Below, one piece after another: positions 1 through 64,000 of a stretch of 64,000 nt of DNA. The notes beneath the pieces are model-generated. The model searched no databases, was not told the DNA's origin, and was given only the letters and a program-made list of their open reading frames with translations. Source of the DNA: Alienimonas californiensis (GTDB lineage: Bacteria; Planctomycetota; Planctomycetia; Planctomycetales; Planctomycetaceae); NCBI RefSeq assembly GCF_007743815.1, contig NZ_CP036265.1:3428823-3492822 (forward strand), given 5' to 3'. Every line of letters begins with the position of its first letter. Within the stretch, counting starts at the first letter, position 1. The position numbers and the translations under genes were made by a program.

Positions 1-257
1 GGCCGTTGATTTGCTGTCATAGATCGATCCGTCGGGCGCCGCATCGCCTGATCCGCCCGTCCTCTCCGGTCGAGCTTAAGGAATTGCAGCAGGGCAATCA
101 CAGCGGACGACCGGCCGAGGCCGCCGCGGATTCGTCGGTCCGGTCGACTTCGAGCTTCCCGAATGTGCGCCGGCGCAGGATAACGTCCGTACGTCGCTCC
201 GCGGCGTGAGGGAGAAACGCTCGTTCGCCTCATATCCCCGAATGGGTAGCTGTCGAG
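1..257. other. Left edge, no supported gene
   Basis: I see no gene I can support here. A short open frame at 6-209 is rich in Arg and Ser with no recognisable motif and no convincing ribosome binding site. The stretch may hold the promoter of the phosphatase gene at 258. Confidence 0.4.
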
Positions 258-794
258 ATGACGATCAAGCCTTTTCCTCAGAGCTTCTGGGTCCGCGACG
301 GCCTGCTGTGCGCCGGCCATTACCCCGGCGATCAGGAACCCGCGACTCGCGACGATAAGCTCCGAGGCCTGCTCGACTGCGGCGTTCGCCGGGTGCTCTG
401 TCTGATGGAGGCGACCGAACGAGGTCGCGGCGGTCGCCCTTTTGAGCCGTACGTACCGCGCCTGCAGGCGTTGGCCGCCGAGCGTCAGGCCGCTGTGGAA
501 TGCCTGAGCCTCCCGATGCCCGACGCCAGCGCCCCGCCCGAGGGCGCCTTGGAACAAGCCCTTGAACTGATCGAAGCGGGGCTGCGAGACGAGACGCCGA
601 CCTATCTGCATTGTTGGGGCGGCCACGGCCGGACGGGGACGGTCGTCGCCTGCCTTCTGATCCGGCAGGGTCGCACGGCGCAACAGGCGATCGACGCGCT
701 GCTGGGATTCCGCACGGATCTGCCCAGGAACCATCACCCCTTTGAAGGTGACCAGGAGCGGTTCATCCGCTCCTGGGCCGGAGGTCGGCATTGA
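258..794 (+). CDS. Dual-specificity / tyrosine-type protein phosphatase
   Basis: A 178-residue soluble protein of the Cys-based phosphatase superfamily. The P-loop is visible at about residues 119-128 as HCWGGHGRTG, fitting the HCx5R(S/T) signature in which Cys is the nucleophile and Arg binds phosphate. A general-acid Asp probably lies in the segment LPMPDAS at about residues 88-94. The length is normal for a small dual-specificity-like phosphatase. There is no signal peptide, so it should act in the cytoplasm. The next gene starts 16 bp downstream on the same strand, so the two are probably co-transcribed. The substrate (phosphoprotein, phosphoinositide or nucleotide) cannot be told from the sequence. 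Confidence 0.85.
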   Translation: MTIKPFPQSFWVRDGLLCAGHYPGDQEPATRDDKLRGLLDCGVRRVLCLMEATERGRGGRPFEPYVPRLQALAAERQAAVECLSLPMPDASAPPEGALEQALELIEAGLRDETPTYLHCWGGHGRTGTVVACLLIRQGRTAQQAIDALLGFRTDLPRNHHPFEGDQERFIRSWAGGRH

Positions 795-810
795 TGCCAG
801 GAACGAACTC

Positions 811-1971
811 ATGATCGAACTCGTGCTCGAGCAGGCCGGCGACCCGAGCCTCGAACAGCAATTTCTGCAGAACCTCTCGGCCCACGTCGCGGCCGTGAAG
901 TCCTCGGCCGGCGCCGGCGATCGCCGCCAGGTGGCCCGGATCGAGGCTGCGGTCCGAGCCGCCCCCGAGAGGTCGTTTCACTTCGACGCGGCGGGGACCG
1001 GCACGTTGCGCAGCGACGGCGTCGACATTCCCGCAGGCCGCTTCGAAACCCCGTCGATCGGCACCCTCCGCAAGCGAGTCGCCGCGGGCCGTCAGGGTGC
1101 GGGCGGGCGGGTGCGGCTGTGGGTCCTCGACGGCGACTCCGCCGCCACGGATATCGGCAGCCTCCAAGCCGCCGCCGGGCCGGGGACCCTGTTCCAGGTC
1201 GCTTCGCAGTTCAACTGTCTGGAGTCGCCCGGGCCTTACGTGACGCCGGTCGCACGTTACTTCAGCGATCCGACGCAGGGGCCGCGGGCTTCGGTCTCCG
1301 CGTTTTCGGGCACGCTCCTGCGGCATTACGCGGCTCCCGGCCCCGACGGCGAACGGTTCGTCCAGGCGACCGACGGCCCGCAACTCAACCTGCTTGAAGC
1401 GGTCTGTTCGCCGGGCGTCGCGGAGGTCCGCAGCGGCTACCTCACCTCCTCCGGGATTGCGGATCGGTCGGCGTTTCGGGCCGCCCTGGAGGACCGCTTC
1501 GAGGAGATCCGCGTCGGCGTCCACGACGACGTTCCCGTGCTCCTGGGCTACGACTGGGACGGGGCCGTGGCGGGCTACCGTCGCATCGGCCAGGCGTTCA
1601 CGTCGACGTTCGCGGGCGGCGGGTACAGCGGCGCCAGCGCGGGCGATCCGAACCTTCGGCCGATCTGCGCCGCCCTTCTCCGGGCCGCGTACCTGGGAAC
1701 GCTCCTGGGTGCGGCGGCGTTAGGGCGCGACAAGGTGGCGCTGACGCTGATCGGCGGCGGCGCATTCGGCAACCCCGTCCGGCTGATCTGGGAGTCGATC
1801 TGCTGGGCGATCGACGAGGTCGAGCCGTTGCTGTCGACGGCGATGGACGTGGTGGTGAACGGCCGAAACCTCGGCGACCACATGGGCGTCGAGGAACTCC
1901 TCCCGGCCGTGCGTGCGCGGAATGGAGCGGTGGTCGTGTTCGGTTCGACCGGAGTCTCCGTGCGGCGCTGA
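811..1971 (+). CDS. Macro-fold-like conserved protein of unknown function
   Basis: 386 residues. The ATG at 811 is chosen because AGGAA sits seven bases upstream; an upstream TTG at 742 in the same frame would overlap the phosphatase gene and has no such site. Visible landmarks are FQVASQFNCLE, then DPTQGPRAS followed by SGTLLRHY, and near the C-terminus LIGGGAFGNP. The last resembles the phosphate-binding loop of macro (ADP-ribose-binding) domains, and the set matches an uncharacterised family I recall from both bacteria and eukaryotes. No signal peptide or membrane segment is seen. Its position behind a Cys-phosphatase suggests joint work on a phosphorylated or ADP-ribosylated substrate, but that is inference. 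The macro-fold assignment is moderate; function is unknown. Confidence 0.6.
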   Translation: MIELVLEQAGDPSLEQQFLQNLSAHVAAVKSSAGAGDRRQVARIEAAVRAAPERSFHFDAAGTGTLRSDGVDIPAGRFETPSIGTLRKRVAAGRQGAGGRVRLWVLDGDSAATDIGSLQAAAGPGTLFQVASQFNCLESPGPYVTPVARYFSDPTQGPRASVSAFSGTLLRHYAAPGPDGERFVQATDGPQLNLLEAVCSPGVAEVRSGYLTSSGIADRSAFRAALEDRFEEIRVGVHDDVPVLLGYDWDGAVAGYRRIGQAFTSTFAGGGYSGASAGDPNLRPICAALLRAAYLGTLLGAAALGRDKVALTLIGGGAFGNPVRLIWESICWAIDEVEPLLSTAMDVVVNGRNLGDHMGVEELLPAVRARNGAVVVFGSTGVSVRR

Positions 1972-2127
1972 GCCCAAGCACCGGAGCGAACGGCGAACCC
2001 ACGGACAAAGCGGACCGGGCCCGCCGTCCCGGTTTCGCACGGCATGCAGGTCTTTCAGGCGGCCCCGGCAGCTGCTCAGTAGCGCTTTGCTGCGAACGAA
2101 ATCCTCCAACCACACAGGAGTCGATCG

Positions 2128-2496
2128 ATGGACAAACCTGTCTTACTTAACAACTGCAAGGGGCGTCCCCACGCAACACTCTTCGGACCGAAGGCCTTCT
2201 ACGACCTCAATACTCACGGCGTCCAAACCAGGAAGGCAACCGACCTTCGTGTCGGAAGGGTCTGCATCGTCGCTCAGAAACCGGACGATCAGGACATGGT
2301 GCAACTTGATCGCTATAGCTTCGAGTTCGAGCGATTGATGGCGGACCCGGAGTTCGGTGACGACGTTCGCGTCATGTTTGGCGAACTGCTCGACTCGGAA
2401 ACTCTGCCGAAAGACAAGGCCGCGTCCCGCTCGCTATATTCTGCGTTGTTCAACGTCAACGGCGACTTCAAACAGGTCGCGGTTGTCGAGAACTGA
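2128..2496 (+). CDS. Hypothetical protein, 122 residues
   Basis: I do not recognise this protein. It has a good ribosome binding site (AGGAG about seven bases before the ATG). It is a mixed-charge soluble protein without signal peptide or membrane helix. Codon use is less GC-biased than its neighbours (several AAC, AAG, ATT and TAT codons), which may indicate recent acquisition. The gene stands alone, 156 bp after the macro-like gene, and is followed by decayed intergenic DNA. The clean start and the lack of a competing frame support a real gene. Confidence 0.6.
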   Translation: MDKPVLLNNCKGRPHATLFGPKAFYDLNTHGVQTRKATDLRVGRVCIVAQKPDDQDMVQLDRYSFEFERLMADPEFGDDVRVMFGELLDSETLPKDKAASRSLYSALFNVNGDFKQVAVVEN

Positions 2497-3221
2497 CAAG
2501 CCCGAAATACGGCCGATAACCATCTGATGCACCGGAGCGGCGAAGGTCGGCGTTTTAGCAATTGAGAATCGTTCGCGGCCGCCCGGTGATCGGTAACGTG
2601 ACCCGTCTGTCCGATAGCGAAAAGCGAAGACCCGCACCGCCCGAACCCGGACGGGGGATCCTCCTGCTCAATGCTGTTCGATCAGGTCTCGACCCGTTCC
2701 TTAAACCCTTTCCTTAAACCTGTCACTTGCCTGCCGGCCAAACAGCTCCTCCGCTGTGGGTCGGACCGAACCGCCCCGCCGCCGCCCGTAAAGCTCCCGG
2801 CGAATGCGTCGCCTGCGTCGACGCGACGCCTTGGAGCCCAGCGTCCGCTCCGGCTCGTGGCGAACAGCGCCGCATCACAGACCCGCCCCATCCGTCGGGC
2901 AACTCAGCGACGCAGGCGAACCATTCGCCGGCGGGTTGTCAGGTGTCGTCGACCGAGCCGGTCGAAGAGCCGCTTAGAACGCCGCCGCCGTTCGGTGGAT
3001 CGAGGCAGGCTCAAGAAGGGTATGGCACTGGACAGAGCGGGGTGTCAGGGGTGTCAGGGGGTAAACCGTATTCGCTGCGCCCGCAACTTGGTCCCGGGCC
3101 CGCATTCTCGGACGGGGGACTCGTATCCCCACTTCAACAACTTGCAAACTCCCCCTGACACCTCTGACGGCGGGCAGGGCCGCTGTGCCGATCTCAAGGA
3201 AGCCGGTTCGGGTCGACAGGC
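2497..3221. other. Gene-poor region with degenerate repeats
   Basis: No coding frame here is convincing. Around 2631 lies a CCGCCCGAACCCGGACGGG-type sequence able to form a hairpin, of a kind seen again near 12290, 14885 and 62400. Around 2730-2785 is a short stretch resembling the 3' end of the gene at 14941-15429 (CTGCCGG, CAGCTCCTCCGC, CCGAACCGCC in the same order). A MITE-like element follows at 3043-3168. Confidence 0.45.
3043..3168. repeat. MITE-like element with inverted ends (copy A)
   Basis: The left end TGTCAGGGGTGTCAGGGGG (3043-3061) is the near-exact inverse of the right end at 3151-3168 (17 of 19 positions). Each end is itself a tandem of GTCAGGGG-type units. The ~90 bp interior codes for nothing obvious. 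A second copy lies at 12884-13027 and a solitary end at 20688-20705, so it is a dispersed element. Confidence 0.6.
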
Positions 3222-3442
3222 TGAAACTGGTGGACGGACAGCGGCTACGGAGCCTCAGCCGGGCCATGGGGTAACACCTACGACGACACCCCCGGGGACG
3301 GCGTGTTCCCGTAGCCGGGCGTGGGAGCGATCGACGTGCTGTACGTCGGCGGGGACGAGGCCGAGCGGTTCGAGGCGGCGAGCCGGGGCCGCGATACGTT
3401 CGTCAACGACCACTACCCGGTGCGGGCTAACCTAGCGCCGTG
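3222..3442 (+). pseudogene. Remnant of an endonuclease/exonuclease/phosphatase-family gene
   Basis: Read in one frame up to the TGA at 3440-3442, the translation runs WWTDSGYGASAGPWGNTYDD, then a stop (TAG at 3312-3314), then IDVLYVGG and finally FVNDHYPVRANLAP. The ID-x-LYV segment and the closing (S/N)DHYPV motif are typical of the C-terminus of the Mg-dependent endonuclease/exonuclease/phosphatase (DNase I-like) fold, where this Asp-His pair is catalytic. No upstream part of such a gene is present. With an internal stop and no start it is best read as a decayed tail. The family assignment is from short motifs only. Confidence 0.45.
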
Positions 3443-3692
3443 AACGATCAGGCCGACGCACCGACCACTACCGGCCGCCGGGCGTGGCGACTCGTCCGCA
3501 CCCTCACTCTGCCGTGGGGCTTCTGCGGGGGCTGCTGTGGGCGCTGGTCGGGCTGACGCCAGAGCCGCGTGCGGCGTCGTCCGGACTCTCGGTCGGGGGG
3601 GGGCAGGAGTACCTCGTCGCCCCGCCTCTCCGGTGGGCCGGGACCGATCAACTGGTCGCGGTCTGGAACGCTCGTTTTGCCCCGCCCGCCCG

Positions 3693-5417
3693 TCAATGCA
3701 TCGCCGGCTCCGGGTTCTCCCCGGGTTGCACGAGGAAGTCGAAGTCGCAGCCGCGGTCGGCCTGTTGGATGTGGGCGGAGAACATCGCGCCGTAGCCCCG
3801 CTGAAAGCGGGGTTTCGGCGGTTGCCACGCTTCGCGGCGGCGGGCGAGTTCGTCGTCGGGCACGTCGAGGTGCAAGCGGCGGGCGGGGACGTCCAATTCG
3901 ATGATGTCCCCGGTCTGCACGAGGGCGAGCGGGCCGCCGACGAAGGATTCCGGGGCGACGTGCAGCACGCAGGTTCCGTAGCTGGTGCCGCTCATCCGGG
4001 CGTCGGAGACGCGCACCATGTCCCGCACGCCCGCTTCCAACAGCTTCTTGGGCAGCGGGAGCATGCCCCACTCCGGCATGCCGGGGCCGCCCTGCGGGCC
4101 GGCGTTTTTCAGCACGAGGACCGAATCGGCGGTCGCGGGCAGGTCCGGGTCGTCCAGCCGGGCGACGAGATCCGCGTAGTCCTCGAACACCACCGCCGGG
4201 CCGCGGTGGCGCCGCTTGGCCGGGTCCATCGCGCTGGCCTTGATGACGGCCCCGTCCGGCGCGAGGTTCCCGCGGAGCACCGCGACCCCGCCCGAATCGG
4301 CCAGCGCGGTTTCGGGGGTTCGGATCACATCGTCATTGTGAACCTGGGTGCCGGCGATGTTCTCGCCGAGCGATTTGCCGGTGATCGTCGGGGCATCGGT
4401 CTTGAGCAGCGGGCGGAGTCGTTCCAGCAGCGCGGGCAGGCCGCCGGCGAAGTGGAAGTCCTCCATCAGGTGTTCGCCGGACGGCCGCAGGTTGCACAGC
4501 ACCGGCACCTCGCGGGAGGCGCGGTCGACGTCGTCCAGCGTGAACTCGACCCCGGCGCGGGCGGCCATCGCAACGAGGTGGATCACCGCGTTCGTCGACC
4601 CGCCCAGCGCCATCAGGGCGACGGCCGCGTTGGCGAAGGCGTCGGGGCCCAGGATTTTCGAAGGCCGCAGATCCTCGCGGATCAGTTCGACGGCCCGGCG
4701 GCCGGCCTCCGCGGCGACCCGCGGGTGCTCGGCGTCCATCGCGGGGACCGAGGAGGAACGCGGCAGGCTCAGGCCCATCGCCTCGATGAGCGCGGCCATC
4801 GTGGAGGCGGTGCCCATCGTCATGCACGTCCCGGGCGAGCGGGCGATCCCCTCCTCCATCTCCCGCCACTCCGCCTCGGTGATGCGGCCGGCCCGCAGTT
4901 CGTCCCACGACTTCCACACGTCGCTGCCGCTGCCCAGCACCCGGCCGCGGTAGTTCCCTTTCAGCATCGGCCCCGCCGGCATGAACAGGGCGGGCAGGTC
5001 GACGCTGGTGGCCCCCATCACCAGTCCCGGCGCGGTCTTGTCGCAGCCGCCCAGCAACACGGCCCCGTCGACCGGGTAGGACCGCAGCAGTTCCTCGACC
5101 TCCATCGCCAGGAGGTTGCGGTACAGCATGGTGGTCGGCTTTTGGAAGTTCTCCGCCAGCGAGAGCACCGGCAGTTCGACCGGCCAGCCGCCCGCCTGCC
5201 ACACGCCCCGCTTCACGTCCTCCGCCCGCGCCCGCAGGTGCCCGTGGCAGGGGTTTAGATCGCTCCACGTATTCACGATCGCCACGACCGGCTTGCCGTG
5301 ATAGTCCCCCCGCCCCAATCCCAGCTGCGCCGCCCGAGACCGGTGCCCGAAGGAACGCAGGTCCGACGGGCCGAACCAGCGGTCACTGCGGAGCGGGACG
5401 GGAACGGGATCGGGCAT
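3693..5417 (-). CDS. IlvD/EDD-family sugar-acid dehydratase
   Basis: A 575-residue dehydratase of the IlvD/EDD family, which use an Fe-S cluster and Mg to dehydrate sugar acids or dihydroxy acids. The expected Cys-bearing motifs are present: NPCHGH near residue 55, GGCDKTAPG near residue 124 and SPGTCMTMGTAS near residue 190, plus ALGGSTNAVIHL in the middle. The start WFGPSDLRSFGHRSR is more like pentonate (arabonate/xylonate) dehydratases than like IlvD of valine synthesis. The ATG at 5417 begins just before this conserved start; an in-frame TTG at 5492 is also possible. Downstream lie a GntP permease gene (122 bp upstream in transcription order) and a DapA-fold enzyme, making a sugar-acid uptake and breakdown operon. 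The exact substrate is uncertain. Confidence 0.85.
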   Translation of the reverse strand: MPDPVPVPLRSDRWFGPSDLRSFGHRSRAAQLGLGRGDYHGKPVVAIVNTWSDLNPCHGHLRARAEDVKRGVWQAGGWPVELPVLSLAENFQKPTTMLYRNLLAMEVEELLRSYPVDGAVLLGGCDKTAPGLVMGATSVDLPALFMPAGPMLKGNYRGRVLGSGSDVWKSWDELRAGRITEAEWREMEEGIARSPGTCMTMGTASTMAALIEAMGLSLPRSSSVPAMDAEHPRVAAEAGRRAVELIREDLRPSKILGPDAFANAAVALMALGGSTNAVIHLVAMAARAGVEFTLDDVDRASREVPVLCNLRPSGEHLMEDFHFAGGLPALLERLRPLLKTDAPTITGKSLGENIAGTQVHNDDVIRTPETALADSGGVAVLRGNLAPDGAVIKASAMDPAKRRHRGPAVVFEDYADLVARLDDPDLPATADSVLVLKNAGPQGGPGMPEWGMLPLPKKLLEAGVRDMVRVSDARMSGTSYGTCVLHVAPESFVGGPLALVQTGDIIELDVPARRLHLDVPDDELARRREAWQPPKPRFQRGYGAMFSAHIQQADRGCDFDFLVQPGENPEPAMH

Positions 5418-5538
5418 CGGGGTGGAATTCTCGAGGTTCAAATTGTTCACCGGCGGTCGGAATCGCTCGCGGTTTCGCGGTTGGCGAGACAACGGATCCG
5501 CCTGCGAAACCGCAAGCGAGCCTCGGACCAGCGAGGAA

Positions 5539-6984
5539 TCAAACGAGCGGGACGAGCGCGCTCCCCGCCAGCACGGTGACGAAGCCGGCGAAGCCCATCA
5601 GCGCCATCATGGCGGACTTCGTCTTCAACGTCTCGACCTCGTCGAAGCCGGTCATGGTGCGGAAGACCCAGAAGCCGCTGTCGTTCATCCAGGTGCCCAC
5701 CAGGGTGCCGGACCCGATCGCGGCGACCAGCCATGCCGCGTGGAACGGCGGCGCCGCGGCGAGCAGCAGCGGGGAGCAGACGGCCGAGACGGTGATCATC
5801 GCCACCGTCCCGGACCCCTGGGCGATCTTGAACAAACTCGCCAGCCCGAACCCCAGCGCCAGCAGGGGCAGGCCGAGGGTGTCGCCGATCGATTCGAGCG
5901 CTTCCCCCAGCCCGGCGGCGACGAGCATCTTCCCGAACGCCCCGCCGGCCGCGGTGATCAGCACGATCACCCCGCCCGCGGCGACGGCGGTCCCGATCCC
6001 GCCGCGGAGTTCCGCCATCCCTGCCCGCCGCTGCCGGGCCAACAGCGCGACGGAGGCCGCCGCTGCGATCAGCAGGGCGACGGCCGGGTCGCCGACGACC
6101 GCGAGCGTGGCGGTCGCCTCGGGCGGCGCTCCCGTCACGTCGGCGACCGTTTTCCCGCCGATCAGCAGGACGGGCAACGCGATCGGCAACAGCGCCAAAC
6201 CCAGCGGGGGCAGTTCGGCGTCCGGCCGCAGCGCCGTCGTCTCGGAGGCGGTGTCGACGCCGGGGGTGTCCCGCACCGGGAGGTCGAGCCGGCGGTCGAT
6301 CCACAGGGCGTAGAGCCAGCCGGTCAACGACGCGGGAAACGCGACGCAGGTGCCGACGAGCATCACGACGCCCAGATCGGCCCCCAACTCCGCCGCCATC
6401 ACCAGCGGACCGGGCGTGGGCGGGACGAACACGTGCGTCGCCGACCCGCCCGCGGAGATCGCCAGCGCGTTCAGCACGAAGTGCGACCGACGGCGGGGGG
6501 ATTCGACGCCGTCCGGCCGTTCCCCGTCGGGCGGGCGCCCACGCAGGTCCCGCAGGCTCATCGCCCGCGCCAGGGGGACCAGCAGGAAGAAAACCGTGTC
6601 GAAGAAGACCGGGATCGCCAGAACGAACCCGCCGGCGACGAGCGGCAGCGACCGCCCGCGGCGACCGACCCGCGGGGTGAGGGCCCGGACGATCCGGTCC
6701 GCCGCCCCGCTCGCCATCAGACCGTGGCCGACGATCGAGGCGGCGACAATGGCCACGGCGATCTTGCCGGCCATCTCGCCGAGGGCGGACGTCACCGCCC
6801 CGACCGAATCCGCCACGGCGACCTCCGGCGAAGCGACCGCCACGCCGACGGCCACCGCCACGAGCGCCACGAAGGCGTGCACGTTCCAGCGGACGATCAG
6901 CAGGAACAGTACGGCCGTCGAGCCGAGCAGGATCAGCCCCGGCACGACTGACGACACGACGGCCGGCGAATCCGGCCCGATCAT
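5539..6984 (-). CDS. GntP-family gluconate/sugar-acid permease
   Basis: 481 residues, very hydrophobic, with about 12 or more predicted membrane helices. The pattern matches the GntP family of proton-coupled organic-acid importers: SIVGHGLMASGAADRI near residue 85, then AIPVFFDTVFFLL near residue 125, and LIGTWMNDSGFW-like residues near the C-terminus (GTLVGTWMNDSGFWV). Its start overlaps the end of the DapA-fold gene by four bases (ATGA), so the two are translationally coupled. The dehydratase gene follows downstream. The neighbours make import of gluconate or a pentonate likely. Confidence 0.9.
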   Translation of the reverse strand: MIGPDSPAVVSSVVPGLILLGSTAVLFLLIVRWNVHAFVALVAVAVGVAVASPEVAVADSVGAVTSALGEMAGKIAVAIVAASIVGHGLMASGAADRIVRALTPRVGRRGRSLPLVAGGFVLAIPVFFDTVFFLLVPLARAMSLRDLRGRPPDGERPDGVESPRRRSHFVLNALAISAGGSATHVFVPPTPGPLVMAAELGADLGVVMLVGTCVAFPASLTGWLYALWIDRRLDLPVRDTPGVDTASETTALRPDAELPPLGLALLPIALPVLLIGGKTVADVTGAPPEATATLAVVGDPAVALLIAAAASVALLARQRRAGMAELRGGIGTAVAAGGVIVLITAAGGAFGKMLVAAGLGEALESIGDTLGLPLLALGFGLASLFKIAQGSGTVAMITVSAVCSPLLLAAAPPFHAAWLVAAIGSGTLVGTWMNDSGFWVFRTMTGFDEVETLKTKSAMMALMGFAGFVTVLAGSALVPLV

Positions 6985-7925
6985 CGCGTCGCCGCGTCGG
7001 CAGCGACTGTCGGGTCGGCGTCGACCGCGAGCAATGCCGCCGCGGCCTCGCGGACCGGCGCCCGCAGTTCGTCGGGGAGGTTACTCAGCAGGGGGAGCAT
7101 CGGCCCCGTGTCGGCGATCCCCGTGAGCGTGACGGCGTCGTGCAGCACGCGGATAGGGGAGTGCCCGTCCCGCAGATCCTCCAGCGGCAGGTAGCGTTCA
7201 CGCAGCGATTCGGCGGCGGCGAAGTCGCCGTCCCGCAGCGCCTCCAGCATTCGCTGCGACCCGCGCGGTCCCACGCAAACCGAGCCGGAGGTGAACCCGG
7301 CGAGGCCGAAGTCCCGCACGTGCACCACCGCCGGCCGCTCGCCCATCCCGCTGACCACGAGGCGCGGGTCCACGCGGTCCAGCAGGTCGCTCAGGTACGG
7401 GTCGTCGGCGGGATCCGCCCGGACGACGGCGTATTTCACGAAGGCCACGAGTCCGTCGTCGACCAGCGACGCCGCCCCCGCGGGCGTCAGGTAATCTTCG
7501 TCCTTGAGGTACAGCACGATCGGCCGGCCCAGCGCCTCCGCGAATCGCCGCACGCCCGTCCGCACCCCGTCGCGGGTCGCGGGGAACTTCAGCGGCAGCA
7601 CCATGACGGTCGGGAAGTCGGAGTCGCGGAGCGCCGGGATCTGGTCCCGCAGCTTGCCGTAATCCGGCCCGGCCGAGGGGATCACGAGCGTGTCCGACCC
7701 GGCGGCGTCGGCGAGGAAGTCGAGCAGGCCCGCGTACTCGCCCAGCGACACGTTGTAGAAGTTCGCGTTACCACCGTAGAGCAGCGACCGCACGCCGCCC
7801 GCTTCGATGTGCCGGATCAGGGCACGGTTCGGAGCGTCTGCGACATTCAGGTCGGCATCACGGGCCAGCGGCGGCACCGCGATGACGGAGCGTGCGAGGT
7901 GGGCGGCATCGAAGTTCGTCAGCAT
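6981..7925 (-). CDS. DapA-fold aldolase/dehydratase for a 2-keto-3-deoxy sugar acid
   Basis: 314 residues of the dihydrodipicolinate synthase / N-acetylneuraminate lyase superfamily, class I enzymes that form a Schiff base on Lys. The likely Schiff-base Lys is in FVKYAVVR near residue 163, and a YLKDEDYL segment precedes it. The usual GTxGE loop is replaced by YGGNANFYN (about residues 50-58), as in divergent sugar-acid members. In context the dehydratase would make a 2-keto-3-deoxy acid and this enzyme would cleave or dehydrate it. It is the first gene of the minus-strand operon. The HtrA remnant lies divergently 184 bp away. The substrate is inferred. Confidence 0.8.
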   Translation of the reverse strand: MLTNFDAAHLARSVIAVPPLARDADLNVADAPNRALIRHIEAGGVRSLLYGGNANFYNVSLGEYAGLLDFLADAAGSDTLVIPSAGPDYGKLRDQIPALRDSDFPTVMVLPLKFPATRDGVRTGVRRFAEALGRPIVLYLKDEDYLTPAGAASLVDDGLVAFVKYAVVRADPADDPYLSDLLDRVDPRLVVSGMGERPAVVHVRDFGLAGFTSGSVCVGPRGSQRMLEALRDGDFAAAESLRERYLPLEDLRDGHSPIRVLHDAVTLTGIADTGPMLPLLSNLPDELRAPVREAAAALLAVDADPTVAADAATR

Positions 7926-8108
7926 GTCCGCGAGTGTGGCCGCACCGGCCGACGCTGTCTATTCTTCCGTCTTCCGCAGCGTCGCCGGGCGGGTGATGCC
8001 CGGCATCGTGTCGATCGAGGCCCGCGTCGCCGGCACCAAACGTAAAGTCGCCGGATCCGGCTCGGGGGGGCAAAGCCCGCTCGGCGGGATGAAAGCCCGT
8101 TCGGCCGG

Positions 8109-8363
8109 ATGGATGAGGAGACGATGCGGCGCTTTTCCGGCAATGACCCCCGCCTGCAAGAGTTCTTCCGCCAGCAGCAGGCCCCGGAGGCGAACCAGCC
8201 CCGCCGCCGCATGCGCACGCCGGACCGCGTGCAGCAAGACTGCGGCGTCGCGATCAATATGTCCGGACCGATCCTGACCAACAGCCACGTGGCGAACGGG
8301 GCCGACGAAGTCGTACTCCGGGCTCGAGGACGGCCGCGAGTTCACCGCCACCCTACGCCGTGA
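8109..8363 (+). pseudogene. Fragment of an HtrA/DegP-type serine protease
   Basis: The frame from the ATG at 8109 translates to an 84-residue product with an HtrA-like stretch (GPILTNSHVANGADEVVLR), where the His of the catalytic triad lies in NSHV. Immediately after, the homology continues in another frame as LEDGREFTATLRR (about 8322-8362), the usual next strand of HtrA proteases, showing a frameshift near 8320. The Asp and Ser of the triad, the rest of the protease and any PDZ domain are absent. This is a decayed 5' fragment. Confidence 0.65.
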
Positions 8364-8814
8364 GCGAATGTGCGGGCCGCATTGTCGTAAGGCTCGAACC
8401 TGAAACGGGTTCGGTCCCGCCGTAGGGTTGCGGGTTTGTGCCAGCCAGCACGCCGCGAACCCGGACCGAAGGAACCGGACACCGTGACGCCAACCTACGG
8501 AGACCGACTGATCGCCGCGATGGACACGATCTCGCACGCTGCTTCTTTCCGGCCTGCGTCCGGCGGGACCGGGCGGACGGGCGATCGGACCCCCTGACGA
8601 TCCCGCCCCGTGGGTCGCTGAGGCCGAACGGCCGGCAGCATGTTTCGTGGCGTCACCGTCGCCGGGGCCCCCGAAGCCGCCGACGCCCGCACGTAGGTCC
8701 GAGAAGTCGCCGGCGGATGCGTCGCCACCCGCGCCCGGGCGGGCGACGCTTCCCAGCTTTGCCGGAGGCGGGACGCACTTGAACGCCGTTCCGCCTGATC
8801 GGGACGCCAAGCCA
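8364..8814. other. Intergenic, no supported gene
   Basis: Several open frames cross this stretch on both strands, but all are Arg/Pro-rich with no motif, as expected from GC-rich noncoding DNA. It lies between two decayed genes and probably holds remains of whatever once followed them. Confidence 0.4.
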
Positions 8815-9685
8815 TCAGCCCGCCGCCGATGATCCGCACGGCCGCGTAGGATCTCGACCGATTGCGATCGCTCTGAACAGCCCGAGCGGCAGCATCGGGG
8901 GTTCGCGGCGAGCCTGGAGCCAAAGGAACACGATCATCAGAAGGGCGGCGAAGCCGAACGCGGTCACCGTCACGGCGTCGCTCCACCCGTGCTCGCCGGC
9001 CCTCGTGATCCCGTAGGCGAGTGCGATCATCGCGCCGGTTCCGCCAATCGCGTCCAACGCATTAAGCCCGCCAGGGCGCCGCCGCCCCTCGACCAGGGCC
9101 CGGGCGCCGGCGAGCGCCGCCAGGCCGATCGGAACGTTGATGAGGAACGCCCACCGCCAGCCCAGCGTCCCCCCAGGAAGCCCCTGAGCAGGATTCCGAC
9201 GGTCTGCCCACGGCGGACATTGCCGCGTAGACGGCCATAGCCGAGTTGCGCGTCTTGCCCACAGGAAAGGTGGTGGCGATCAGCGCCAACACGTTCGGCG
9301 CGACCAGCGCCGCCCCGAGACCTCGCAGGCTCCGGGCGGCGATCGACATCCCTCCGTTCAGGACGAGACCGCCCAGCAGCGATGCGGCCGTGAATACGGC
9401 AAGGCCAATTCGCAACACCCGCCGCCGACCGAAGAGGTCGCCGAGCCGACCGCCGAACAGCAGCAGGGCGCCGAAGACCAGAACGTACGCGTTGATGATC
9501 CACGGCAGGGCCGACGTTAAAACCGTCAAGTCGCGTTGAATGCTTGGCAGAGCGATATTCGCAATGGTGTCGTCCAAAACGAGCATAAGTTGCGCCGTCG
9601 CGATCACGACTCAGGACAGGCCCAGCACGTGACCGCTCTTGAAAGTCGTGGACCGGTCCGCCTGCGAGATTTCGATTGTGCTCAA
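8815..9685 (-). pseudogene. Broken DHA2-type MFS drug exporter
   Basis: Reading from a possible TTG at 9685, the translation begins with a leader, LSTIEISQADRSTTFKSGHV, and hits an in-frame TGA at 9611-9613. It resumes as VIATAQLMLVLDDTIANIAL, then GGRLGDLFGRRRVL, which are hallmarks of helix 1 and the helix 2-3 loop of 14-helix DHA2 exporters. At about 9214 and again near 9150 the homology changes frame (GQTVGILLRG, then DAIGGTGAMIALAYG in the frame ending at 8815). It stops after the sequence PLGLF, roughly at helix 7-8, so the C-terminal half is missing. One nonsense mutation, at least two frameshifts and a truncation make this a clear pseudogene. Confidence 0.85.
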
Positions 9686-9798
9686 ACAAAAGCCTGTCTG
9701 ATAAAGACTATTTAATGCTGTGGCGGGATCGTGAATATTGCAGCCCCCCGGTTCGCGGGGAGCCGCAGTGCGTCGGCCTCTGTTTTCCCGGCGAGGCC

Positions 9799-10656
9799 TC
9801 AGCGCACGTCCACCACGAACGGAATGACGCGAACCTGTCCATCCTGTTTGAACTGACCCCAGCCCTTGTAGAGGCCCGGCTCCGGGAAATGAGCCTCGAA
9901 CTCGACTTTGCCGGCGGTCGCGTCTTCGAGCACAGGGTGGACGTGGACGTATTCCCCCGCGGCGCTGACAAACATCAGGTGCCCCAGCGCGCCCATGAAG
10001 GGCTCCAACTGGGCGGAACCGTCGTTCTCGTCTGCGAGCGCGAAGGCGACCCGCGTCGCTTGCCCGGCTTTCAGCGGCTCGGCGGAGACGGACGTCCGGA
10101 GGCCGTCCGCTTCCACGTCGCCCGGCACATTGGGAACGAGGGACGGGGCGGGCGGGGCGTCTCCGGCAACGAAGACGGATCCGAGGGCCGTGGCGTGCCC
10201 GCCGCCCGTCGGCGCGTAGTCGGCGAACAGGCGGTACCGTCCGCCGACAGGGAAGGTGTGGGTGATCGTTAAGCGCCCCTCTGCGTCGACTGACGGGTGA
10301 ATATGGGCGAAGCGGTCGAGCCCGTCCCGCACGATGACGAGATGAACCTTCTCCTCGTGGACGATGTCGAGATCCTTCACCATCGTGCCGTCGGCCGAAT
10401 GAATCATCAGCTTGAGCGTGACGGGGAGACCCGCCACCGGTTCCGCCGGCTCGGTCGCCACGATCAGCTCCGCCGCGGCCGGAGAGCCGTGCGAACGTTC
10501 ATGTCCGCCGTGATGATGTTCTTGATGAAGCCCTTGACGATGCCCGTGGTCGTTCACGTTCTCCTTGGGTTCGGAGGTACAGCCGAAAGTCGTAGAGACG
10601 ATTCCAAGCGTAATGAGCGGTTTCATAATGAGCGGTTTCATGATGAGCGGTTTCAT
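9799..10656 (-). CDS. His-rich putative lipoprotein, metal related
   Basis: 285 residues. The N-terminus is three copies of MKPLI followed by a hydrophobic segment and a Cys at residue 26 (TTFGC), a plausible though imperfect lipobox. Residues 35-58 hold a cluster of about ten His (DHGHRQGLHQEHHHGGHERS), a likely metal-binding region. The rest looks like two beta-sandwich domains with repeated HxH motifs (FAHIHPS near residue 112, VHVHPV near residue 238). The gene overlaps the preceding HMA-MauE gene by four bases and follows a Cys-tailed sigma factor, so a periplasmic or outer-membrane role in copper or mercury handling is likely. No enzyme activity is evident. Confidence 0.75.
   Translation of the reverse strand: MKPLIMKPLIMKPLITLGIVSTTFGCTSEPKENVNDHGHRQGLHQEHHHGGHERSHGSPAAAELIVATEPAEPVAGLPVTLKLMIHSADGTMVKDLDIVHEEKVHLVIVRDGLDRFAHIHPSVDAEGRLTITHTFPVGGRYRLFADYAPTGGGHATALGSVFVAGDAPPAPSLVPNVPGDVEADGLRTSVSAEPLKAGQATRVAFALADENDGSAQLEPFMGALGHLMFVSAAGEYVHVHPVLEDATAGKVEFEAHFPEPGLYKGWGQFKQDGQVRVIPFVVDVR
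10612..10656 (-). repeat. Triple 15-bp tandem repeat over a start codon
   Basis: Three tandem copies of ATGAAACCGCTCAT(T/C) on the minus strand (15 bp each, one base differing). Each copy supplies an in-frame ATG, giving the lipoprotein gene three stacked possible starts (10656, 10641, 10626). Confidence 0.9.
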
Positions 10657-11399
10657 AATGAATGTCCTCCGGCGATCAGCGCGAACGCCGCCATGGCGAC
10701 CATCAGCCCGTCCTCGACCAGGGTCACTGTGGACATCGGGAGGTTAAACACGGTGCCCAGGCACGCGCAGCGGATCTTCCGCTTATTTAATAGACTTTGG
10801 ATCACGCCGACGCTGCTGACCGACATCACCACGAGCGTTGCGAAGTTCGTCGCCGCCGGCTGAAATCCGGTGACGTACGCCGCCCCGAGCGCCAATTCGA
10901 TAAACGGATAGACGTACCCGTAGGCGGGAACCCGCCGAGCCACGACGTCATAGCTGCCGTAGTTGTCCGCAAATCCCCGCAGGTCGAGCAGTTTGAAGAA
11001 CGCGAAGGCGAGGAAGAACGCCCCCATGAAGTTCCCCATGGCCCGGCCCCAGTCAAAGTCGCCGACGCGCACCTCGACCAGAGCCACCACCCCCACCAGA
11101 AACGCGACGAGCAGGAGCAGCGGGAAGTAGGTCGTCGCGGTCGGGGCGTCAGCGGGTCGCTCGGCAACTGCCGGCGCAGACGGCGCGGCGATCTCGCCGA
11201 GGATTTGGTATCCGGCCTGAGCCACCGCGTCCTTAACGGACTCAGTCGAGGCGTCGCCGTCGACCGTCAGCGTCTTGTCGGCGGACGCGACGTCGATCTT
11301 CCACCGATCGACCCCCAGCGTGCGATTCAAATAGGGCTCCACGGTCGCGACGCAGCTGCCGCAGCGCAAATTCGTTCTGAACTGTTTCGTCGTCTTCAT
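10653..11399 (-). CDS. HMA domain fused to a MauE/DoxX-like membrane domain
   Basis: 248 residues; the ATG at 11399 is preceded by GAGGAG at good spacing. Residues 1-65 form a heavy-metal-associated domain with the metal-binding loop RCGSCVATV near residue 12. After an Ala/Pro linker come four membrane helices of MauE/DoxX type (about residues 95-248), with FMGAFFLAFAFFKLLDL in the second. A CxC motif (RCACLG, near residue 212) lies in the loop after the third helix and could receive metal or carry redox chemistry. The gene overlaps the His-rich lipoprotein by four bases and is 192 bp downstream of the sigma factor gene. Copper or mercury transfer across the inner membrane is the likely role, inferred from the motifs. 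Confidence 0.8.
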   Translation of the reverse strand: MKTTKQFRTNLRCGSCVATVEPYLNRTLGVDRWKIDVASADKTLTVDGDASTESVKDAVAQAGYQILGEIAAPSAPAVAERPADAPTATTYFPLLLLVAFLVGVVALVEVRVGDFDWGRAMGNFMGAFFLAFAFFKLLDLRGFADNYGSYDVVARRVPAYGYVYPFIELALGAAYVTGFQPAATNFATLVVMSVSSVGVIQSLLNKRKIRCACLGTVFNLPMSTVTLVEDGLMVAMAAFALIAGGHSL

Positions 11400-11591
11400 C
11401 GCGTAGGCTCCTCGACGGGCGTGAGCCGCCCGGCGTGTTGGTGAAAGGTGCGGGCGAACCCGGCGGCCTGCGGCCCGCCACGGCGGCGGCCGAGCCATTC
11501 ACCTGTGCAGACGCACGACCGAGTCGCGCGTTACACCTCGGGTCGACTGAAACGACGAAGTGAGCCGAGAGGGCGGCTGAAAACGGGTCGA

Positions 11592-12155
11592 TCAGCGGCG
11601 CGAGCAGGTGCAGTCGAAGCACCCGTGGGCGGCGCAGGTGCGGCAACTGCGCTGCAACTCGTTTCGGAGCGCGGCCCGCGCCCGGTGAAGTCGCACACGG
11701 GCGTTCCCGGGCGAGATCCCGATCGCCTCCGCGGCGAAGCCGACGTCGTCCCCGTCGAGGTCGACGCGACGGATGAGGTCGGAATACTCCGGCTTGAGCA
11801 GGGGGATGAGGTCGTTGACGCATTCGCAGACGACCCGCTCCAGGTCGTCCTCGAACCCGGCGTCGGTCCCGGACGCCTCGCGGGCTCGGGCCTCGAACGC
11901 CTTCCGGCCGGCGGCGGCGCGGCGGTAGTGGTCCACGACGGCGTTGCGCAGTAGCCGGTAGAACCACGCGACGGCGCGTTCGTCGTCGCGGATTTCGCCG
12001 GCCTTGTCCAATCCCCGCACGAACGCGTCCTGGAGAATCTCCTCGGCGTCTTCGCGTCTGCCGACGCGAGCCGTGAGAAAGTCGAGGAATCGCCGATGAT
12101 TCGCGAGAAGCCGCGCGACGACGTCCGATGCCTGATTGGGTTCGTCTGGGCTCAT
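11592..12155 (-). CDS. ECF sigma factor with C-terminal Cys cluster
   Basis: 187 residues of the sigma-70 ECF type. Region 2 is seen at about residues 20-90 (EDAEEILQDAFVRGL, then AWFYRLLRNAVVDHYRR) and region 4 at about residues 115-170 (helix-turn-helix ISPGNARVRLHRARAAL). The unusual part is the last 17 residues, which hold five Cys in a CX2CX4CX2CXC arrangement with one His. A Cys-rich tail that senses copper directly is known in the CorE-type ECF sigma factors of Myxococcus xanthus, and none of the genes around here encodes an anti-sigma factor. The HMA-MauE and His-rich lipoprotein genes downstream are the likely targets. The metal-sensing role is inference by analogy. Confidence 0.88.
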   Translation of the reverse strand: MSPDEPNQASDVVARLLANHRRFLDFLTARVGRREDAEEILQDAFVRGLDKAGEIRDDERAVAWFYRLLRNAVVDHYRRAAAGRKAFEARAREASGTDAGFEDDLERVVCECVNDLIPLLKPEYSDLIRRVDLDGDDVGFAAEAIGISPGNARVRLHRARAALRNELQRSCRTCAAHGCFDCTCSRR

Positions 12156-12357
12156 CTTCCGTCCTCGTCCACTGGGGTCGACAGCACGTTATACCAGCTC
12201 CCTCTGCGGCATGTCCCTTCGCTCGTAACCCTGCGGTGACGGGAGCTGGGTCGGCGGGGAGGAGGGGTTTCTGCCGAGTCCTAAGGAAAAGATCCCGCCC
12301 CGCCCGAACCCGGGCGGAACGGGACCGTGGGGCATGGAATCAGAGTCAGCTTCCGGC

Positions 12358-12440
12358 CCGCTCCTTCAGCCCGTCGATCGTCTCGCTCGCCTCCCCTCGG
12401 GACAGCTCCTCCGCGATCGACAGCGCGAACCGCCGCAGCC
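12358..12440 (-). repeat. Degenerate copy of the tail of the 14941-15429 gene
   Basis: The plus-strand text CTCCTTCAGCCCGTCGATCG followed by CTCGCTCGCCT and GACAGCTCCTCCGC matches 14954-15012 in the same order with scattered substitutions. As in the intact copy, it is preceded by the CCGCCCGAACC hairpin about 60 bp before. It corresponds to the last 25 or so codons of that gene (the ELSRRQASEAIDRLKERV region). Confidence 0.6.
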
Positions 12441-12807
12441 CTTTGTCGCGTGGCCGACGCCGTTCGACCCACCCGGTGCGGGGCGGACGGAATCGCTCGG
12501 GCGTCGCTGGCGTGGATCGCGGAGCGGATCGGCCAGAGCCCCGGAACCGTGCACATGGGCCCTCGAGCAGTCAATCGCCGCCGGACTCAACGAGCGGGTG
12601 CGGCAGGGCCGGGGCGGGCCCGGCCGCAACGCGGAGGTCGCCCGCGTCCCCCTGGGCGACCGGAAGCCGGCTTCCGGTCGCGACCGAAAGAATCCGTCCG
12701 TTGTCGAGGAAGCCCGCTTCCTCCTTTCCATAATTATGGACGGGGCCGCCGCCTCCGGCGGGCGCCCCGCCGGCAATTCTTTGACGAACTAGACAGACAT
12801 CTGTCCG

Positions 12808-12875
12808 CCTCGCTCGCCTGCGGGCGGCTCAGCTCCGCGGTAGTGTTCCGGCCGAACAGCCACCGCAGTTCAAGC
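12808..12875 (-). repeat. Second degenerate copy of the same gene tail
   Basis: CGCCTCGCTCGCCTGCGGGC, GGCTCAGCTCCGC and GGCCGAACAGCCACCGCAG align with 14973-15030 inside the intact gene. It lies directly against the MITE-like element that begins at 12884. Confidence 0.55.
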
Positions 12876-12883
12876 TCGGCGAG

Positions 12884-13027
12884 GCGTCAGGGGCGTCAGG
12901 GAGTAGACCGCACTCATTCCTCTTCCTCCCGCGCCGGCGGCGAGGAGACGTCGAACCCGCCTCTCGGGGAGGGCGCCGTCGTGTTCCTGCTCCAAGGAGT
13001 TGCCGTATCCCCCCTGACGCCCCCGAC
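12884..13027. repeat. MITE-like element with inverted ends (copy B)
   Basis: The left end GCGTCAGGGGCGTCAGGGAG (12884-12903) is mirrored by CCCCTGACGCCCCCGAC at 13011-13027. The interior resembles copy A near both ends (GTAGACCGCACTC against GTAAACCGTATTC). No transposase gene lies inside. Confidence 0.6.
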
Positions 13028-13466
13028 GGCGCGAGGTCCGGCCGTCTCGGCTCCGAGAAGCTCCGATCGGCACGACTCGTTCCGGAGCCTCGCCGCCCGA
13101 CCCGTGAGCGGACGATTAGGGCCGCGCCGCAACGCGTTGACGCGGAAGCCAGCGCGCCTCACCGTGTCTGAGAAAGCCGTCGCAGATGCCAGCCGTCCCC
13201 CCCGCCGCCGCCGACCCCCACGTTCTGGCACAGCTTCGCCGTCCCCCGGATCGAAGCGGGGAACCCACCCGCACCGTGCAGGAACCTCCTTGGGCACAAG
13301 GACGTGCGGACGACAACGGCATCCCCCTCGTTTTGAACCGCGGCGGCCGGGGCATGGTCAGCCCGGCTGACTTCACGCTTCCCGATCCCCACTCGACGCA
13401 TGATAACGTGCGAGCGTTTTCTTGCGGAGTGTCGGAGAAACACGAGTTGACCAAGAAACCGGAAAT

Positions 13467-14720
13467 ATGAAGCACATCATAAAGGATGACGCCCGCCGAG
13501 CGGCGATCACTCGGCGTGAATTTGGAGGGATGCTCGGCGTGGCGGGCGCGGTCTGCGGAATGAGTCGAGCGTCTGCGAGGGGAGTTCAGGAGGCGCCGAC
13601 GGATGCGGACGGAAAGGTCATTCCCGGCTTCGAGACAACTGGGGAGGAGTCGGTCGCTCCGAAGGACTGGCAGCCTTACTCCGATCGCAGGGTGAAGGTG
13701 GGGATCGCCGGATACGGCCTCTGTAAGTTCGGAGCGGCGTTCTTCTACCAGAACCATCCCAACGTCGAGGTGGTGGCCGCGACCGATCTCGATCCCGGGC
13801 GGTGCGCCGAACTGGCCAAGGCGGTCGGCGCCAGGAAGACCTATCCGTCCTGCGAAGAAATGATCAGGGACAAGAGCGTCGAAGCCGTCTTCATCGCCAC
13901 CGACGCCCCGAGCCACGCACGTCTGGCGATCATGGCGCTCGATCACGGCAAGCATGTGTGCTCCGCCGTTCCCGCTGTTTTCGGGTTTGAGGCGGAGGAC
14001 GAAGCGGAAAGATTGTTCAAGTCCGTCAAGAGGAGCGGCTTGAAATACATGATGAACGAAACCTCGACGTTCCATGAGGATCTCTACGCGAAAAGGATGC
14101 AATACCAATCCGGAGCCCTCGGGAAGATCATCTATTCGGAAGGGGAGTATTGGCACGACGGCGTCGGCGCCCTCGAAAGTTACAATCCGAAGACCGGCAA
14201 CATCGACCAGCATGGATGGCGCCGCGCGTTGCCGCCGATGTGGTATCCGACGCACGCCACGGCCTACTACGTTTCCGTGACCGGAGGCCGGTTCACGGAG
14301 GCGTCCGGTCTCGGGACTGAGAGCTACTATCCGGTCTTCAAGGACGGGGCCAACCAGTATCGGAACTCTTTCGGCACGGAGATCGCCATGCTGAAGACGA
14401 GCGAGGGCGGCATCTCGCGCATGGGAGTGAGCTGGGACATGAAGAACGCCCACGGGGAGCAGGGGCGCGTTTACGGCGAGAAGACTCATGATGAGAACGT
14501 CGACGGCAGCCGCCCGCCTCTCCCGCCCGGCGTCGGCGGCGGCGGGCACGGCGGTTCTCACGGGAGGTTGACCAATGATTTTATCGAGTCGATTCTGCTC
14601 GATCGAAAGCCGATCGTGGATATCGGCGACGCCCTGAACATGACCCTCGCCGGCACGATCGCCCATAAATCCGCACTCAGGTACGGCGAGTGGATGAAGA
14701 TCCCGCAGTATGACTTATAA
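13467..14720 (+). CDS. Tat-exported Gfo/Idh/MocA-family oxidoreductase
   Basis: 417 residues. The N-terminus carries a twin-arginine motif (TRREFGGMLGVAGAV, about residues 12-26), so export through Tat is likely. The Rossmann domain starts near residue 75 with VGIAGYGLCKFGA, a glycine-rich NAD(P)-binding loop, followed by ATDLDPGRC and EAVFIATDAPSHA. A C-terminal Gfo/Idh/MocA-type domain follows, with the EKPV-like region changed to CSAVPAV near residue 165, so the usual catalytic Lys is not obvious. Near the C-terminus is a Gly/His-rich loop (PGVGGGGHGGSHG). Planctomycetes carry many such exported dehydrogenases and glycosidase-like relatives. The gene stands alone; the substrate is unknown. 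Confidence 0.85.
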   Translation: MKHIIKDDARRAAITRREFGGMLGVAGAVCGMSRASARGVQEAPTDADGKVIPGFETTGEESVAPKDWQPYSDRRVKVGIAGYGLCKFGAAFFYQNHPNVEVVAATDLDPGRCAELAKAVGARKTYPSCEEMIRDKSVEAVFIATDAPSHARLAIMALDHGKHVCSAVPAVFGFEAEDEAERLFKSVKRSGLKYMMNETSTFHEDLYAKRMQYQSGALGKIIYSEGEYWHDGVGALESYNPKTGNIDQHGWRRALPPMWYPTHATAYYVSVTGGRFTEASGLGTESYYPVFKDGANQYRNSFGTEIAMLKTSEGGISRMGVSWDMKNAHGEQGRVYGEKTHDENVDGSRPPLPPGVGGGGHGGSHGRLTNDFIESILLDRKPIVDIGDALNMTLAGTIAHKSALRYGEWMKIPQYDL

Positions 14721-14940
14721 ATACCGATCCGGGGATAGGCCGGTAACGCGTCGCTCCTGACGCAGACCCCGTCGCGAGTTCAGTCCGTCGCGTCAATCAC
14801 GCTTTTTACCCGCAGTCGAAGTCGCGTCCTCGGGCAGTCGTCGGAGGCCTTCGACGTGACCGATCCGTCCGGGGGGCTAACAAAATGATCCCGCCCCGCC
14901 CGAACCTGGACGGGGAGGGATCAAGCGGCAATCTTTCAAA
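14721..14940. other. Intergenic with hairpin repeat
   Basis: Between two convergent genes. It contains a CCGCCCGAACCTGGACGGGG hairpin at about 14891-14910, which could end transcription from one or both sides. No gene is visible. Confidence 0.4.
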
Positions 14941-15429
14941 TCACTGTTCAACACGCTCCTTCAGCCGGTCGATCGCCTCGCTCGCCTGCCGGCGGCTCAG
15001 TTCCTCCGCCGTTGTGAGGCCGAACCGCCGCCGGAGTTCCTCCGTCAACTCTACGCCCGCCTTGCGGCTGAAGGCGTGCAACGCCCGCACCTGCTTCTCG
15101 GTGCAGGGCAATGACCCACGGCCGTTCGTCATCGAGCCGTTGGTCGTAGACCCGTTGCGGGCCGAGCTGCCGTTGCTTCCGCGTGGACCGTTCACCGGCC
15201 GCCAGCGTTCCTCCTGCGAGTCATCGCCGCTTCCGCCGGGCTTAACGCCCAGTTCGGCGTCGACCGTTTCGCGGATCACGCCGAAGATCCCGCGGACCTG
15301 GCGCCGCAGGCGTTCGTGGTCCTTCAACAGGTCCGCGGACAGCTCGACCTCGACGTTCACCATCGCTCCCTTGGAGCCGTAGGCGGGCAGGCCCACTTTG
15401 CGGGACAAGCCCGCGTTCAACTTCAACAT
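14941..15429 (-). CDS. Conserved cassette protein, 162 residues, unknown function
   Basis: The N-terminal part (residues 1-60) reads as a beta-rich domain beginning MLKLNAGLSRKVGLPAYGSK with VNVEVELSADLL after it. A low-complexity linker of Ser, Asn and Gly follows (residues 85-110). The C-terminal 50 residues are helical (TEKQVRALHAFSRKAGVELT, then EELSRRQASEAIDRLK). I recall similar proteins next to clamp-like genes in planctomycetes, but no function is known to me. It lies 40 bp downstream of the clamp-like gene and ends the minus-strand cassette. Broken copies of its 3' end are scattered in the window (2730, 12358, 12808). Confidence 0.7.
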   Translation of the reverse strand: MLKLNAGLSRKVGLPAYGSKGAMVNVEVELSADLLKDHERLRRQVRGIFGVIRETVDAELGVKPGGSGDDSQEERWRPVNGPRGSNGSSARNGSTTNGSMTNGRGSLPCTEKQVRALHAFSRKAGVELTEELRRRFGLTTAEELSRRQASEAIDRLKERVEQ

Positions 15430-15469
15430 CGATTCGCTCCGTTCGGGATGTGGATGAAGGAGCGGCCGG

Positions 15470-16972
15470 CTACGCGGTGAGCGAGCCCAGCCGCTTGAGA
15501 CTGCCGAGGGCGCTGGAGACCAGCCGGTCCCGCCGCTTCAGCCTGCGGAGGTCCGCGGCCAGCCCCTTCGCCTCCGCGGCGGCGTCGGCCAGCGTCGCCT
15601 GCAGGGCGGTCGCCCGGTCCAGCAAGGCCTCGGGATCGGCGGCGGCGTGGCCGTTGGCGGCGTGGCCGTTGGCGGCGTGACCGTTGGCGGCGTGGCCGTT
15701 GGTCGCGGTGGGCTCGGCGGGGGAGCCGTTCAGGCGGTTCGCGGGCATCTGCGTGGCAGGGCGTTTCATGGGGGTGACAGTTGTCGCGGGGACGGCGGAC
15801 GCCGGACCCTCCGCGGTCAGCCGCACGGCTCCGTCCGCGGGCACGGGATCCCCGGCCAGCGTGGCGAAGACCACCGTGGTTCCGGGCTGGCCATCGCCGG
15901 CGGGGGCGTCACAGCGGACCGGTTCCTCCGGCCCGTTCAGCACCCACTGCGTGCAGCCGGCGGACAGGGCTCGAGCGACGAACCGACGATCCGCCACGCA
16001 GATTGCGGCGCCGCGGACGTCGGAATCGGCCGTCGTCAGTTCCACCGGGGCACCGCCCTCCTCGGCGGCCCGGATCAGCAACGTGTCGTCGGCGATCTCG
16101 AGCGTGACCGAGCGCCGGTCGGCGCCGGCGCCCGGCAGGCGGTCCAGCCGATCGGCGAGGAACGCCGCGTCGGCCGCGGACAGCATCACGCTCGCCTTGC
16201 CCTCGCCGCCGGGCACGACGCGGTCCAGGTCCGGGAACCGGGCGTCGCGGGCCTCGGGCGACCAGATTGACCAGTCACCGCATTGCAGCACGGCCAGCCC
16301 CGCAGACTTCCCGCCGGGCAGGAACGCGACCAGCGCCTCCTCGCCCCGCAGCGAGGCCGTGGAGAGCACGTGCGGGGCCGGCAGCAGAATCGGCTTGTCG
16401 AAGCTGAACGTGAAGCCGCGGGCGATCAGCAGGTGATGACTGTCGGTTGCCTCGATCCGGCCGGCGTGCGGGTCGAGGCGGACGCAGCCTAGGGCGTAGC
16501 GGGTCGACTCGGCGTCCGTCACCTCGCAGGCGGGCCGCAGCGCCGCGGCGAAGCCGGGACCCGGGTCGTGATACTCCTCCACGGCCGGCGGAGCGAAGCT
16601 CGCGGCCCGATCCCGAGCCTGCTTTTCCAGGGCGCCGCGGACGCTGCGGGGCACGCCCTTCTCGTCCCAGTTGGCGACCACGGCATCGCCGTCAGCCTCA
16701 GACAAGTGCACGTCGCCGCCCTTCGCTGCGCCGGCGTCGGCCAGCAGGGCGTACGGCAGGACCAGCCCGGCGGGCGGGCGATCGCCGGGGAGCAGCAGGC
16801 TGACACCACGACCGTCGGGGCCGACGGCGGTGAGGCGGGTTCCGCCTTCGGCGTCGGCGTCGGCGTCGATGCGAACCGGTGGGCCTTGGTCGCGGGCCTT
16901 CAGCCCGAGGTGTTTCTTGGCCACCGTGCGGAAGCGGTGCAGCGTCCGCCGGGGCAGGATGATCGGAGGCAT
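15470..16972 (-). CDS. Beta-sliding-clamp-like (DnaN-fold) protein
   Basis: 500 residues. The middle shows clamp-like landmarks: ESTRYALGCVRLDP followed by RIEATDSHHLL at about residues 153-185, matching the domain-2 pattern 'RyaLnGV...ATDgHRL' of DnaN, and FPDLDRVVPG near residue 247, matching 'PDyrrVIP'. The third segment (RSVTLEIADDTLLIRAAEEG) also reads like a clamp strand pattern. It is too divergent and too long to be the housekeeping clamp (about 370 residues). Residues 385-430 form a low-complexity linker with four ATNGHA-type repeats, and the last 65 residues form an Ala/Leu-rich coiled coil ending in a basic patch (RRLKRRDRL). It may be a repurposed clamp that tethers a partner to DNA, which is inference. 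Confidence 0.65.
   Translation of the reverse strand: MPPIILPRRTLHRFRTVAKKHLGLKARDQGPPVRIDADADAEGGTRLTAVGPDGRGVSLLLPGDRPPAGLVLPYALLADAGAAKGGDVHLSEADGDAVVANWDEKGVPRSVRGALEKQARDRAASFAPPAVEEYHDPGPGFAAALRPACEVTDAESTRYALGCVRLDPHAGRIEATDSHHLLIARGFTFSFDKPILLPAPHVLSTASLRGEEALVAFLPGGKSAGLAVLQCGDWSIWSPEARDARFPDLDRVVPGGEGKASVMLSAADAAFLADRLDRLPGAGADRRSVTLEIADDTLLIRAAEEGGAPVELTTADSDVRGAAICVADRRFVARALSAGCTQWVLNGPEEPVRCDAPAGDGQPGTTVVFATLAGDPVPADGAVRLTAEGPASAVPATTVTPMKRPATQMPANRLNGSPAEPTATNGHAANGHAANGHAANGHAAADPEALLDRATALQATLADAAAEAKGLAADLRRLKRRDRLVSSALGSLKRLGSLTA
15641..15700 (-). repeat. Four 15-bp tandem repeats inside the clamp-like gene
   Basis: Four units of GGCGGCGTGGCCGTT (one with A for G), in frame, encoding four Asn-Gly-His-Ala-Ala units on the minus strand. 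The array sits in the linker between the clamp-like part and the C-terminal coiled coil, so copy number would change linker length only. Confidence 0.9.
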
Positions 16973-17064
16973 GGGGCGGCCCTTCGTGTTCAGGATGAAT
17001 GGGGTGAGAGAAAAGGCCGGCGACGGGGTTTAGCCCGCCGCCGGTCGTGGGCGTCGCGGCCGAT

Positions 17065-17271
17065 TCAGTGGAAGGTGACGCGGCCTTTGCCGCAGCGGGT
17101 CAGATCGCTGCGACGACTGGCCTGCTCGGCGTCCCAGTCGATGGGACCGAGGTCGTCGTCGTAGTGGGTGAACGACGGCGGGCCGTCGATCTGGAAGCCC
17201 AGCCGGGCGATGGCGCCGACGCTCTCGCCGGTGGCGGCGGCGATGCGGCGGTTCAGTTCGTGCTGGGGCAT
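17065..17271 (-). CDS. Small conserved cassette protein, 68 residues
   Basis: Begins MPQHELNRRIAAATGESVGA and continues with a short Asp-rich segment (HYDDDLGPIDWDAEQASRR). The start resembles small proteins I recall in planctomycetal accessory regions, whose first 25 residues look like a DNA-binding or adaptor helix pair; I have no function for it. AGGAGC sits upstream of the ATG at 17271. It lies 92 bp before the clamp-like gene on the same strand. Confidence 0.6.
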   Translation of the reverse strand: MPQHELNRRIAAATGESVGAIARLGFQIDGPPSFTHYDDDLGPIDWDAEQASRRSDLTRCGKGRVTFH

Positions 17272-17479
17272 GGGAAGCTCCTGTTCGTGCAGTGGGAGGG
17301 GGAAAAGAGAAAGCGGCGAACGGGCGCTGGGCCGGTCCGCCGCTTCGGGGGGAGGTGGAAGCGAAACCCCGTTGGGGCGTGGGTCAGCCCGTGGGGGCAT
17401 GGGTCAGCCTGTCGGGGCGCGGGTCGCCCGAACCCGCCGCTTCCGGGGGGAGGCGGCGGGCGTCGTCGCCGCCGGGCGC

Positions 17480-17740
17480 TCAGCCGGGCGGCGTGAGCCG
17501 GTTGCGGACGAGCCAGTCGGCTTCCGCGGCCAAGGCCTCGCTCCGCAGCGGGAACGGCCCGAGGACGGGACCGCCGCTGGGGGAGAGGTCGGCCGTCCAT
17601 CCGCCGCCGTCGGCGGGCTCGATATGGCTGGCCCGGATGGTGGAGGCGGCGCCGATCGCGCCGGCGTCGATCAGTTCGCCGTAGAGGCCTTTCGCCGTGC
17701 CGTCCGGCGAGACGAACAGTTCCTGGACGGCGCCGCTCAT
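17480..17740 (-). CDS. Small conserved cassette protein, 86 residues
   Basis: Begins MSGAVQELFVSPDGTAKGLY, with ASHIEPADGGGWTADLSP in the middle and GPFPLRSEALAAEADWL near the end. It is a compact beta-rich protein without Cys and without membrane segment, similar to hypothetical proteins I recall in planctomycetal mobile regions. Its start overlaps the end of the preceding open frame by four bases (ATGA), supporting both the start and co-translation. Confidence 0.65.
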   Translation of the reverse strand: MSGAVQELFVSPDGTAKGLYGELIDAGAIGAASTIRASHIEPADGGGWTADLSPSGGPVLGPFPLRSEALAAEADWLVRNRLTPPG

Positions 17741-18054
17741 CGGGGCGACCGCAGCACCCGGCGGCGGGGGGCGTCGGTCAGCAGCGGGTCGAGGGCCTCG
17801 GCCACGCCGGTCAGTCCCTCGCAGACGCGGTCCTGCAGCCAGCCGACGCCGGTGCTGGCCCGCAGGTCCGCGGGGTCCACGCCCCGCATCAGGCCCTTGG
17901 CCTCGGCGACGACGGCGTCCAGCTCCTCGTTGCCGCCGACGTTCAGGCGACGGAACCTCTGGAAGAACTCCGTGAGGTTCTCCACGGCGGAGTCCCGGAA
18001 CACCCGGGGACCGCCGTTCTCGCTGCCGGACAGCCGTTCGCGGAGGTGTTCGAC
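17737..18054 (-). pseudogene. Cassette gene cut at its 5' side by the insertion sequence
   Basis: The frame is open from the insertion-sequence edge (18054) to 17737. It reads VEHLRERLSGSENGGPRVFR, then DSAVENLTEFFQRFRRLNVG and a helical C-terminus ending in a basic PRRRVLRSPR. There is no ATG; the only start left is a GTG at 18003, which would drop conserved-looking residues. The protein is alpha-helical and soluble. It may be the C-terminus of the same AAA-like protein whose N-terminal piece lies beyond the insertion, or a separate gene that lost its start. It overlaps the 86-residue gene by four bases and may still be translated from the GTG. Confidence 0.55.
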
Positions 18055-18133
18055 TAGAGCAAACCCAGGTGTGGCGTAGCGGATGGGGCGACGGCAAAAT
18101 GCCGGCGTCCATCCCGCTCACGGAGTCGAGTCG

Positions 18134-19074
18134 GTGCGTGCGTATTCGGAGGATCTGAGAGAACGCGTGCTGACCGCCCGCGACGCCGGCGAGCCGACGA
18201 GGGTCGTGGCCGACCGTTTCGCCGTCAGTCCCGCCTGGGTGCGGCGGCTGGTCCAGCGGCGGCGGGAGAGCGGCACGGACGAGGTCCCCGCCGCCCGGAC
18301 CGCGCCGGGACGGACGCGGGCGCTGGCGGGCCGGGAGGCGGAGATCGTCGCCGCGATGAACGCCGAGACCGATCGCACCGTGCGGCAGCTGAAGGCCGAT
18401 CTGAAGCTGAATTGCTCGGCGGAGACGCTGCGACGAGAACTCCGCCGGCTCGGTTTCCGCTATAAAAAAAGACGCTGATCGCCTGCGAGCAAACCCGCCC
18501 CGACGTCGCCGACGCCCGGAGGCGTTGGCGGCGGGCCCGCGGCGGCTTCCGGGCCGGGCGGCTGGTCTTTCTGGACGAGACGTGGGCCAAGACGAACATG
18601 ACCCCGACCCGGGGGTGGGCGCCGCGGGGACGCCGGCTGCTGGCGTCCGTGCCGCACGGCCACTGGCGCACCACGACGTTTTTATGCGGGTTGCGGGCCG
18701 ACGGCCCGGTCGCCCCGTTGGTCGTCGACGGGGCGATCGACGGGCCGCTGTTTCTGGCGTGGGTCCGGCAACATCTGGCGCCGATTCTGCGCCGCGGCGA
18801 CGTGGTGGTGATGGACAACCTCGCCGCCCACAAGGTGGCGGGCGTGGCGGAGGCGATCCGGGCCGTCGGTGCGAAGGCGCGGTACCTGCCGCCGTACAGC
18901 CCCGACCTGAACCCGATCGAACTGCTGTTCAGCAAGCTCAAGCGTCTGATCCGGGCCGCGGGCGAGCGGACGGTCGAGGGGCTGTGGCGCCGCATCGGCG
19001 AACTGCTCGACCGCTTCCCGCCGTCCGAGTGCCGGAACTATCTCCGCCACTGCGGCTATACACGCTACGCCTGA
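18134..19074 (+). CDS. IS630-family transposase, two frames joined by -1 frameshift
   Basis: Frame 1 (GTG at 18134, or ATG at 18083, to the TGA at 18476-18478) holds the N-terminal helix-turn-helix region, starting RAYSEDLRERVLTARDAGEP. Frame 2 continues from the A7 run as KKTLIACEQTRPDVADARRR and carries the DDE catalytic residues: Asp in LVFLDETWAK, Asp in VVVMDNLAAH, and Glu in SPDLNPIELLFSKLK. The A7 stretch at 18464-18470 lies at the end of frame 1 and a -1 slip gives an uninterrupted protein of about 313 residues, the normal size. Programmed -1 frameshifting at A-rich runs is known in this family, so the element may be active. Confidence 0.88.
18464..18471 (+). promoter_or_regulatory. 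Slippery A7 frameshift site
   Basis: TAT AAA AAA AGA CGC TGA in frame 0 becomes AAA AAA AAG ACG CTG after a -1 slip. The stop of frame 0 is only five bases beyond the run, and protein similarity carries on without a gap in the -1 frame. Confidence 0.75.
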
Positions 19075-19086
19075 TCGCGGACTGCT

Positions 19087-19350
19087 CTAGGCGGCCAGCG
19101 CCCAGCCCCGCCGGCGGCAGAGGCCGGCGAGGTCCCGGAGGACCTCCCTCGGCTCCGGGCTGACCGCCAGCACGCCGGGGTAGGCGGCGGCGACCAGCTC
19201 CTCCAGCCGGTTAACGAAATTGGCGGGCGGACTGGCAGGGGCCGCCGGTCGACGCACCGATGCACTCGCCGGAGCTTTCTCGGGGCTGGGACTTGGTACG
19301 CCCCCGGCCGGACGTGGTTCCCGACCGGCGGGACGACCTGCGGGGGCCAA
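19087..19350 (-). pseudogene. N-terminal fragment of an AAA (Ycf46-like) gene
   Basis: The recognisable part is the last 45 codons: NFVNRLEELVAAAYPGVLAV, then SPEPREVLRDLAGLCRRRGW. This resembles the N-terminal domain of Ycf46-type AAA ATPases (pattern 'LxxLvrarYPgvxVxSpEexRvxxxL'). The fragment ends with TAG made at the insertion-sequence edge, before any Walker A motif. A strong ribosome binding site (AAAGGAGG) and ATG at 19429 lie upstream but in a different frame, so the front of the gene also seems frameshifted. Its position behind DUF2997 and DUF1257 genes fits, since these families are often neighbours of Ycf46-like ATPases. The family assignment is moderate. Confidence 0.45.
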
Positions 19351-19488
19351 AGTTCAGCCGGTCGGTGCGTCGACTGCGTCGCTGCGACGCCCGCCGTGGT
19401 CGCCCGCGGGGGCTTCGAGAGTGCGGCATCGGCGCCTCCTTTCTGAGGGGTTAGCGTTGTGAAGGAATTCATTGCCGACCGGCAGGCG

Positions 19489-19683
19489 TCAGGCCCGATG
19501 CTCGGCGGGCTGGGCGACCTGCTCGGCTGCGTGATACTCCGGCGTCAGCCGCTCGGCGCTCTTGCTGCCGAGGACCTCCTCATACGGCTTCGACGCCGCC
19601 TTGCAGACCGTGCCGGCGAAGCCCTTGGTCTCGACGCTGGTCTCGCCCTCGGGCGTGACGGTGACCTCGATGTGGGGGTTCAT
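19489..19683 (-). CDS. DUF2997 protein
   Basis: 64 residues. It starts MNPHIEVTVTPEGETSVETK and continues GFAGTVCKAASKPYEEVLGS, the conserved pattern of DUF2997: a short beta-hairpin, a Gly-Phe-x-Gly turn with a single Cys, and an amphipathic helix. No signal peptide. Its start overlaps the DUF1257 stop by four bases (ATGA). DUF2997 is found beside DUF1257 in cyanobacteria and other bacteria; function is unknown. Confidence 0.8.
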   Translation of the reverse strand: MNPHIEVTVTPEGETSVETKGFAGTVCKAASKPYEEVLGSKSAERLTPEYHAAEQVAQPAEHRA

Positions 19684-20087
19684 CAGGCGAGTCCCCCGTA
19701 CGCGTTGCCGGTCGTGCCGAAGCCGGCGGTGCCGGCGGTGACGGTCAGCCGCACGCCGCCGTCGGGCAGCGAGGTCTCGCTGATCCGGTGGCCGCGGGCT
19801 TTGGCCTGCAGCTTGGCGGCTTCCAGGGCGTAGGCCTGCTTCAGGCGGCCGAGGAAGGCGTTGTCGCCCCAGCGGCCCTCGTCGGTGTCGCAGCGGACAG
19901 CGCCTTCTTCTCCGATCAGCACGGGGTACACGAACCCTGGCGGTCGCACCGCGAGGCCGCTTTGTTCGGCGCCGTCGAAGAACTTGACGGTTTCGGTTCG
20001 CGGCTCGGGCAGGCCGAGCCGCTCGCAGGCGGCGGACAACGCCGCCGGGTCTCTCAGCTTCGTCTCGATGGTGACGACGTGGCTCAC
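19683..20087 (-). CDS. DUF1257 (Ycf35-like) protein
   Basis: 134 residues from a GTG at 20087, chosen because AGGAGG lies eight bases upstream and the family starts MSH. Conserved landmarks: RDPAALSAACERLGLP, then a Gly-Leu-Ala-Val strand (SGLAVRPPGFVYPV), the DTDEGRWGD motif near residue 76, and YALEAAKLQAKARGH near residue 95, all as in chloroplast and cyanobacterial Ycf35. It is the first clear gene of the minus-strand cassette. The biochemical function of the family is unknown. Confidence 0.88.
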   Translation of the reverse strand: MSHVVTIETKLRDPAALSAACERLGLPEPRTETVKFFDGAEQSGLAVRPPGFVYPVLIGEEGAVRCDTDEGRWGDNAFLGRLKQAYALEAAKLQAKARGHRISETSLPDGGVRLTVTAGTAGFGTTGNAYGGLA

Positions 20088-20769
20088 GGGCGGAGCCTCC
20101 TTTCGATCGGGGGACAACGGGGAAAAGGGACTGCCCGCGGCGACCCGGTCGGGGCCGGCGGGGCGGGGCGAGCGGCCGTAGCGGCCGGCGACGGACCGCC
20201 GGCGGCAGGGCCGGGACGGTCAGGCCGGCGGGGAGCCGGGACCGCGGGCGCCGGGACGGCCGCACGGACGGGCGTGCGGGGGGACGTCCGGCCGGAGGCG
20301 CCGGCGCCCGGGGTCGGGACGGAGCGACCGGCGAGGGCCGGGGGGGCGGCCGATCCGACGGCGACCGGACGGTCCAGGCCGCGGCCGCGGAGGCCGCCGC
20401 CGCGACCGCGGTCAGGGCCGCGACGGCGGCGAGGCCGTCGGGCCACGGCCCGGCCGCCCACGACGGCAGGGCCGCGGGCGCCGGCGGGAGGGGCATGGGC
20501 GACGCTCCATTCGTGATGGGCCGGCGAGATAACGCCGGCGGGTCGCCGCACAGTGCCGCAGGATCAGTCGCCGTTTAGGAACGCCGGCAGAAAACGTGAT
20601 CCCGCGGCTCCGCTACGAGGGTCGGGAACAGGTCGTTCACGCAGGGGCCTGAAGTAGAGCGGGCTAGGCGAAGGCGAGCGACTGGACTGTCAGGGGTGTC
20701 AGGGGCAGTCGAGAGGTCGCTGCGGGCGGCGGGTCGGGCATGGGGTCTTCCGACTGCGAAGAGGGACCG
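20088..20769. other. Region upstream of the cassette, one doubtful frame
   Basis: A minus-strand frame from an ATG at 20496 (GGAG upstream) starts with a hydrophobic Ala-rich stretch (AAVAALTAVAAAASAAAAWT) and a Pro/Arg-rich tail. It has no stop before it runs through the DUF1257 gene in another frame, so I do not call it a gene. The promoter of the cassette should lie here. A solitary MITE-type end sits at 20688-20705. Confidence 0.35.
20688..20705. repeat. Solitary MITE-type end (TGTCAGGGG tandem)
   Basis: TGTCAGGGGTGTCAGGGG, identical to the left end of the element at 3043. No inverted partner is found within 200 bp, so it is a lone end or the remains of a rearranged copy. Confidence 0.55.
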
Positions 20770-21037
20770 GCGGGTGTTCCGCGGCGTCGCACCGCAGTGC
20801 GACATCGCGTTGTCGAAGCTGCCTCACTGGCTGTGCGACAACGGGCTGTGGTCGCTGAACGACGACCTGACCGTGCTGATCGCGAACGATCGGCACTTTC
20901 GGGAGGCGGCTCCGGACCAGCGGGCGTTGGCGGATTACGCCGGGCTGCGGGTCCGCCTGCCGAACGTCGAGGCACACTGGCCGGACCCGAACTGCCTGCG
21001 GTGGCACCGCAGGAAGGTGTTTCTCGGAGAGAGATAG
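20770..21037 (+). pseudogene. C-terminal fragment of an HNH-endonuclease-like protein (copy 1)
   Basis: The last 75 codons up to the TAG at 21035-21037 read LPHWLCDNGLWSLNDDLTVL, then REAAPDQRALADYAGLRVRL and DPNCLRWHRRKVFLGER. This 'L..p......P....L.WHr..vF' ending is how I recall the C-terminus of planctomycetal HNH restriction-type endonucleases. The catalytic HNH part is missing. A closely similar fragment lies at 36015-36283. The family call is from pattern memory and is moderate. Confidence 0.5.
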
Positions 21038-21684
21038 CGTTCCCGCATTTGCCCCGCCCCGAGGCAGTGCTGTCGATTGTCGCGAACGTCTGAACGCCGG
21101 CGTGCATTCGGCCGGCGGTGAGACTCCGGTCCCCACCGCTCCATCGGTTCCAAAACGTGGCAACCCGCCGCACCCGGATCCGGATGCGGTTATCGAGAGA
21201 TCCAATTCGTTGCGGCACCTCTGGAAAGTACCTCATAATCGGCTCCCTGTGGGGCCACAGGACGCCATCCTGTCGCCACGCCACCCCACACTGAACCCGC
21301 CTCATCTCGCTGGCGACAAATGATTTACGATTCGAGATGGTCTGTCATAGCAGTGTTTAACAGGCCGGTGTGAGGTGCATTAAAGACCCTTTTCGACGAA
21401 ACCCGAGTGTCGGTTCGAGTCCCACCTCCGGCACTTGTAATGGGTGGGCCTCGCGCCGGGGGGGCAGGGGGCCGTCGAAGCGTCGGGGGCCTCCGCCGGC
21501 GGGCGGTTGTCCGTCAGATTGCGGTTCGCAGCGAATCCGGCGGCGGGCGCCGCAGGTTGCGGCTCGCGGCCGCGTTGACGCCCGCTCTCACGGGGACGGA
21601 AACAGGCTCGGCGGGCGTGGGAATGGGCGCCCGTACGGGCCGTTAGAGACGGGTTGTCCGAGAGGACGAGCCGGCGGGCGGGCG
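21038..21684. other. Intergenic containing a tRNA-like remnant
   Basis: No gene is seen. A palindromic GTGGGGCCACAGGACGCCATCCTGTCGCCACGCC stretch of about 35 bp near 21255 can fold into hairpins. A degenerate tRNA-like sequence is at 21364-21433. The remaining 250 bp before the regulator gene's stop show nothing clear. Confidence 0.4.
21364..21433 (+). other. Degenerate tRNA-like sequence
   Basis: Seventy bases that begin GCCGGTG and end CTCCGGCA, giving six of seven acceptor pairs plus a discriminator A. The T arm has GTCGG, loop TTCGAGT and CCCAC (four of five pairs). The D and anticodon arms do not fold. It looks like a decayed tRNA or a 3'-end duplication left by an integrase, not a working tRNA. 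Confidence 0.4.
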
Positions 21685-22884
21685 TCAGCGGTCGGGGATG
21701 CTTTGCGCCTGGCGGCGGTAGGCGCCGGGGGTGAGGCCGGTTTCCCGTTTGAACACCGCCCCCAGTCGCTCCTGATATTCGTAACCGGCGAGCGGGCTGA
21801 TTCGTTCGAGGGTCATCGTCGTCTCAGAGAGGAGTTGTTTGACGCGGGTGACCTGAGCCGCGGTGATCTCCTCGCGGGGCGTGCGGCCGAGTTCCGCCCG
21901 GAACCGCCGTTCGAGTTGGCGGCGGGACAGCGTGGAGAACGCGGCGACGTCCTGCACGTTAATACCGTCGCAGGCGTGGTCGCGGATATAGCGGCACACG
22001 CGGGCAAGTTCCCGATCCTCGACGGCGGCGACCTGGGTGGAGAGCTGTTCCACGACGGTCTGGGGCGGAACGTACCGCACGGGAGCCGAGCCGCTCGAGC
22101 CGGGTGCCGCTCCGTCCGGCCCGGTCATCAGCTCATAGAGCGTTTCCGCGGCCCGGAACCCGACGCCCTCTGCGTCGGGCCGCACGCTGGAGAGCGGCGG
22201 GTCGCACAGCGGGCAGATCACGTCGTCGTCGTCCACCCCCACCACGCCGAGGTCGTCGGGGACCGCGATCTCCGCCGCGGCGCAGGCGTTCGAAACCTGT
22301 TGGCCGCGGACGTCGTTGCAGGCGAATAGTCCCGTCGGCGGCTCCAATGATTGGAGCCAGTGCGAGAGCGGCTCCAGGTCGAACAGCCCGGACTGCTCCA
22401 CGGCCGTGACCGACTCCGACGGTGTGCTGGGCATGAGGTAGACCGAGAGCGGGACGCCGGCGCCCTCGGTCAACGCCCGGAAGCGCCGCAGCCGCGTTTC
22501 CGAATAGTGGACGTGTTCGTACCCACAAAACGCGAGGCGCCGGAAACCCCGGTCCCGCAGATGCTCGAAGGCCAGGCGGGCGACGGCGTCGTCGTCCGTC
22601 TCGACCTGCGGCACCCCGGGGTGAGCGAACCGGCACCACACGTCGACCAGCGGCACGCTTAATTCGCGGAGCGGGCCGATCGTGCGCTGCGACACGCGGG
22701 CGATCACCCCGTTGATCGCCGGCCCCCGCAGCCACGGGGGGAGTTCCGCGTCCAGCGTCATTTCGTGGTGAATCAACGCCCAGTTGGTCCGCGTCCGGGC
22801 GAACAGCGCGGCCCCGCGAAGCAGGTCCCGGCCGTACGACCGAGAGGATTCGACGAAGAGCGCGACCCGGGGGCGGGGCTTCAT
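21685..22884 (-). CDS. XylR-type transcription regulator (LacI-like sensor, AraC-type DNA binding)
   Basis: 399 residues. Residues 1-285 resemble a periplasmic-binding-protein/LacI sugar-sensing domain (RVALFVESSRSYGRDLLRGA at the start, GLFACNDVRGQQV and DDLGVVGVDDDDVICPL later). Residues 295-399 are an AraC-type double helix-turn-helix (AFSTLSRRQLERRFRAELGR and AGYEYQERLGAVFKRETGLT). This is the layout of XylR, a sugar-responsive activator. The ATG at 22884 fits the sensor start; an ATG at 22929 in frame is also possible. It is divergent from the long sulfatase/DUF1501 gene run, with a 15-bp palindrome in between, and probably controls that run. Confidence 0.88.
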   Translation of the reverse strand: MKPRPRVALFVESSRSYGRDLLRGAALFARTRTNWALIHHEMTLDAELPPWLRGPAINGVIARVSQRTIGPLRELSVPLVDVWCRFAHPGVPQVETDDDAVARLAFEHLRDRGFRRLAFCGYEHVHYSETRLRRFRALTEGAGVPLSVYLMPSTPSESVTAVEQSGLFDLEPLSHWLQSLEPPTGLFACNDVRGQQVSNACAAAEIAVPDDLGVVGVDDDDVICPLCDPPLSSVRPDAEGVGFRAAETLYELMTGPDGAAPGSSGSAPVRYVPPQTVVEQLSTQVAAVEDRELARVCRYIRDHACDGINVQDVAAFSTLSRRQLERRFRAELGRTPREEITAAQVTRVKQLLSETTMTLERISPLAGYEYQERLGAVFKRETGLTPGAYRRQAQSIPDR

Positions 22885-22951
22885 GGGAGGGTCCGAGGCG
22901 TGTCGCAAATCGTTCAAGACGCGTCGCATTCTATCCTCGACCCGGACCCGT

Positions 22952-22966
22952 CAACGGATACCGTTG
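22952..22966. promoter_or_regulatory. 15-bp perfect palindrome, likely operator
   Basis: CAACGGATACCGTTG, two six-base arms around ATA, in the short space between the XylR-type regulator gene and the divergent PSCyt/DUF1553 gene. The position fits an operator for the regulator; no binding data exist here. Confidence 0.55.
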
Positions 22967-23014
22967 GGTTCCCTTCGCGGTCCTGACTATTAGCGTTGAT
23001 CGCCCCTCCCTTCC

Positions 23015-26000
23015 TTGAATGAAGGCCCGCCTTTGTCGCTTGCCGCTCACTCGCTCTGCCTCGCCATCGTCACGGCGTCGTTCGGCGCACTTGCCCCGGG
23101 CGCCGGCGCCGCGGACGGTGCGGCAGACGGGGCGCCTACGGCGGAGCAGTTGGAGGCTTTCGAGCGGGAGGTGCGTCCGCTGCTGGCGGAGCGGTGCTAC
23201 TCCTGCCACAGCGCGGGGGCGGAGTCGCCGATGGGGGGGCTGACGGTGGACAGCCGGGCGGGGCTGCTGGCCGGGGGCGACTCCGGCCCGGCCCTGGTCC
23301 CCGGCGACGCGGAGGCCAGCCTGCTGATCGAGGCGGTGCGGTACGAGTCCTACGCCTACGACATGCCGCCCTCCGGCAAGCTGCCCGAGGGCGAGATCGC
23401 CACGCTGGAGCGGTGGGTGGCGATGGGGGCCCCCTGGCCGGCGGAGGCGGCCCCGGAGGCGGGGGCGGCCCGGCCGGCGTTTGACCTGGAGGCCCGGAAA
23501 GCGGAACACTGGGCCTGGGGGCCGGTGGAACCGCCGGAGCCGCCGGCGGTGGCGGACGGGGACTGGCCGCAGGCGGACCTCGACCGGTTCGTGCTGGCGG
23601 GGCTGGAGGGGGCGGGGCTGGCCCCGGCGGAGGACGCGGACCGGGCGGCGCTGCTGAGGCGTCTGGCGTTCGACCTGACGGGCCTGCTGCCCACCGCCGG
23701 GCAGCGGGCGGCGTACCTGGCGGACGACTCGCCGGCGGCCACGGAACGGCTGGTGGACGAGCTGCTCGCCTCCCCGCACTTCGGCGAACGCTGGGGGCGC
23801 CATTGGCTCGATTTAGTCCGCTACGCGGAGTCTCGCGGCCAGCAGAACGACAGCGACGCCCCGAACGCGTACCAGTACCGGGACTACCTCATCCGCGCTT
23901 TCAACGCGGACGTGCCGCACGACCAGCTGGTGCGGGAGCATTTGGCCGGGGACCTGCTGGCGGAGCCCCGGCTGCACCCGGAGGACGGCCTCAACGAGTC
24001 GGTGCTGGGGACCGGCTTCTGGTTCCTCGGGGACTGGGTGCACTCGCCGGTGGACGTACTGGGGGACGAGGCGGAGCGGTTCGACAATATGATCGACGTT
24101 GCGTCGAAGACGTTCCTGGGGGTGACGGTCTCCTGCGCGCGGTGCCACGACCACAAGTTCGACGCGATCTCGACGGCGGACTACTACGCGTTCGCGGGGT
24201 TTTTGCAGGGCAGCGACTACCGGCAGGTGCGGTTCGAGACCTCGGAGCACAACGGCCGGGTGGCGGAGCGGCTGGCGGGGGTGGAGGCGGACTACCGGTC
24301 CCGCCTGTCTAACCTGCTCGCCGACCGCGGACCCGTCCCGCCGCGGCCGCGTCCCTTGGATCGGGCGCTGCGTGACGCGATCCTCGTGGACTACGGGGAC
24401 GTGCCGGCGGGGGAGTACCGTCAGAAGGGGTACCTGTTCGGGAGCCGGCCGGGCCGGGCGGGCGAGCCGTACTGGACGTCGGTCGACGGCGAGCCGGAAC
24501 TGCGGGTCGCCATGACCGACGCGGCGATCAGCGACCCGATCTGGAACGGGTTGGAGTCGATCTCGGAGCCGGCGACACGTAACAACGACAAGCTCCGGCC
24601 CCTGCCGCGCGCCGGCCGGACGCTGCGTACGCCGTCGTTCGAGTTGACGGACGGCACGGTCTCCTGCCGCGTCCGCTGCGCCGGGCATGTAGTGGCCTGC
24701 GTCGACTCGCACCGGATGGTCGCCGGCCCGCTGCACGGGGAGACCATTCAGAAGATCAAGCCGAACGACGACTGGACCGTCCTCGACCTGAAGCGGTACG
24801 TCGGCCACCGCCTGCACCTGGAATTCACGCCGGCCGAGGGCGAACAGTTGGAGGTCTCGCTGGTCGCCCAGGGGCTCTCCCCCCAACAGAGGGCGAGGCT
24901 CGATCGGGAGGCCTCCCGGGCCGAAATGTACGCGGCGGAGGCCGCGCGGTTCCTTGAAGACGAAGCCGCGGACCTGGTGCGGGCGTGGACGGAGGAACGC
25001 GACGCCCTGCGGGAACAGATCCGCTTCCGGTCGCAGCTCGCGATCGCGGCGATGGACGGGACCGGCTAGGACCAGGCGATCTACATCCGCGGGAACTCGT
25101 CGAACCCTGGCCCCGTGGAGCCTCGCCACTTCCTGACGGCCGTCTCGGGCGACGAGCCGATGGAGATCGAATCCGGCAGCGGGCGGCTGGAACTGGCCGA
25201 GGCGATCAACGACCCGGAGAACCCGCTGACCGCCCGCGTTGCGGTCAACCGGATCTGGCACTACCTCATGGGCCGGGGGATCGTGCCCACGCCGGACGAC
25301 TTCGGCGTGCTCGGGCGGCGGCCGACCCACCCGGAGCTGCTGGACCACCTGGCGTCCCAGTTCCTCCGGGGCGGCCGCAGCATCAAGCAGACGATCCGCC
25401 GGATCGTGCTGTCGCGGACCTATCGGATGGGTAGCCGCCCCGACCCCGCGGCGGTCGCGGTCGATCCGACGAACGAACTGTGGCACCACCGGCCGCCCAG
25501 GCGGCTGGAGGGCGAGGCGATCCGCGACGCGCTGTTGGCGCTGTCCGGGCGGCTCAACCCCTCCCTGTACGGTCGGCCGGTCCCGATCCACCTAACAGCG
25601 TTCATGGACGGCCGCGGGCGCCCGCCGAAAAGCGGGCCGCTCGACGGGGCGGGCCGGCGGTCGATCTACGTCGCGGTGCGGCGGAACTTCCTGTCGCCGT
25701 TCATGCTGGCGTTCGACACTCCCGCCCCGTTCAGCACGATGGGCCGGCGGAACGTCTCCAACGTTCCCGCCCAGGTGCTGATCCTGCTGAACGATCCGTT
25801 CGTCGCCGAGCAGGCCCGCGGCTGGGCCGAGCGGGCGCTCGCGGCGGCGCCGTCGACGCGGGGCCGGTTGGAATGGCTGTACGAGTCCGCCTTCGCCCGC
25901 CCTCCCGTCGACGACGAGGTCGCCGTCGCCGAGCGGTTCCTGATGGAGCAGGCGACCGCGCGGGGAGTGCCCGAGGAGGACCCCGATCTGTGGGCCGACC

Positions 26001-26047
26001 TGGCTCATGCGCTGATCAACACGAAAGAGATGATCTTCCTCCGATGA
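23015..26047 (+). pseudogene. PSCyt1/DUF1549/DUF1553 protein gene with an in-frame amber codon
   Basis: One reading frame of 1,011 codons, the normal size for planctomycetal cytochrome-like DUF1549/DUF1553 proteins, broken by a single TAG at 25067-25069. Before the stop: a TTG-started leader with a signal peptide, a PSCyt1 domain with the heme-binding CYSCH near residue 67, a DUF1549 domain (FNADVPHDQLVREHLAGDLL) and a beta-rich middle domain. After it the same frame continues DQAIYIRGNSSNPGPVEPRH, then the DUF1553 domain (NRIWHYLMGRGIVPTPDDFG). The codon in relatives is usually Glu or a similar residue, so one base change explains it. No other lesion is seen, so the mutation is recent, a sequencing error, or is read through. 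The DUF1501 gene overlaps its end by four bases. Confidence 0.85.
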
Positions 26048-27540
26048 CCGGTCCGATCAATCGTCCCTACCGCTACCCCTGCGAACGGGTCGCGTCCGCC
26101 GGCCGGGCGGCCTCGGCGCCGGCTCCGACCTCCCGGCGGGAACTGCTGCGGCACTGCGCCGACGGCTTCGGCGCCGTCGCCCTGGCCGGCCTGCGGGCCG
26201 ACCCGGCCTTCGGCTTCGCGGAAGCCGGCCGCTCCGGCGGACCGGGCGGGGCGGGGCACGGGCCGCACCACGCCCCCCGGGCGAAGAACGTGATCTTCCT
26301 GTACATGGACGGCGGGCCGTCGCAGGTCGACACGTTCGACCCCAAGCCGGCCCTGCAGAAATACGACGGGAAGGACCCCGGGGCCCTGTTTAAGGTCGAA
26401 CCGACGCAGTTCGATAACAACGGGACGGTGCTCGCCAGTCCGTGGAAGTTCCGCCGGCACGGGGAGTCGGGCCTGCCGGTCAGCGACCTGTTCCCGCAGG
26501 TGGCGGACTGCGCCGACGAGTTGGCAGTGATCCGCTCGATGACCTCGGAGTTCCCGGAACACACCTTCGCCAACTACTTCCTGCACACCGGCAGCGGGTT
26601 GCAGGGGCGGCCGAGCATGGGTGCCTGGGTGAACTACGGGCTGGGCAGCGAGGCCCGCGACCTGCCCGGGTTCGTAGTGATCAACGGCGGGCTGATCCCG
26701 CCCGGCGGGCTGGACTGCTTCGGCAGCGGCTTTCTGCCAGCCAGCCTTCAGGGATCGGTGTTCAAGCCGTCCGGCGGCGGCGTGGCGAACGTCGAGCGGC
26801 GGGAGCCCTCCGCCCGGCGGCAGCGGGACAAGGTGGACCTAATCGGCGCATTAGACGCCTTCGCCGCCGACCGCTACGGGGCCCACGACAGCCTCGAGTC
26901 TGCGATCAAGAATCACGAACTCGCCCACGCCATGCAGATGGCGGTCCCGGACCTGATGGCCTTGAACGGCGAGACGGCGGCGGTCCGGGCCGAGTACGGG
27001 TTGGAGGCGGAGTACCGGCCGACGCAGATCTACGGGGCCCAGTGCCTGCTGGCCCGCCGGATGGTCGAGCGGGGCGTGCGGTTCGTCGAACTGACCTGCC
27101 CCAGCGTCGGCGGCGACCGTTGGGACCAGCACTCCAACCTGAAAAAAGGCCACGAGAATAACGCCCGGGCGGTCGACCAGCCGATCGCGGCGCTGCTGAA
27201 AGACCTGCGCCGCCGCGGCCTGCTGGACGAGACGTTGGTTGTGTGGGCCGGGGAGTTTGGCCGCACGCCCTTCGCCCAGGGCAAGAACGGCCGCGACCAC
27301 AACCCGCACGGCTTCACCGTCTGGCTGGCCGGCGGCGGCGTGAAGGCGGGGGCCGTCTACGGGGCGACCGACGAATGGGGCTATAAAGCGATCGAAAACC
27401 GGGTCGAGATGCACGACCTGCACGCCACAATCCTGCACCTGCTGGGCGTGGACCACACCCGGTCCACGTACCGCTTCGGCGGCCGGGACATGCGGCTGAC
27501 CGACGTGAAAGGGCATGTCATCGACGGGGTGATCGCTTGA
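26044..27540 (+). CDS. DUF1501 protein, Tat-exported sulfatase-fold
   Basis: 498 residues. The ATG at 26044 overlaps the upstream stop (ATGA). A Tat-like signal (TSRRELLRHCADGFGAVALA) lies at about residues 29-48. The body is the alkaline-phosphatase/sulfatase-like fold of DUF1501: FLYMDGGPSQVDTFDPKP near residue 85, VWAGEFGRTPF near residue 403, GRDHNPHGFTVWLAGGG near residue 418 with likely metal-binding Asp and His. DUF1501 genes almost always follow DUF1553 genes in planctomycetes. The pair is thought to act outside the cytoplasmic membrane on complex organic matter, but no reaction is established. Confidence 0.92.
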   Translation: MTGPINRPYRYPCERVASAGRAASAPAPTSRRELLRHCADGFGAVALAGLRADPAFGFAEAGRSGGPGGAGHGPHHAPRAKNVIFLYMDGGPSQVDTFDPKPALQKYDGKDPGALFKVEPTQFDNNGTVLASPWKFRRHGESGLPVSDLFPQVADCADELAVIRSMTSEFPEHTFANYFLHTGSGLQGRPSMGAWVNYGLGSEARDLPGFVVINGGLIPPGGLDCFGSGFLPASLQGSVFKPSGGGVANVERREPSARRQRDKVDLIGALDAFAADRYGAHDSLESAIKNHELAHAMQMAVPDLMALNGETAAVRAEYGLEAEYRPTQIYGAQCLLARRMVERGVRFVELTCPSVGGDRWDQHSNLKKGHENNARAVDQPIAALLKDLRRRGLLDETLVVWAGEFGRTPFAQGKNGRDHNPHGFTVWLAGGGVKAGAVYGATDEWGYKAIENRVEMHDLHATILHLLGVDHTRSTYRFGGRDMRLTDVKGHVIDGVIA

Positions 27541-29330
27541 CGTCCCACGGCTTGGCGGTCGGGGCGCCGGTTCTGGCCAGCGCCGGCGGTGCGGACGTGG
27601 CCTCCGGCGTCCGCGTGTACCTCGGCGGCGTCGATCTGGTCGTCGCCGCGGCCTATCTGGTGGGGATCGTGGCGATCGGTCTGTTCGCGGGCTGGCGCCA
27701 CAAAAAGCGGGAGGGCGCGGCGGACGAGTACTTCCTCGCCGGCAAGAGTCTCGGCTGGGCGAGTATCGGGTTGGCGCTGTTCGCCACGAACATCTCGACC
27801 CTGCACCTCGTCAGCCTCGCTCAGAACGGCTTCGACACCGGGCTGCTCAACGGCAACTTCGAGTGGATGGCCGGCTTCACGCTGGTCCTGCTGGGACTGT
27901 TCTTCGCGCCGTTCTACATCCGCTCCGGGATCGCGACGCTGCCGGACTTTCTGGAACGGCGCTACAACCGAACCTGTCGCGACGTGCTGGCGTTCGTCTC
28001 CGTGTTGACGGCGGTCGTCATCCACATCGCCTTCGCGTTGCTGACCGGCGGGATCATCTTGGAGGAACTGCTGGGCGTCCCGATGATGGCCAGCATCATC
28101 GTCCTCTGCGGTCTGACGGGGCTCTACACGATCGTCGGCGGCCTGCTGGCCGTCGTGGTCACCGAGTCGATCCAGACCGTCGTGCTGTTGGTCGGCGCCG
28201 CGATCATCACCGGCCTCGCCTTCTGGAATCTGGGCGGGCCCGCCAGCGACCCCGGCGGGTGGGACGGGTGGGAGAACCTGCGATCGATTCTCGATCGGCA
28301 GGGCGAGGAGCGAAAGCTGTCGATGCTTCGCCCGCACGGCGACCCGGACGGCATGCCGTGGTACGCGATCCTGCTGGGCTACCCGGTGCTCGGGATCTGG
28401 TACTGGTGCGCCGACCAGACGATCGTCCAGCGGGTGCTCGGCGCCAAGGACGAACACCACGCCCGACAGGGGCCGATCTTCGCCGGGGTGCTGAAGATCC
28501 TGCCCGTGTTCCTGTTCGTGCTGCCGGGCCTGTTGGCGTACGCCCTCCATCAGGACGGGCGGCTGGACCTGTCGATGCTCGTCGTCGACGGGGAGGTGCA
28601 GTCGAAGGGCATCTACGCCGGGATGATTACGGAACTGCTGCCGATGGGCTTGCGGGGCGTGATCGTCGCCGCGTTGATGGCGGCGCTGATGAGCACCGTC
28701 TCCGGGGCACTCAACTCGATCTCGACCCTCGTCAGCTACGACGTGGTGCGACGGTTCCGGCCGAACACCGACGACCGGGCACTGGTCCGGGCGGGCCGCG
28801 TCTCGGCCGCGGGGGCGTTGGTCTTAGCGATCGCATTGGTACCGGCGTTAAACCTGTTCGAGAGCATCTTCAACGGGATGGCGAACATCATCTCGCACAT
28901 CGCCCCGCCGATCACCGCCGTATTCGTGCTCGGCGTCTTTTGGAAGGGCGCCAGCGCCCGCGGGGCGGCGACCACCTTGATCGGCGGGTCGCTGCTGGGG
29001 ACGGGGGTCTTCGCGACGAACACGCTTTTCCCAGAAGGGCCGCTCAACGGGTTGCCGGGCGGGTTCATGATGATGGCGTTCGACCTGTGCGTCGTCTGCA
29101 TGAGCGCCCACGTCGCGCTGAGTCTGCTGTGGCCCGACCCCCCGCCCGCCGTCACAGGGAGCACCGCCGAGGAGAGCGCCGCCGCGGGGCCGCCGGTGGG
29201 GTCGGACCTCGCTTGGGAGACCCCCTTGGCGGCGCTGCGGATCCCCGGCCGATCGCGGCTGGGCGATCCCCGCCTGCTCTCGGCAGGGCTGCTCGCGGTG
29301 ATGGTCGTTCTCTACGCCCTGTTCCGCTAG
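27537..29330 (+). CDS. Sodium/solute symporter (SSS family)
   Basis: 597 residues from a TTG at 27537 that overlaps the DUF1501 stop. About 14 membrane helices. SSS landmarks are DEYFLAGKSLGWASIGLALF near residue 63, ATNISTLHLVSLAQ (sodium- and substrate-binding helix 1), and AALMAALMSTVSGALNSIST near residue 385, where the paired Ser/Thr usually binds sodium. A hydrophilic insert (residues 235-270) and a C-terminal extension of about 60 residues ending in one more helix are present. Context points to uptake of a sugar released by the neighbouring exported enzymes. Confidence 0.9.
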   Translation: MTSHGLAVGAPVLASAGGADVASGVRVYLGGVDLVVAAAYLVGIVAIGLFAGWRHKKREGAADEYFLAGKSLGWASIGLALFATNISTLHLVSLAQNGFDTGLLNGNFEWMAGFTLVLLGLFFAPFYIRSGIATLPDFLERRYNRTCRDVLAFVSVLTAVVIHIAFALLTGGIILEELLGVPMMASIIVLCGLTGLYTIVGGLLAVVVTESIQTVVLLVGAAIITGLAFWNLGGPASDPGGWDGWENLRSILDRQGEERKLSMLRPHGDPDGMPWYAILLGYPVLGIWYWCADQTIVQRVLGAKDEHHARQGPIFAGVLKILPVFLFVLPGLLAYALHQDGRLDLSMLVVDGEVQSKGIYAGMITELLPMGLRGVIVAALMAALMSTVSGALNSISTLVSYDVVRRFRPNTDDRALVRAGRVSAAGALVLAIALVPALNLFESIFNGMANIISHIAPPITAVFVLGVFWKGASARGAATTLIGGSLLGTGVFATNTLFPEGPLNGLPGGFMMMAFDLCVVCMSAHVALSLLWPDPPPAVTGSTAEESAAAGPPVGSDLAWETPLAALRIPGRSRLGDPRLLSAGLLAVMVVLYALFR

Positions 29331-29384
29331 CCGCCGTCTCGGCCCCCGGCCCGGCTCATACTTGATATATACAAAGCGTCAGTG

Positions 29385-30419
29385 ATGGAACAGCGTCGTC
29401 TCGGCCGCACCGAACTCTCCGTCAGCCTGCTGTCGGTCGGCGGGCTTTATACGTCGTCGCTCGCCGGCGGGGAGGAGGAGACGGCCCGGATTATGCGTCG
29501 GGCCGTCGACCTCGGGATCAATGCGATCGACACCGCCCCCGCCTACGCGGACAGCGAGGCGACTGTGGGGCGGGCGATCGCCGGGCTGGAGGCGCCGCTG
29601 GTCGTCACCACGAAGCTCGGCGGCCGGCCGCAGCCGTTCGACGCCCGGGACGCCGCGGGGCTGCGGGCGTCAGTCGAGGAGAGCCTGCGACTGCTCGGCC
29701 GTGAAACGATCGACGTGCTGATGGTGCACGAGCCGGACCGCCCGCAGCAGTACCCGTGGTGGACGAGCTACGACCCGCTCGACGGGCCGGTGTTGCAACT
29801 CATCGACGAACTGAAAGCGGCCGGCACGATCCGCTTCGCCGGGCTGGCGGGTACGACGGTGACCGAACTCACCGCCTTGGTGAAGAGCGACCGGTTCGAC
29901 GTGGTCCTCACTGCGTTCAACTACAACGCGCTGTTCCGCGAGGCCCGCGACACGGTGATCCCCGCCGCGGTCGAGCGGGACATGGGGGTGGCGCTCGCTT
30001 CGGCGCTCGGTCAGGGGTTCTTGACGAAGCGGGCGGACGACGAACTCGCGGAGAAACCGGTCTGGCTCGCCGAGGCCCGCCGCCGACAGTTCCTCGCCTA
30101 CTACGAACTGCTGGACGAATTGGGGATCGCCCCGGCGGAGTTGTGCCTGCGGTTCGCGACCAGCGACCCGCATGTGTCGACCGTTCCGATCGGCTGCAAG
30201 ACGGTCGAGCACCTCGAGGCCGCCGTCGCGGCCGTCGAGAAGGGCCCGCTGCCCGCGGACGTCCGCTCCCGGCTCGACGAGATCGCTGCCCTGCTGCCCC
30301 GGCGGCCTTACGAGGAGCCGATGATCCTGCCCTTCGATAAGAAGTATTTTGGCCCGGGACCGGCGAACGTCGGGGCGGCGGTCCCGGTCGGCCGGCTCGC
30401 TTTGAACGAGGATCACTGA
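29385..30419 (+). CDS. Aldo/keto reductase
   Basis: 344 residues, TIM-barrel aldo/keto reductase. The catalytic tetrad can be read as Asp in AIDTAPAYAD (with the Tyr in the same motif), Lys in VVTTKLGGRP and His in DVLMVHEPDR. The C-terminal region has the NADP-type cofactor residues VSTVPIGCKTVEHLEAAV. It is close to aldose 1-dehydrogenases that oxidise galactose or fucose, though the substrate is not certain. The ATG at 29385 is chosen; a GTG precedes it directly. The sulfatase gene begins in its stop codon. Confidence 0.88.
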   Translation: MEQRRLGRTELSVSLLSVGGLYTSSLAGGEEETARIMRRAVDLGINAIDTAPAYADSEATVGRAIAGLEAPLVVTTKLGGRPQPFDARDAAGLRASVEESLRLLGRETIDVLMVHEPDRPQQYPWWTSYDPLDGPVLQLIDELKAAGTIRFAGLAGTTVTELTALVKSDRFDVVLTAFNYNALFREARDTVIPAAVERDMGVALASALGQGFLTKRADDELAEKPVWLAEARRRQFLAYYELLDELGIAPAELCLRFATSDPHVSTVPIGCKTVEHLEAAVAAVEKGPLPADVRSRLDEIAALLPRRPYEEPMILPFDKKYFGPGPANVGAAVPVGRLALNEDH

Positions 30420-31909
30420 TGACCGCTTCGACCGCACTGGCTGCGCTTCTGCTCGTCGCGGCGTCCCCCGGGGCGGCCGCGGACGGGGGGCGACCGAACG
30501 TGGTGCTGATCTTTACGGACGATCAGGGCTACCAAGACGTCGGCTGCTTCGGTTCGCCGGACATCAAGACGCCGCATCTGGACCGCATGGCCGCCGAGGG
30601 GCTCCGGCTGACGAGCTTCTACGCCCAGCCGGTCTGCGGGGTCTCGCGGGCCGCGCTGATGACCGGCTGCTACCCCATCCGCGTCGCGGAGCCGGGCAAC
30701 GTGAAACGGTTGCACACCGTCCCGCACCCGCGGGAAGAGACGCTCGCCGAGGTCCTCCGCGACGCCGGGTACGCCACGGCGCTGATCGGGAAGTGGCATC
30801 TCGTCGAGCCGAGCCGCCGCGGACCGGAGCGGTTCGATCCGACCATGATGCCGAACGCCCGCGGGTTCGACTTTTTCTACGGCACGCCGATGTTCAACGG
30901 ATATACCGTGCGGACGGACGATACGGCATTCCGCAGTCCGATGTATCGCAACGAAATGGTCGAGGTCCCCGCCGTCGAAAACTGGGACCGCATCACGGCC
31001 GACCTCACCCGCGAGGCGACCGCCTGGATCCGCGAACGCGGCGACGAGCCGTTCTTCCTGTACCTGTCCCACAACCTCCCCCACATCCCGCTGGGAGCGT
31101 CGGAGGACTTCAAGGGCACGTCCGCGGCCGGGCCCTACGGAGACGCGATCGAGGAGATCGACTGGTCCTGCGGGGAGATCCTGAAGACGCTGAAGGAACT
31201 GAACCTCGACGAGAACACGTTGGTCGTCTTTACCTCGGACAACGGCCCGTGGGTGGAGACGACCAAGGGAATGAAGCCGGGCGGCGAGCCGTTCATTCCC
31301 CGGGAGCACTCCGGCCGGGCGGAGCCGCTGCGGGGGTGGAAGATGTCGGCGTGGGAGGGCGGTTCCCGCGTGCCGTTCGTCGCCCGGTGGCCCGGCCGCA
31401 TCCCGGCGGGGCGGGTCTCGGACGAGTTACTGACCACGATGGACTTGCTGCCGACGTTTGCCTCCCTCGCCGGCGCCGAGTTGCCCCCGGTGACGCTCGA
31501 CGGGACCGATGCGATCGCATTCCTCACCGGGACGACCGACGAGAGCCCCCGGGACGAATACCTGTATTACAGCGGCTGTCTGCTGACGGGCGTACGGTCC
31601 GGGCGGTGGAAGCTCGTGCTGCCCCGCGAGGCGAACCCGTCGGGGTTGGGCTGGTGGGGGCGGATGATCGACGCCGTGCCCGAGACGCAGTTGTACGACC
31701 TCGACCGCGATCCCGGCGAAACGACGGACGTCGCCGCCGCGCACCCGGAGGTCGTCGTCCGATTGACGGCCCGAGTCGAGGCCGCCCGGGTTGAACTCGG
31801 CGATCTCGACCGGACCGGAGCCGGCGCCCGCTTCTTCGACGACGGCCCCCGCCGCCTGCAGGTCCCGATCAACCCCCGACGCCGCCCCGCCGCGAAAGAG
31901 ACGCGATGA
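30419..31909 (+). CDS. Secreted sulfatase with CxVSR-type active site
   Basis: 496 residues with an N-terminal signal peptide (about residues 1-21). Family S1 sulfatase landmarks: VVLIFTDDQGYQDVGCFG with two metal-binding Asp near residue 33, the active-site loop CGVSRAALMTG near residue 76, IGKWHL near residue 122 and VVFTSDNGPWVET near residue 270. The nucleophile Cys is normally turned into formylglycine in the context C-x-P/A-x-R; here the third residue is Val, which is unusual for the maturation enzyme. A substrate-specific insert around residues 285-300 contains FIPREHSGR. It overlaps both neighbours by start/stop bases and is part of the XylR-linked operon. Confidence 0.9.
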   Translation: MTASTALAALLLVAASPGAAADGGRPNVVLIFTDDQGYQDVGCFGSPDIKTPHLDRMAAEGLRLTSFYAQPVCGVSRAALMTGCYPIRVAEPGNVKRLHTVPHPREETLAEVLRDAGYATALIGKWHLVEPSRRGPERFDPTMMPNARGFDFFYGTPMFNGYTVRTDDTAFRSPMYRNEMVEVPAVENWDRITADLTREATAWIRERGDEPFFLYLSHNLPHIPLGASEDFKGTSAAGPYGDAIEEIDWSCGEILKTLKELNLDENTLVVFTSDNGPWVETTKGMKPGGEPFIPREHSGRAEPLRGWKMSAWEGGSRVPFVARWPGRIPAGRVSDELLTTMDLLPTFASLAGAELPPVTLDGTDAIAFLTGTTDESPRDEYLYYSGCLLTGVRSGRWKLVLPREANPSGLGWWGRMIDAVPETQLYDLDRDPGETTDVAAAHPEVVVRLTARVEAARVELGDLDRTGAGARFFDDGPRRLQVPINPRRRPAAKETR

Positions 31910-32883
31910 CCCGTGCTCCCCTCCCCCGCCCCGTCCGCCGTGCGACGACGGGGGCGATCGCCGCCGCCGTCGGCGTCCTCTTCGCGGTCGCCCCGGCCCC
32001 CGCGGCGGAGTCCGAGGTGACGCACAGCTTCCTCGCGTTCGGCAAGACGACGTGCCGCGTCGACGAAACCGGCGAATCGACGCCGGTCTACCCGGCGAGC
32101 ACCCGCGACGGGTACGAACTGCCGGACGGCACGCTCGTGCTCACGCTGAGCCGGTCCAGGTCGCACCCGGGCGGGGCCGTCGTGGAGGTCGCGCCGGGCG
32201 GCGCGGAGACGGTTCTCTGGGAAGGCACGCAGTCCGAGGTGAACGGCGCCCAACCCACGGACGCCGGCACGGTCGTCCTCACCGAGGCCGGCGAACGGCC
32301 GCGGCTGCTGGAAGTCGACCGCGAGGGGACGGTCCTCGTTGAATTCCCCCTCGTCTGCCAGACGGAGAACCACCACCTTCAGACCCGCATGGCCCGCAAG
32401 CTGGCGGACGGAACGTACCTTGTCCCCCACCTGCTCGATTTCGCCGTCGTGCAGTACGACGCGGAGGGCCGCGTGCTGAAGCGGTTCGACACGACCCTCC
32501 CCGGAGACGAGAACCGCTCCGTCCACACGTGGCCCTTCACCGCGATCCGTCACGGCGACGGCCGAACACTGGTGTGCTGCACGAACGGAAACCGCGTGAT
32601 GGATTTCGACGCCGACGGGAACGTCGTCTGGACATTGTCCAACGAGGACCTGCCCGGTCCGTGGCTGCAGGACCCGTGCGGGGGCCAAGTGCTGCCGAAC
32701 GGGAACGTCGTCGTCACCAGCTACGCCGCGGGACGGCGGAACGCGAAGGCCCCGAAACTGTTCGAGGTGACCCCCGATAAGGAGGTCGTTTGGACCTACA
32801 GGGACGGCCGGAAGGTGGGCATCCACCACTTCCAGATCCTCACGAACGACGGTGAGCGCCTAGCCGGCCCGCCGATGAAGTAA
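31906..32883 (+). CDS. Exported beta-propeller protein
   Basis: 325 residues with a signal peptide ending near residue 34 (AVAPAPAAES). The rest shows repeated blades of the form DADGNVVWTLSNEDLPG, EVDREGTVLVEFPL and EVTPDKEVVWTYRDGRKVGI, as in PQQ-like and arylsulfotransferase-like propellers. The ending VGIHHFQILTNDG is common in exported planctomycetal propellers found next to sulfatases. No catalytic His of arylsulfotransferases is evident. It probably binds carbohydrate or assists the neighbouring sulfatases. Start overlaps the sulfatase stop by four bases. Confidence 0.78.
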   Translation: MTRAPLPRPVRRATTGAIAAAVGVLFAVAPAPAAESEVTHSFLAFGKTTCRVDETGESTPVYPASTRDGYELPDGTLVLTLSRSRSHPGGAVVEVAPGGAETVLWEGTQSEVNGAQPTDAGTVVLTEAGERPRLLEVDREGTVLVEFPLVCQTENHHLQTRMARKLADGTYLVPHLLDFAVVQYDAEGRVLKRFDTTLPGDENRSVHTWPFTAIRHGDGRTLVCCTNGNRVMDFDADGNVVWTLSNEDLPGPWLQDPCGGQVLPNGNVVVTSYAAGRRNAKAPKLFEVTPDKEVVWTYRDGRKVGIHHFQILTNDGERLAGPPMK

Positions 32884-33003
32884 GGCGTCTGGACGGCTCC
32901 GCAGCGCTCCCATCGCAGGAGGCGGGACGCCTCGCCGCCGGCCGGGCCTGCGGAACGCGTCCGCCGACGCCGCTCGAAGTGATCCCCCCGACCATCGAGA
33001 ACC

Positions 33004-36000
33004 ATGCGACCGACCTCACTCGTGCAGGCGTTGAGCCTGATCCTGCTGGCGCCGTGGACGGCCGTCGCCGCGGAACCGCCGCCGAACGTCGTGCTGATCT
33101 TCGCCGACGACCTCGGATTCGGGGACCTGGGGTGCTACGGCGCGACCAAAGTGCGCACGCCGCATATCGACCGGCTCGCCGCCGAGGGCCGCCGGTTCTC
33201 GGATGCGCACTCGGTCTCCGCGGTTTGCACGCCGTCCCGGTACGGGCTGCTCACGGGGCATACCCGCTGCGGGCGAACGACAGCCGGGGCGTGTGGGGAC
33301 CGGCGCCCATCGACTCGCCGCTGCTGGTCGAGCCGGACACGCTGACGATCGCGGACGTCTTCAAAAAGAGCGGGTACCGCACGTCCGCGTTCGGAAAGTG
33401 GCACCTCGGGTTTAAAACAGGTAAGAACGACTGGCAGGTTCCGCTCCGCCCCGGCCCGCAGGATCTCGGGTTCGACCATTACTTCGGGATGCCGGTCGTC
33501 AATAGTGCCCCGCCGTACGTTTACGTCGAGAACGACCGCCTCGTCGGCAGCGACCCGGCCGACCCGCTGGTCCACCTCGGCCGGAACGCAAAGGGGCCCG
33601 TCCCGCTCACCCCGATCCCGCCGGAAGCCGGGAACCGCAGTCCCAACCAGTTCGCCGGGGCCGAGGCCGCCCACGCGCGGTTCAACGACTATGAGGTCGG
33701 CACGAAGCTCGCCGAGAAGTCGGTCGAGTGGATCGGGGAACACAAGGACGACCCGTTCTTCCTGTATCTCTCGATGACGAATATCCATCACCCTTTCACG
33801 CCGGCCGAGCGGTTCCGGGGAACGAGCGAGACCGGCCTGTACGGGGACGCGATCCATGAACTCGAGTGGATCGTCGGCGAGGTGCTGGCGTGCCTCGACG
33901 ATCACGGACTCGCCGAGGACACGCTGGTGATCTTCACCAGCGACATCAGCGGGATGTTCAATATCGGCGGCCAAGCCGCGTTCCGGGCCGGGCATCGGCA
34001 AAACGGCGACCTGCTGGGGTTTAAATTCGGCGTCTGGGAGGGCGGGCATCGCGTGCCGTTGATCGCCCGGTGGCCGGGTCGCATCCCGGCGGGCACGACC
34101 TCCGATCAACTGCTGGGCAACGTCGATTTTCTGGCGACGTTCGCGGCGCTGACCGGGGTGGAACTGACCGACGATCGGCGGGCGGACAGCGTGAACGTGC
34201 TGCCGGCGCTCGTGGGAGAGCCGGAGCAGCCGTTGCGGGACCACTTGCTATTGGCGCCGCATAAGAGGTCGCACCTATCCCTCCGCCTCGGGGACTGGAT
34301 GTGTATTCCCAGCCGGGGCAGCGGGGGGTTCGGCGGACGGAGACCCGGCGACCATACGTTCTCCGGTCCGCCGGCCGCCAGCTTCGTGGGGTCGGAGAAC
34401 AGCGACATCGAAAACGGCCGCATTAAACCCGACGCGCCGCCCGCCCAATTATACGGCCTCGCCGCGGACCGCTCACAAACTCAAAACGTTCTTCGCAAGC
34501 ATCCCGACGTCGTGGCGAAGATGGAGGCGCTGCTGGACGAATACCGCTCGGCGTCAAAGGAGAACGCCGCCCGACGCGGCGGCCCGGAGAAACCGGCGGA
34601 CCCAGCGGCAAAACGGACTTCGCAGAAGAAGCCGGTCCCGTCCGATGAGCCGACGGCCGCCGCCGACGTTCGCGCACTACAGCGGCCGGCGGAGACGAAG
34701 CCGAACGTCGTCGTAATCTTCGCCGACGACTTGGGGTACGGCGACCTCAGCTGTTATCGCCCGGCGGCTGCGGAGACGCCGCAGATCGACGCCCTCGCGG
34801 CGGCGGGCTTTCGCAGCACGGATTTCTTCGTCCCGGCGAACGTCTGCAGCCCCTCGCGAGCCTCTTTATTGACGGGCCGGTACCCGATGCGATGCGGCCT
34901 GCCCGTCGCCCGCAACGAGAACGTCCCGAAATATCGCCACTTCGGTCTGGCCCCGGAGGAGCTGACGATTCCGGAACTGCTCAAACCGGCGGGCTATCGT
35001 TCGTTGATGGTCGGTAAGTGGCACTTGGGGATGGGAGTCTCCGGGTCGCACCCGCTCGACGCCGGTTTCGACGAACACCTCGGCATCCCCAGCAACTGCG
35101 AATCCAAACGCGGCTCCGATCACGACACGCTGTATCGCGGGCGGACCGTCGTCCAGAACGACGTACCGTTCAAAACGCTGACCAAGCGATACACCGAAGA
35201 GGTCGTCGACTTTATCGCCCGGCGAAAGGACGAACCGTTCTTCATCTACGTCTCCCACCACATCGCCCACAACCCGATCGTGCCGCGGGATAAATTCCTC
35301 GGGACGTCGGGACAGGGGCGGTACGGCGACTTCGTCAAAGAGTTGGATCACAGCACCGGCCGCATTCTCGCCGCGTTGCGTGAGGCCGGGCTGGAGGAGA
35401 ACACGGTCGTCGTGTTCACGTCCGACAACGGCCCCACGCGGAACGGATCGTCCGGCGGGCTGGCCGGCGGGAAGTATTGCACGATGGAGGGCGGCCACCG
35501 CGTCCCGGCGATCTTCCGCTGGCCCGGGACGATTCCGCCCGGTCAGGTCTCCGACGTGACGCTCACCAGCATGGACCTCCTGCCGACGATCTGCCGGCTC
35601 GCCGGCGTGACGCCGCCCGAGGATCGCACGCTCGACGGCCGGGACGCGTTCCCGACTCTGCTCGGACAGCAATCCGAAACGCCGCACGAGGCGCTGGCCT
35701 ATTACAACGGCACGAACCTGCAGGCGGTCCGCGAGGGGGATTGGAAACTGCACCTGCCGCGCACCGCCGCCGATCAGCCGTTTTGGTCGAAGAGGCCCGC
35801 TCCCGGAAAAGGATTCGTCACGCTGGCTCAGCCGCGGCTGTATCACCTCGGCCGCGACGTGGGCGAGCGTCACGACGTGTCCGGTGAGAACCCCGACATC
35901 GTCGCTCGCCTGCAAAAACGCGCCGAATTATTCCGAACTGATCTGGGCGACGTGCACGTCCACGGCGCCGACCAGCGGGCCATCGACCTCGTCGACCCGC

Positions 36001-36011
36001 AGGAACGCTGA
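33004..36011 (+). pseudogene. Double sulfatase fusion with one frameshift
   Basis: Signal peptide and the start of sulfatase 1 are in one frame (33004 to about 33260), with [14 protein letters not shown] and the active-site CTPSR. At TGH the frame must change by one base to continue as [14 protein letters not shown]; from there a single frame runs to 36011. Sulfatase 1 ends near 34540. A hydrophilic Lys/Pro/Ala linker of about 50 residues joins a second sulfatase without its own signal peptide: VVVIFADDLGYGDLSCYRPA, CSPSRASLLTGRYPMRCGLP, VFTSDNGPTRNGS. The first domain reads IFTSDISGMFNIGG where sulfatases have FTSDNGG, so a metal-binding Asn is Ile. About 1,000 residues in all. One deleted base, or a sequencing error, explains the break. 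Confidence 0.85.
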
Positions 36012-36014
36012 CCG

Positions 36015-36283
36015 CCCTCCGCGCCGCCAGCCGCAACGACGCCCCGCAGGACGACATCGCCATGTCGAAGCCGCCGCGCTGGCTGTTCGACGACGGGCTG
36101 TGGTCGCTGACCAACGATCTGACGGTGCTGGTGGCGAACGGCCGATTCTTCCGGGAGGCGGCCCCTGATCAGCGGGCGTTGGCGGACTACGCCGGACGAC
36201 AGTTGCGGATGCCGAACGTGGAGGCGAACCGGCCGGACCCGACATGCCTGCGGTGGCACCGCCGGAAGGTGTTCCTCGGATGA
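36015..36283 (+). pseudogene. C-terminal fragment of an HNH-endonuclease-like protein (copy 2)
   Basis: From the ATG at 36062 it reads PPRWLFDDGLWSLTNDLTVL, then REAAPDQRALADYAGRQLRM and DPTCLRWHRRKVFLG. About three quarters of positions match copy 1 at 20770-21037, and DNA similarity begins earlier, near 36015, directly after the double-sulfatase stop. The HNH catalytic part is absent in both copies. Confidence 0.5.
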
Positions 36284-37047
36284 GCGGGCCGGCCGGTCGA
36301 TCCGTGGCGCCGACGCGGCGGCTCAACGGTGCCAGGCATCGGACGACGTGGGGGCTGATCGGAAGCGCCGAAGTGCGAGACGGCGCCGGCTGAACTTGTC
36401 CCGCACTCTGCCGGACGGCCTTCTCGGCGCACGTTGGCGGCGCTACGAAAACCGGCCATCGGCGACTACCACTTTCTACTACTTTGGTTCGCCTGGCGTC
36501 CGCCGTACCACTGTCTTTGTTGCGTCCGTGCGACCGCTTGCGAGGAAGGGGAGATCGACCTACGATCTCAGAGAACCACTTCCACAGTAGGGTTTCCGGC
36601 GACTCCTCCCCCATCCCTCGGCCGCGACTGCGAAACCGAAGGTTGCAGGTTCGAATCCTGCGGGGCGTACTTGTCGTGAGTCGTGCTGAAGATGTCCATT
36701 GCGGCTGCCCGCCGCAGTTCTCCTCCCGCCGACCGCCTGCACAAGGCGTCCGGTCAGGCCCGCGTGATTCTCGCGGGGAAGCTCCACGGCCTCGGCGCCC
36801 GGCGGCTCGGTGGCCGATTCCGTCTGCGGGGGACGTTTCGGAACCGCGGAAGCCTTTTGGTGGTGGGTCGTTGTTTGGCGTCCGCCGCGGCGGGGCCGTT
36901 GTGGTGACGCGGCGGGAGGCGTCGAACTTGGCGTGACGCTTTCCGCGGCGATACTGCGGCGTCACTATCTTCGCCCTCGTTCCAACCGCGACGCCGCACC
37001 CCAGTCGGCGGGAGGTGGCGGCGTATTCGAGCGGTACACCAGGACGC
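36284..37047. other. Intergenic with tRNA-like 3' end
   Basis: No gene is supported in these 760 bp. A tRNA-like T arm and acceptor strand lie at 36645-36669. The stretch is less GC-rich around 36460-36600. The promoter of the histidine kinase gene should be within the last 150 bp. Confidence 0.4.
36621..36669 (+). other. tRNA 3'-half-like sequence
   Basis: GGTTGCAGGTTCGAATCCTG at 36641-36660 gives a perfect five-pair T stem (GCAGG/CCTGC) with loop TTCGAAT, followed by GGGGCGTA as an acceptor strand. Upstream CTGCGAA at 36628 resembles an anticodon loop, but its stem does not pair and no matching 5' acceptor is present. It may be an integrase attachment-site scar. Confidence 0.45.
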
Positions 37048-40000
37048 ATGAGCGACGTCAATCCAGACGACCTGCTGCGAGTCACCCTCGCCAGCATCGG
37101 CGACGCGTTGGTCACGACCGACGCCACGGGCGGCGTGACCTACCTCAACCCGATCGCCGAGGACCTCACCGGCTGGACGCTGGCGGACGCCCGTGGACGC
37201 CCGCTGGCGGAAATCTTCCGCATCGTCAACGAATACTCCCGCGCGCCGGTCGACAGCCCGGCCGACCGCGCCCTGCGGGAGGGGGTCGTCGTCGGTCTGG
37301 CGAACCACACGGTGCTGATCTCCCGCGACGGCACGGAGCGGCCGATCGACGACAGCGCGGCGCCGATCCGCGATTCCCGGGGGACGATCGTCGGCGTGGT
37401 GCTCGTGTTCCGCGACGTGACGGAGCGCCGGCAACGGGAGCAGGACCTGAAGGCCAGCGAGGCCCGTAAGGCGGCGGTGCTCGACGCCGCCCTGGACGGG
37501 ATCGTCTCGATCGACCACGCCGGCCTCGTGTTGGAGTTCAACCCCGCCGCCGAGCAGATGTTCGGCCACACCGCCGACCACGCCCGCGGTCAAGAGCTGG
37601 CCGAACTGATCGTCCCCCCCGCTTTTCGCGACGCCCACCGCCGCGGCATCGCCCGTTACTTGGAGACCGGCGAGGGGCCGGTGCTGAACCGTCGCGTCGA
37701 ACTGTCCGCGGTGCGGGCTGACGGGACCGAGTTTCCGGTGGAGGTGTCGATTGTCCCGATCGCGGGGGACGGCCCGCCGACCTTCACCGGCTACATCCGC
37801 GACATCACCGAGCGGAAGCGGGCGGAGCAGGACGAGGCGGAGCGCGTCCGGCTGACGGCGCTGCGAGCCGACATGGCCGAGGCGCTGGTGACCGCCGGAC
37901 CGCTGCCCGACGTGCTCCGCCGGTGCTGCGCGGCGTTCGTGGAGTACCTCGGCGTGGCCTTCGCCCGCGTCTGGGTCGTGGACGAAGAGCCCCGGGCCGA
38001 CGGGGGGAGCGGCATGCTGGTCCTGAAGGCCGGCGCCGGCATCGAGACGCCCTTGGACGAGGCCCACGCCCGCGTCCGCCTCGGCGAGCTCAAGATCGGC
38101 CGGATCGCGCGCGACCGCCGCCCGCTGTTGACGAACGACCTGCCGAACGACCCGAACGTCACCGATCCCGGGTGGGCGCGGCGGGAGGGGATCATCGCGT
38201 TCGCCGGCTTCCCCCTGCTGGTGGAGGACCGGTGCGTCGGCGTCCTGGGGGTATTCGGCCGGCAGCCGCTCACCGACGCGGTGCTGACCGACCTGGCCCC
38301 GCTGGCCGAGCAGGTCGCCGGGCTGATCGACCGGAAGCGGGTCGAGGGCGCCCTGCGGGAGAGCGAACTCCGCTACCGGATGGTCGGAGAGGCGGCCAAC
38401 GACGCGATCTGGGATTGGGAATTCGCGACCGACCGGGTCACCTGGAACGAGGGGGTCCGCACCCGGTTCGGCTACGCCGCCGACCAGGTCGGCCCCGAAG
38501 CGGACTGGTGGGTCGAGCAGATCCACCCGGACGACCGGGACCGCGTCGCCCACGGCATCCACGCGGTGATCGACGGGGAGACGGGCGGGGACAATTGGCA
38601 GGACGAATACCGTTTCCGCCGGGCCGACGGCGGCTACGCCACCGTGTTCGACCGCGGCCGCGTGGTGCGCGAGGACGGCCGGGCGGTCCGCATGGTCGGC
38701 TCGATGTTCGACCTGACCGAGCGGAAACGGGCCGAAGAAACGGTGCGGCGAAGCGAGCGCCGGTTTCGGGCGGCCGTCGAGTCGGTCGGCGACATCGTCT
38801 GGACGAACAACGCCCACGGCGAGATGGAGGGCGAGCAGCCCGGATGGGGGGCCTTCACCGGTCAGACGGTGGAGCAGTACCAGGGATTCGGCTGGGCGGA
38901 CGCCGTTCACCCGGAGGACGCGCAATCGACCGTCGACGCCTGGAGCAAGGCGGTCGCCGAGCGGCGGGAGTTCCACTTCGAGCACCGCGTCCGCCGCCGC
39001 GACGGGCAGTGGCGGCTGTGCACGATCCGGGCGGTGCCGGTGCTGGACGAGGCCGGCGAAATCGCCGAGTGGGTCGGGGTGCACGCCGACGTCACCGAGC
39101 AGCGGCGGGACGAGCGGCGGCGGAAGTTTCTGGCTGACCTCACCGCCGCCACCCAGCCGCTGACCGACCCGGACGAGGTGACGGCGATCACCGCCCGGCT
39201 GCTCGCCCAGCACCTGGACGCGGACCGCTGCGCCTACGCAGAGGTCGAGGGCGGGCCCGCTGCCGAGGCGACCCTCGTGATCACCGGCGACCACGTGCGG
39301 GGCGTGCCGAGCATGGTCGGCCGCTGGCCGGTCGCCGCCTTCGGAGCGGCGTGCGTCCAGGCGTTTGAGGCGGGCGAAAGCTACGTCGTCGCCGACGCGG
39401 AGGCCGACCCGCGGCTCGAGTCGGACGACCGGCCGGCGTACCGGGCCGCCGACGTCCGGTCCGCCGTCAGCGTGCCCCTGCACAAGGGCGGGCGATTCAC
39501 TGCCGCGATGGCCGTTCATCAGGCGACCCCCCGCGAGTGGACCGCCGAGGAGGTCGAGCTGGTCGAAACGGTCGTCGACCGCTGCTGGGAGGCGCTGGAG
39601 CGGGCCCGGACGACACGTCGCCTGGCCGAGAGCGAGGCCCGCTACCGCAGCCTGTTCGAGTCGATGGACGAGGGGTTCTGCCTGGTCGAGGTGCTGTTCG
39701 ACGCGGACGACCGCCCGGAGGACTACCGCATCCTCCAGATGAACCCGGCGTTCCGGAAGCACACCGGACTGGGCTCCGTGGTCGGACAGACGACCCGGGA
39801 GTTCGCCCCGGACCTTGAACCCTTCTGGCGGGAGACCTACGGGCAGGTCGCCCGGACCGGCAAGCCGGTGCGGTTCGTGAATCACGCGGCCGCCCTCGGC
39901 GACCGCTGGTTCGAGGTCCACGCCTACCGGCCCGGCGGCCCGGACACCGGCCAGGTGGCGATCCTGTTCAAGGACGTCAGCGAACGCAGGCGGATCGAGG

Positions 40001-41577
40001 CGGCCCGGCGGGAGGCGGAGGAGAAGTTCCGGCTGATGGCCGACAGCATTCCCCAACTCGCCTGGATGGCCCGGCCGGACGGGCACATCTTCTGGTACAA
40101 CCGCCGCTGGTACGAGTACACCGGCACGACCTTCGCGCAGATGGAGGGGCGGGGCTGGCAGTCCGTCCACGACCCGCAGGTGCTGCCGGACGTGTTGGAG
40201 CGGTTCAAAGGGTCGCTCTCCGCCGGCGACGCCTTCGATATGGTCTTCCCGCTGCGGGGAAAGGACGGCGTCTTCCGGCCGTTCCTCACCCGGATGAACC
40301 CGCTGCGGGGGGAGGACGGCGGGATCCGATTCTGGTTCGGCACGAACACCGACGTCAGCGAGCAGGAGCGAACCCAGGCGGAACTGCGGACCGTCGCCGC
40401 CCGCCTGTCCGAGGCCGACCGCCGTAAGGACGAGTTCCTCGCCACCCTCGCCCACGAGCTGCGCAACCCGCTGGCCCCGATCCGCAGCGGGCTGGAGGTG
40501 CTGCGGCTGTCCGGCGACGCCCCCGACGCGATTGCCGCGGTCCGCGAGACGATGGAGCGGCAGACCCGCCAGATGACCCGGCTGATCGACGACCTGCTGG
40601 ACGTCTCCCGCATCACCCGCGGCAAGCTCCAGCTCCGCCGCGCGCGGGTTGAGTTGGCGGAAGTCGTGCGGAGCGCCGTCGAGGCGGTTCGTCCGGCGCT
40701 GGACGAGGCCCGGCACGAGTTCACGCTGTCGCTGCCCGAAGACCCCGTCCCGCTCGACGCCGACGCCGCCCGGCTGGCCCAAGTCTTCTCCAACCTGTTG
40801 GGCAACGCGATCAAGTACACCCCGCCCGGCGGTCGCCTCTCCCTCGTCGCCACCGTGGCGCCCGAGTCGGGCGGAAAGGAGTCGAAGGGGGCGGGCGAGG
40901 TGGTCGTTTCGGTCCGGGACAACGGGCTGGGCATCCCCGCGGAGAAGCACGATTCGATCTTCGGGATGTTCAACCAGCTCGACCGGGACGGCGGCGAGGA
41001 AGGGTACGCGGGGCTGGGAATCGGGCTGACGATGGTGAAGTCGCTGGTCGAACTGCACGGGGGCGAGGTGTCCGTCCACAGCGGGGGGGCGGGGCGGGGC
41101 AGCGAGTTCCGCGTCCGCCTGCCGCTGCCCGAGCCGACCCCGCTTCGGAGGCCCGAGACGGGGCAGGACGAGGCCGAGGGGCACGCCGTCGGCCGGAAGC
41201 ACCGCGTGCTCGTCGTGGACGACAACCGGGCCGCCGCACGCATGCTGGGGTTGGTGGTGAAGATGCTGGGGCACGAGGTCCGCACCGCCCACGACGGGCT
41301 GGAGGCGGTCTCCGTCGCCGCCGAGTTCCGCCCGGCCCTGGTGCTGATGGACCTGGGGATGCCGAACCTGAACGGCTACGAGGCGGCCCGCCGCATCCGC
41401 GACGAACCCTGGGGCAGCGACATGATGCTGGCCGCCCTGACCGGCTGGGGTCAGCAGGAGGACCGCCGCCGGACGGCGGAGGCCGGCTTCGACAGGCACC
41501 TCGTCAAGCCCGCCGAGCCCGCCGCCCTGCGGGAGCTGTTCGCCGCCCTGGACGACGACCAGCCGCCCGAATCGTAG
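37048..41577 (+). CDS. Hybrid sensor histidine kinase, multi-PAS/GAF
   Basis: 1,509 residues, cytoplasmic (no membrane helix seen). In order: PAS (about 5-125), PAS (140-260), GAF (275-430), PAS (445-570), PAS (570-700), GAF (700-860), PAS (865-985), PAS (995-1110), HisKA with the phospho-accepting His at residue 1136 (LATLAHELRNPLAPIRSGLE), HATPase with N box NLLGNAIKYTPPGG and DNGLGIP, and a C-terminal receiver with Asp1435 in LVLMDLGMPNLNGYE. The ATG at 37048 is chosen because the first PAS begins at once; ATG-less upstream codons are in frame. Six PAS and two GAF domains imply integration of several small-molecule, light or redox signals. No DNA-binding output is encoded next to it; a small H-box protein follows 159 bp downstream. 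Confidence 0.93.
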   Translation: MSDVNPDDLLRVTLASIGDALVTTDATGGVTYLNPIAEDLTGWTLADARGRPLAEIFRIVNEYSRAPVDSPADRALREGVVVGLANHTVLISRDGTERPIDDSAAPIRDSRGTIVGVVLVFRDVTERRQREQDLKASEARKAAVLDAALDGIVSIDHAGLVLEFNPAAEQMFGHTADHARGQELAELIVPPAFRDAHRRGIARYLETGEGPVLNRRVELSAVRADGTEFPVEVSIVPIAGDGPPTFTGYIRDITERKRAEQDEAERVRLTALRADMAEALVTAGPLPDVLRRCCAAFVEYLGVAFARVWVVDEEPRADGGSGMLVLKAGAGIETPLDEAHARVRLGELKIGRIARDRRPLLTNDLPNDPNVTDPGWARREGIIAFAGFPLLVEDRCVGVLGVFGRQPLTDAVLTDLAPLAEQVAGLIDRKRVEGALRESELRYRMVGEAANDAIWDWEFATDRVTWNEGVRTRFGYAADQVGPEADWWVEQIHPDDRDRVAHGIHAVIDGETGGDNWQDEYRFRRADGGYATVFDRGRVVREDGRAVRMVGSMFDLTERKRAEETVRRSERRFRAAVESVGDIVWTNNAHGEMEGEQPGWGAFTGQTVEQYQGFGWADAVHPEDAQSTVDAWSKAVAERREFHFEHRVRRRDGQWRLCTIRAVPVLDEAGEIAEWVGVHADVTEQRRDERRRKFLADLTAATQPLTDPDEVTAITARLLAQHLDADRCAYAEVEGGPAAEATLVITGDHVRGVPSMVGRWPVAAFGAACVQAFEAGESYVVADAEADPRLESDDRPAYRAADVRSAVSVPLHKGGRFTAAMAVHQATPREWTAEEVELVETVVDRCWEALERARTTRRLAESEARYRSLFESMDEGFCLVEVLFDADDRPEDYRILQMNPAFRKHTGLGSVVGQTTREFAPDLEPFWRETYGQVARTGKPVRFVNHAAALGDRWFEVHAYRPGGPDTGQVAILFKDVSERRRIEAARREAEEKFRLMADSIPQLAWMARPDGHIFWYNRRWYEYTGTTFAQMEGRGWQSVHDPQVLPDVLERFKGSLSAGDAFDMVFPLRGKDGVFRPFLTRMNPLRGEDGGIRFWFGTNTDVSEQERTQAELRTVAARLSEADRRKDEFLATLAHELRNPLAPIRSGLEVLRLSGDAPDAIAAVRETMERQTRQMTRLIDDLLDVSRITRGKLQLRRARVELAEVVRSAVEAVRPALDEARHEFTLSLPEDPVPLDADAARLAQVFSNLLGNAIKYTPPGGRLSLVATVAPESGGKESKGAGEVVVSVRDNGLGIPAEKHDSIFGMFNQLDRDGGEEGYAGLGIGLTMVKSLVELHGGEVSVHSGGAGRGSEFRVRLPLPEPTPLRRPETGQDEAEGHAVGRKHRVLVVDDNRAAARMLGLVVKMLGHEVRTAHDGLEAVSVAAEFRPALVLMDLGMPNLNGYEAARRIRDEPWGSDMMLAALTGWGQQEDRRRTAEAGFDRHLVKPAEPAALRELFAALDDDQPPES

Positions 41578-41736
41578 GACAGGTTTCCCGCCTGTCCGGC
41601 GGGCGGAGCGAGCCGGGGGCCCGCGTTGCCGACACGTCGCCCGCGTCGCCGTCACCTTGAAGGTGGAAGCCGACGCCGCCATCCTCACGGCCGCGTCGCC
41701 GGACCGACGCCCCCGCCCTCAGGGACGACCGTGCCG

Positions 41737-41955
41737 ATGAGCCTTCCCCCCGCCTCCCCCGATCCGGACCGCCTGCGGCAACTCGGCCACGACGTGAAGA
41801 CGTACTTGGGGATCGTCACGATGGGGCTGGAACTGCTCCCCGCCCTCCGCGACGACCCTGCGCAGTTCGACGCGATGCTCGCCGAGATTCGCAGCGAGGG
41901 GATCGCTCCGCTCCGCGAGCTGGTCGCCGAACTCGCCGGAGACGCCGCCGCCTGA
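41737..41955 (+). CDS. Orphan H-box protein (HisKA/HPt-like), 72 residues
   Basis: A single helical protein with LRQLGHDVKTYLGIVTMGLE near residue 13, which resembles the H box of histidine kinases (His followed by an acidic residue and Lys/Arg), then one more helix (MLAEIRSEGIAPLRELVAEL). There is no ATPase domain. It could receive phosphate from the receiver domain of the large kinase just upstream, or act as a dimerisation partner. Similar stand-alone proteins exist in planctomycetes as I recall. Function is inferred from motif and position. Confidence 0.65.
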   Translation: MSLPPASPDPDRLRQLGHDVKTYLGIVTMGLELLPALRDDPAQFDAMLAEIRSEGIAPLRELVAELAGDAAA

Positions 41956-42683
41956 TTTCGAAGCCCGGTTGCTTTGGTGAAGCCGGGCGGGCGGCGCGAG
42001 TGGATCATCGCCGCTGAAGGTCAGGTCGAATGAGCGGCGTTTATTCCGCGCCTCGGCGACCGTGAACTGCCCCTGACGGCGGACAGCGCACAACGGACGG
42101 CGAATCGAGGCACGCGTTTGCGGAGTCGCGATTTCAGGCTGATTCGGAGGCGTGGGAGCGGATCAAGCGGCATCTGGGGTCATTGGAGACAATGGCGACG
42201 GAACCGGTCCGTTTCTCCGCGAACCGACGAAAGCTCGGATCATCCGCTGCTTGGAATTAATGAATCGTTCGTTTGCCGTCGAGGAGGAGCGGGTTTCTAT
42301 TCGGGGGGCCCTGGGGCACCTATTATCTTGGCCCGGTTCAGACGGCCTCTGCTTCCCGGAAGGGCCCAGGGCCCAGGGCCCAGGGCCCTGGGCCCTGGGC
42401 TGAGGGCTGAGGGCTGAGGGCTGAGGGCTGAGGGCTGAGGGCTGAGGGCTGAGGGCTGAGGGCTGAGGGCTGAGGGCTGAGGGCTGAGGGCTGAGGGCTG
42501 AGGGCGCTGGCGGAGTCGTGTGCGACTCGCCCGCCCAATTCGTCAGGCCGGTCGTCTCCCGTGGTCGTGCGATCCGCTCGAGCGAGCGTTCGATCCTTCG
42601 GGCGTTTAACGTCAGCGACATCTCCCGCGACGGTTGGGGGGCGGACCTCTTTTCCCTTTCAACACCCGCAGCGAGACCGCACG
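41956..42683. other. Intergenic with heptamer minisatellite
   Basis: No gene is supported. The notable content is a 140-bp array of 7-bp units at 42362-42501. Open frames crossing the array give Leu-Ser-Pro-Gln-Pro-Ser-Ala repeats, which I take as an artefact of the heptamer. The promoter of the sulfatase at 42684 should lie in the last 180 bp. Confidence 0.5.
42362..42501. repeat. Twenty tandem 7-bp units (GGGCCCA/GGGCCCT/GGGCTGA)
   Basis: Exactly twenty heptamers without a gap: three GGGCCCA, two GGGCCCT and fifteen GGGCTGA. All fifteen GGGCTGA units are identical. The GGGCCC units are self-complementary, so the left end can fold on itself. Confidence 0.97.
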
Positions 42684-45371
42684 GTGACCCGCGAATTGAA
42701 GCGTACGATCCCCGCGGCGTCGCGGTTCGCGGTCAGTCTGTTCCTGCTGACGTGTTCAGCCGCGAGCGCCGGCCCGCAGGCCGACCGTCCGCCCAACGTC
42801 GTGTTCGTGCTCGCCGACGATCTCGGCTGGTCAGAACTGGGCTGCTACGGGAACGACTTTCATGAGACGCCGCATCTCGATCGACTCGCCGCCGAGGGGA
42901 TGCGGTTCACCCACGCCTACGCCGCGGCGCCGGTCTGCTCGCCGTATCGGGCGGCGCTATTGACGGGGCAGCACCCGGCACGCATCGGGATCCTCGATTA
43001 TCTGCGGCCGAATTCGGCCAATGCGCTGTCGACGTCTCACGTCACCCTGTCCGAGATGTTGGGCCGGCGCGGGTACGTGTCCGGGAAGATCGGCAAATGG
43101 CACCTGTCCGGCTACGCCGCCCACGGGGCGGAGCACGAGGTGACGCCGGCGGACCACGGGTTCGACGAGGACCTCGCCGGCGAGGTGAAGGGGGTCGGCA
43201 ACGGGGCGAACTTCTGGCCCTACGTCTTCCGCGATCAGCCGATGCGGTGGATCGACTTGCCGAACAACCGCCTCGGCGAGAATGAATACCTCACCGACCG
43301 GCTGAACCTCGAAGCCGTCGAGTTTATCGAGCGACATCGCGACGAGCCGTTCTTCCTCTACCTCAGTCATTACGCCCCGCACACGATCCTGAACGGACGG
43401 CCGGATTTGGTGGAGAAGTATCGCGCGAAGCACGCGCCGGGGCCGTCCGGGCGGGAGCGCTGCCACCTGTGCGAGGACGCGCGCCTCGGCGGGGGGGACC
43501 CGGGCGGCCACTGGGCCGTCGACCACAACCCGCACCTCGCGGCGATGGTGGAGTCGATCGACGACGGCGTCGGATTGATCGAGGCGAAGCTGACGGAATT
43601 GGGCCTCGCGGAAAACACGATCTTTATCTTCACGAGCGATAACGGCGGCGAAACGAACGTGACCTCGAACGCCCCGCTCCGCGGCGGCAAGAGCGAGCTT
43701 TACGAAGGCGGCATCCGCGTGCCGCTGATCGTGCGTTGGCCGGGGACCGTCCCGGCCGGCGCCGTATGCGACCGGCCGACCCAGAACGTGGACTACTACC
43801 CCACGCTGCTCGAGGCCGCGGGGATCGACCCGGACCCGGCCCAAGAACTGGACGGCGTCTCCGTGTTAAAAACGTGGAAGGATCCGGCGGCGGCGATCCC
43901 GCGGGAGGCGCTGTATTGGCACTACCCGCTCGACGAGCCGCATTTTCTCGGCGGCGTCTCCGCCGGGGCGATCCGGGTCGGCGAGTGGAAGCTGATCGAG
44001 CGGTTCGACTCCGGCGAGGCGCAACTGTTCTCGCTGGAGGAGGACCCGGGCGAGACGACGAACCTCGCGGCAAAGCGCCCGGCGGAGGCGGATCGGTTGC
44101 GGGTGCAGTTGGCCGCGTGGCGCGGGGCCGTGGGCGCCCGCACCCCCTCGCCGCCTCTGCTCGCTGAGCCGCGACAGCTCTATTTTGCGGAGCATTTCCA
44201 CCCCGGGCAGCTCAGCGAGCGGTTGTGGTACAACGCGGACTGGGCAGCGGAGGACGGCGTCCTCAAGCGACTCGCCACCGGGTCGCCCGACACCCGGATC
44301 TTCCTCCGCGACGCGGAGTACCGGGACGCGGTGATCCGGTTCGACTTCCGCCTCGGCGCCGCCGAGGACGTGCGGCTGATGACCGGCAGCGGGGGCCACT
44401 ACAACACCGTGTTGCATGTGCGGCCCGACCATTTTTTTCTGCAAACGGCTCAGGACCGGTCGGCGCCGTACTTCTCCTACCGGCACGGCGAGTGCGCCTA
44501 CAAATTCGACCCGGACCGCTGGTACACGATGACCGTCGAATTCCTCGGCGACGAAGCGATCGCCCACCTCGATCACGAGCATCTGGTGCACGCGCAGCAC
44601 CCCATCATTGATCGCACGCGCGAGTACTTCGCTCTGCAGGTCGACGAGCACGCCGCCCGGTTCGACAACGTGCAGATCTGGTCCGCGGCCGCACAACAGC
44701 CCCCCGCCGGCCGCGGGACGGTCGGGGCCGCCGCCGGCCGGTTCCCGGTCGAGAAGTCGCTGCGCGAGCAGTTCGACATCCGCAGCACGAACGCTCACGA
44801 ATGGTTTTATCAACGCGACGAAACCTACCGGGATCTCGTCCGGCGGGTCGACGAGCTGGACGCCGAGCGGAAGGAACGCTTTCCCGACGCCTTCCGTTCC
44901 CACAAGGAGTATAAAGAAGCTGTTCAAAACGAACGGAAGCGCCTGCTGAACGAGGATCCCATTTATAAGGAAGCGCTGTTCGCCACCCATCGCGCGGACC
45001 GGGCGATCGACGCATGGCTGATCGCCCGCCAACCGGAGTTGGAGGCCCTGCCGAACGATCGGCAAAAAGCCGCGCTCGGCCGACTGCGCGGGCAGTTCGC
45101 CGAGAATGCCGAACTGCTCGCTTTGATGAACAACTCTCAGCAGGCGCAGGACCGGCTGGAAGCGGCGTATCCGCAGCTGTACGTCAGCGATGAGGAGATT
45201 AACGCTCGGAAGAAGTCGGCTGCGGAGGCGAGCCGGAACGATCCGGAGTTCCGCCGTCTGACGAAAGAACGCGCCGAGGCCTACCTCGCCCAGCAAGACT
45301 ATCTTCTCAACGCCGATGAGGAACTACGGCGCCTGGCCGCCCTTGTCGCGGAAGGCCCTCCCTCAAACTGA
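42684..45371 (+). CDS. Secreted sulfatase with extra C-terminal domains
   Basis: 895 residues from a GTG at 42684, just before a signal peptide (AVSLFLLTCSAASAGPQA). Sulfatase domain, about residues 30-480: VFVLADDLGWSELGCYGNDF, active site CSPYRAALLTGQHPAR near residue 77 (a proper CxPxR motif), IGKWHLSGYA and FIFTSDNGGETNVTS. Residues 490-670 look like a beta-sandwich related to DUF1080/LamG carbohydrate-associated domains (RLWYNADWAAEDGVLKRLAT, then a repeated strand pattern). The last 220 residues are strongly helical and charged (NAHEWFYQRDETYRDLVRRV), a likely coiled coil. The gene is alone, so its substrate, probably a sulfated polysaccharide, is not indicated by neighbours. Confidence 0.88.
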   Translation: MTRELKRTIPAASRFAVSLFLLTCSAASAGPQADRPPNVVFVLADDLGWSELGCYGNDFHETPHLDRLAAEGMRFTHAYAAAPVCSPYRAALLTGQHPARIGILDYLRPNSANALSTSHVTLSEMLGRRGYVSGKIGKWHLSGYAAHGAEHEVTPADHGFDEDLAGEVKGVGNGANFWPYVFRDQPMRWIDLPNNRLGENEYLTDRLNLEAVEFIERHRDEPFFLYLSHYAPHTILNGRPDLVEKYRAKHAPGPSGRERCHLCEDARLGGGDPGGHWAVDHNPHLAAMVESIDDGVGLIEAKLTELGLAENTIFIFTSDNGGETNVTSNAPLRGGKSELYEGGIRVPLIVRWPGTVPAGAVCDRPTQNVDYYPTLLEAAGIDPDPAQELDGVSVLKTWKDPAAAIPREALYWHYPLDEPHFLGGVSAGAIRVGEWKLIERFDSGEAQLFSLEEDPGETTNLAAKRPAEADRLRVQLAAWRGAVGARTPSPPLLAEPRQLYFAEHFHPGQLSERLWYNADWAAEDGVLKRLATGSPDTRIFLRDAEYRDAVIRFDFRLGAAEDVRLMTGSGGHYNTVLHVRPDHFFLQTAQDRSAPYFSYRHGECAYKFDPDRWYTMTVEFLGDEAIAHLDHEHLVHAQHPIIDRTREYFALQVDEHAARFDNVQIWSAAAQQPPAGRGTVGAAAGRFPVEKSLREQFDIRSTNAHEWFYQRDETYRDLVRRVDELDAERKERFPDAFRSHKEYKEAVQNERKRLLNEDPIYKEALFATHRADRAIDAWLIARQPELEALPNDRQKAALGRLRGQFAENAELLALMNNSQQAQDRLEAAYPQLYVSDEEINARKKSAAEASRNDPEFRRLTKERAEAYLAQQDYLLNADEELRRLAALVAEGPPSN

Positions 45372-45979
45372 GAATCGCTCCCGCCGAACGAGCGCCGGTC
45401 ATGTTCTGCGAGGCGCAGGGCGACTTCCCGACCGTGAAGGAACGGAGTTCGAGGGGCGACGCAGCGAGAACGGGCCGCGAGTGGATGGGAATTGAGGCTG
45501 GAATCAGAGGAGCGTTGAACGGTTCATACGCGAGCGTCTGCGATCCGTTCCAGCACGCGGGATTCCCATGACGGTCGATCGCCGCAGACAGTCCCGCGGC
45601 CCCCCGCTTCACGTTGTCGCGAGCGACCCGATTGGCGACGACGAATCCCGCCAGGTTGGTATCGGGGTCGTGCAGTGTTTCGATGATCGAAGCGGCCGTC
45701 TTTAGAGATGGGAGCCGCCCCATCAGCGGCGATTCACCTCAATCTCAACTGCACACCGCGGGGCTTTGAGTCCGCGAGGCTTGTGCAACCCTGAAGGACG
45801 CGCTCGAGGAACGGCTTGTTCGGCGGCCGCGGGTCCGCATTTTGCAGGCGGGGACGTCCTCTTGCACGGTCGGCGGAGCCGTGTAGGGTAATCGTCGCGG
45901 CCGTCCGCATGCCGCGGACCCGCGGCGTCGAGCCGCGCCTCGACGCATCCGCAGTGCGACCGGGAAGGAGGAATCGGTA
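45372..45979. other. Intergenic, no supported gene
   Basis: A minus-strand frame at 45307-45723 (138 codons, beginning MGRLPSLKTAASIIETLHDP) has a somewhat protein-like first half but no motif or ribosome binding site, so I leave it uncalled. The last 20 bp hold GGAAGGAGG for the next gene. Confidence 0.4.
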
Positions 45980-46885
45980 GTGTTCGGGATCGGTCGACCG
46001 CAGCCGGTGGACGAGTACGAAGCCCGGGGGGAGGTGGAACGGGTCTACCACGAAATCCGCCAGTCGTTGCGGGTCCGGGGGGTGAACCTGCTGTTCCGCA
46101 CCTGGGCCGGGTACGAGGGGTTCCTGCCGGTCGCGTGGGACGCCCTCCGCCCGAACCTGGAGACGCGGGCGTTCGAGGACGCCGCCGACGCGGTCCGGAC
46201 CGCCGCGGTCCGGGCGGCGACGCCGCTCGGCCCGCTCGGAGCCCGCGGCGCCTGCGGGTTGGGGGAGAGCCAGGGCTGGCAACTGTCGCGGTCGCTGGCG
46301 CTCTACCACTACGTGAACCCGAAATTATTGGTGCTGGTCTCCGCCGCCCGCCTGGCCCTCGCCGGGGAGAGGGTCGGCGGCGCCGCGGCGGGCGACCCGC
46401 CGGAGCGGATCGAACGGGGGGAGCCGGCGGCCATGCTCCCGATGGAGATGGTCGACGAGGAGCCGGACGACGAGCGGCTGCAGGAGCTCTTCGCGGACCT
46501 GAAGGCGACGCTCGACCTGCCGAGCGTCAACAGCGACTACCGGACGCTCGCCCTCTGGCCGGACTACCTCGCCGCCGCCTGGGAGCGGCTCAAGCCGATC
46601 GTCGCGCGGCCGGAGTACGCCGCCGCCGCCGACGAACTCCGGGCGACGTCCCGCCGGCTCGCGGCGGACCTCCCGCTGCCGGTCCCGCTCTCGGCCGAGG
46701 GGGTCCGCGAGGCCGGCGCCGACCCGGACGCGCTCCTCGAGAAGACGGAGACGTTCGAACGCCTCCTGCCGGGGCTGATTCTCAACGTCGCCCTGTTTTC
46801 GCAGGACTGGCGGTCGCCGGAGGAACTGCGCGTGTCACCGTACCCCGCCGCCCCCCGGCCCCCGCAGAGCAGGAGCCCCCGATGA
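45980..46885 (+). CDS. DehI-family haloacid dehalogenase-like protein
   Basis: 301 residues from a GTG at 45980 with GGAAGGAGG seven to ten bases upstream. The all-helical sequence has two similar halves, as in DehI of Pseudomonas putida, which hydrolyses both D- and L-2-haloacids: EVERVYHEIRQSLRVRGVNL with PVAWDALRPNLETRAFEDAA in the first half, and LFADLKATLDLPSVNSDYRT with AWERLKPIVARPEYAAAADE in the second. DehI uses an Asp-activated water; the Asp of SDYRTLALWPDY is a candidate. It overlaps the next gene, a haloalkane-dehalogenase-like hydrolase, by four bases. Real dehalogenase activity is not proven, since DehI relatives without halogen substrates exist. Confidence 0.75.
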   Translation: MFGIGRPQPVDEYEARGEVERVYHEIRQSLRVRGVNLLFRTWAGYEGFLPVAWDALRPNLETRAFEDAADAVRTAAVRAATPLGPLGARGACGLGESQGWQLSRSLALYHYVNPKLLVLVSAARLALAGERVGGAAAGDPPERIERGEPAAMLPMEMVDEEPDDERLQELFADLKATLDLPSVNSDYRTLALWPDYLAAAWERLKPIVARPEYAAAADELRATSRRLAADLPLPVPLSAEGVREAGADPDALLEKTETFERLLPGLILNVALFSQDWRSPEELRVSPYPAAPRPPQSRSPR

Positions 46886-47709
46886 ACTGGCGGGAGTGGC
46901 AGAACCGACAGCGGCTGACGGAACTGGGGGACCGGTTCGTCAGCTACGTCGACGAGGGGGACGGGCCGCCCGTCGTGCTGCTGCACGGCATCCCGACCTG
47001 GAGCTACCTCTGGCACGGCCTGCTGCCGGAGCTCGCCGGGCGGCGCCGGGCGCTCGCGCCCGACCTGCTCGGCTTCGGGTTCTCCGACCGGCGGGACGGC
47101 TTCGACCGCTCCATCGCCCGCCAGGCGGAGGCGATCGACGCCTGGATGGATGCCCTGGGTCTCGATTCGGCGGCGATCGTCGCCCACGACATCGGCGGCG
47201 GCGTCGCCCTGCGGCTGGCGACGCTCTTCCCGCACCGCGTCGAGCGCCTCTGCCTGATGAACTCGGTCTGTTACGACTCCTGGCCGATCGAGGCGATGCT
47301 CCAGTTCGGTCACCCGGGGGCGTACCGCAAAGCGTCGGCCTCGACGACGCACGCGCTGCTCAGGCAGATGCTCAAGGGGGGACTGGCCTCCTCGCCCGAG
47401 CCCGAGTTGCTCGACGGCCTGATCGCCCCGTACCGGACGGAGGTCGGCAAGCTCAGCCTGATCCGCGACGCCGCGGCCCTGAACACGAACCTGACGACCG
47501 AACTGACCCCGCTGCTCCCGGGGATCGACGCGGCGACGCTGATCCTCTGGGGCGAGGACGACACGTTCCAGCTCCCGAAATACGCGGAGCGGCTGGCAGA
47601 CGACGTGCCGGGGGCGCGGTTGGTTCCGATCTCCGACGCGCGGCACTTCGTGATGTGGGACCAGCCGGAGATCGTCGCCGAGCAGGTCGCCGCCTTCCTC
47701 GACGCCTGA
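46882..47709 (+). CDS. Alpha/beta hydrolase, haloalkane-dehalogenase-like
   Basis: 275 residues, start overlapping the DehI-like stop. The oxyanion motif HGIPTWSYLW (about residue 35) is characteristic of haloalkane dehalogenases. The nucleophile elbow is VAHDIGGGVALR near residue 100, so the nucleophile is Asp. The base is His in ISDARHFVMWDQPE near residue 252. Haloalkane dehalogenases normally have Trp straight after the nucleophile to hold the halide; here it is Ile, so epoxide, haloacetate or ester substrates are possible. Pairing with a DehI-like gene supports a dehalogenation or halo-acid route, which is inference. Confidence 0.82.
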   Translation: MNWREWQNRQRLTELGDRFVSYVDEGDGPPVVLLHGIPTWSYLWHGLLPELAGRRRALAPDLLGFGFSDRRDGFDRSIARQAEAIDAWMDALGLDSAAIVAHDIGGGVALRLATLFPHRVERLCLMNSVCYDSWPIEAMLQFGHPGAYRKASASTTHALLRQMLKGGLASSPEPELLDGLIAPYRTEVGKLSLIRDAAALNTNLTTELTPLLPGIDAATLILWGEDDTFQLPKYAERLADDVPGARLVPISDARHFVMWDQPEIVAEQVAAFLDA

Positions 47710-47771
47710 TCGAGACCGCCGACCCTCCCGCCGGACGAGCCCGACCTCACGTTCAGCGGCTTGGTTGCCGC

Positions 47772-47907
47772 GAACATTGGAACGCCCCGACGGGTTAACG
47801 TTCGTGGTTCGCAATCCGTTAAAGCCAGCATCGGGCTTTACGACGGCTTAGGCCCCCGACGCTTTCATGGAGCAGCGCTGTACCGGAGGAGGGATGACCG
47901 CCGCCGC
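47772..47907. repeat. Direct repeat, left copy, before the VIT-type gene
   Basis: About 136 bp that align with 48804-48941 over their full length at roughly two thirds identity. Shared blocks include CGACGGGTTA, GCATCG, GCGCTGT and an identical end GGGATGACCGCCGCCGC. Noncoding as far as can be seen. Confidence 0.65.
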
Positions 47908-47933
47908 AATCTCGAACCTGCCGACGCTGGAAC

Positions 47934-48581
47934 TTGCCGACTCCCGCACGTGACGAAAGGCCGCCCGCGTCGCCCCGGTTCGCCACCTCGGGCCGCTACC
48001 TCCGCGACGCCGTCTACGGCGCCACGGACGGCACGGTGACGACGTTCGCGGTGGTCTCCGGCGTGGAGGGCGCGGGGCTGTCGCCGCGAATCGTGCTGAT
48101 CCTCGGCGTGGCGAACCTGGTGGGCGACGGCTTCAGCATGGCCGCGGGCAACTATCTCTCGACGAAAGCGGAACGACAGCGGCGGAGTGAAGCCGAGCGC
48201 CCGGCGACGGACGAACCGGCGGACGAAGCCGGTCCCGCCGCAACCGAGTCTCCGGTCGCCAAGACGCCCGTCGCCGACACGCCGAATCCGCTGCGGGCCG
48301 CGCTGGTCACCTTCGTCGCGTTCGCCGCCGCGGGGGCGGTTCCCCTGCTGCCATACGCCTTGGGCCCCGTCCTGCCATACGCCTTGGGCCCCGTCGCCGG
48401 CAGGAACCCAGCCCCGCTCAGCGCCGGATTGACCGCGGCGACGTTCTTCGGCATCGGCGCCGGCAAGGCGTTGTTCGTCCGCACCCGCTGGTGGCTGGCT
48501 GGGCTAGAGTCGCTGGCAATCGGCGGGGCGGCGGCGGCGTTGGCCTACTACTGCGGGGCGCTGCTGGCCGGACTGGCGTGA
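47934..48581 (+). CDS. VIT1/CCC1-family iron/manganese transporter
   Basis: 215 residues from a TTG at 47934. Helix 1 and its neighbour carry the family signature: YGATDGTVTTFAVVSGVEGA near residue 28 and LILGVANLVGDGFSMAAGNY near residue 56, with the metal-carrying Asp/Gly/Met residues. A charged Pro/Ala/Glu loop (about 80-120) replaces the cytoplasmic metal-binding domain, and three further helices follow. It probably moves Fe or Mn out of the cytoplasm or into a compartment. The C-terminal part includes a duplicated LPYALGPV segment. It is flanked by the two direct repeats. Confidence 0.85.
   Translation: MPTPARDERPPASPRFATSGRYLRDAVYGATDGTVTTFAVVSGVEGAGLSPRIVLILGVANLVGDGFSMAAGNYLSTKAERQRRSEAERPATDEPADEAGPAATESPVAKTPVADTPNPLRAALVTFVAFAAAGAVPLLPYALGPVLPYALGPVAGRNPAPLSAGLTAATFFGIGAGKALFVRTRWWLAGLESLAIGGAAAALAYYCGALLAGLA
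48348..48395 (+). repeat. 24-bp perfect tandem duplication inside the VIT-type gene
   Basis: Two identical copies of a 24-bp unit (48348-48371 and 48372-48395) keep the frame and double the octapeptide LPYALGPV at the start of a membrane helix. Perfect identity implies a recent event. Confidence 0.95.
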
Positions 48582-49036
48582 GTGAAGGCGGCGCAGCGGG
48601 GGCCCGCGTTCCCAGTGCCGCGCGTGCCGACCCCGCACCCCCAATCTCCGGTGGCGTCACGCAGTTGCCTCCGGACGACGCGCTGTGAGAGGGAATAAAG
48701 CTCCCCGCCGCCCCGTCGCAGCGGCCCGCTGCGACTTCCCTCGAGCACGGAAGCGGCACCAAGGCCCTGCGAGATCGCCCCACGCGTGAGGGTTCGTCGG
48801 CCCCGAATATCGGAATGCTCCGACGGGTTAGCCTTCCTTGCTGACAGTCCGCTGAATCCCGCATCGAGTTGTGCGACGGCCTGGGCTCCCGACTCCATCG
48901 GGAACCAAGCGCTGTCCGGGATGCGGGATGACCGCCGCCGCGACCTGGATTCCGACCGGCGGGATTGTCGGACCGCCGCTCGGAATGTCGGGCGGCGGCG
49001 GCGCGTTCCTTTCCCCACTCCTCCTGAAGGTTCCCC
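48582..49036. other. Intergenic with right copy of the direct repeat
   Basis: No gene is supported. It holds the right copy of the 137-bp repeat (48804-48941) and, just before 49037, AAGG as the ribosome binding site of the DUF442 gene. Confidence 0.45.
48804..48941. repeat. Direct repeat, right copy, before the DUF442 gene
   Basis: Partner of 47772-47907 in the same orientation. Each copy lies about 30-95 bp upstream of a gene on the plus strand, so both could be leader or promoter regions of common origin. Confidence 0.65.
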
Positions 49037-49498
49037 ATGCAAAACGCCATGAAGATCAGCGACGACGTCACGGTCGGCCCGCAGCCGAGCGAGGCGGAAC
49101 TCCGCGAACTCGCCGGCGACGGCTTCAAAACCGTCGTGAACTTCCGCACCGACGGCGAGGAGGACCAGCCGCTCTCCCCGTCCGCCGAAGGCGATAAGGT
49201 GCGGGCGGAGGGACTGGAGTACCTCAACGTCCCGGTTTCGATGGACTCCATGGGGCCGGATCTGGTGGACCGGTTCCGCGAAAAATACGCCGACCTGCCC
49301 AAGCCCGTCTTCGCCCACTGCAAAAGCGGCAAGCGGGCCGGGGCGATGGTGATGATGCACGTCGCCGTCGAACGCGGCATGAGCGGCGACGAGACGCTGA
49401 AGCAGGCCGAGGAGATGGGATTCGAGTGCGACCAGCCGGAACTGGAGGACATGGTGAAGAACTACGTCGACGCCCGCACCGGAAAGGAGGGCGCGTGA
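49037..49498 (+). CDS. DUF442 (beta-lactamase-hydrolase-like) phosphatase-fold protein
   Basis: 153 residues. It resembles the N-terminal phosphatase-like domain of Blh proteins: ISDDVTVGPQPSEAELRELA at the start, VVNFRTDGEEDQ near residue 36, and the Cys loop AHCKSGKRAGAMVMMH near residue 94, a CxxGxR variant. In many bacteria this domain is fused to or beside sulfur dioxygenase and rhodanese domains. Here the persulfide-dioxygenase/rhodanese gene starts in its stop codon (ATGA), so the two should act together in sulfide or persulfide oxidation. Confidence 0.82.
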   Translation: MQNAMKISDDVTVGPQPSEAELRELAGDGFKTVVNFRTDGEEDQPLSPSAEGDKVRAEGLEYLNVPVSMDSMGPDLVDRFREKYADLPKPVFAHCKSGKRAGAMVMMHVAVERGMSGDETLKQAEEMGFECDQPELEDMVKNYVDARTGKEGA

Positions 49499-50895
49499 TG
49501 CTCGTTCTTGAACAGATCAACACCCCGGGGATCGCCCAACTCTCCTACCTGATCGGCGACTCCGGTGCCGGGACGGCCGCGGTGATCGACCCGCGACCGG
49601 ACTGCGGCGTCTACCTCGAACTCGCCGAGCGACACGGGCTGTCGATCACCCACGCGATCGAAACCCATATCCACGCCGACTTCCTGAGCGGCAGCCGGGC
49701 GTTGAAGTCCCGACTCGGCGGGGAGATCACGGTCTGCGTCAGCGGCGAGGAGGACCCCGACTACGGGTACGACGTGCGCCGCCTGCGGGACGGCGACCGA
49801 CTGACCTTCGGCGACGTCACGTTGACCGCCCGCCACACGCCCGGCCACACGCCGGAGCACCTGGCCTACGAGGTGGCGGACGGCGACGACGTCGACAACC
49901 CGTGGGGCGTGTTCAGCGGCGACTCGCTGTTCGTCGGCAGCCTCGGCCGGCCGGACCTGCTCGGCGAGGAGGAGACTGAGGAACTGGCCAGGAAGCTGTT
50001 CCGCACGATGCGCGACTACTACCGCAACCTCGACGACGGCGTGCTGGTGTACCCCGGTCACGGCGCCGGCAGCGCCTGCGGCGCCGACATCGGCGATCGG
50101 CCGGTCACGACGATCGGCCGGGAGAAGCGGGAGAACGAAGCCCTCGACATCGACGACGAGGACGCCTTCCTGAAGTTTATCAAAGAGGGCGCCCCGCCGG
50201 TGCCGGCCCACTACCCGCGGCTGAAGAAGGTGAACCTTCAGCCGCACGACCTCGCCCGCGGCCCGGCCTGCCCGCCGCTGTCCGTGAAGGCGTTCCGGCA
50301 GCGGAGCGAGGACGGCGACGTGCAGTTGCTCGACACCCGCGACATGCTCGCCTTCGGAGGCGGTCACGTCCCCGGGGCGATCAACATCGGCGACCGGGAC
50401 GAACTGAGCGTCTGGGCCGGCGATATGCTCGACCCGGACCGCCCGCTCCTACTCATCGCCTACGACGACGGGCTGATCCCGGAGCTCGTCACGCTGATCT
50501 ACCGCGTCGGCTTCACCCGCTTCGCCGGCTACCTCGCCGGCGGCATGACCGCGTGGAACAACAGCGGCCTGCCGCTGGCGAAGGTCCGCGAGCTGACCGT
50601 GAAGGAACTGAACGAACGCCGGGGCGACGTGCAGCCGCTCGACGTCCGCAGCGACGGCGAGTGGGGCTCCGGCCGCGTGCCCGGGGCGACGCATTTCTAC
50701 GTCGGCGAGATGCGGGACGGCAGCCTGCCGGACCTCGATAAGGACCGTCCCGTCGCCTGCTATTGCGGAAGCGGCTACCGGGCCAGCATCGCCGCCAGCC
50801 TGCTGAAACGCGGCGGCTTCGCCGAAGTGATCAACGTCCCCGGCAGCTGGGGCGCCTGGAAAAAGCAGGATCTGCCCGTCGAGGGCGGCGAATAA
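49498..50895 (+). CDS. CstB-like persulfide dioxygenase/rhodanese fusion (cytoplasmic)
   Basis: 465 residues. Residues 1-250 are a metallo-beta-lactamase fold of the ETHE1 type: ETHIHADFLSGSRALK, ARHTPGHTPEHLAY, FSGDSLFVGSLGRPDL and YPGHGAGSACG supply the His and Asp ligands for iron. Residues 265-355 are a rhodanese domain whose catalytic Cys is missing (LLIAYDDGLIPELV). Residues 365-460 are a second rhodanese domain with Cys in ACYCGSGYRASIAA. This order, with a Cys-less middle domain, is that of CstB of Staphylococcus aureus, which converts low-molecular-weight persulfides to thiosulfate. No signal peptide, so cytoplasmic. Confidence 0.92.
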   Translation: MLVLEQINTPGIAQLSYLIGDSGAGTAAVIDPRPDCGVYLELAERHGLSITHAIETHIHADFLSGSRALKSRLGGEITVCVSGEEDPDYGYDVRRLRDGDRLTFGDVTLTARHTPGHTPEHLAYEVADGDDVDNPWGVFSGDSLFVGSLGRPDLLGEEETEELARKLFRTMRDYYRNLDDGVLVYPGHGAGSACGADIGDRPVTTIGREKRENEALDIDDEDAFLKFIKEGAPPVPAHYPRLKKVNLQPHDLARGPACPPLSVKAFRQRSEDGDVQLLDTRDMLAFGGGHVPGAINIGDRDELSVWAGDMLDPDRPLLLIAYDDGLIPELVTLIYRVGFTRFAGYLAGGMTAWNNSGLPLAKVRELTVKELNERRGDVQPLDVRSDGEWGSGRVPGATHFYVGEMRDGSLPDLDKDRPVACYCGSGYRASIAASLLKRGGFAEVINVPGSWGAWKKQDLPVEGGE

Positions 50896-51044
50896 GCCGC
50901 GGACCCGTCCCGCCTCCCGGCGGGGCGGGGGACTCGCCTGCGGCGTCGTCGCATCGGCGGCGTCGCGGGCGAGCCTTTCCAACGGCTGGTTGTGACGCCG
51001 CCCGGGTTGCCGAGACCGCTGCCACCTCACCAAGGATCAGTCCT

Positions 51045-52709
51045 GTGCCGAACACGTCGCAGGCGCGTCGCCGGTTCCTCGCCGCCTTGTCCGCGGCGGC
51101 CGCCCAGGCCCCGCTCGCCGTCGCCGGCGCTGCAATGCCGGCGCCGGCGGCCTCCGGGGCGGCGGCCCGACCGCGGCGGGACCGTTACGTCACGCTGCTG
51201 TACGTCAACGATTCGCACGGCCGTCACACGGGCCTCGCCGTCGAACCGGGCGACGCCACCTCTCAGACCGGCGACCCCGGTCGCGATTGGGTCGAGTTCG
51301 AGCGCAGCGGCGTGATCGGCGGCTTCGCCCGGCTCGCCACGGCGGCGAAGCGCGTTCGGTCTCGCCGCCCCGACGAACCGGTCCTGTTGCTCCACGGCGG
51401 GGACACGTTCAGCGACGACCTGCTCGGCAACCTCACCGGGGGCGAGGCTGTCGTTCGCCTGATGAACGCCGTCGGCTTCGATTTCATGGCCCTCGGCAAT
51501 CACGACTTCGATTACGGCGTCGAACACACGCGGTCGCTGCAACGACTCGCCGAGTTCCCGATGCGGGCGGCGAACGTGACGCAGTCCGGGAAGCCGTTCC
51601 TCGGCGAGCCGTACAAGATTTTCGACGCCGGCGGGGTGCGGGTCGCGACGCTCGCTCTCGGCTATCACAACACGCCGTGGACCGCCTCGGACAAGCTGAT
51701 CGAGGGGCTGGCGTTCGGCGACGGGGTGGAGGCCGCCCGCAAACTCGTGCCGCGACTCCGCGAGCGAGCCGACGCGGTCGTGGTCGTGTCGCACCAGGGC
51801 CCGCCGATGGACGCGAAACTCGCACAGGAGGTTCCGGGCATCGACCTGATCCTCGCGGCCCACTCGCACGATTGGCCCCGGCCGCCGCGACGCGTGAACG
51901 GCGTGCCGACGGTCCAAGCGCTCTCCGACGGGCTCGTACTGGCCGACGTGCGACTGCGGGTTTCGCCCGCCGGGAAGGTCGCCCTCGACCGCGCCGACTA
52001 CGAGCCGCTGTGGGCCGACCGGTTCGAGGAGGACGCGGAGATCGCCGCCCTCGTCGAAGAGCTCCGCTCGCCGCACCGGGACGCACTGGAGGAGGTTGTC
52101 GGCCGCACGTCCGACCGGATCGGTCGGCAATACGCGTCGCCCAGTCCGTTCGACCACCTCGTCGGCCGCATACTGATGGAGGAGTTCGACTGCCAGGCCG
52201 CGATCCTGCCGGGGGTCGGCTACGGCGTCTCGCTGCCGAAGGGCGACGTGACCCGCGAGCGGCTCTACACCCTGCTGCCCCATCCCGCGAAGGCCGTCGT
52301 CGTCGAGATGGGCGGTCAGGCCGTGCTCGAGACGCTCGCCCAAAGCGCCTTCAACCAGAACCCGCCCGAACCGCACCTGAAGGTCGGCGGGGTCGTTCAA
52401 ACCCCCGGCATCGGCTGGCGGATCGACTTGACGAAGCCGATCGGGGCACGCGTGAGCGACGTGACGATCGCCGGCCGCCCCGTCGAACCGGGGGCGAGCT
52501 ACCGCATCGCCACCCACTCCGGCCCCGCGGGCGGCGTGCACCGGTATCAGGCCGTCGCGACCGCGAAGCGGCTGGCGGAGCCGGACGTCCGCGTGAACGA
52601 ACTCGTTGAGCGCCGTCTGCGCGCCGCCGGCGTCGTTTCCGCCCCCGACGCCGGCGGGGCCTGCACATTGATTCCCGCTCCGAACGACAATCCCAGAGTC
52701 AGTCCATAA
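51045..52709 (+). CDS. 5'-nucleotidase/SoxB-type metallophosphoesterase (1)
   Basis: 554 residues from a GTG at 51045 with AAGGA upstream. The N-terminus has a Tat motif (RRRFLAALSAAAAQAPLAVA), so it is exported. The two-metal phosphoesterase motifs are intact: LLYVNDSHGRHTG, LLHGGDTFSDDLLG, FMALGNHDFDYG, VVVSHQG and LAAHSHDWP. The C-terminal half matches the 5'-nucleotidase substrate domain (SPFDHLVGRILMEEF). Since GNHD is unchanged, it may be a true nucleotidase or a SoxB-like thiosulfohydrolase. Its place between two persulfide-oxidation modules favours a sulfur role. Its 3' end overlaps the convergent DsrE gene by 11 bp. Confidence 0.82.
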   Translation: MPNTSQARRRFLAALSAAAAQAPLAVAGAAMPAPAASGAAARPRRDRYVTLLYVNDSHGRHTGLAVEPGDATSQTGDPGRDWVEFERSGVIGGFARLATAAKRVRSRRPDEPVLLLHGGDTFSDDLLGNLTGGEAVVRLMNAVGFDFMALGNHDFDYGVEHTRSLQRLAEFPMRAANVTQSGKPFLGEPYKIFDAGGVRVATLALGYHNTPWTASDKLIEGLAFGDGVEAARKLVPRLRERADAVVVVSHQGPPMDAKLAQEVPGIDLILAAHSHDWPRPPRRVNGVPTVQALSDGLVLADVRLRVSPAGKVALDRADYEPLWADRFEEDAEIAALVEELRSPHRDALEEVVGRTSDRIGRQYASPSPFDHLVGRILMEEFDCQAAILPGVGYGVSLPKGDVTRERLYTLLPHPAKAVVVEMGGQAVLETLAQSAFNQNPPEPHLKVGGVVQTPGIGWRIDLTKPIGARVSDVTIAGRPVEPGASYRIATHSGPAGGVHRYQAVATAKRLAEPDVRVNELVERRLRAAGVVSAPDAGGACTLIPAPNDNPRVSP

Positions 52710-53271
52710 AGGGGAGGTAGGCGTAGCCGTCCATTTGCAGGTTGATATTCACCGTGGCGGCGGACACCGCGACCGTAACCTCCGGGGCGACTTCGTCCGT
52801 CGCGAACCCGTGGTGAGCCAGCGCCTGGCCGCAAACGTAAATTTCGACCCCCTCCTTTCTGAGTTTTTGGATGACGTCGAGGTTCGGGTTGGACGAAGGC
52901 CCCTGTGCTTGAGCGTAGGGCTTGGAACGCTTGACGTAGGCGTCGTCCCGGAGCGCCGCCTGCGTCGCCGGGCCGTGGAGGATGAGCGCCATCTTGAGTC
53001 CGTCGTCGGTTCCCGCCCCCGCTTGTGTGTACTGGTTCAAGATGAGCGCCGCCCGATCAAACCCCTTGATCACGCCGCCCGACTTCTCGTCGGAGGTGAT
53101 GTCGAGCACCACTTTGGAACTCTTCTTAGGCTGCTGGGCGGCCTCGGGCAGCACGACGATCCCGCCGTGCCCCTTGATCAGCGGATATTCGAACTCGGGC
53201 GTGCCCGTCGGGTCAGCGACGAGCGCCGCCGCCACGAGGGTCGGAAGGCCGAGGGTCATAAGGGTCTTCAT
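52699..53271 (-). CDS. Exported DsrE-family protein (1)
   Basis: 190 residues with a signal peptide (MKTLMTLGLPTLVAAALVAD). DsrE/DsrF-like fold: KVVLDITSDEKSGGVIKGFD, ALILNQYTQAGAG, KMALILHGPATQAAL and EIYVCGQALAHHGFATDEV, where the Cys near residue 150 corresponds to the persulfide-carrying Cys of the family. It is a close paralogue of the protein at 61763-62344. It is the last gene of the minus-strand operon that also encodes the YeeE/YedE pair. A periplasmic sulfur-carrier role is likely by family. Confidence 0.85.
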   Translation of the reverse strand: MKTLMTLGLPTLVAAALVADPTGTPEFEYPLIKGHGGIVVLPEAAQQPKKSSKVVLDITSDEKSGGVIKGFDRAALILNQYTQAGAGTDDGLKMALILHGPATQAALRDDAYVKRSKPYAQAQGPSSNPNLDVIQKLRKEGVEIYVCGQALAHHGFATDEVAPEVTVAVSAATVNINLQMDGYAYLPFMD

Positions 53272-53376
53272 CCGTGTGCTCCTGCGTGAGAAATTGGCGG
53301 TGGAGGGGAACGCTTCAGGATCAGGCGAGAGCCTGAGGACGGTGCGAATTACTGTGGAGGTTCATGACCGCTCAGA

Positions 53377-53961
53377 TCACCCGGCGGCGTGGCGCGTACC
53401 CGGCGTTTCCAGCGGTTCTCGACGACGGGGGCGGGATTCCACGAACCAGACGACGAGCAGGCCCGCGGCCACGAGGCCGGCGACAAGCAGCCACGGAGAG
53501 ACGCCAAACAACTCGGGGAGCGTGAGCTTCCCGTGATCGCCCCACATCTTGGTCAGCGATTGCAGCGGCGAGTACAGGGCCACGAAGAGACCCGCCCCGA
53601 CGAGCATCCCGAGGACGCCGACCATCGCGTCCCGCCGCCCCTCGCCGCAGGCGGCGACGCTCGTGCCGGGGCAGTAGCCGAGTACAGCCATGCCCGCCCC
53701 GAACAGCACGGCCCCGACGAGCACGCCGCCGAGCAGGAGCGGCTTAATGTGCAGCGACGTCTGGTTGTTGTCGACGAGGGCGAAGACCCCCACCGAGCCG
53801 ACGACGACGGCGGTGCCCATAATCTTCACCACGGTCCAGTCCTTCAGCAATAATTGGCCGAGGATTACGTGGTACTTGGCGACCCGCCCCTTTTGGAGCA
53901 GGAACCCGAAGACGATGCCGGTGAGCAGGCCCAGGCCGAGCCTTATCGGTTCTTCAAACAT
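53377..53961 (-). CDS. YeeE/YedE-family membrane protein, half-transporter A
   Basis: 194 residues, about five membrane helices. The YeeE/YedE (sulfur transport) repeat motif is GAGMAVLGYCPGTSVAACGE near residue 88, containing the Cys that in YeeE relays thiosulfate by brief hydrogen-sulfide-type contacts. An internal FGFLLQKGRVAKYHVI motif is also typical. YeeE in other bacteria has both halves in one chain; here the second half is the overlapping gene upstream. Together they should form a thiosulfate or sulfide/persulfide importer. Confidence 0.88.
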   Translation of the reverse strand: MFEEPIRLGLGLLTGIVFGFLLQKGRVAKYHVILGQLLLKDWTVVKIMGTAVVVGSVGVFALVDNNQTSLHIKPLLLGGVLVGAVLFGAGMAVLGYCPGTSVAACGEGRRDAMVGVLGMLVGAGLFVALYSPLQSLTKMWGDHGKLTLPELFGVSPWLLVAGLVAAGLLVVWFVESRPRRREPLETPGTRHAAG

Positions 53962-54502
53962 TCTTCGCTCCTTCTCGACCGTAGAGCAGGAAGGCCGTGG
54001 CGACCGCCGCGGCGAACATTGCCACGACGAACAGCCAACTCGACGCCGCGAATTGCAGGGTCCCGCTGATCCCGTGGCCGCTCGTGCAGCCTTGAGCGAG
54101 CCGGGCCCCGAACATCATCACCGCCCCGCCGAGGAAGGCGACGACCAACCGCTTCGCCGTCCCGTTGCCGAACCGGGACCGCCAGAGCGGCGGCACCTTG
54201 AGATCTGTGCGGTCGCCTGAGAACAGCGAACTCAGCAGCGCCCCAACGAATACGCCGAGCACGAGCATCCATTCCCAACCGATCTTGGGCGACTCGCCCT
54301 GCTCGGCTTTCTCCACATAATACGGGTGCGACTTCTCCAGGGAGGGCGCGACCGCCTGTCCCGCGAGGGCGGCGGTGTTCTCGAAGGCCGAGGTAATCCC
54401 GAGCGGGTGATTGGCCGTGGCGAAGGCGAACCAACTTAAGATGCCGATGCCCGCGCCGACGAGATACGGGGACCACGCAGTTTTCGTCAGCGGGTTACTC
54501 AT
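53954..54502 (-). CDS. YeeE/YedE-family membrane protein, half-transporter B
   Basis: 182 residues, about four to five membrane helices. The conserved motif is FGARLAQGCTSGHGISGTLQ near residue 134, matching the 'GCTSGHG' loop of YeeE/YedE. An external loop (LEKSHPYYVEKAEQG) follows the first helices. Its start overlaps the DUF2243 gene's stop and its end overlaps half A by eight bases, so all are translationally coupled. Confidence 0.88.
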   Translation of the reverse strand: MSNPLTKTAWSPYLVGAGIGILSWFAFATANHPLGITSAFENTAALAGQAVAPSLEKSHPYYVEKAEQGESPKIGWEWMLVLGVFVGALLSSLFSGDRTDLKVPPLWRSRFGNGTAKRLVVAFLGGAVMMFGARLAQGCTSGHGISGTLQFAASSWLFVVAMFAAAVATAFLLYGREGAKNV

Positions 54503-55026
54503 CTCGCGTCTCCGAGAGTGCGGCGTGCGGAACCGGTGGGCGCCTCGCTGCGGTCGGACCAGATCAGCCAGCCGCCCAGCAGAATCAGCAGCAGGCCGGC
54601 ACCGAGGAAGGTCAGATCCCAGACGAGGTGATCCGTCGTCTCAACTACGTGATGGACCTGCAGAATGTGGTGATCGATCACCCCCTCCACGAGGTTGAAG
54701 ATCCCCCAGCCGAGGGTGAGCGAACCGACGAACGTTCGCGTGGAAAGCGGTACGTCGGGCCGACGAACGGCGTGCCAGAGCATGCCGAGCCCGACGGCGG
54801 TCATGATCCAGCAGAAGGCGTGGAACAGCCCGTCCCAGAACATGTTAATCTCGAGGTTCACCGCCAGCGTCGAAGGCTCAACGGCGCCGCTCACGGGGAA
54901 CTTGGCGGAAAGCATATTGTGGAGCTGCATCAACTGGTGAAACAGGATGCCGTCCACAAATCCGCCCATTCCAATGCCGATCATCGTCGCCGACGAGATC
55001 AACGGGCGCCGGTCACGGGGGTTCAT
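54499..55026 (-). CDS. DUF2243 membrane protein
   Basis: 175 residues with four membrane helices. DUF2243 landmarks: GIGMGGFVDGILFHQLMQLH near residue 17, NMFWDGLFHAFCWIMTAVGL near residue 56 and GWGIFNLVEGVIDHHILQVH near residue 107. The many His and Asp on helix faces suggest metal or proton binding. The family is often near heavy-metal or redox genes; function is unknown. Overlaps both neighbours by four bases. Confidence 0.85.
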   Translation of the reverse strand: MNPRDRRPLISSATMIGIGMGGFVDGILFHQLMQLHNMLSAKFPVSGAVEPSTLAVNLEINMFWDGLFHAFCWIMTAVGLGMLWHAVRRPDVPLSTRTFVGSLTLGWGIFNLVEGVIDHHILQVHHVVETTDHLVWDLTFLGAGLLLILLGGWLIWSDRSEAPTGSARRTLGDAR

Positions 55027-55364
55027 TTGACGTTCTCCTCGGGTTTTTGAGTGACATGCTCGGACTCGAGAGGCACTCTCTCAGATCCGGGAGAGATTGG
55101 GGCAGGGGCCTGCCCCTCTTCCGCCCCCGGAGGAGTCCGGTCTCCTGCCCACGGGAGACCGAAGTGGATCATGCCGACGATCAGCAACAGGACCGGAATC
55201 GGCAGCGTCGTCAGGACGCCGTTGAGCCAGAAATCGTCGTTGAAGATCCCAGCCCAAACCTGTTTGCCGACCTCTGAATCGCAGTAGGGACAGGCGACCG
55301 CAGCGGCGGGGCTTACTGCCAGCCCCAACACTGACGTCGCCCCGCAGAAATAGCGGCGAAACAT
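55023..55364 (-). CDS. Small membrane protein with CPYC motif
   Basis: 113 residues from the ATG at 55364, preferred because GGGAG lies seven bases upstream (ATGs at 55394 and 55382 are in frame). A signal-peptide-like start (FCGATSVLGLAVSPAAAVAC) is followed by ACPYCDSEVGKQVWAGIFND, with a CxxC that may be redox-active or bind metal, then one membrane helix (VLTTLPIPVLLLIVGMIHFG) and a hydrophilic tail. It belongs to the YeeE/YedE operon. I do not know a named family. Confidence 0.7.
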   Translation of the reverse strand: MFRRYFCGATSVLGLAVSPAAAVACPYCDSEVGKQVWAGIFNDDFWLNGVLTTLPIPVLLLIVGMIHFGLPWAGDRTPPGAEEGQAPAPISPGSERVPLESEHVTQKPEENVK

Positions 55365-55418
55365 GAACGGCTCCCGGTTCATAGACAAGTCCATCGATCC
55401 TCGGTTCGACGTCCTGGC

Positions 55419-55880
55419 TCAGCGAGCCGCCGCCCCGGCGAATCGTTCTTCGGCCACATCGCTCCGGGGGGCACTCGGGGCCGAACGGCGGAAGCCGCCT
55501 CGCAGGGCTCTTAGCGCCTGCCGCTCCCGATCGATCTCGTGGATCGTGCGGAAGCCGAGTCGGCGAATGATCGGCAACGGCGGGCACCAGCCTTGAAGGG
55601 CATGCTGGAACAGAAAGCCGGTGACGACCAACGGCAGCCAGGCCCACCGCCGATCCGACGTTAACGCCAGCGCGCTGCCGGTGAACGCGAGCGTGGCGGC
55701 GTTCGCCTCCAGCGTCCGCTCCGTATCCCACTCGTGATCCAGCTCTCGCAGTCGGTGGTCAATCTCTTCGGGCGAGGCGTCGCGGTAACGGGCGACGCGT
55801 TCTTCCATCTCCCGCTGAATTCGCTGGTTGACCTCCTCCATCGTATGTTCCGGCACTCGGCGGCTGGTCGGGGGAAGCAT
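55419..55880 (-). CDS. DUF2892 (YgaP-tail-like) membrane protein
   Basis: 153 residues. Residues 1-55 are charged and helical (EEVNQRIQREMEERVARYRD), followed by two membrane helices and the DUF2892 ending GWCPPLPIIRRLGFRTIHEI. DUF2892 is the membrane part of YgaP, a rhodanese that handles sulfide or thiocyanate at the membrane. A Cys at the end of the second helix (QGWCPPLP) is conserved in the family. First gene of the minus-strand sulfur operon. Confidence 0.82.
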   Translation of the reverse strand: MLPPTSRRVPEHTMEEVNQRIQREMEERVARYRDASPEEIDHRLRELDHEWDTERTLEANAATLAFTGSALALTSDRRWAWLPLVVTGFLFQHALQGWCPPLPIIRRLGFRTIHEIDRERQALRALRGGFRRSAPSAPRSDVAEERFAGAAAR

Positions 55881-56148
55881 GGCGTCGCTTTCGTTCAGTG
55901 GGTGTGGTTCGAAGATTTTTGACGTGAAGCCGGATCGGCTCCGCATCTCGTCTAATGAAAAGGTGTCGCAAATGCGGCGCCGCTCAGCCCCGCTCGTTCT
56001 TCGTCCAAAGAATTTGGTGGCGCACTGACCGGATCTGTCCCGCTGCTGTCTGATCAACGGCCCCGCTGATCGACCGCCGCGCAGTTGAAGACCGGACCTA
56101 TGGAAAGTCGGCCGTCAGTCAGCGAACGGCGCCGCGGAGGCGTCGGCG

Positions 56149-56811
56149 TCATTCCACCGGCAGGCCGGCGGCCCGCCACTCCGGGACGCTGAACCGCAGC
56201 CGCTGAGAGGCTCGTGTCGCTTTCTGCAGTAGGCGGTTGCCCGCGACGGCGCGGGCGCAGAACGGGCCGCGGCAGTACACGTACAGCGGCCCGGAACGGG
56301 GAAGGTCCGGCTCCGACTGACCGAGAACCTCGAACGGCACGCTGCGGGCCGCAGGCAGGTGGCCGGCGGCATATTCCTCCTCGGGGCGGAGGTCCAACAG
56401 CGTGACGCCGCCGCCTTCGATCTGCTCGAACAACTCCCGCTCGGAGATCGACGCGGCGTCGTCGAACTCCTCCCGCATCGTCTCCCGCACCTCAGGCAGC
56501 ACGACCTCGCCCAAATCCCGCAGCCGCAGCCAGAGCTCGCCGACCTTCTCGTCGGTCAGCCGGCAGTGGACGGTGCGGCCCTGCTTGCGGGCGGTCACCA
56601 GGTTCGCGTTCCGCAGTAGACGGACGTTAGCGCTGGCCGCGGCGGTGGTTTGCCCAGTGGCCTCGGCGAGTTCCCCGACGGTCTTCTCCCCGTGAGCCAA
56701 CAGATTGAGCATCTTCAGCCGGTGGGCGTTGCTCAGCGCGTGCCCCACGCCGGCGAGTTGCTCGTAAATCCGGGCCTGCGGCGGCGGAGCGGGTTCGGGA
56801 TCTGCGGACAT
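56149..56811 (-). CDS. ArsR-family regulator fused to a rhodanese domain
   Basis: 220 residues. Residues 15-100 are an ArsR/SmtB winged helix (AHRLKMLNLLAHGEKTVGEL, recognition helix QTTAAASANVRLLRNANLVT). Residues 120-220 are a rhodanese domain with active-site loop VYCRGPFCARAV near residue 190; the two Cys in that loop could form a di- or polysulfide bridge. The fusion is known in other bacteria and is suited to sensing persulfide or polysulfide sulfur. It is divergent from the exported CstB-like gene, with a 17-bp palindrome between. ArsR proteins usually repress, so persulfides probably relieve repression. Confidence 0.9.
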   Translation of the reverse strand: MSADPEPAPPPQARIYEQLAGVGHALSNAHRLKMLNLLAHGEKTVGELAEATGQTTAAASANVRLLRNANLVTARKQGRTVHCRLTDEKVGELWLRLRDLGEVVLPEVRETMREEFDDAASISERELFEQIEGGGVTLLDLRPEEEYAAGHLPAARSVPFEVLGQSEPDLPRSGPLYVYCRGPFCARAVAGNRLLQKATRASQRLRFSVPEWRAAGLPVE

Positions 56812-56930
56812 CAATGAGGGGGCGGTGAAGGTCCGGGATCGCGACGGCCGCGGCCCCGACGGCAGCAAGGAACTGGGAAGCCTCGGCGGGATCGGCGTCG
56901 GCCTCACCTCATGATAGCCCGTTGCCCCTC

Positions 56931-56947
56931 TTTGACAAACTGTCAAA
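56931..56947. promoter_or_regulatory. 17-bp palindrome, likely ArsR-rhodanese operator
   Basis: TTTGACAAACTGTCAAA, two perfect seven-base arms around AAC, in the space between the ArsR-rhodanese gene and the divergent CstB-like gene. The left arm contains TTGACA, so a bound repressor would cover a possible -35 element. Confidence 0.7.
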
Positions 56948-57052
56948 CAACCTATTGACTGATTGCAGTTTGGGCCGATGATGGGGACGTCGCGGGACGA
57001 ACGCCGTCGCCGCGACTGCTTTCGTCCCGTCCAGTCATTTGGAGACGTCTCG

Positions 57053-58627
57053 ATGTCGCTCGTCACCCGCCGCGAACTCCTCGGCCACGCCGGGGCCCTC
57101 GGCCTCGGCGTCGCGTTCCTGCCGCACGCCGCACGCGTGGTTCGGGCCGGCGAAACCGGCCGCCCCGCCAGGGGAGAGACGCCGGACGGCGTCGTGTTGG
57201 AGGTCGTCGAAAGCGGCGGGCTCTCCCACTACTCCTACTTTTTGGCGGATACGCGGGCCGGCGTCGCCGCGGTGATCGACCCCCGCCGCGACGTGGCGGC
57301 GTACCTGAAGCTCGCCGAGGAGCACGGCGTGACGATCACGCTGGCAATCGAAACGCACGTCCACGCCGACTTCGTCTCCGGCGCCCGCGAACTGGCCGAC
57401 CGCACAGGAACCGCCAAGATCGCCGCCAGCGTCGAGGGCGGCGCCGCCTACGGGTTCCCCGTCGACCGTAAGCTCAAAGACGGCGACACGTTGAACGTGG
57501 GCTCTATTCGACTGCGGGCCATCCACACCCCGGGCCATACCCCCGAGCACCTGTCCTACGTCGCCTCGACGAAGAAAGAAGACCGGCCGTGGTCGCTGTT
57601 CACGGGGGACTTCCTGTTCATCGGGTCGATCGGCCGGCCGGACCTGATGGGGGTGAAGAATACTGAGGGGCTGGCGCAGAAGCTCTACCAGTCCGTGCGG
57701 ACCGCTTATGCCGACCTGCCGGACGCCCTGCCGATCCATCCGGCTCACGGCCCGGGCTCTCCGTGCGGGGCGAACATCCAGAAGCCGAAAGGCACGCCGA
57801 CGCTCGGCCGGGAACGGGACGCCAATCCATACTGGCGGATCGAGGATCAGGCGGACTTCGTCGAGGCCCTGCTCGCCGCCCAACCGCCGATCCCGTACTA
57901 CTGGCCGCGGATGAAGCAGGTCAACGCGGCGGGGCCGAAGGTCCTCGGCGACCGCCCGGCCCCGGAGGCGCTGGCCCCGGCAGCGTTCGAGAAACTCATC
58001 GCCGGCGGCGACGTACAACTGGTCGATACGCAGCTCATGTTCGGCTACGCCGGCGGCCACATCCGCGGGGCGACCGACCTGGGCTATAACGAAGTCATGA
58101 GCCTCTGGGGCGGCTGGACGCTGGATTACGACAAGCCGATCGCCCTGGTCGTGCCGGAGACCGCGGACGCCGAGGGGCCGCGGGACTGGCTGGCCCGCGT
58201 GGACCTCACCGAAGTCCAGGGCTTCCTGAAAGGCGGCATGACCGCATGGGTGAAGTCCGGCCGGCCGTTCGACTCGTTTCAAACGATGTCCGTCCGCGAG
58301 GTGCACGAGACGTTTCCGACCGACGCCATGCAACTGCTGGACGTCCGCCAGCCCTCCGAATGGGATATGGGGCACGTGAAGGGGGCGAAATATATTTTCC
58401 TCCCCGAACTGCCGAAGCGGCTGAACGAACTGGACCGCTCCAAGCCGGTCGTCGTGTATTGCGGCAACGGCTATCGGGCCACGCTCGGCGCGAGCCTGCT
58501 GCGGCAGAACGGGTTCGACGCCCGCACCGTGCCCGGCTCGTGGGACGCGTGGACCGCCGCGGGCCTGCCGGTCCAGACGCCGCGGTCGCCGGGCAAACCC
58601 TCCGACACGACCCGCCGGTCCGCTTAA
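57053..58627 (+). CDS. Tat-exported CstB-like persulfide dioxygenase/rhodanese fusion
   Basis: 524 residues; GGAG precedes the ATG at 57053. A twin-arginine signal (VTRRELLGHAGALGLGVAFL) occupies residues 4-23, so the enzyme should work in the periplasm, unlike its relative at 49498. Metallo-beta-lactamase motifs: ETHVHADFVSGARELA, HTPGHTPEHLSYV, FTGDFLFIGSIGRPDL and HPAHGPGSPCG. The middle rhodanese domain has no Cys (ALVVPETADAEGP); the last has Cys in VVYCGNGYRATLGAS near residue 480. The order equals CstB. It faces the ArsR-rhodanese regulator and is followed by SoxB-like, DsrE, thioredoxin and DsrE genes. Confidence 0.92.
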   Translation: MSLVTRRELLGHAGALGLGVAFLPHAARVVRAGETGRPARGETPDGVVLEVVESGGLSHYSYFLADTRAGVAAVIDPRRDVAAYLKLAEEHGVTITLAIETHVHADFVSGARELADRTGTAKIAASVEGGAAYGFPVDRKLKDGDTLNVGSIRLRAIHTPGHTPEHLSYVASTKKEDRPWSLFTGDFLFIGSIGRPDLMGVKNTEGLAQKLYQSVRTAYADLPDALPIHPAHGPGSPCGANIQKPKGTPTLGRERDANPYWRIEDQADFVEALLAAQPPIPYYWPRMKQVNAAGPKVLGDRPAPEALAPAAFEKLIAGGDVQLVDTQLMFGYAGGHIRGATDLGYNEVMSLWGGWTLDYDKPIALVVPETADAEGPRDWLARVDLTEVQGFLKGGMTAWVKSGRPFDSFQTMSVREVHETFPTDAMQLLDVRQPSEWDMGHVKGAKYIFLPELPKRLNELDRSKPVVVYCGNGYRATLGASLLRQNGFDARTVPGSWDAWTAAGLPVQTPRSPGKPSDTTRRSA

Positions 58628-58741
58628 TCGGCCGGCACTGAGTTCTCTCGATCTGCATTGCCGCCGAGCGTCGTCCCGGCGACGCCGCTCCCGCTCTGTC
58701 CCCTTCTTCAACGTCCCGCACGGGGCGTTCATGGAGCCGTT

Positions 58742-60418
58742 ATGTTTTCATTTCCACAACTCGCTGTCCGCGCGACGATCATGGCCCCAATCCTGTTCGT
58801 CGCACCGGCCGCCCCCGCGGCTGACGCCGAGCGCGACTCCGACCGCGTCCGCACGTTGTCGATCGCCTACGTCAACGACATTCATGCCCAACTCGAACCG
58901 CACCCGGAGTTGTTCTGGAACGAGCGGACCGATGAACGGGTCCGCGGCGCCGGCGGACTGAGCCGGATTAAAACTGCCTTCGGCCGGCTCGCCGAAACGC
59001 GGCCGCACCTCCTGCGGATCGACGGCGGCGACACCTTTCAAGGCTCCGGCCCCGGGGCCTGGACCGAAGGCGGCGTGATGGTTCGGCCGATGAACGCCCT
59101 CGGCATTGATTACGCGATCCCCGGCAACTGGGCCGTCGCCTACGGCGCCGACCGGCTGGTCGAACTGTCGGAACAACTCAACTACCCGCTGCTGTCCGCG
59201 AACATCTACGACGCCGCGACCGGCGAACTGGCGTTCGAGCCGTATCGGGTGCAAGAGATCAACGGCGTCCGCGTGGGTCTGATCGGCTTCACCGATCCGG
59301 ACGTGCCCACCCGTCAGCCGCCCTATATGAGCCGCGGCCTCTCCTTTCGCGGAGAAGAGGTCCTGCAGCCGGCGATCGACAAACTGAACTCCGGCGAAGG
59401 CGTGGAGGGCGGACCGGTCGACGTCTTGGTCCTCGTCACCCATATCGGATTGATGAAGTCCGTCGAACTGGCGGAGACCCTGCGGGGGGTGGACGTGCTG
59501 CTTTCCTCGGACACCCACGAACGCACCTACGAACCGATCGTGCGGGGCGAGACGTGGGTTGTCGAAGCGGGGGCGTTCGGATCGCTGATGGGCGTGCTGG
59601 ACCTGTCGGTGCGGGACGGCAAGATCGTCGACCGCCGCTGGGAACTGCTCGAGTTGAGGGCGGAGAACTATCCGGAGGACCCGGAAGTCAAGGCGATCGT
59701 CGAGGAGGAACTCGCCCCGCACCGCGACCGCATGGACCGCGAGATCGGCCGCACGGGGGTCTGGCTGGAGCGGTACAACGTGATGAGCTCCCCCCTGGAC
59801 CGGATGATCGCCGACGCGATCCGCGAGGAGGCCGACGCGGAGATCGGGCTGAGCAACGGCTACCGCTTCGCCCCCCCGACCGCCCCCGGTCCCGTCACCG
59901 AGGGCGACCTCTGGAATTGGCTGCCGACCCCGCTCCCGCTGAAACTCGGCGGGGCGACCGGGGCGCAATTAAAAGCGTACTGGGAGAGCGAGTTCGAGAA
60001 CGTGTTCTCCGCCGACCCGGATCGCCTGTTCGGCGGCTGGCTGGCCCGGCCCAGCACCAACGTGCACGTGGACTTCAACAGCACGGGCCCGGCCGGCGAA
60101 CGGCTGATCGGAATCGCCGTTGACGGCGAGCCGCTGGAGGAGGACCGCGTTTATAAAATCGCCGCCGGGGCCCGCGACGGGCAGCCGGAGGACCAGATCC
60201 ACCGCGTCAAACAGTGCCGCAACGTCCGCATCGAGGACGCGACTACCCATGACGCCGTCAGAAATCTCCTCAAACGAAGCTCCCCCGTCACGGAGACCGG
60301 CGAGCCGCCGCTGCACTGCGTCATCCGGCCGGACGTCCTCCGCAGCCAGTTCCTGAACCCGAAATTCCGCGCCCTCGCCGACGGCGAGCAGGGGCCGGAA
60401 CAGAACGCCCCCCGTTAA
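58742..60418 (+). CDS. SoxB-like metallophosphoesterase (2)
   Basis: 558 residues with a signal peptide (about residues 1-26). Motifs: LSIAYVNDIHAQLEPHPELF, LLRIDGGDTFQGSGPGAWTE, IPGNWAVAYGADRLVEL, LVLVTHIGLMKSVELAE and LLSSDTHERT. In SoxB the nucleotidase GNHE box is changed to GHWE; here it is GNWA, sharing the Trp, and the stretch GGDTFQGSGPGAWT is close to SoxB's GGDTWQGSATALWT. SoxB removes sulfonate groups as sulfate from the SoxY carrier. No SoxYZ, SoxA or SoxX gene is in view, so a different carrier, perhaps a DsrE-like protein, is possible. Confidence 0.82.
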   Translation: MFSFPQLAVRATIMAPILFVAPAAPAADAERDSDRVRTLSIAYVNDIHAQLEPHPELFWNERTDERVRGAGGLSRIKTAFGRLAETRPHLLRIDGGDTFQGSGPGAWTEGGVMVRPMNALGIDYAIPGNWAVAYGADRLVELSEQLNYPLLSANIYDAATGELAFEPYRVQEINGVRVGLIGFTDPDVPTRQPPYMSRGLSFRGEEVLQPAIDKLNSGEGVEGGPVDVLVLVTHIGLMKSVELAETLRGVDVLLSSDTHERTYEPIVRGETWVVEAGAFGSLMGVLDLSVRDGKIVDRRWELLELRAENYPEDPEVKAIVEEELAPHRDRMDREIGRTGVWLERYNVMSSPLDRMIADAIREEADAEIGLSNGYRFAPPTAPGPVTEGDLWNWLPTPLPLKLGGATGAQLKAYWESEFENVFSADPDRLFGGWLARPSTNVHVDFNSTGPAGERLIGIAVDGEPLEEDRVYKIAAGARDGQPEDQIHRVKQCRNVRIEDATTHDAVRNLLKRSSPVTETGEPPLHCVIRPDVLRSQFLNPKFRALADGEQGPEQNAPR

Positions 60419-60470
60419 TCCGCCGCGATCGTTCACGTCCCCCGGTTTCTGAACCCACCAAGACCGCGTT

Positions 60471-61049
60471 ATGAAGACTCTCAACCTCCGCCTCGCCCTC
60501 GCCGCCGGCGTCGCCTTGACCGCCGCGATCGGCCTGACCGCCGCCGACCGCCCGGCGCTCGCCGCTCTGCTCGCCCCGGGTCCCGCCGCGACCGCCGCCC
60601 CGACGGAAGCCGGCGACGACGGTCGCCCGGTGATCGGCCTCCAATACGACGGTCCCATCAAGGTCGTCTATCAAGTCAGCGACGACGAGTGGAAGGACGA
60701 CGTCGGCAAGGGCCTGCTGTATCTCGGCAAGCTCCGCGACTACTACGAAAAACAGGGCGTGCCGGCCGAGCGGCTCGATATCCGGGCCGTCTATCACGGC
60801 GAGGCCGCCGCCCATCTGCTGACGGACGAGGCGTGGCGGAAATACGGCTTCGAGGGCGAGGCCAATCCTAACACGGCTGTGATCTCCAAATTGACGGAGC
60901 GGGGCGTGACGGTCGAGCTGTGCAACGCCCGCCGTCAGCGGGAGGGGTGGGCGAAGAACGAGATCCACCCGGACGTGCAGCTCGCCCAGGCCGCGTACGC
61001 CCGGCTGATCGATCTGCAACACCAGGGCTACGCCTACATCCGCTTTTGA
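60471..61049 (+). CDS. Exported DsrE-family protein (2)
   Basis: 192 residues with a signal peptide (residues 1-25). DsrE-like fold: KVVYQVSDDEWKDDVGKGLL, LDIRAVYHGEAAAHLL and a Cys in VTVELCNARRQREGW near residue 152. It differs clearly from the other two DsrE proteins of this window. The ending YARLIDLQHQGYAYIRF is as in DsrE proteins from sulfur-oxidation loci. Fifty-two bp behind the SoxB-like gene, same strand. Confidence 0.82.
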   Translation: MKTLNLRLALAAGVALTAAIGLTAADRPALAALLAPGPAATAAPTEAGDDGRPVIGLQYDGPIKVVYQVSDDEWKDDVGKGLLYLGKLRDYYEKQGVPAERLDIRAVYHGEAAAHLLTDEAWRKYGFEGEANPNTAVISKLTERGVTVELCNARRQREGWAKNEIHPDVQLAQAAYARLIDLQHQGYAYIRF

Positions 61050-61096
61050 TCCCGCGTTCTTCGTGCGTCCCAAGTTCCTCCCCTGAAAGTCGTCTC

Positions 61097-61684
61097 ATGC
61101 CCGCTGCCTGTCCCCCCTCTTCCGTGTCCTGCCGTCCCTGTTTCGGGGCCGTCGTGGTGCTCCTCGGCGTGGCCGCAATCTCCGCCGCGGCGCTCGTCGG
61201 CTGGTCCGACCCGATGTCGGCGGGCACGTCCGCGTCCGATTCGCCCGCCGCCGCCGAACAGGACGCTGCGCCTCCCGCCCCACAGTCGGGCGAATCGAAA
61301 GGCGTGGCCGCCGCCGCGATTCCGCCGGTGCCGTGGCGGACGGATCTGACCGCGGCGCTGGCGGAATCGGCCCACTCCGGCGAGCCCCTGCTGGTGGACT
61401 TCGCCGCCGCGTGGTGCCCGCCCTGTCGACTGATGGACGAGAAGACTTGGTCGGACCCGACCGTCCGGAAAGCGGTCACCGCCGACGTGATTCCCGTGAA
61501 ACTTGATGTCGGAAACGCGGCCGCCCAAGCCGCCTCCGACGATTACGACGTGGCCTACCTGCCGACGCTGCTATTGCTGAACCCCGCGGGGGAGGAGGTC
61601 GCCCGCACCGGCTTCGTCGACGCCGCGGGGCTGCTCGAATTCCTCGACGAGAATCGGGCCGCGGCGACCGCGTCCGATCGCTGA
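61097..61684 (+). CDS. Exported thioredoxin-fold protein
   Basis: 195 residues. One N-terminal membrane or signal segment (VVVLLGVAAISAAALVGWSD), a Pro/Ala-rich spacer (45-75), and a thioredoxin fold with active site FAAAWCPPCRLMDEKTW near residue 112 and cis-Pro in AYLPTLLLLNPAG near residue 153. The fold is closest to DsbD-gamma-like or Thioredoxin_7 proteins. It may reduce or transfer sulfane sulfur to the DsrE or SoxB-like partners in the periplasm. Forty-eight bp after DsrE (2). Confidence 0.85.
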   Translation: MPAACPPSSVSCRPCFGAVVVLLGVAAISAAALVGWSDPMSAGTSASDSPAAAEQDAAPPAPQSGESKGVAAAAIPPVPWRTDLTAALAESAHSGEPLLVDFAAAWCPPCRLMDEKTWSDPTVRKAVTADVIPVKLDVGNAAAQAASDDYDVAYLPTLLLLNPAGEEVARTGFVDAAGLLEFLDENRAAATASDR

Positions 61685-61762
61685 TCCGCCCGCGATCTGC
61701 CCCCCCCCTTCGCCGCCGCGTCCGGCGGCGTATTCAACCCCCCAAGCCTGAAACCGAACGCC

Positions 61763-62344
61763 ATGTTCTCCGCCGCCCTGCTCACCGTCGCGCTCGCCGC
61801 CGCCCCGGCCGCCGAATCGACCCCGAGTGACGATCCCACCGCGAATCCGACCTACCTCCATCCGGTCATCAAAGGGCACGGTGGGATCATCCCGCTGCCG
61901 GACGCCGCCCTGCAGCCCCGCAAAAACGCCAAGGTTCTGATCGATATCACGTCCGACGAGAAGTCCGGCAGCGTCCTGAAGGGCTTCGACCGGGCGGCGT
62001 TGATTCTCAATCTATACGCCCACGCCGGCGTCGGCCCGAAGGAGGGAATGAAGATGGCGATCATCCTGCACGGTCCGGCGGTCACGGCAGCCCTGTCCGA
62101 CGAGGCGACCGCCGCCCGGGCGAAGCCGTACCTGAAGGATAAAGGCGTCTTAACGAACCCGAATCTCGACCTGATGCGGCAATTGAAGAAGGCCGGCGTG
62201 GAGATCCTCGTCTGCGGCCAAAATCTGTCGCACCTCGGCATCGCGACGACCGAGGTCGCCGACGCGGTGACGGTGGCGGTGTCCGCCGCGACAGTCAACA
62301 TCGGCCTGCAGGCCGACGGGTACAGCGTCATCGGATTCCATTAA
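61763..62344 (+). CDS. Exported DsrE-family protein (3)
   Basis: 193 residues with a short signal peptide (about residues 1-18). It matches DsrE (1) throughout (KGHGGIIPLPDAALQPRKNA, KVLIDITSDEKSGSVLKGFD, and Cys in VEILVCGQNLSHLGIATTEV near residue 152). The two paralogues end two separate operons of the same island, which points to module duplication. Last gene of the plus-strand sulfur operon. Confidence 0.85.
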   Translation: MFSAALLTVALAAAPAAESTPSDDPTANPTYLHPVIKGHGGIIPLPDAALQPRKNAKVLIDITSDEKSGSVLKGFDRAALILNLYAHAGVGPKEGMKMAIILHGPAVTAALSDEATAARAKPYLKDKGVLTNPNLDLMRQLKKAGVEILVCGQNLSHLGIATTEVADAVTVAVSAATVNIGLQADGYSVIGFH

Positions 62345-62721
62345 ACCGACGCCGGCGCTGCCTGCAGCCCCCGACCGCCATCAGGATTGATCCCCCCCCC
62401 CCCGCCCGAACCCGGCAGGCGTCCACGACCGCTCTTGGAGGCTGTTTCAATACAAACCCGAAGCGTCAGCGAGGGAGGCGGGCGCAGCCCGGCCCCCGCT
62501 TCGCCGGCGCCCTCGCTGACGCTTCGGGTTGGTGTTCCGAGCGGTTCTAAAACAGCTTCTTTGCGGATCGAGGGGGTTCAACCGTCGGCGGTCGGGCCAC
62601 GGCGGCCGTGGCAGGGGATGCGCTCCGTTGTTGCGAACGAATTCGAGAGCACGGTGCGCCGGGCGACGCCGTCGCGGGGCAACGCCCGTCGACCGGTTGA
62701 CGGCGGGGGGGCGGGCGGGGA
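62345..62721. other. Intergenic with large inverted repeat
   Basis: No gene is seen. It holds a C9-10 run with a CCGCCCGAACCCGG hairpin-type repeat (about 62390-62415) and a 21-bp perfect inverted repeat at 62455-62530. Confidence 0.5.
62455..62530. repeat. 21-bp perfect inverted repeat, possible terminator or MITE
   Basis: AACCCGAAGCGTCAGCGAGG and one more G at 62455-62475 pairs perfectly with 62510-62530 around a 34-nt GC-rich loop. Weaker outer arms (GCTGTTTC at 62441, AAAACAGC at 62549) extend the symmetry to about 118 bp. It could stop transcription between the DsrE (3) gene and the efflux genes, or be a small mobile element. Confidence 0.75.
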
Positions 62722-63210
62722 ATGATCGCCGTCGTGAACAGCGACCTGACACGTCGGGCGGCGACGCTCGCTCTGATGCTCGTCACGGTCGGGGCCGGCA
62801 GCCCGTCGTTCACGCACGCCCATTCGGCCGCCGGTCATCCGGCGATCGAAACGACCGAGGGGCACAAGGCTCACCCTGGCGAAGAGGCCCACGGTCACGC
62901 CCCTCACGGTGACGACGAACGGTCCGGTCACGGGAGCCGTCACCGGCACGTGGCGCTGCTCGGCGTGCTGCAGGTCGAGGTTCCAGCGACGCCGGAACAA
63001 CCGACCGCGGAGCAGGGCGACGACCCCTTCACGCTGCTCGAGAAAGCGCCGCTGCCGAACGCCGACGACGATTCGGCGACGGCGCTGAAGTACGCGGCCG
63101 CGGTCCTCTGCCCGCAGACGGCAGCGCCGACGGCCGAAGAGCGCCGCGGCCGAACGCACCGACCGCCGGCGGTCGGCGGCGCTCCGCGGGGCGCTGTGCT
63201 GCGGGTGTAG
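62722..63210 (+). CDS. Exported His-rich protein next to efflux genes
   Basis: 162 residues. A signal peptide (RRAATLALMLVTVGAGSPSF) ends near residue 32. Residues 32-77 hold about 13 His with Asp and Glu (AHSAAGHPAIETTEGHKAHP, then GHAPHGDDERSGHGSRHRH), a metal-binding region. The C-terminus is Pro/Arg-rich. Such proteins often precede the HlyD/CusB adaptor of heavy-metal RND pumps in planctomycetes, as here. A periplasmic buffer for Cu, Zn or Co is the likely role. Confidence 0.7.
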   Translation: MIAVVNSDLTRRAATLALMLVTVGAGSPSFTHAHSAAGHPAIETTEGHKAHPGEEAHGHAPHGDDERSGHGSRHRHVALLGVLQVEVPATPEQPTAEQGDDPFTLLEKAPLPNADDDSATALKYAAAVLCPQTAAPTAEERRGRTHRPPAVGGAPRGAVLRV

Positions 63211-63356
63211 CGACGGGGGACGGCTGACGGAGCGTTTCGCCGCTGGGGTGAGGCGTCGGTCCGTGCCGTCCGGCGAGTTCTGTTCGGGATTGATCGATCC
63301 GCCCGCCCGGGCGGTCCGCGTCCCGGTTCCCGCTCTTCCCGTCTGCTGCGCGTTCC

Positions 63357-64000
63357 GTGTCCACACCAGCCAGCCCCGCTGCGCCGCCCCGGCGCCGACG
63401 AATCCTCATCTACCTCTCCGGGGCGGTCATTGCCGCGGCTCTCCTTGCCGCGGGCGCCGTCGTGGCGACGCCCGCGGGCCGCGGCCGTCTCGCCGAATGG
63501 CTGTCGTCGGGGCCGTCCTCGCGGGCCGAAGCTCCGGCCGAAGAAGGCGGGTCCGCGACGGAGTCGGAGGGGCCGAAGCTGTTGCAGCTCAGTCGGCAGG
63601 CCCGGGAGAATCTGGGGCTGGCCGTCGCCCCGGTTCGCGTCGGGACTTACACCCGCACGTTGACGGTGCCGGGCGTGCTCACGGACCGCCCCGGCGTGAC
63701 CGACCGCGGGGTCACCTCGCCGGCCGTCGGGACGGTCGTGACGGTGTTCGCCTTCCCGGGCGAGACGGTTCCGCCGGGCGGCAAGCTGTTCTCCGTGCGG
63801 CTGTTCAGCGAGTACCTCCAGCAGTCCCAGAAGGAACTGTTTCAAGCCGTCCGGGACCGGCAGATCAACAAGCCGGCGCTGGAACGGGCCCGGCGGCTCG
63901 AACAGAGCGCCGCCGGCACCCGGGCCCGCACGGAGGAGCTCGAAGGGGTGGAATCTCGGCTGGAAGCGACCATCGCCGCCCAGTACCACGACCTCCTCAC
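63357..64000 (+). CDS. HlyD/CusB-type efflux adaptor (cut by window end)
   Basis: From a GTG at 63357 the frame is open to the end of the window (214 codons). A membrane anchor (LIYLSGAVIAAALLAAGAVV) lies at residues 17-36. After a linker come the adaptor motifs: QLSRQARENLGLAVAPVRVG, a lipoyl-like half (VTSPAVGTVVTVFAFPGETV) and the start of the coiled-coil hairpin (LFSEYLQQSQKELFQAV). This is the membrane-fusion part of an RND-type heavy-metal exporter. The upstream His-rich protein supports metals as cargo. The stop and the pump gene lie outside the window. Confidence 0.85.
   Translation, partial: MSTPASPAAPPRRRRILIYLSGAVIAAALLAAGAVVATPAGRGRLAEWLSSGPSSRAEAPAEEGGSATESEGPKLLQLSRQARENLGLAVAPVRVGTYTRTLTVPGVLTDRPGVTDRGVTSPAVGTVVTVFAFPGETVPPGGKLFSVRLFSEYLQQSQKELFQAVRDRQINKPALERARRLEQSAAGTRARTEELEGVESRLEATIAAQYHDLL

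What the first reader, a model, noticed from the sequence alone, without database searches (positions are those of the whole stretch)
14941..20087. DUF1257-DUF2997-AAA cassette coupled to a beta-clamp-like protein
Eight minus-strand genes or fragments run in one direction with ATGA overlaps: Ycf35-like DUF1257, DUF2997, an AAA (Ycf46-like) fragment, two small unknown proteins, a helical fragment, a DnaN-fold protein and a 162-residue unknown. DUF1257/DUF2997/Ycf46-like genes are known neighbours in cyanobacteria and elsewhere without a known function. Adding a repurposed sliding clamp suggests a DNA-associated AAA machine, perhaps for replication, repair or defence. This is the best candidate for an undescribed system in the window.
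Basis: partly seen in the sequence, partly recalled or inferred. Interest (0 to 1): 0.78.

Follow-up and report, generated by a model that had tools for sequence, protein, structure and literature searches.

The report
Sliding-clamp cassette around a Cdc48-like ATPase
A repeated gene cassette of planctomycete bacteria joins a Cdc48-like protein-unfolding motor to a spare copy of the DNA sliding clamp, often lies beside phage-defence genes and swaps the clamp for a ubiquitin-like tagging module; the copy in this window has been broken by a jumping gene.

Summary
Window 14944-20087 (minus strand) is one copy of an eight-gene cassette: D1257-D2997-AAA-HEL-P86-P68-CLAMP-P162. The window copy is damaged: an IS630-type element (about 18057-19087, four copies in the genome) replaces about 2.1 kb, deleting nearly all of AAA and two thirds of HEL. 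Six intact paralogues exist in the same genome. In 41 of 42 planctomycete loci the order D1257-D2997-AAA-HEL-P86-P68 is invariant.

CLAMP is a full-length three-domain DnaN paralogue, closest to planctomycete DnaN, with the domain-2 part of the peptide pocket kept and an extra C-terminal helix. The AAA motor's nearest solved relatives are Cdc48/p97; HEL is DUF3150-related.

The clamp module alternates with a ubiquitin-like/E2-like/E1-like module, never both in one locus, with repeated swaps on the AAA tree. At least 10 of 42 loci abut restriction-modification, DISARM, Hma, Pgl or similar genes; random loci did not.

Best explanation: a modular Cdc48-like segregase system, probably defence, in which the clamp selects replisome-associated targets. 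The architecture is shown; the function is inferred (about 0.5). Large viral contigs also carry the core, so a replication role remains a serious rival.

The parts
19686..20087 (-). D1257: DUF1257-related protein, 134 aa (GTG start)
   Evidence: Sub-threshold PF06868 (0.03); profile and synteny in 37+ loci
19489..19683 (-). D2997: DUF2997 protein, 64 aa; overlaps D1257 stop as TGATG
   Evidence: PF11211 6.4e-13
19090..19221 (-). AAA remnant: N-terminal ~45 conserved residues of the Cdc48-like/Ycf46-like ATPase; no P-loop left
   Evidence: tblastn/HMM against intact paralogues
18057..19087 (+). IS630-type insertion sequence (two-frame DDE transposase 18083-18478 and 18598-19074, poly-A stretch between, TIR 18/25, flanked by TA), replacing ~2.1 kb of AAA/HEL
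   Evidence: PF13358 3.3e-26; four genomic copies, two others 100% identical; ends and missing stretch
17740..18056 (-). HEL remnant: C-terminal ~105 residues of the DUF3150-related helical protein
   Evidence: DUF3150 link
17480..17740 (-). P86: small conserved protein, 86 aa, ATGA overlap with HEL
   Evidence: 30+ loci
17065..17271 (-). P68: small conserved protein, 68 aa
   Evidence: 30 loci
15470..16972 (-). CLAMP: DnaN paralogue, 500 aa; clamp fold 1-~390, disordered linker 391-443, helix 447-499
   Evidence: profile hits genomic DnaN and PDB beta clamps; AF2 pLDDT 81, Foldseek E 2.6e-19; pocket mapping
14941..15429 (-). P162: 162 aa, conserved N-terminal SRK-G..GS-GA domain and C-terminal 'T..QVRALHA' helical domain
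   Evidence: alignment of 14 homologues; weak DUF3072
20087..20496 (-). Leader ORF: small single-TM, Pro/Arg-rich protein upstream of D1257, probably part of the cassette; a second, truncated leader copy near 20624-20801
   Evidence: leader shared with L034, L035, L037, L039; analogous coiled-coil/TM lipoprotein-like gene in 16 other loci

Best explanation
The window holds a dead copy of a modular accessory system. Shown: a conserved core (D1257, D2997, Cdc48-like AAA ATPase, DUF3150-related HEL, P86, P68) followed by one of two alternative modules, either a DnaN-paralogue clamp (often with P162, sometimes with a PD-(D/E)XK nuclease) or a ubiquitin-like protein with E2-like and E1-like enzymes; the system is multicopy, patchy and often in defence islands. 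Inferred: the AAA hexamer is a protein segregase and the small core proteins are its cofactors; the 3' module chooses the target. In the ubiquitin-like version, targets are tagged before extraction, as in the ubiquitin-Cdc48 pathway. In the clamp version, the clamp encircles or mimics clamp-loaded DNA and uses its kept peptide pocket to capture replisome proteins of an invading replicon, which the AAA strips off; P162 and, where present, the nuclease act on the exposed DNA. In the window copy the IS630 deletion removed the motor, so this copy cannot run the machine unless its surviving proteins serve the six intact paralogous cassettes in trans.
For: Invariant core order in 41/42 loci. CLAMP is a true DnaN relative: its profile finds the single chromosomal DnaN in most planctomycete genomes searched and PDB beta clamps at 1.7e-6; AF2 model with only beta clamps in the 50 best Foldseek hits; R152, L155, T172, L177, F241, P242, V360, R24, Y153 equivalents kept in nearly all members. 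AAA domain best PDB matches are VCP/Cdc48 at 3e-34. Module exclusivity: 26-27 clamp loci, 13 Ubl loci, none with both (P about 8e-6 if independent); both types coexist in G005 and G289; 7 clamp/Ubl switches on the AAA tree, several forced by starred branches. Defence neighbours: Hma (L045, L118), PglW (L055), DrmD (L058), PDC-S68 (L122), type I R-M (L047, L050, L053, L054), PbeA (L035); PADLOC model hits 78+335 in 243 flanking proteins against 9+42, mostly generic kinases, regulators and ATPases, in 243 random proteins. Purifying selection between the paralogues compared (dN/dS about 0.2-0.7, mostly 0.2-0.4). E2-like proteins have an invariant HPH...C motif and a Cys-rich tail; E1-like ThiF PF00899 3e-26.
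Against: No functional data. Most loci have no recognised defence gene beside them. The core also occurs in large viral contigs and in phages, which a purely anti-phage role does not predict. No conserved clamp-binding motif was found in any other cassette protein, so the partner of the pocket is unknown; part of the domain-3 side of the pocket is altered (S346 to P, M362 to A or Q). The Alienimonas cassettes, the window's included, have no nuclease gene in the cassette. Some clamps lie outside D1257 cassettes.
Confidence: 0.5

Rival explanations
1. A replication or repair accessory module of mobile elements and phages, later carried by chromosomes: the AAA core remodels replication complexes and the clamp paralogue is a dedicated processivity or repair clamp for the element.
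For: Core, or most of it, in seven large viral contigs (L147-L153) with phage-like neighbours, and AAA-DUF1257-DUF2997 next to DnaB-like and PolA genes in Rhizobium phage RHph_I4; recombinases beside several cassettes; on Ca. Manganitrophus plasmids.
Against: The viral and plasmid cores examined lack the CLAMP module (one weak clamp hit, L153); exchange with a ubiquitin-like module is hard to explain for a replication clamp; neighbours in planctomycetes are often defence genes, and no shared integrase or replication gene flanks the seven copies.
Confidence: 0.25
2. A protein-complex assembly or cofactor (Fe-S or metal) insertion chaperone, as the Ycf46/Ycf35/ferredoxin association in cyanobacteria suggests, with the clamp as a client or scaffold.
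For: DUF2997-ycf35-fed7 cluster in cyanobacteria (PMC4284462); 4Fe-4S domain genes beside the AAA on Paenarthrobacter and Treponema plasmids.
Against: No Fe-S or ferredoxin gene recognised in the planctomycete cassettes; multicopy, patchy, defence-island distribution does not fit housekeeping assembly.
Confidence: 0.12
3. The window locus alone is a decaying remnant with no present function, whatever the intact system does elsewhere (compatible with any of the explanations above).
For: The AAA motor and most of HEL are deleted and replaced by an IS630-type element whose two other exact copies show recent activity; one leader copy is truncated.
Against: D1257, D2997, P86, P68, CLAMP and P162 are still intact open frames with dN/dS below 1 against the paralogues; but too recent a loss would look the same.
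Confidence: 0.5

Closest known systems
Bacterial beta sliding clamp (DnaN)
   Same: Full three-domain fold, domain-2 peptide-pocket residues and some DNA-side residues; sequence closest to planctomycete DnaN ('TD.ESTRYALGG' against 'TDAESTRYALGC')
   Different: Extra copies in accessory cassettes beside the single chromosomal dnaN; lacks the C-terminal MP[ML]R tail; adds a disordered linker and a C-terminal helix; some pocket residues changed
Cyanobacterial and plastid Ycf46 / Ycf35 (DUF1257) / DUF2997 cluster
   Same: Same three protein families in neighbourhood; AAA profile covers the plasmid-borne cyanobacterial AAA full length (L076)
   Different: Planctomycete cassettes add HEL, P86, P68 and a 3' module; no ferredoxin; DUF1257 similarity is below the Pfam cut-off
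Ubiquitin-Cdc48/p97 segregase pathway
   Same: Cdc48-like AAA domain, and in the sister variant a Ubl, an E2-like protein with a Cys-rich tail and an E1-like enzyme in one operon
   Different: Single AAA domain with its own N-terminal region; the clamp variant, to which the window belongs, has no ubiquitin-like module
vWA-MoxR ternary conflict systems and prokaryotic Ubl operons 6a-6e (PMC7159879, PMC1779556)
   Same: AAA+ engine with exchangeable modules; Ubl conjugation genes in some
   Different: No vWA or MoxR recognised in the cassette; PMC7159879 mentions neither DUF1257, Ycf46 nor a sliding clamp, and PMC1779556 has no AAA or planctomycete case

Membership tests
DnaN / beta clamp fold | Three tandem clamp domains over the whole length | tested here: met
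   AF2 pLDDT 81; Foldseek E 2.6e-19, target TM about 0.7 over about 390 residues
DnaN / beta clamp fold | Sequence homology to DnaN | tested here: met
   PDB 7rzm 1.7e-6; chromosomal DnaN of most planctomycetes searched
DnaN / beta clamp fold | Peptide-binding pocket | tested here: inconclusive
   Domain-2 residues kept; S346 and M362 positions changed
DnaN / beta clamp fold | Head-to-tail ring on DNA and polymerase processivity | not testable with these tools
   Needs multimer model and biochemistry
Ycf35 / DUF1257 | PF06868 over gathering cut-off | tested here: not met
   14-16.6 bits against 22.2; own genome 0 hits. Related by profile and synteny, not filed as a member
DUF2997 | PF11211 over gathering cut-off | tested here: met
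   48.8 against 24.1 bits
Classical AAA ATPase (Cdc48/Ycf46-like) | PF00004 with Walker A/B, best solved matches VCP/Cdc48 | tested here: met
   Paralogue L034: 1.8e-24, 3.4e-34. In the window copy the domain is absent
DUF3150 | PF11348 over cut-off | tested here: not met
   HEL itself: none. A Manganitrophus homologue in syntenic position does hit (1.9e-9) and aligns to HEL at 98.5% probability
vWA-MoxR ternary system | MoxR ATPase plus vWA protein in the operon | tested here: not met
   None recognised in the cassettes; a DUF2201 vWA-like gene lies beside a divergent lone clamp only (L091)
Known anti-phage defence system | Core proteins match a PADLOC system model | not tested
Known anti-phage defence system | Demonstrated protection against phage | not testable with these tools
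   Experiment needed

The most novel reading that the evidence does not exclude
A categorically new kind of immune or conflict machine: a bacterial Cdc48-like segregase with DUF1257/DUF2997/DUF3150-type cofactors whose target selection is interchangeable between ubiquitin-like tagging and a repurposed replication sliding clamp, so that the clamp serves as a sensor or bait for foreign replisomes.
Probability: 0.35. Interest if true: 0.9.

Novelty: new variant of a known kind. Interest (0 to 1): 0.7.

Why it matters
DUF1257, DUF2997, DUF3150 and Ycf46-like ATPases are widespread in cyanobacteria, plastids, phages and plasmids without a known joint function. The planctomycete cassettes put them in one conserved operon, show that a DnaN paralogue and a ubiquitin-like conjugation module are alternative partners of the same motor, and tie the system to defence islands. 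That makes the function testable with complete cassettes of both types, and would give a bacterial counterpart to the ubiquitin-Cdc48 pathway with a replication clamp as an alternative adaptor.

Tried and rejected
Clamp-binding motifs (QLxLF, QxxLxF) in the other cassette proteins: none above expectation; the QLLLY in the PD-(D/E)XK protein reads as its own nuclease motif. Fold search with HEL: no solved relative with E below 0.001. Solved relatives of P162 and D1257: none convincing. Rfam on the region: nothing. Clamp profile in viral contigs: no relative. Long-range tblastx between copies: useless in this GC-rich DNA, replaced by blastn. A common transposase or integrase flanking the seven genomic copies: not seen; the shared unit is about 6.6 kb of the cassette itself. 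The AAA as a clamp loader: rejected, because its nearest solved relatives are Cdc48/p97. Papers: only three held papers name DUF1257 or DUF2997, none of them listed for this cassette; searches for a clamp-based defence system found none.
Full report
What is in the window. On the minus strand between 20087 and 14941 lie D1257, D2997, an AAA remnant, a HEL remnant, P86, P68, CLAMP and P162. The window is one stretch of a 5.48 Mb single-contig genome close to Alienimonas chondri. Between the AAA and HEL remnants sits an IS630-type element at about 18057-19087: DDE_3 transposase, inverted ends matching at 18 of 25 positions, flanked by TA, four copies in the genome, of which two others are 100% identical. 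Comparison with intact paralogues shows that homology stops at or near the element's edges and that about 2.1 kb is missing. The remaining AAA piece has no P-loop. So the window copy has lost its motor; it is not a set of small independent genes.

The intact system. The same genome has six other copies (L033-L038), A. chondri at least three (L001/L041, L039, L040), and other planctomycetes up to nine D1257 hits. In 42 loci the order D1257-D2997-AAA-HEL-P86-P68 is invariant, apart from one locus without a P68 hit. The shared unit in Alienimonas is about 6.6 kb, starting about 470 bp before D1257 and ending just after P162, with no common mobile-element gene at its borders. Paralogues are under purifying selection. 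A small membrane-anchored protein often precedes D1257: a lipoprotein-like coiled-coil/TM protein in 16 loci and a small TM protein in Alienimonas.

The clamp. A profile of 19 CLAMP sequences finds the bona fide DnaN gene in most planctomycete genomes searched and solved beta clamps in the PDB. The AF2 model (pLDDT 81) is a three-domain clamp followed by a disordered linker and a long helix; the 50 best Foldseek hits are all beta clamps. Aligned to E. coli DnaN (fetched) and eight planctomycete DnaN proteins, CLAMP keeps the domain-2 half of the peptide pocket (R152, L155, T172, L177, F241, P242) and V360, R24 and Y153, but changes S346 and M362 and replaces the C-terminal tail (pocket residue numbers of the E. 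coli protein from my own knowledge). It is therefore a DnaN paralogue, not a chance resemblance. Whether it forms a ring or binds peptides is not shown.

Co-location. In a 392-genome sample of the phylum, 16 of 20 strong clamp hits lie within about 5 kb of a D1257 gene; the other four are on contigs without one (counts are lower bounds, as few candidates per genome were scored). P68-CLAMP-P162-PD-(D/E)XK can also occur without the AAA core (L094, L095), and divergent lone clamps occur in one genome (L091-L093).

Module exchange. Downstream of P68 there is either CLAMP (with or without P162 and a PF12705 nuclease) or a block of ThiS-like Ubl, E2-like protein with invariant HPH...C and a Cys-rich tail, and a ThiF/E1-like protein; some loci have neither. 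The E2-like label rests on motif reading and position in the operon, not on a Pfam match. No locus has both (about 8e-6 under independence, uncorrected for kinship). Two genomes (G005, G289) carry both types at different loci, and the AAA tree needs seven switches between them, several forced by well-supported branches. This is the strongest sign that the clamp and the ubiquitin-like module do equivalent jobs for one motor.

Neighbourhood. The nearest three genes on each side of 42 cassettes gave many dedicated defence matches (type I R-M, DrmD/DrmA, PbeA, Hma and others), whereas the same number of random genes from 20 loci, mostly in the same genomes, gave mainly kinases, regulators and generic ATPases. 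Nine individual loci are clear: Hma-like genes at L045 and L118, PglW at L055, DrmD at L058, PDC-S68 at L122 and type I R-M at L047, L050, L053, L054. A tenth, L035 in the window's own genome, has PbeA about 3.6 kb upstream. The controls were not matched for islands, so the enrichment is suggestive, not final.

Wider relatives. AAA-DUF1257-DUF2997 and HEL/P86 relatives lie on Ca. Manganitrophus plasmids, and the core, or most of it, lies in large viral contigs; AAA, DUF1257 and DUF2997 lie in Rhizobium and Aeromonas phages. In cyanobacteria DUF2997 and ycf35 sit next to a ferredoxin gene (PMC4284462). The AAA domain's best solved relatives are VCP/Cdc48.

Mechanism. Shown: the parts, their order, the clamp fold, the module exchange and the neighbourhoods. 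Inferred: the AAA as a segregase, the small proteins as cofactors, and the clamp or ubiquitin-like module as target selectors. No clamp-binding motif was found in the other cassette proteins, which points to an outside partner such as a replisome, but that is only inference. I give the defence-type segregase reading about 0.5, a replication or repair role for mobile elements about 0.25, and an assembly-chaperone role about 0.12. That the window copy itself is now non-functional is a separate question, about even odds or better.

Novelty. I found no description of the cassette in the held literature, but subscription papers on prokaryotic ubiquitin-like operons could not be read and PADLOC was not run on the core proteins. 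I therefore file it as a new variant of a known kind (modular AAA-centred accessory systems) and keep 'categorically new' as the open, more novel reading.

Noticed in passing
window 18057-19087; genome copies at C1:2860534, 485462, 268413: IS630-type element with a poly-A stretch between its two transposase frames (likely programmed frameshift) that removed most of the AAA and HEL genes.
   Followed up: yes
L044, L048, L062, L068, L106, L107, L109-L114, L117, L146: Ubl + E2-like/Cys-rich + E1-like module in the place of the clamp, beside a Cdc48-like AAA: a possible bacterial ubiquitin-Cdc48 analogue.
   Followed up: partly
L052, L060, L061, L071, L109-L112, L119, L123: TOPRIM-like protein ('VEG.HD.EFLRR') inserted near D2997 and AAA in many cassettes.
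   Followed up: partly
L147-L153 (IMG/VR contigs of 29-197 kb): Large viral contigs carry all or most of the core D1257-D2997-AAA-HEL-P86.
   Followed up: partly
L106 10314-10889, L108 8999-9673, L146 4415-5026 and others: Lipoprotein-like coiled-coil/TM gene directly upstream of D1257 in 16 loci; a possible ninth component.
   Followed up: partly
L091 234-1481: A divergent lone clamp lies beside a DUF2201 metallopeptidase/vWA-like gene, suggesting clamps are recruited to another AAA-type system too.
   Followed up: no
window 12349-12570; L034 3021-3845; L035 3123-3329: Separate ORFs with only the C-terminal domain of P162 downstream of some cassettes.
   Followed up: no
window 20696-21034 (+): ORF that by eye resembles the C-terminal part of an HNH endonuclease, upstream of the cassette; probably a remnant.
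   Followed up: no
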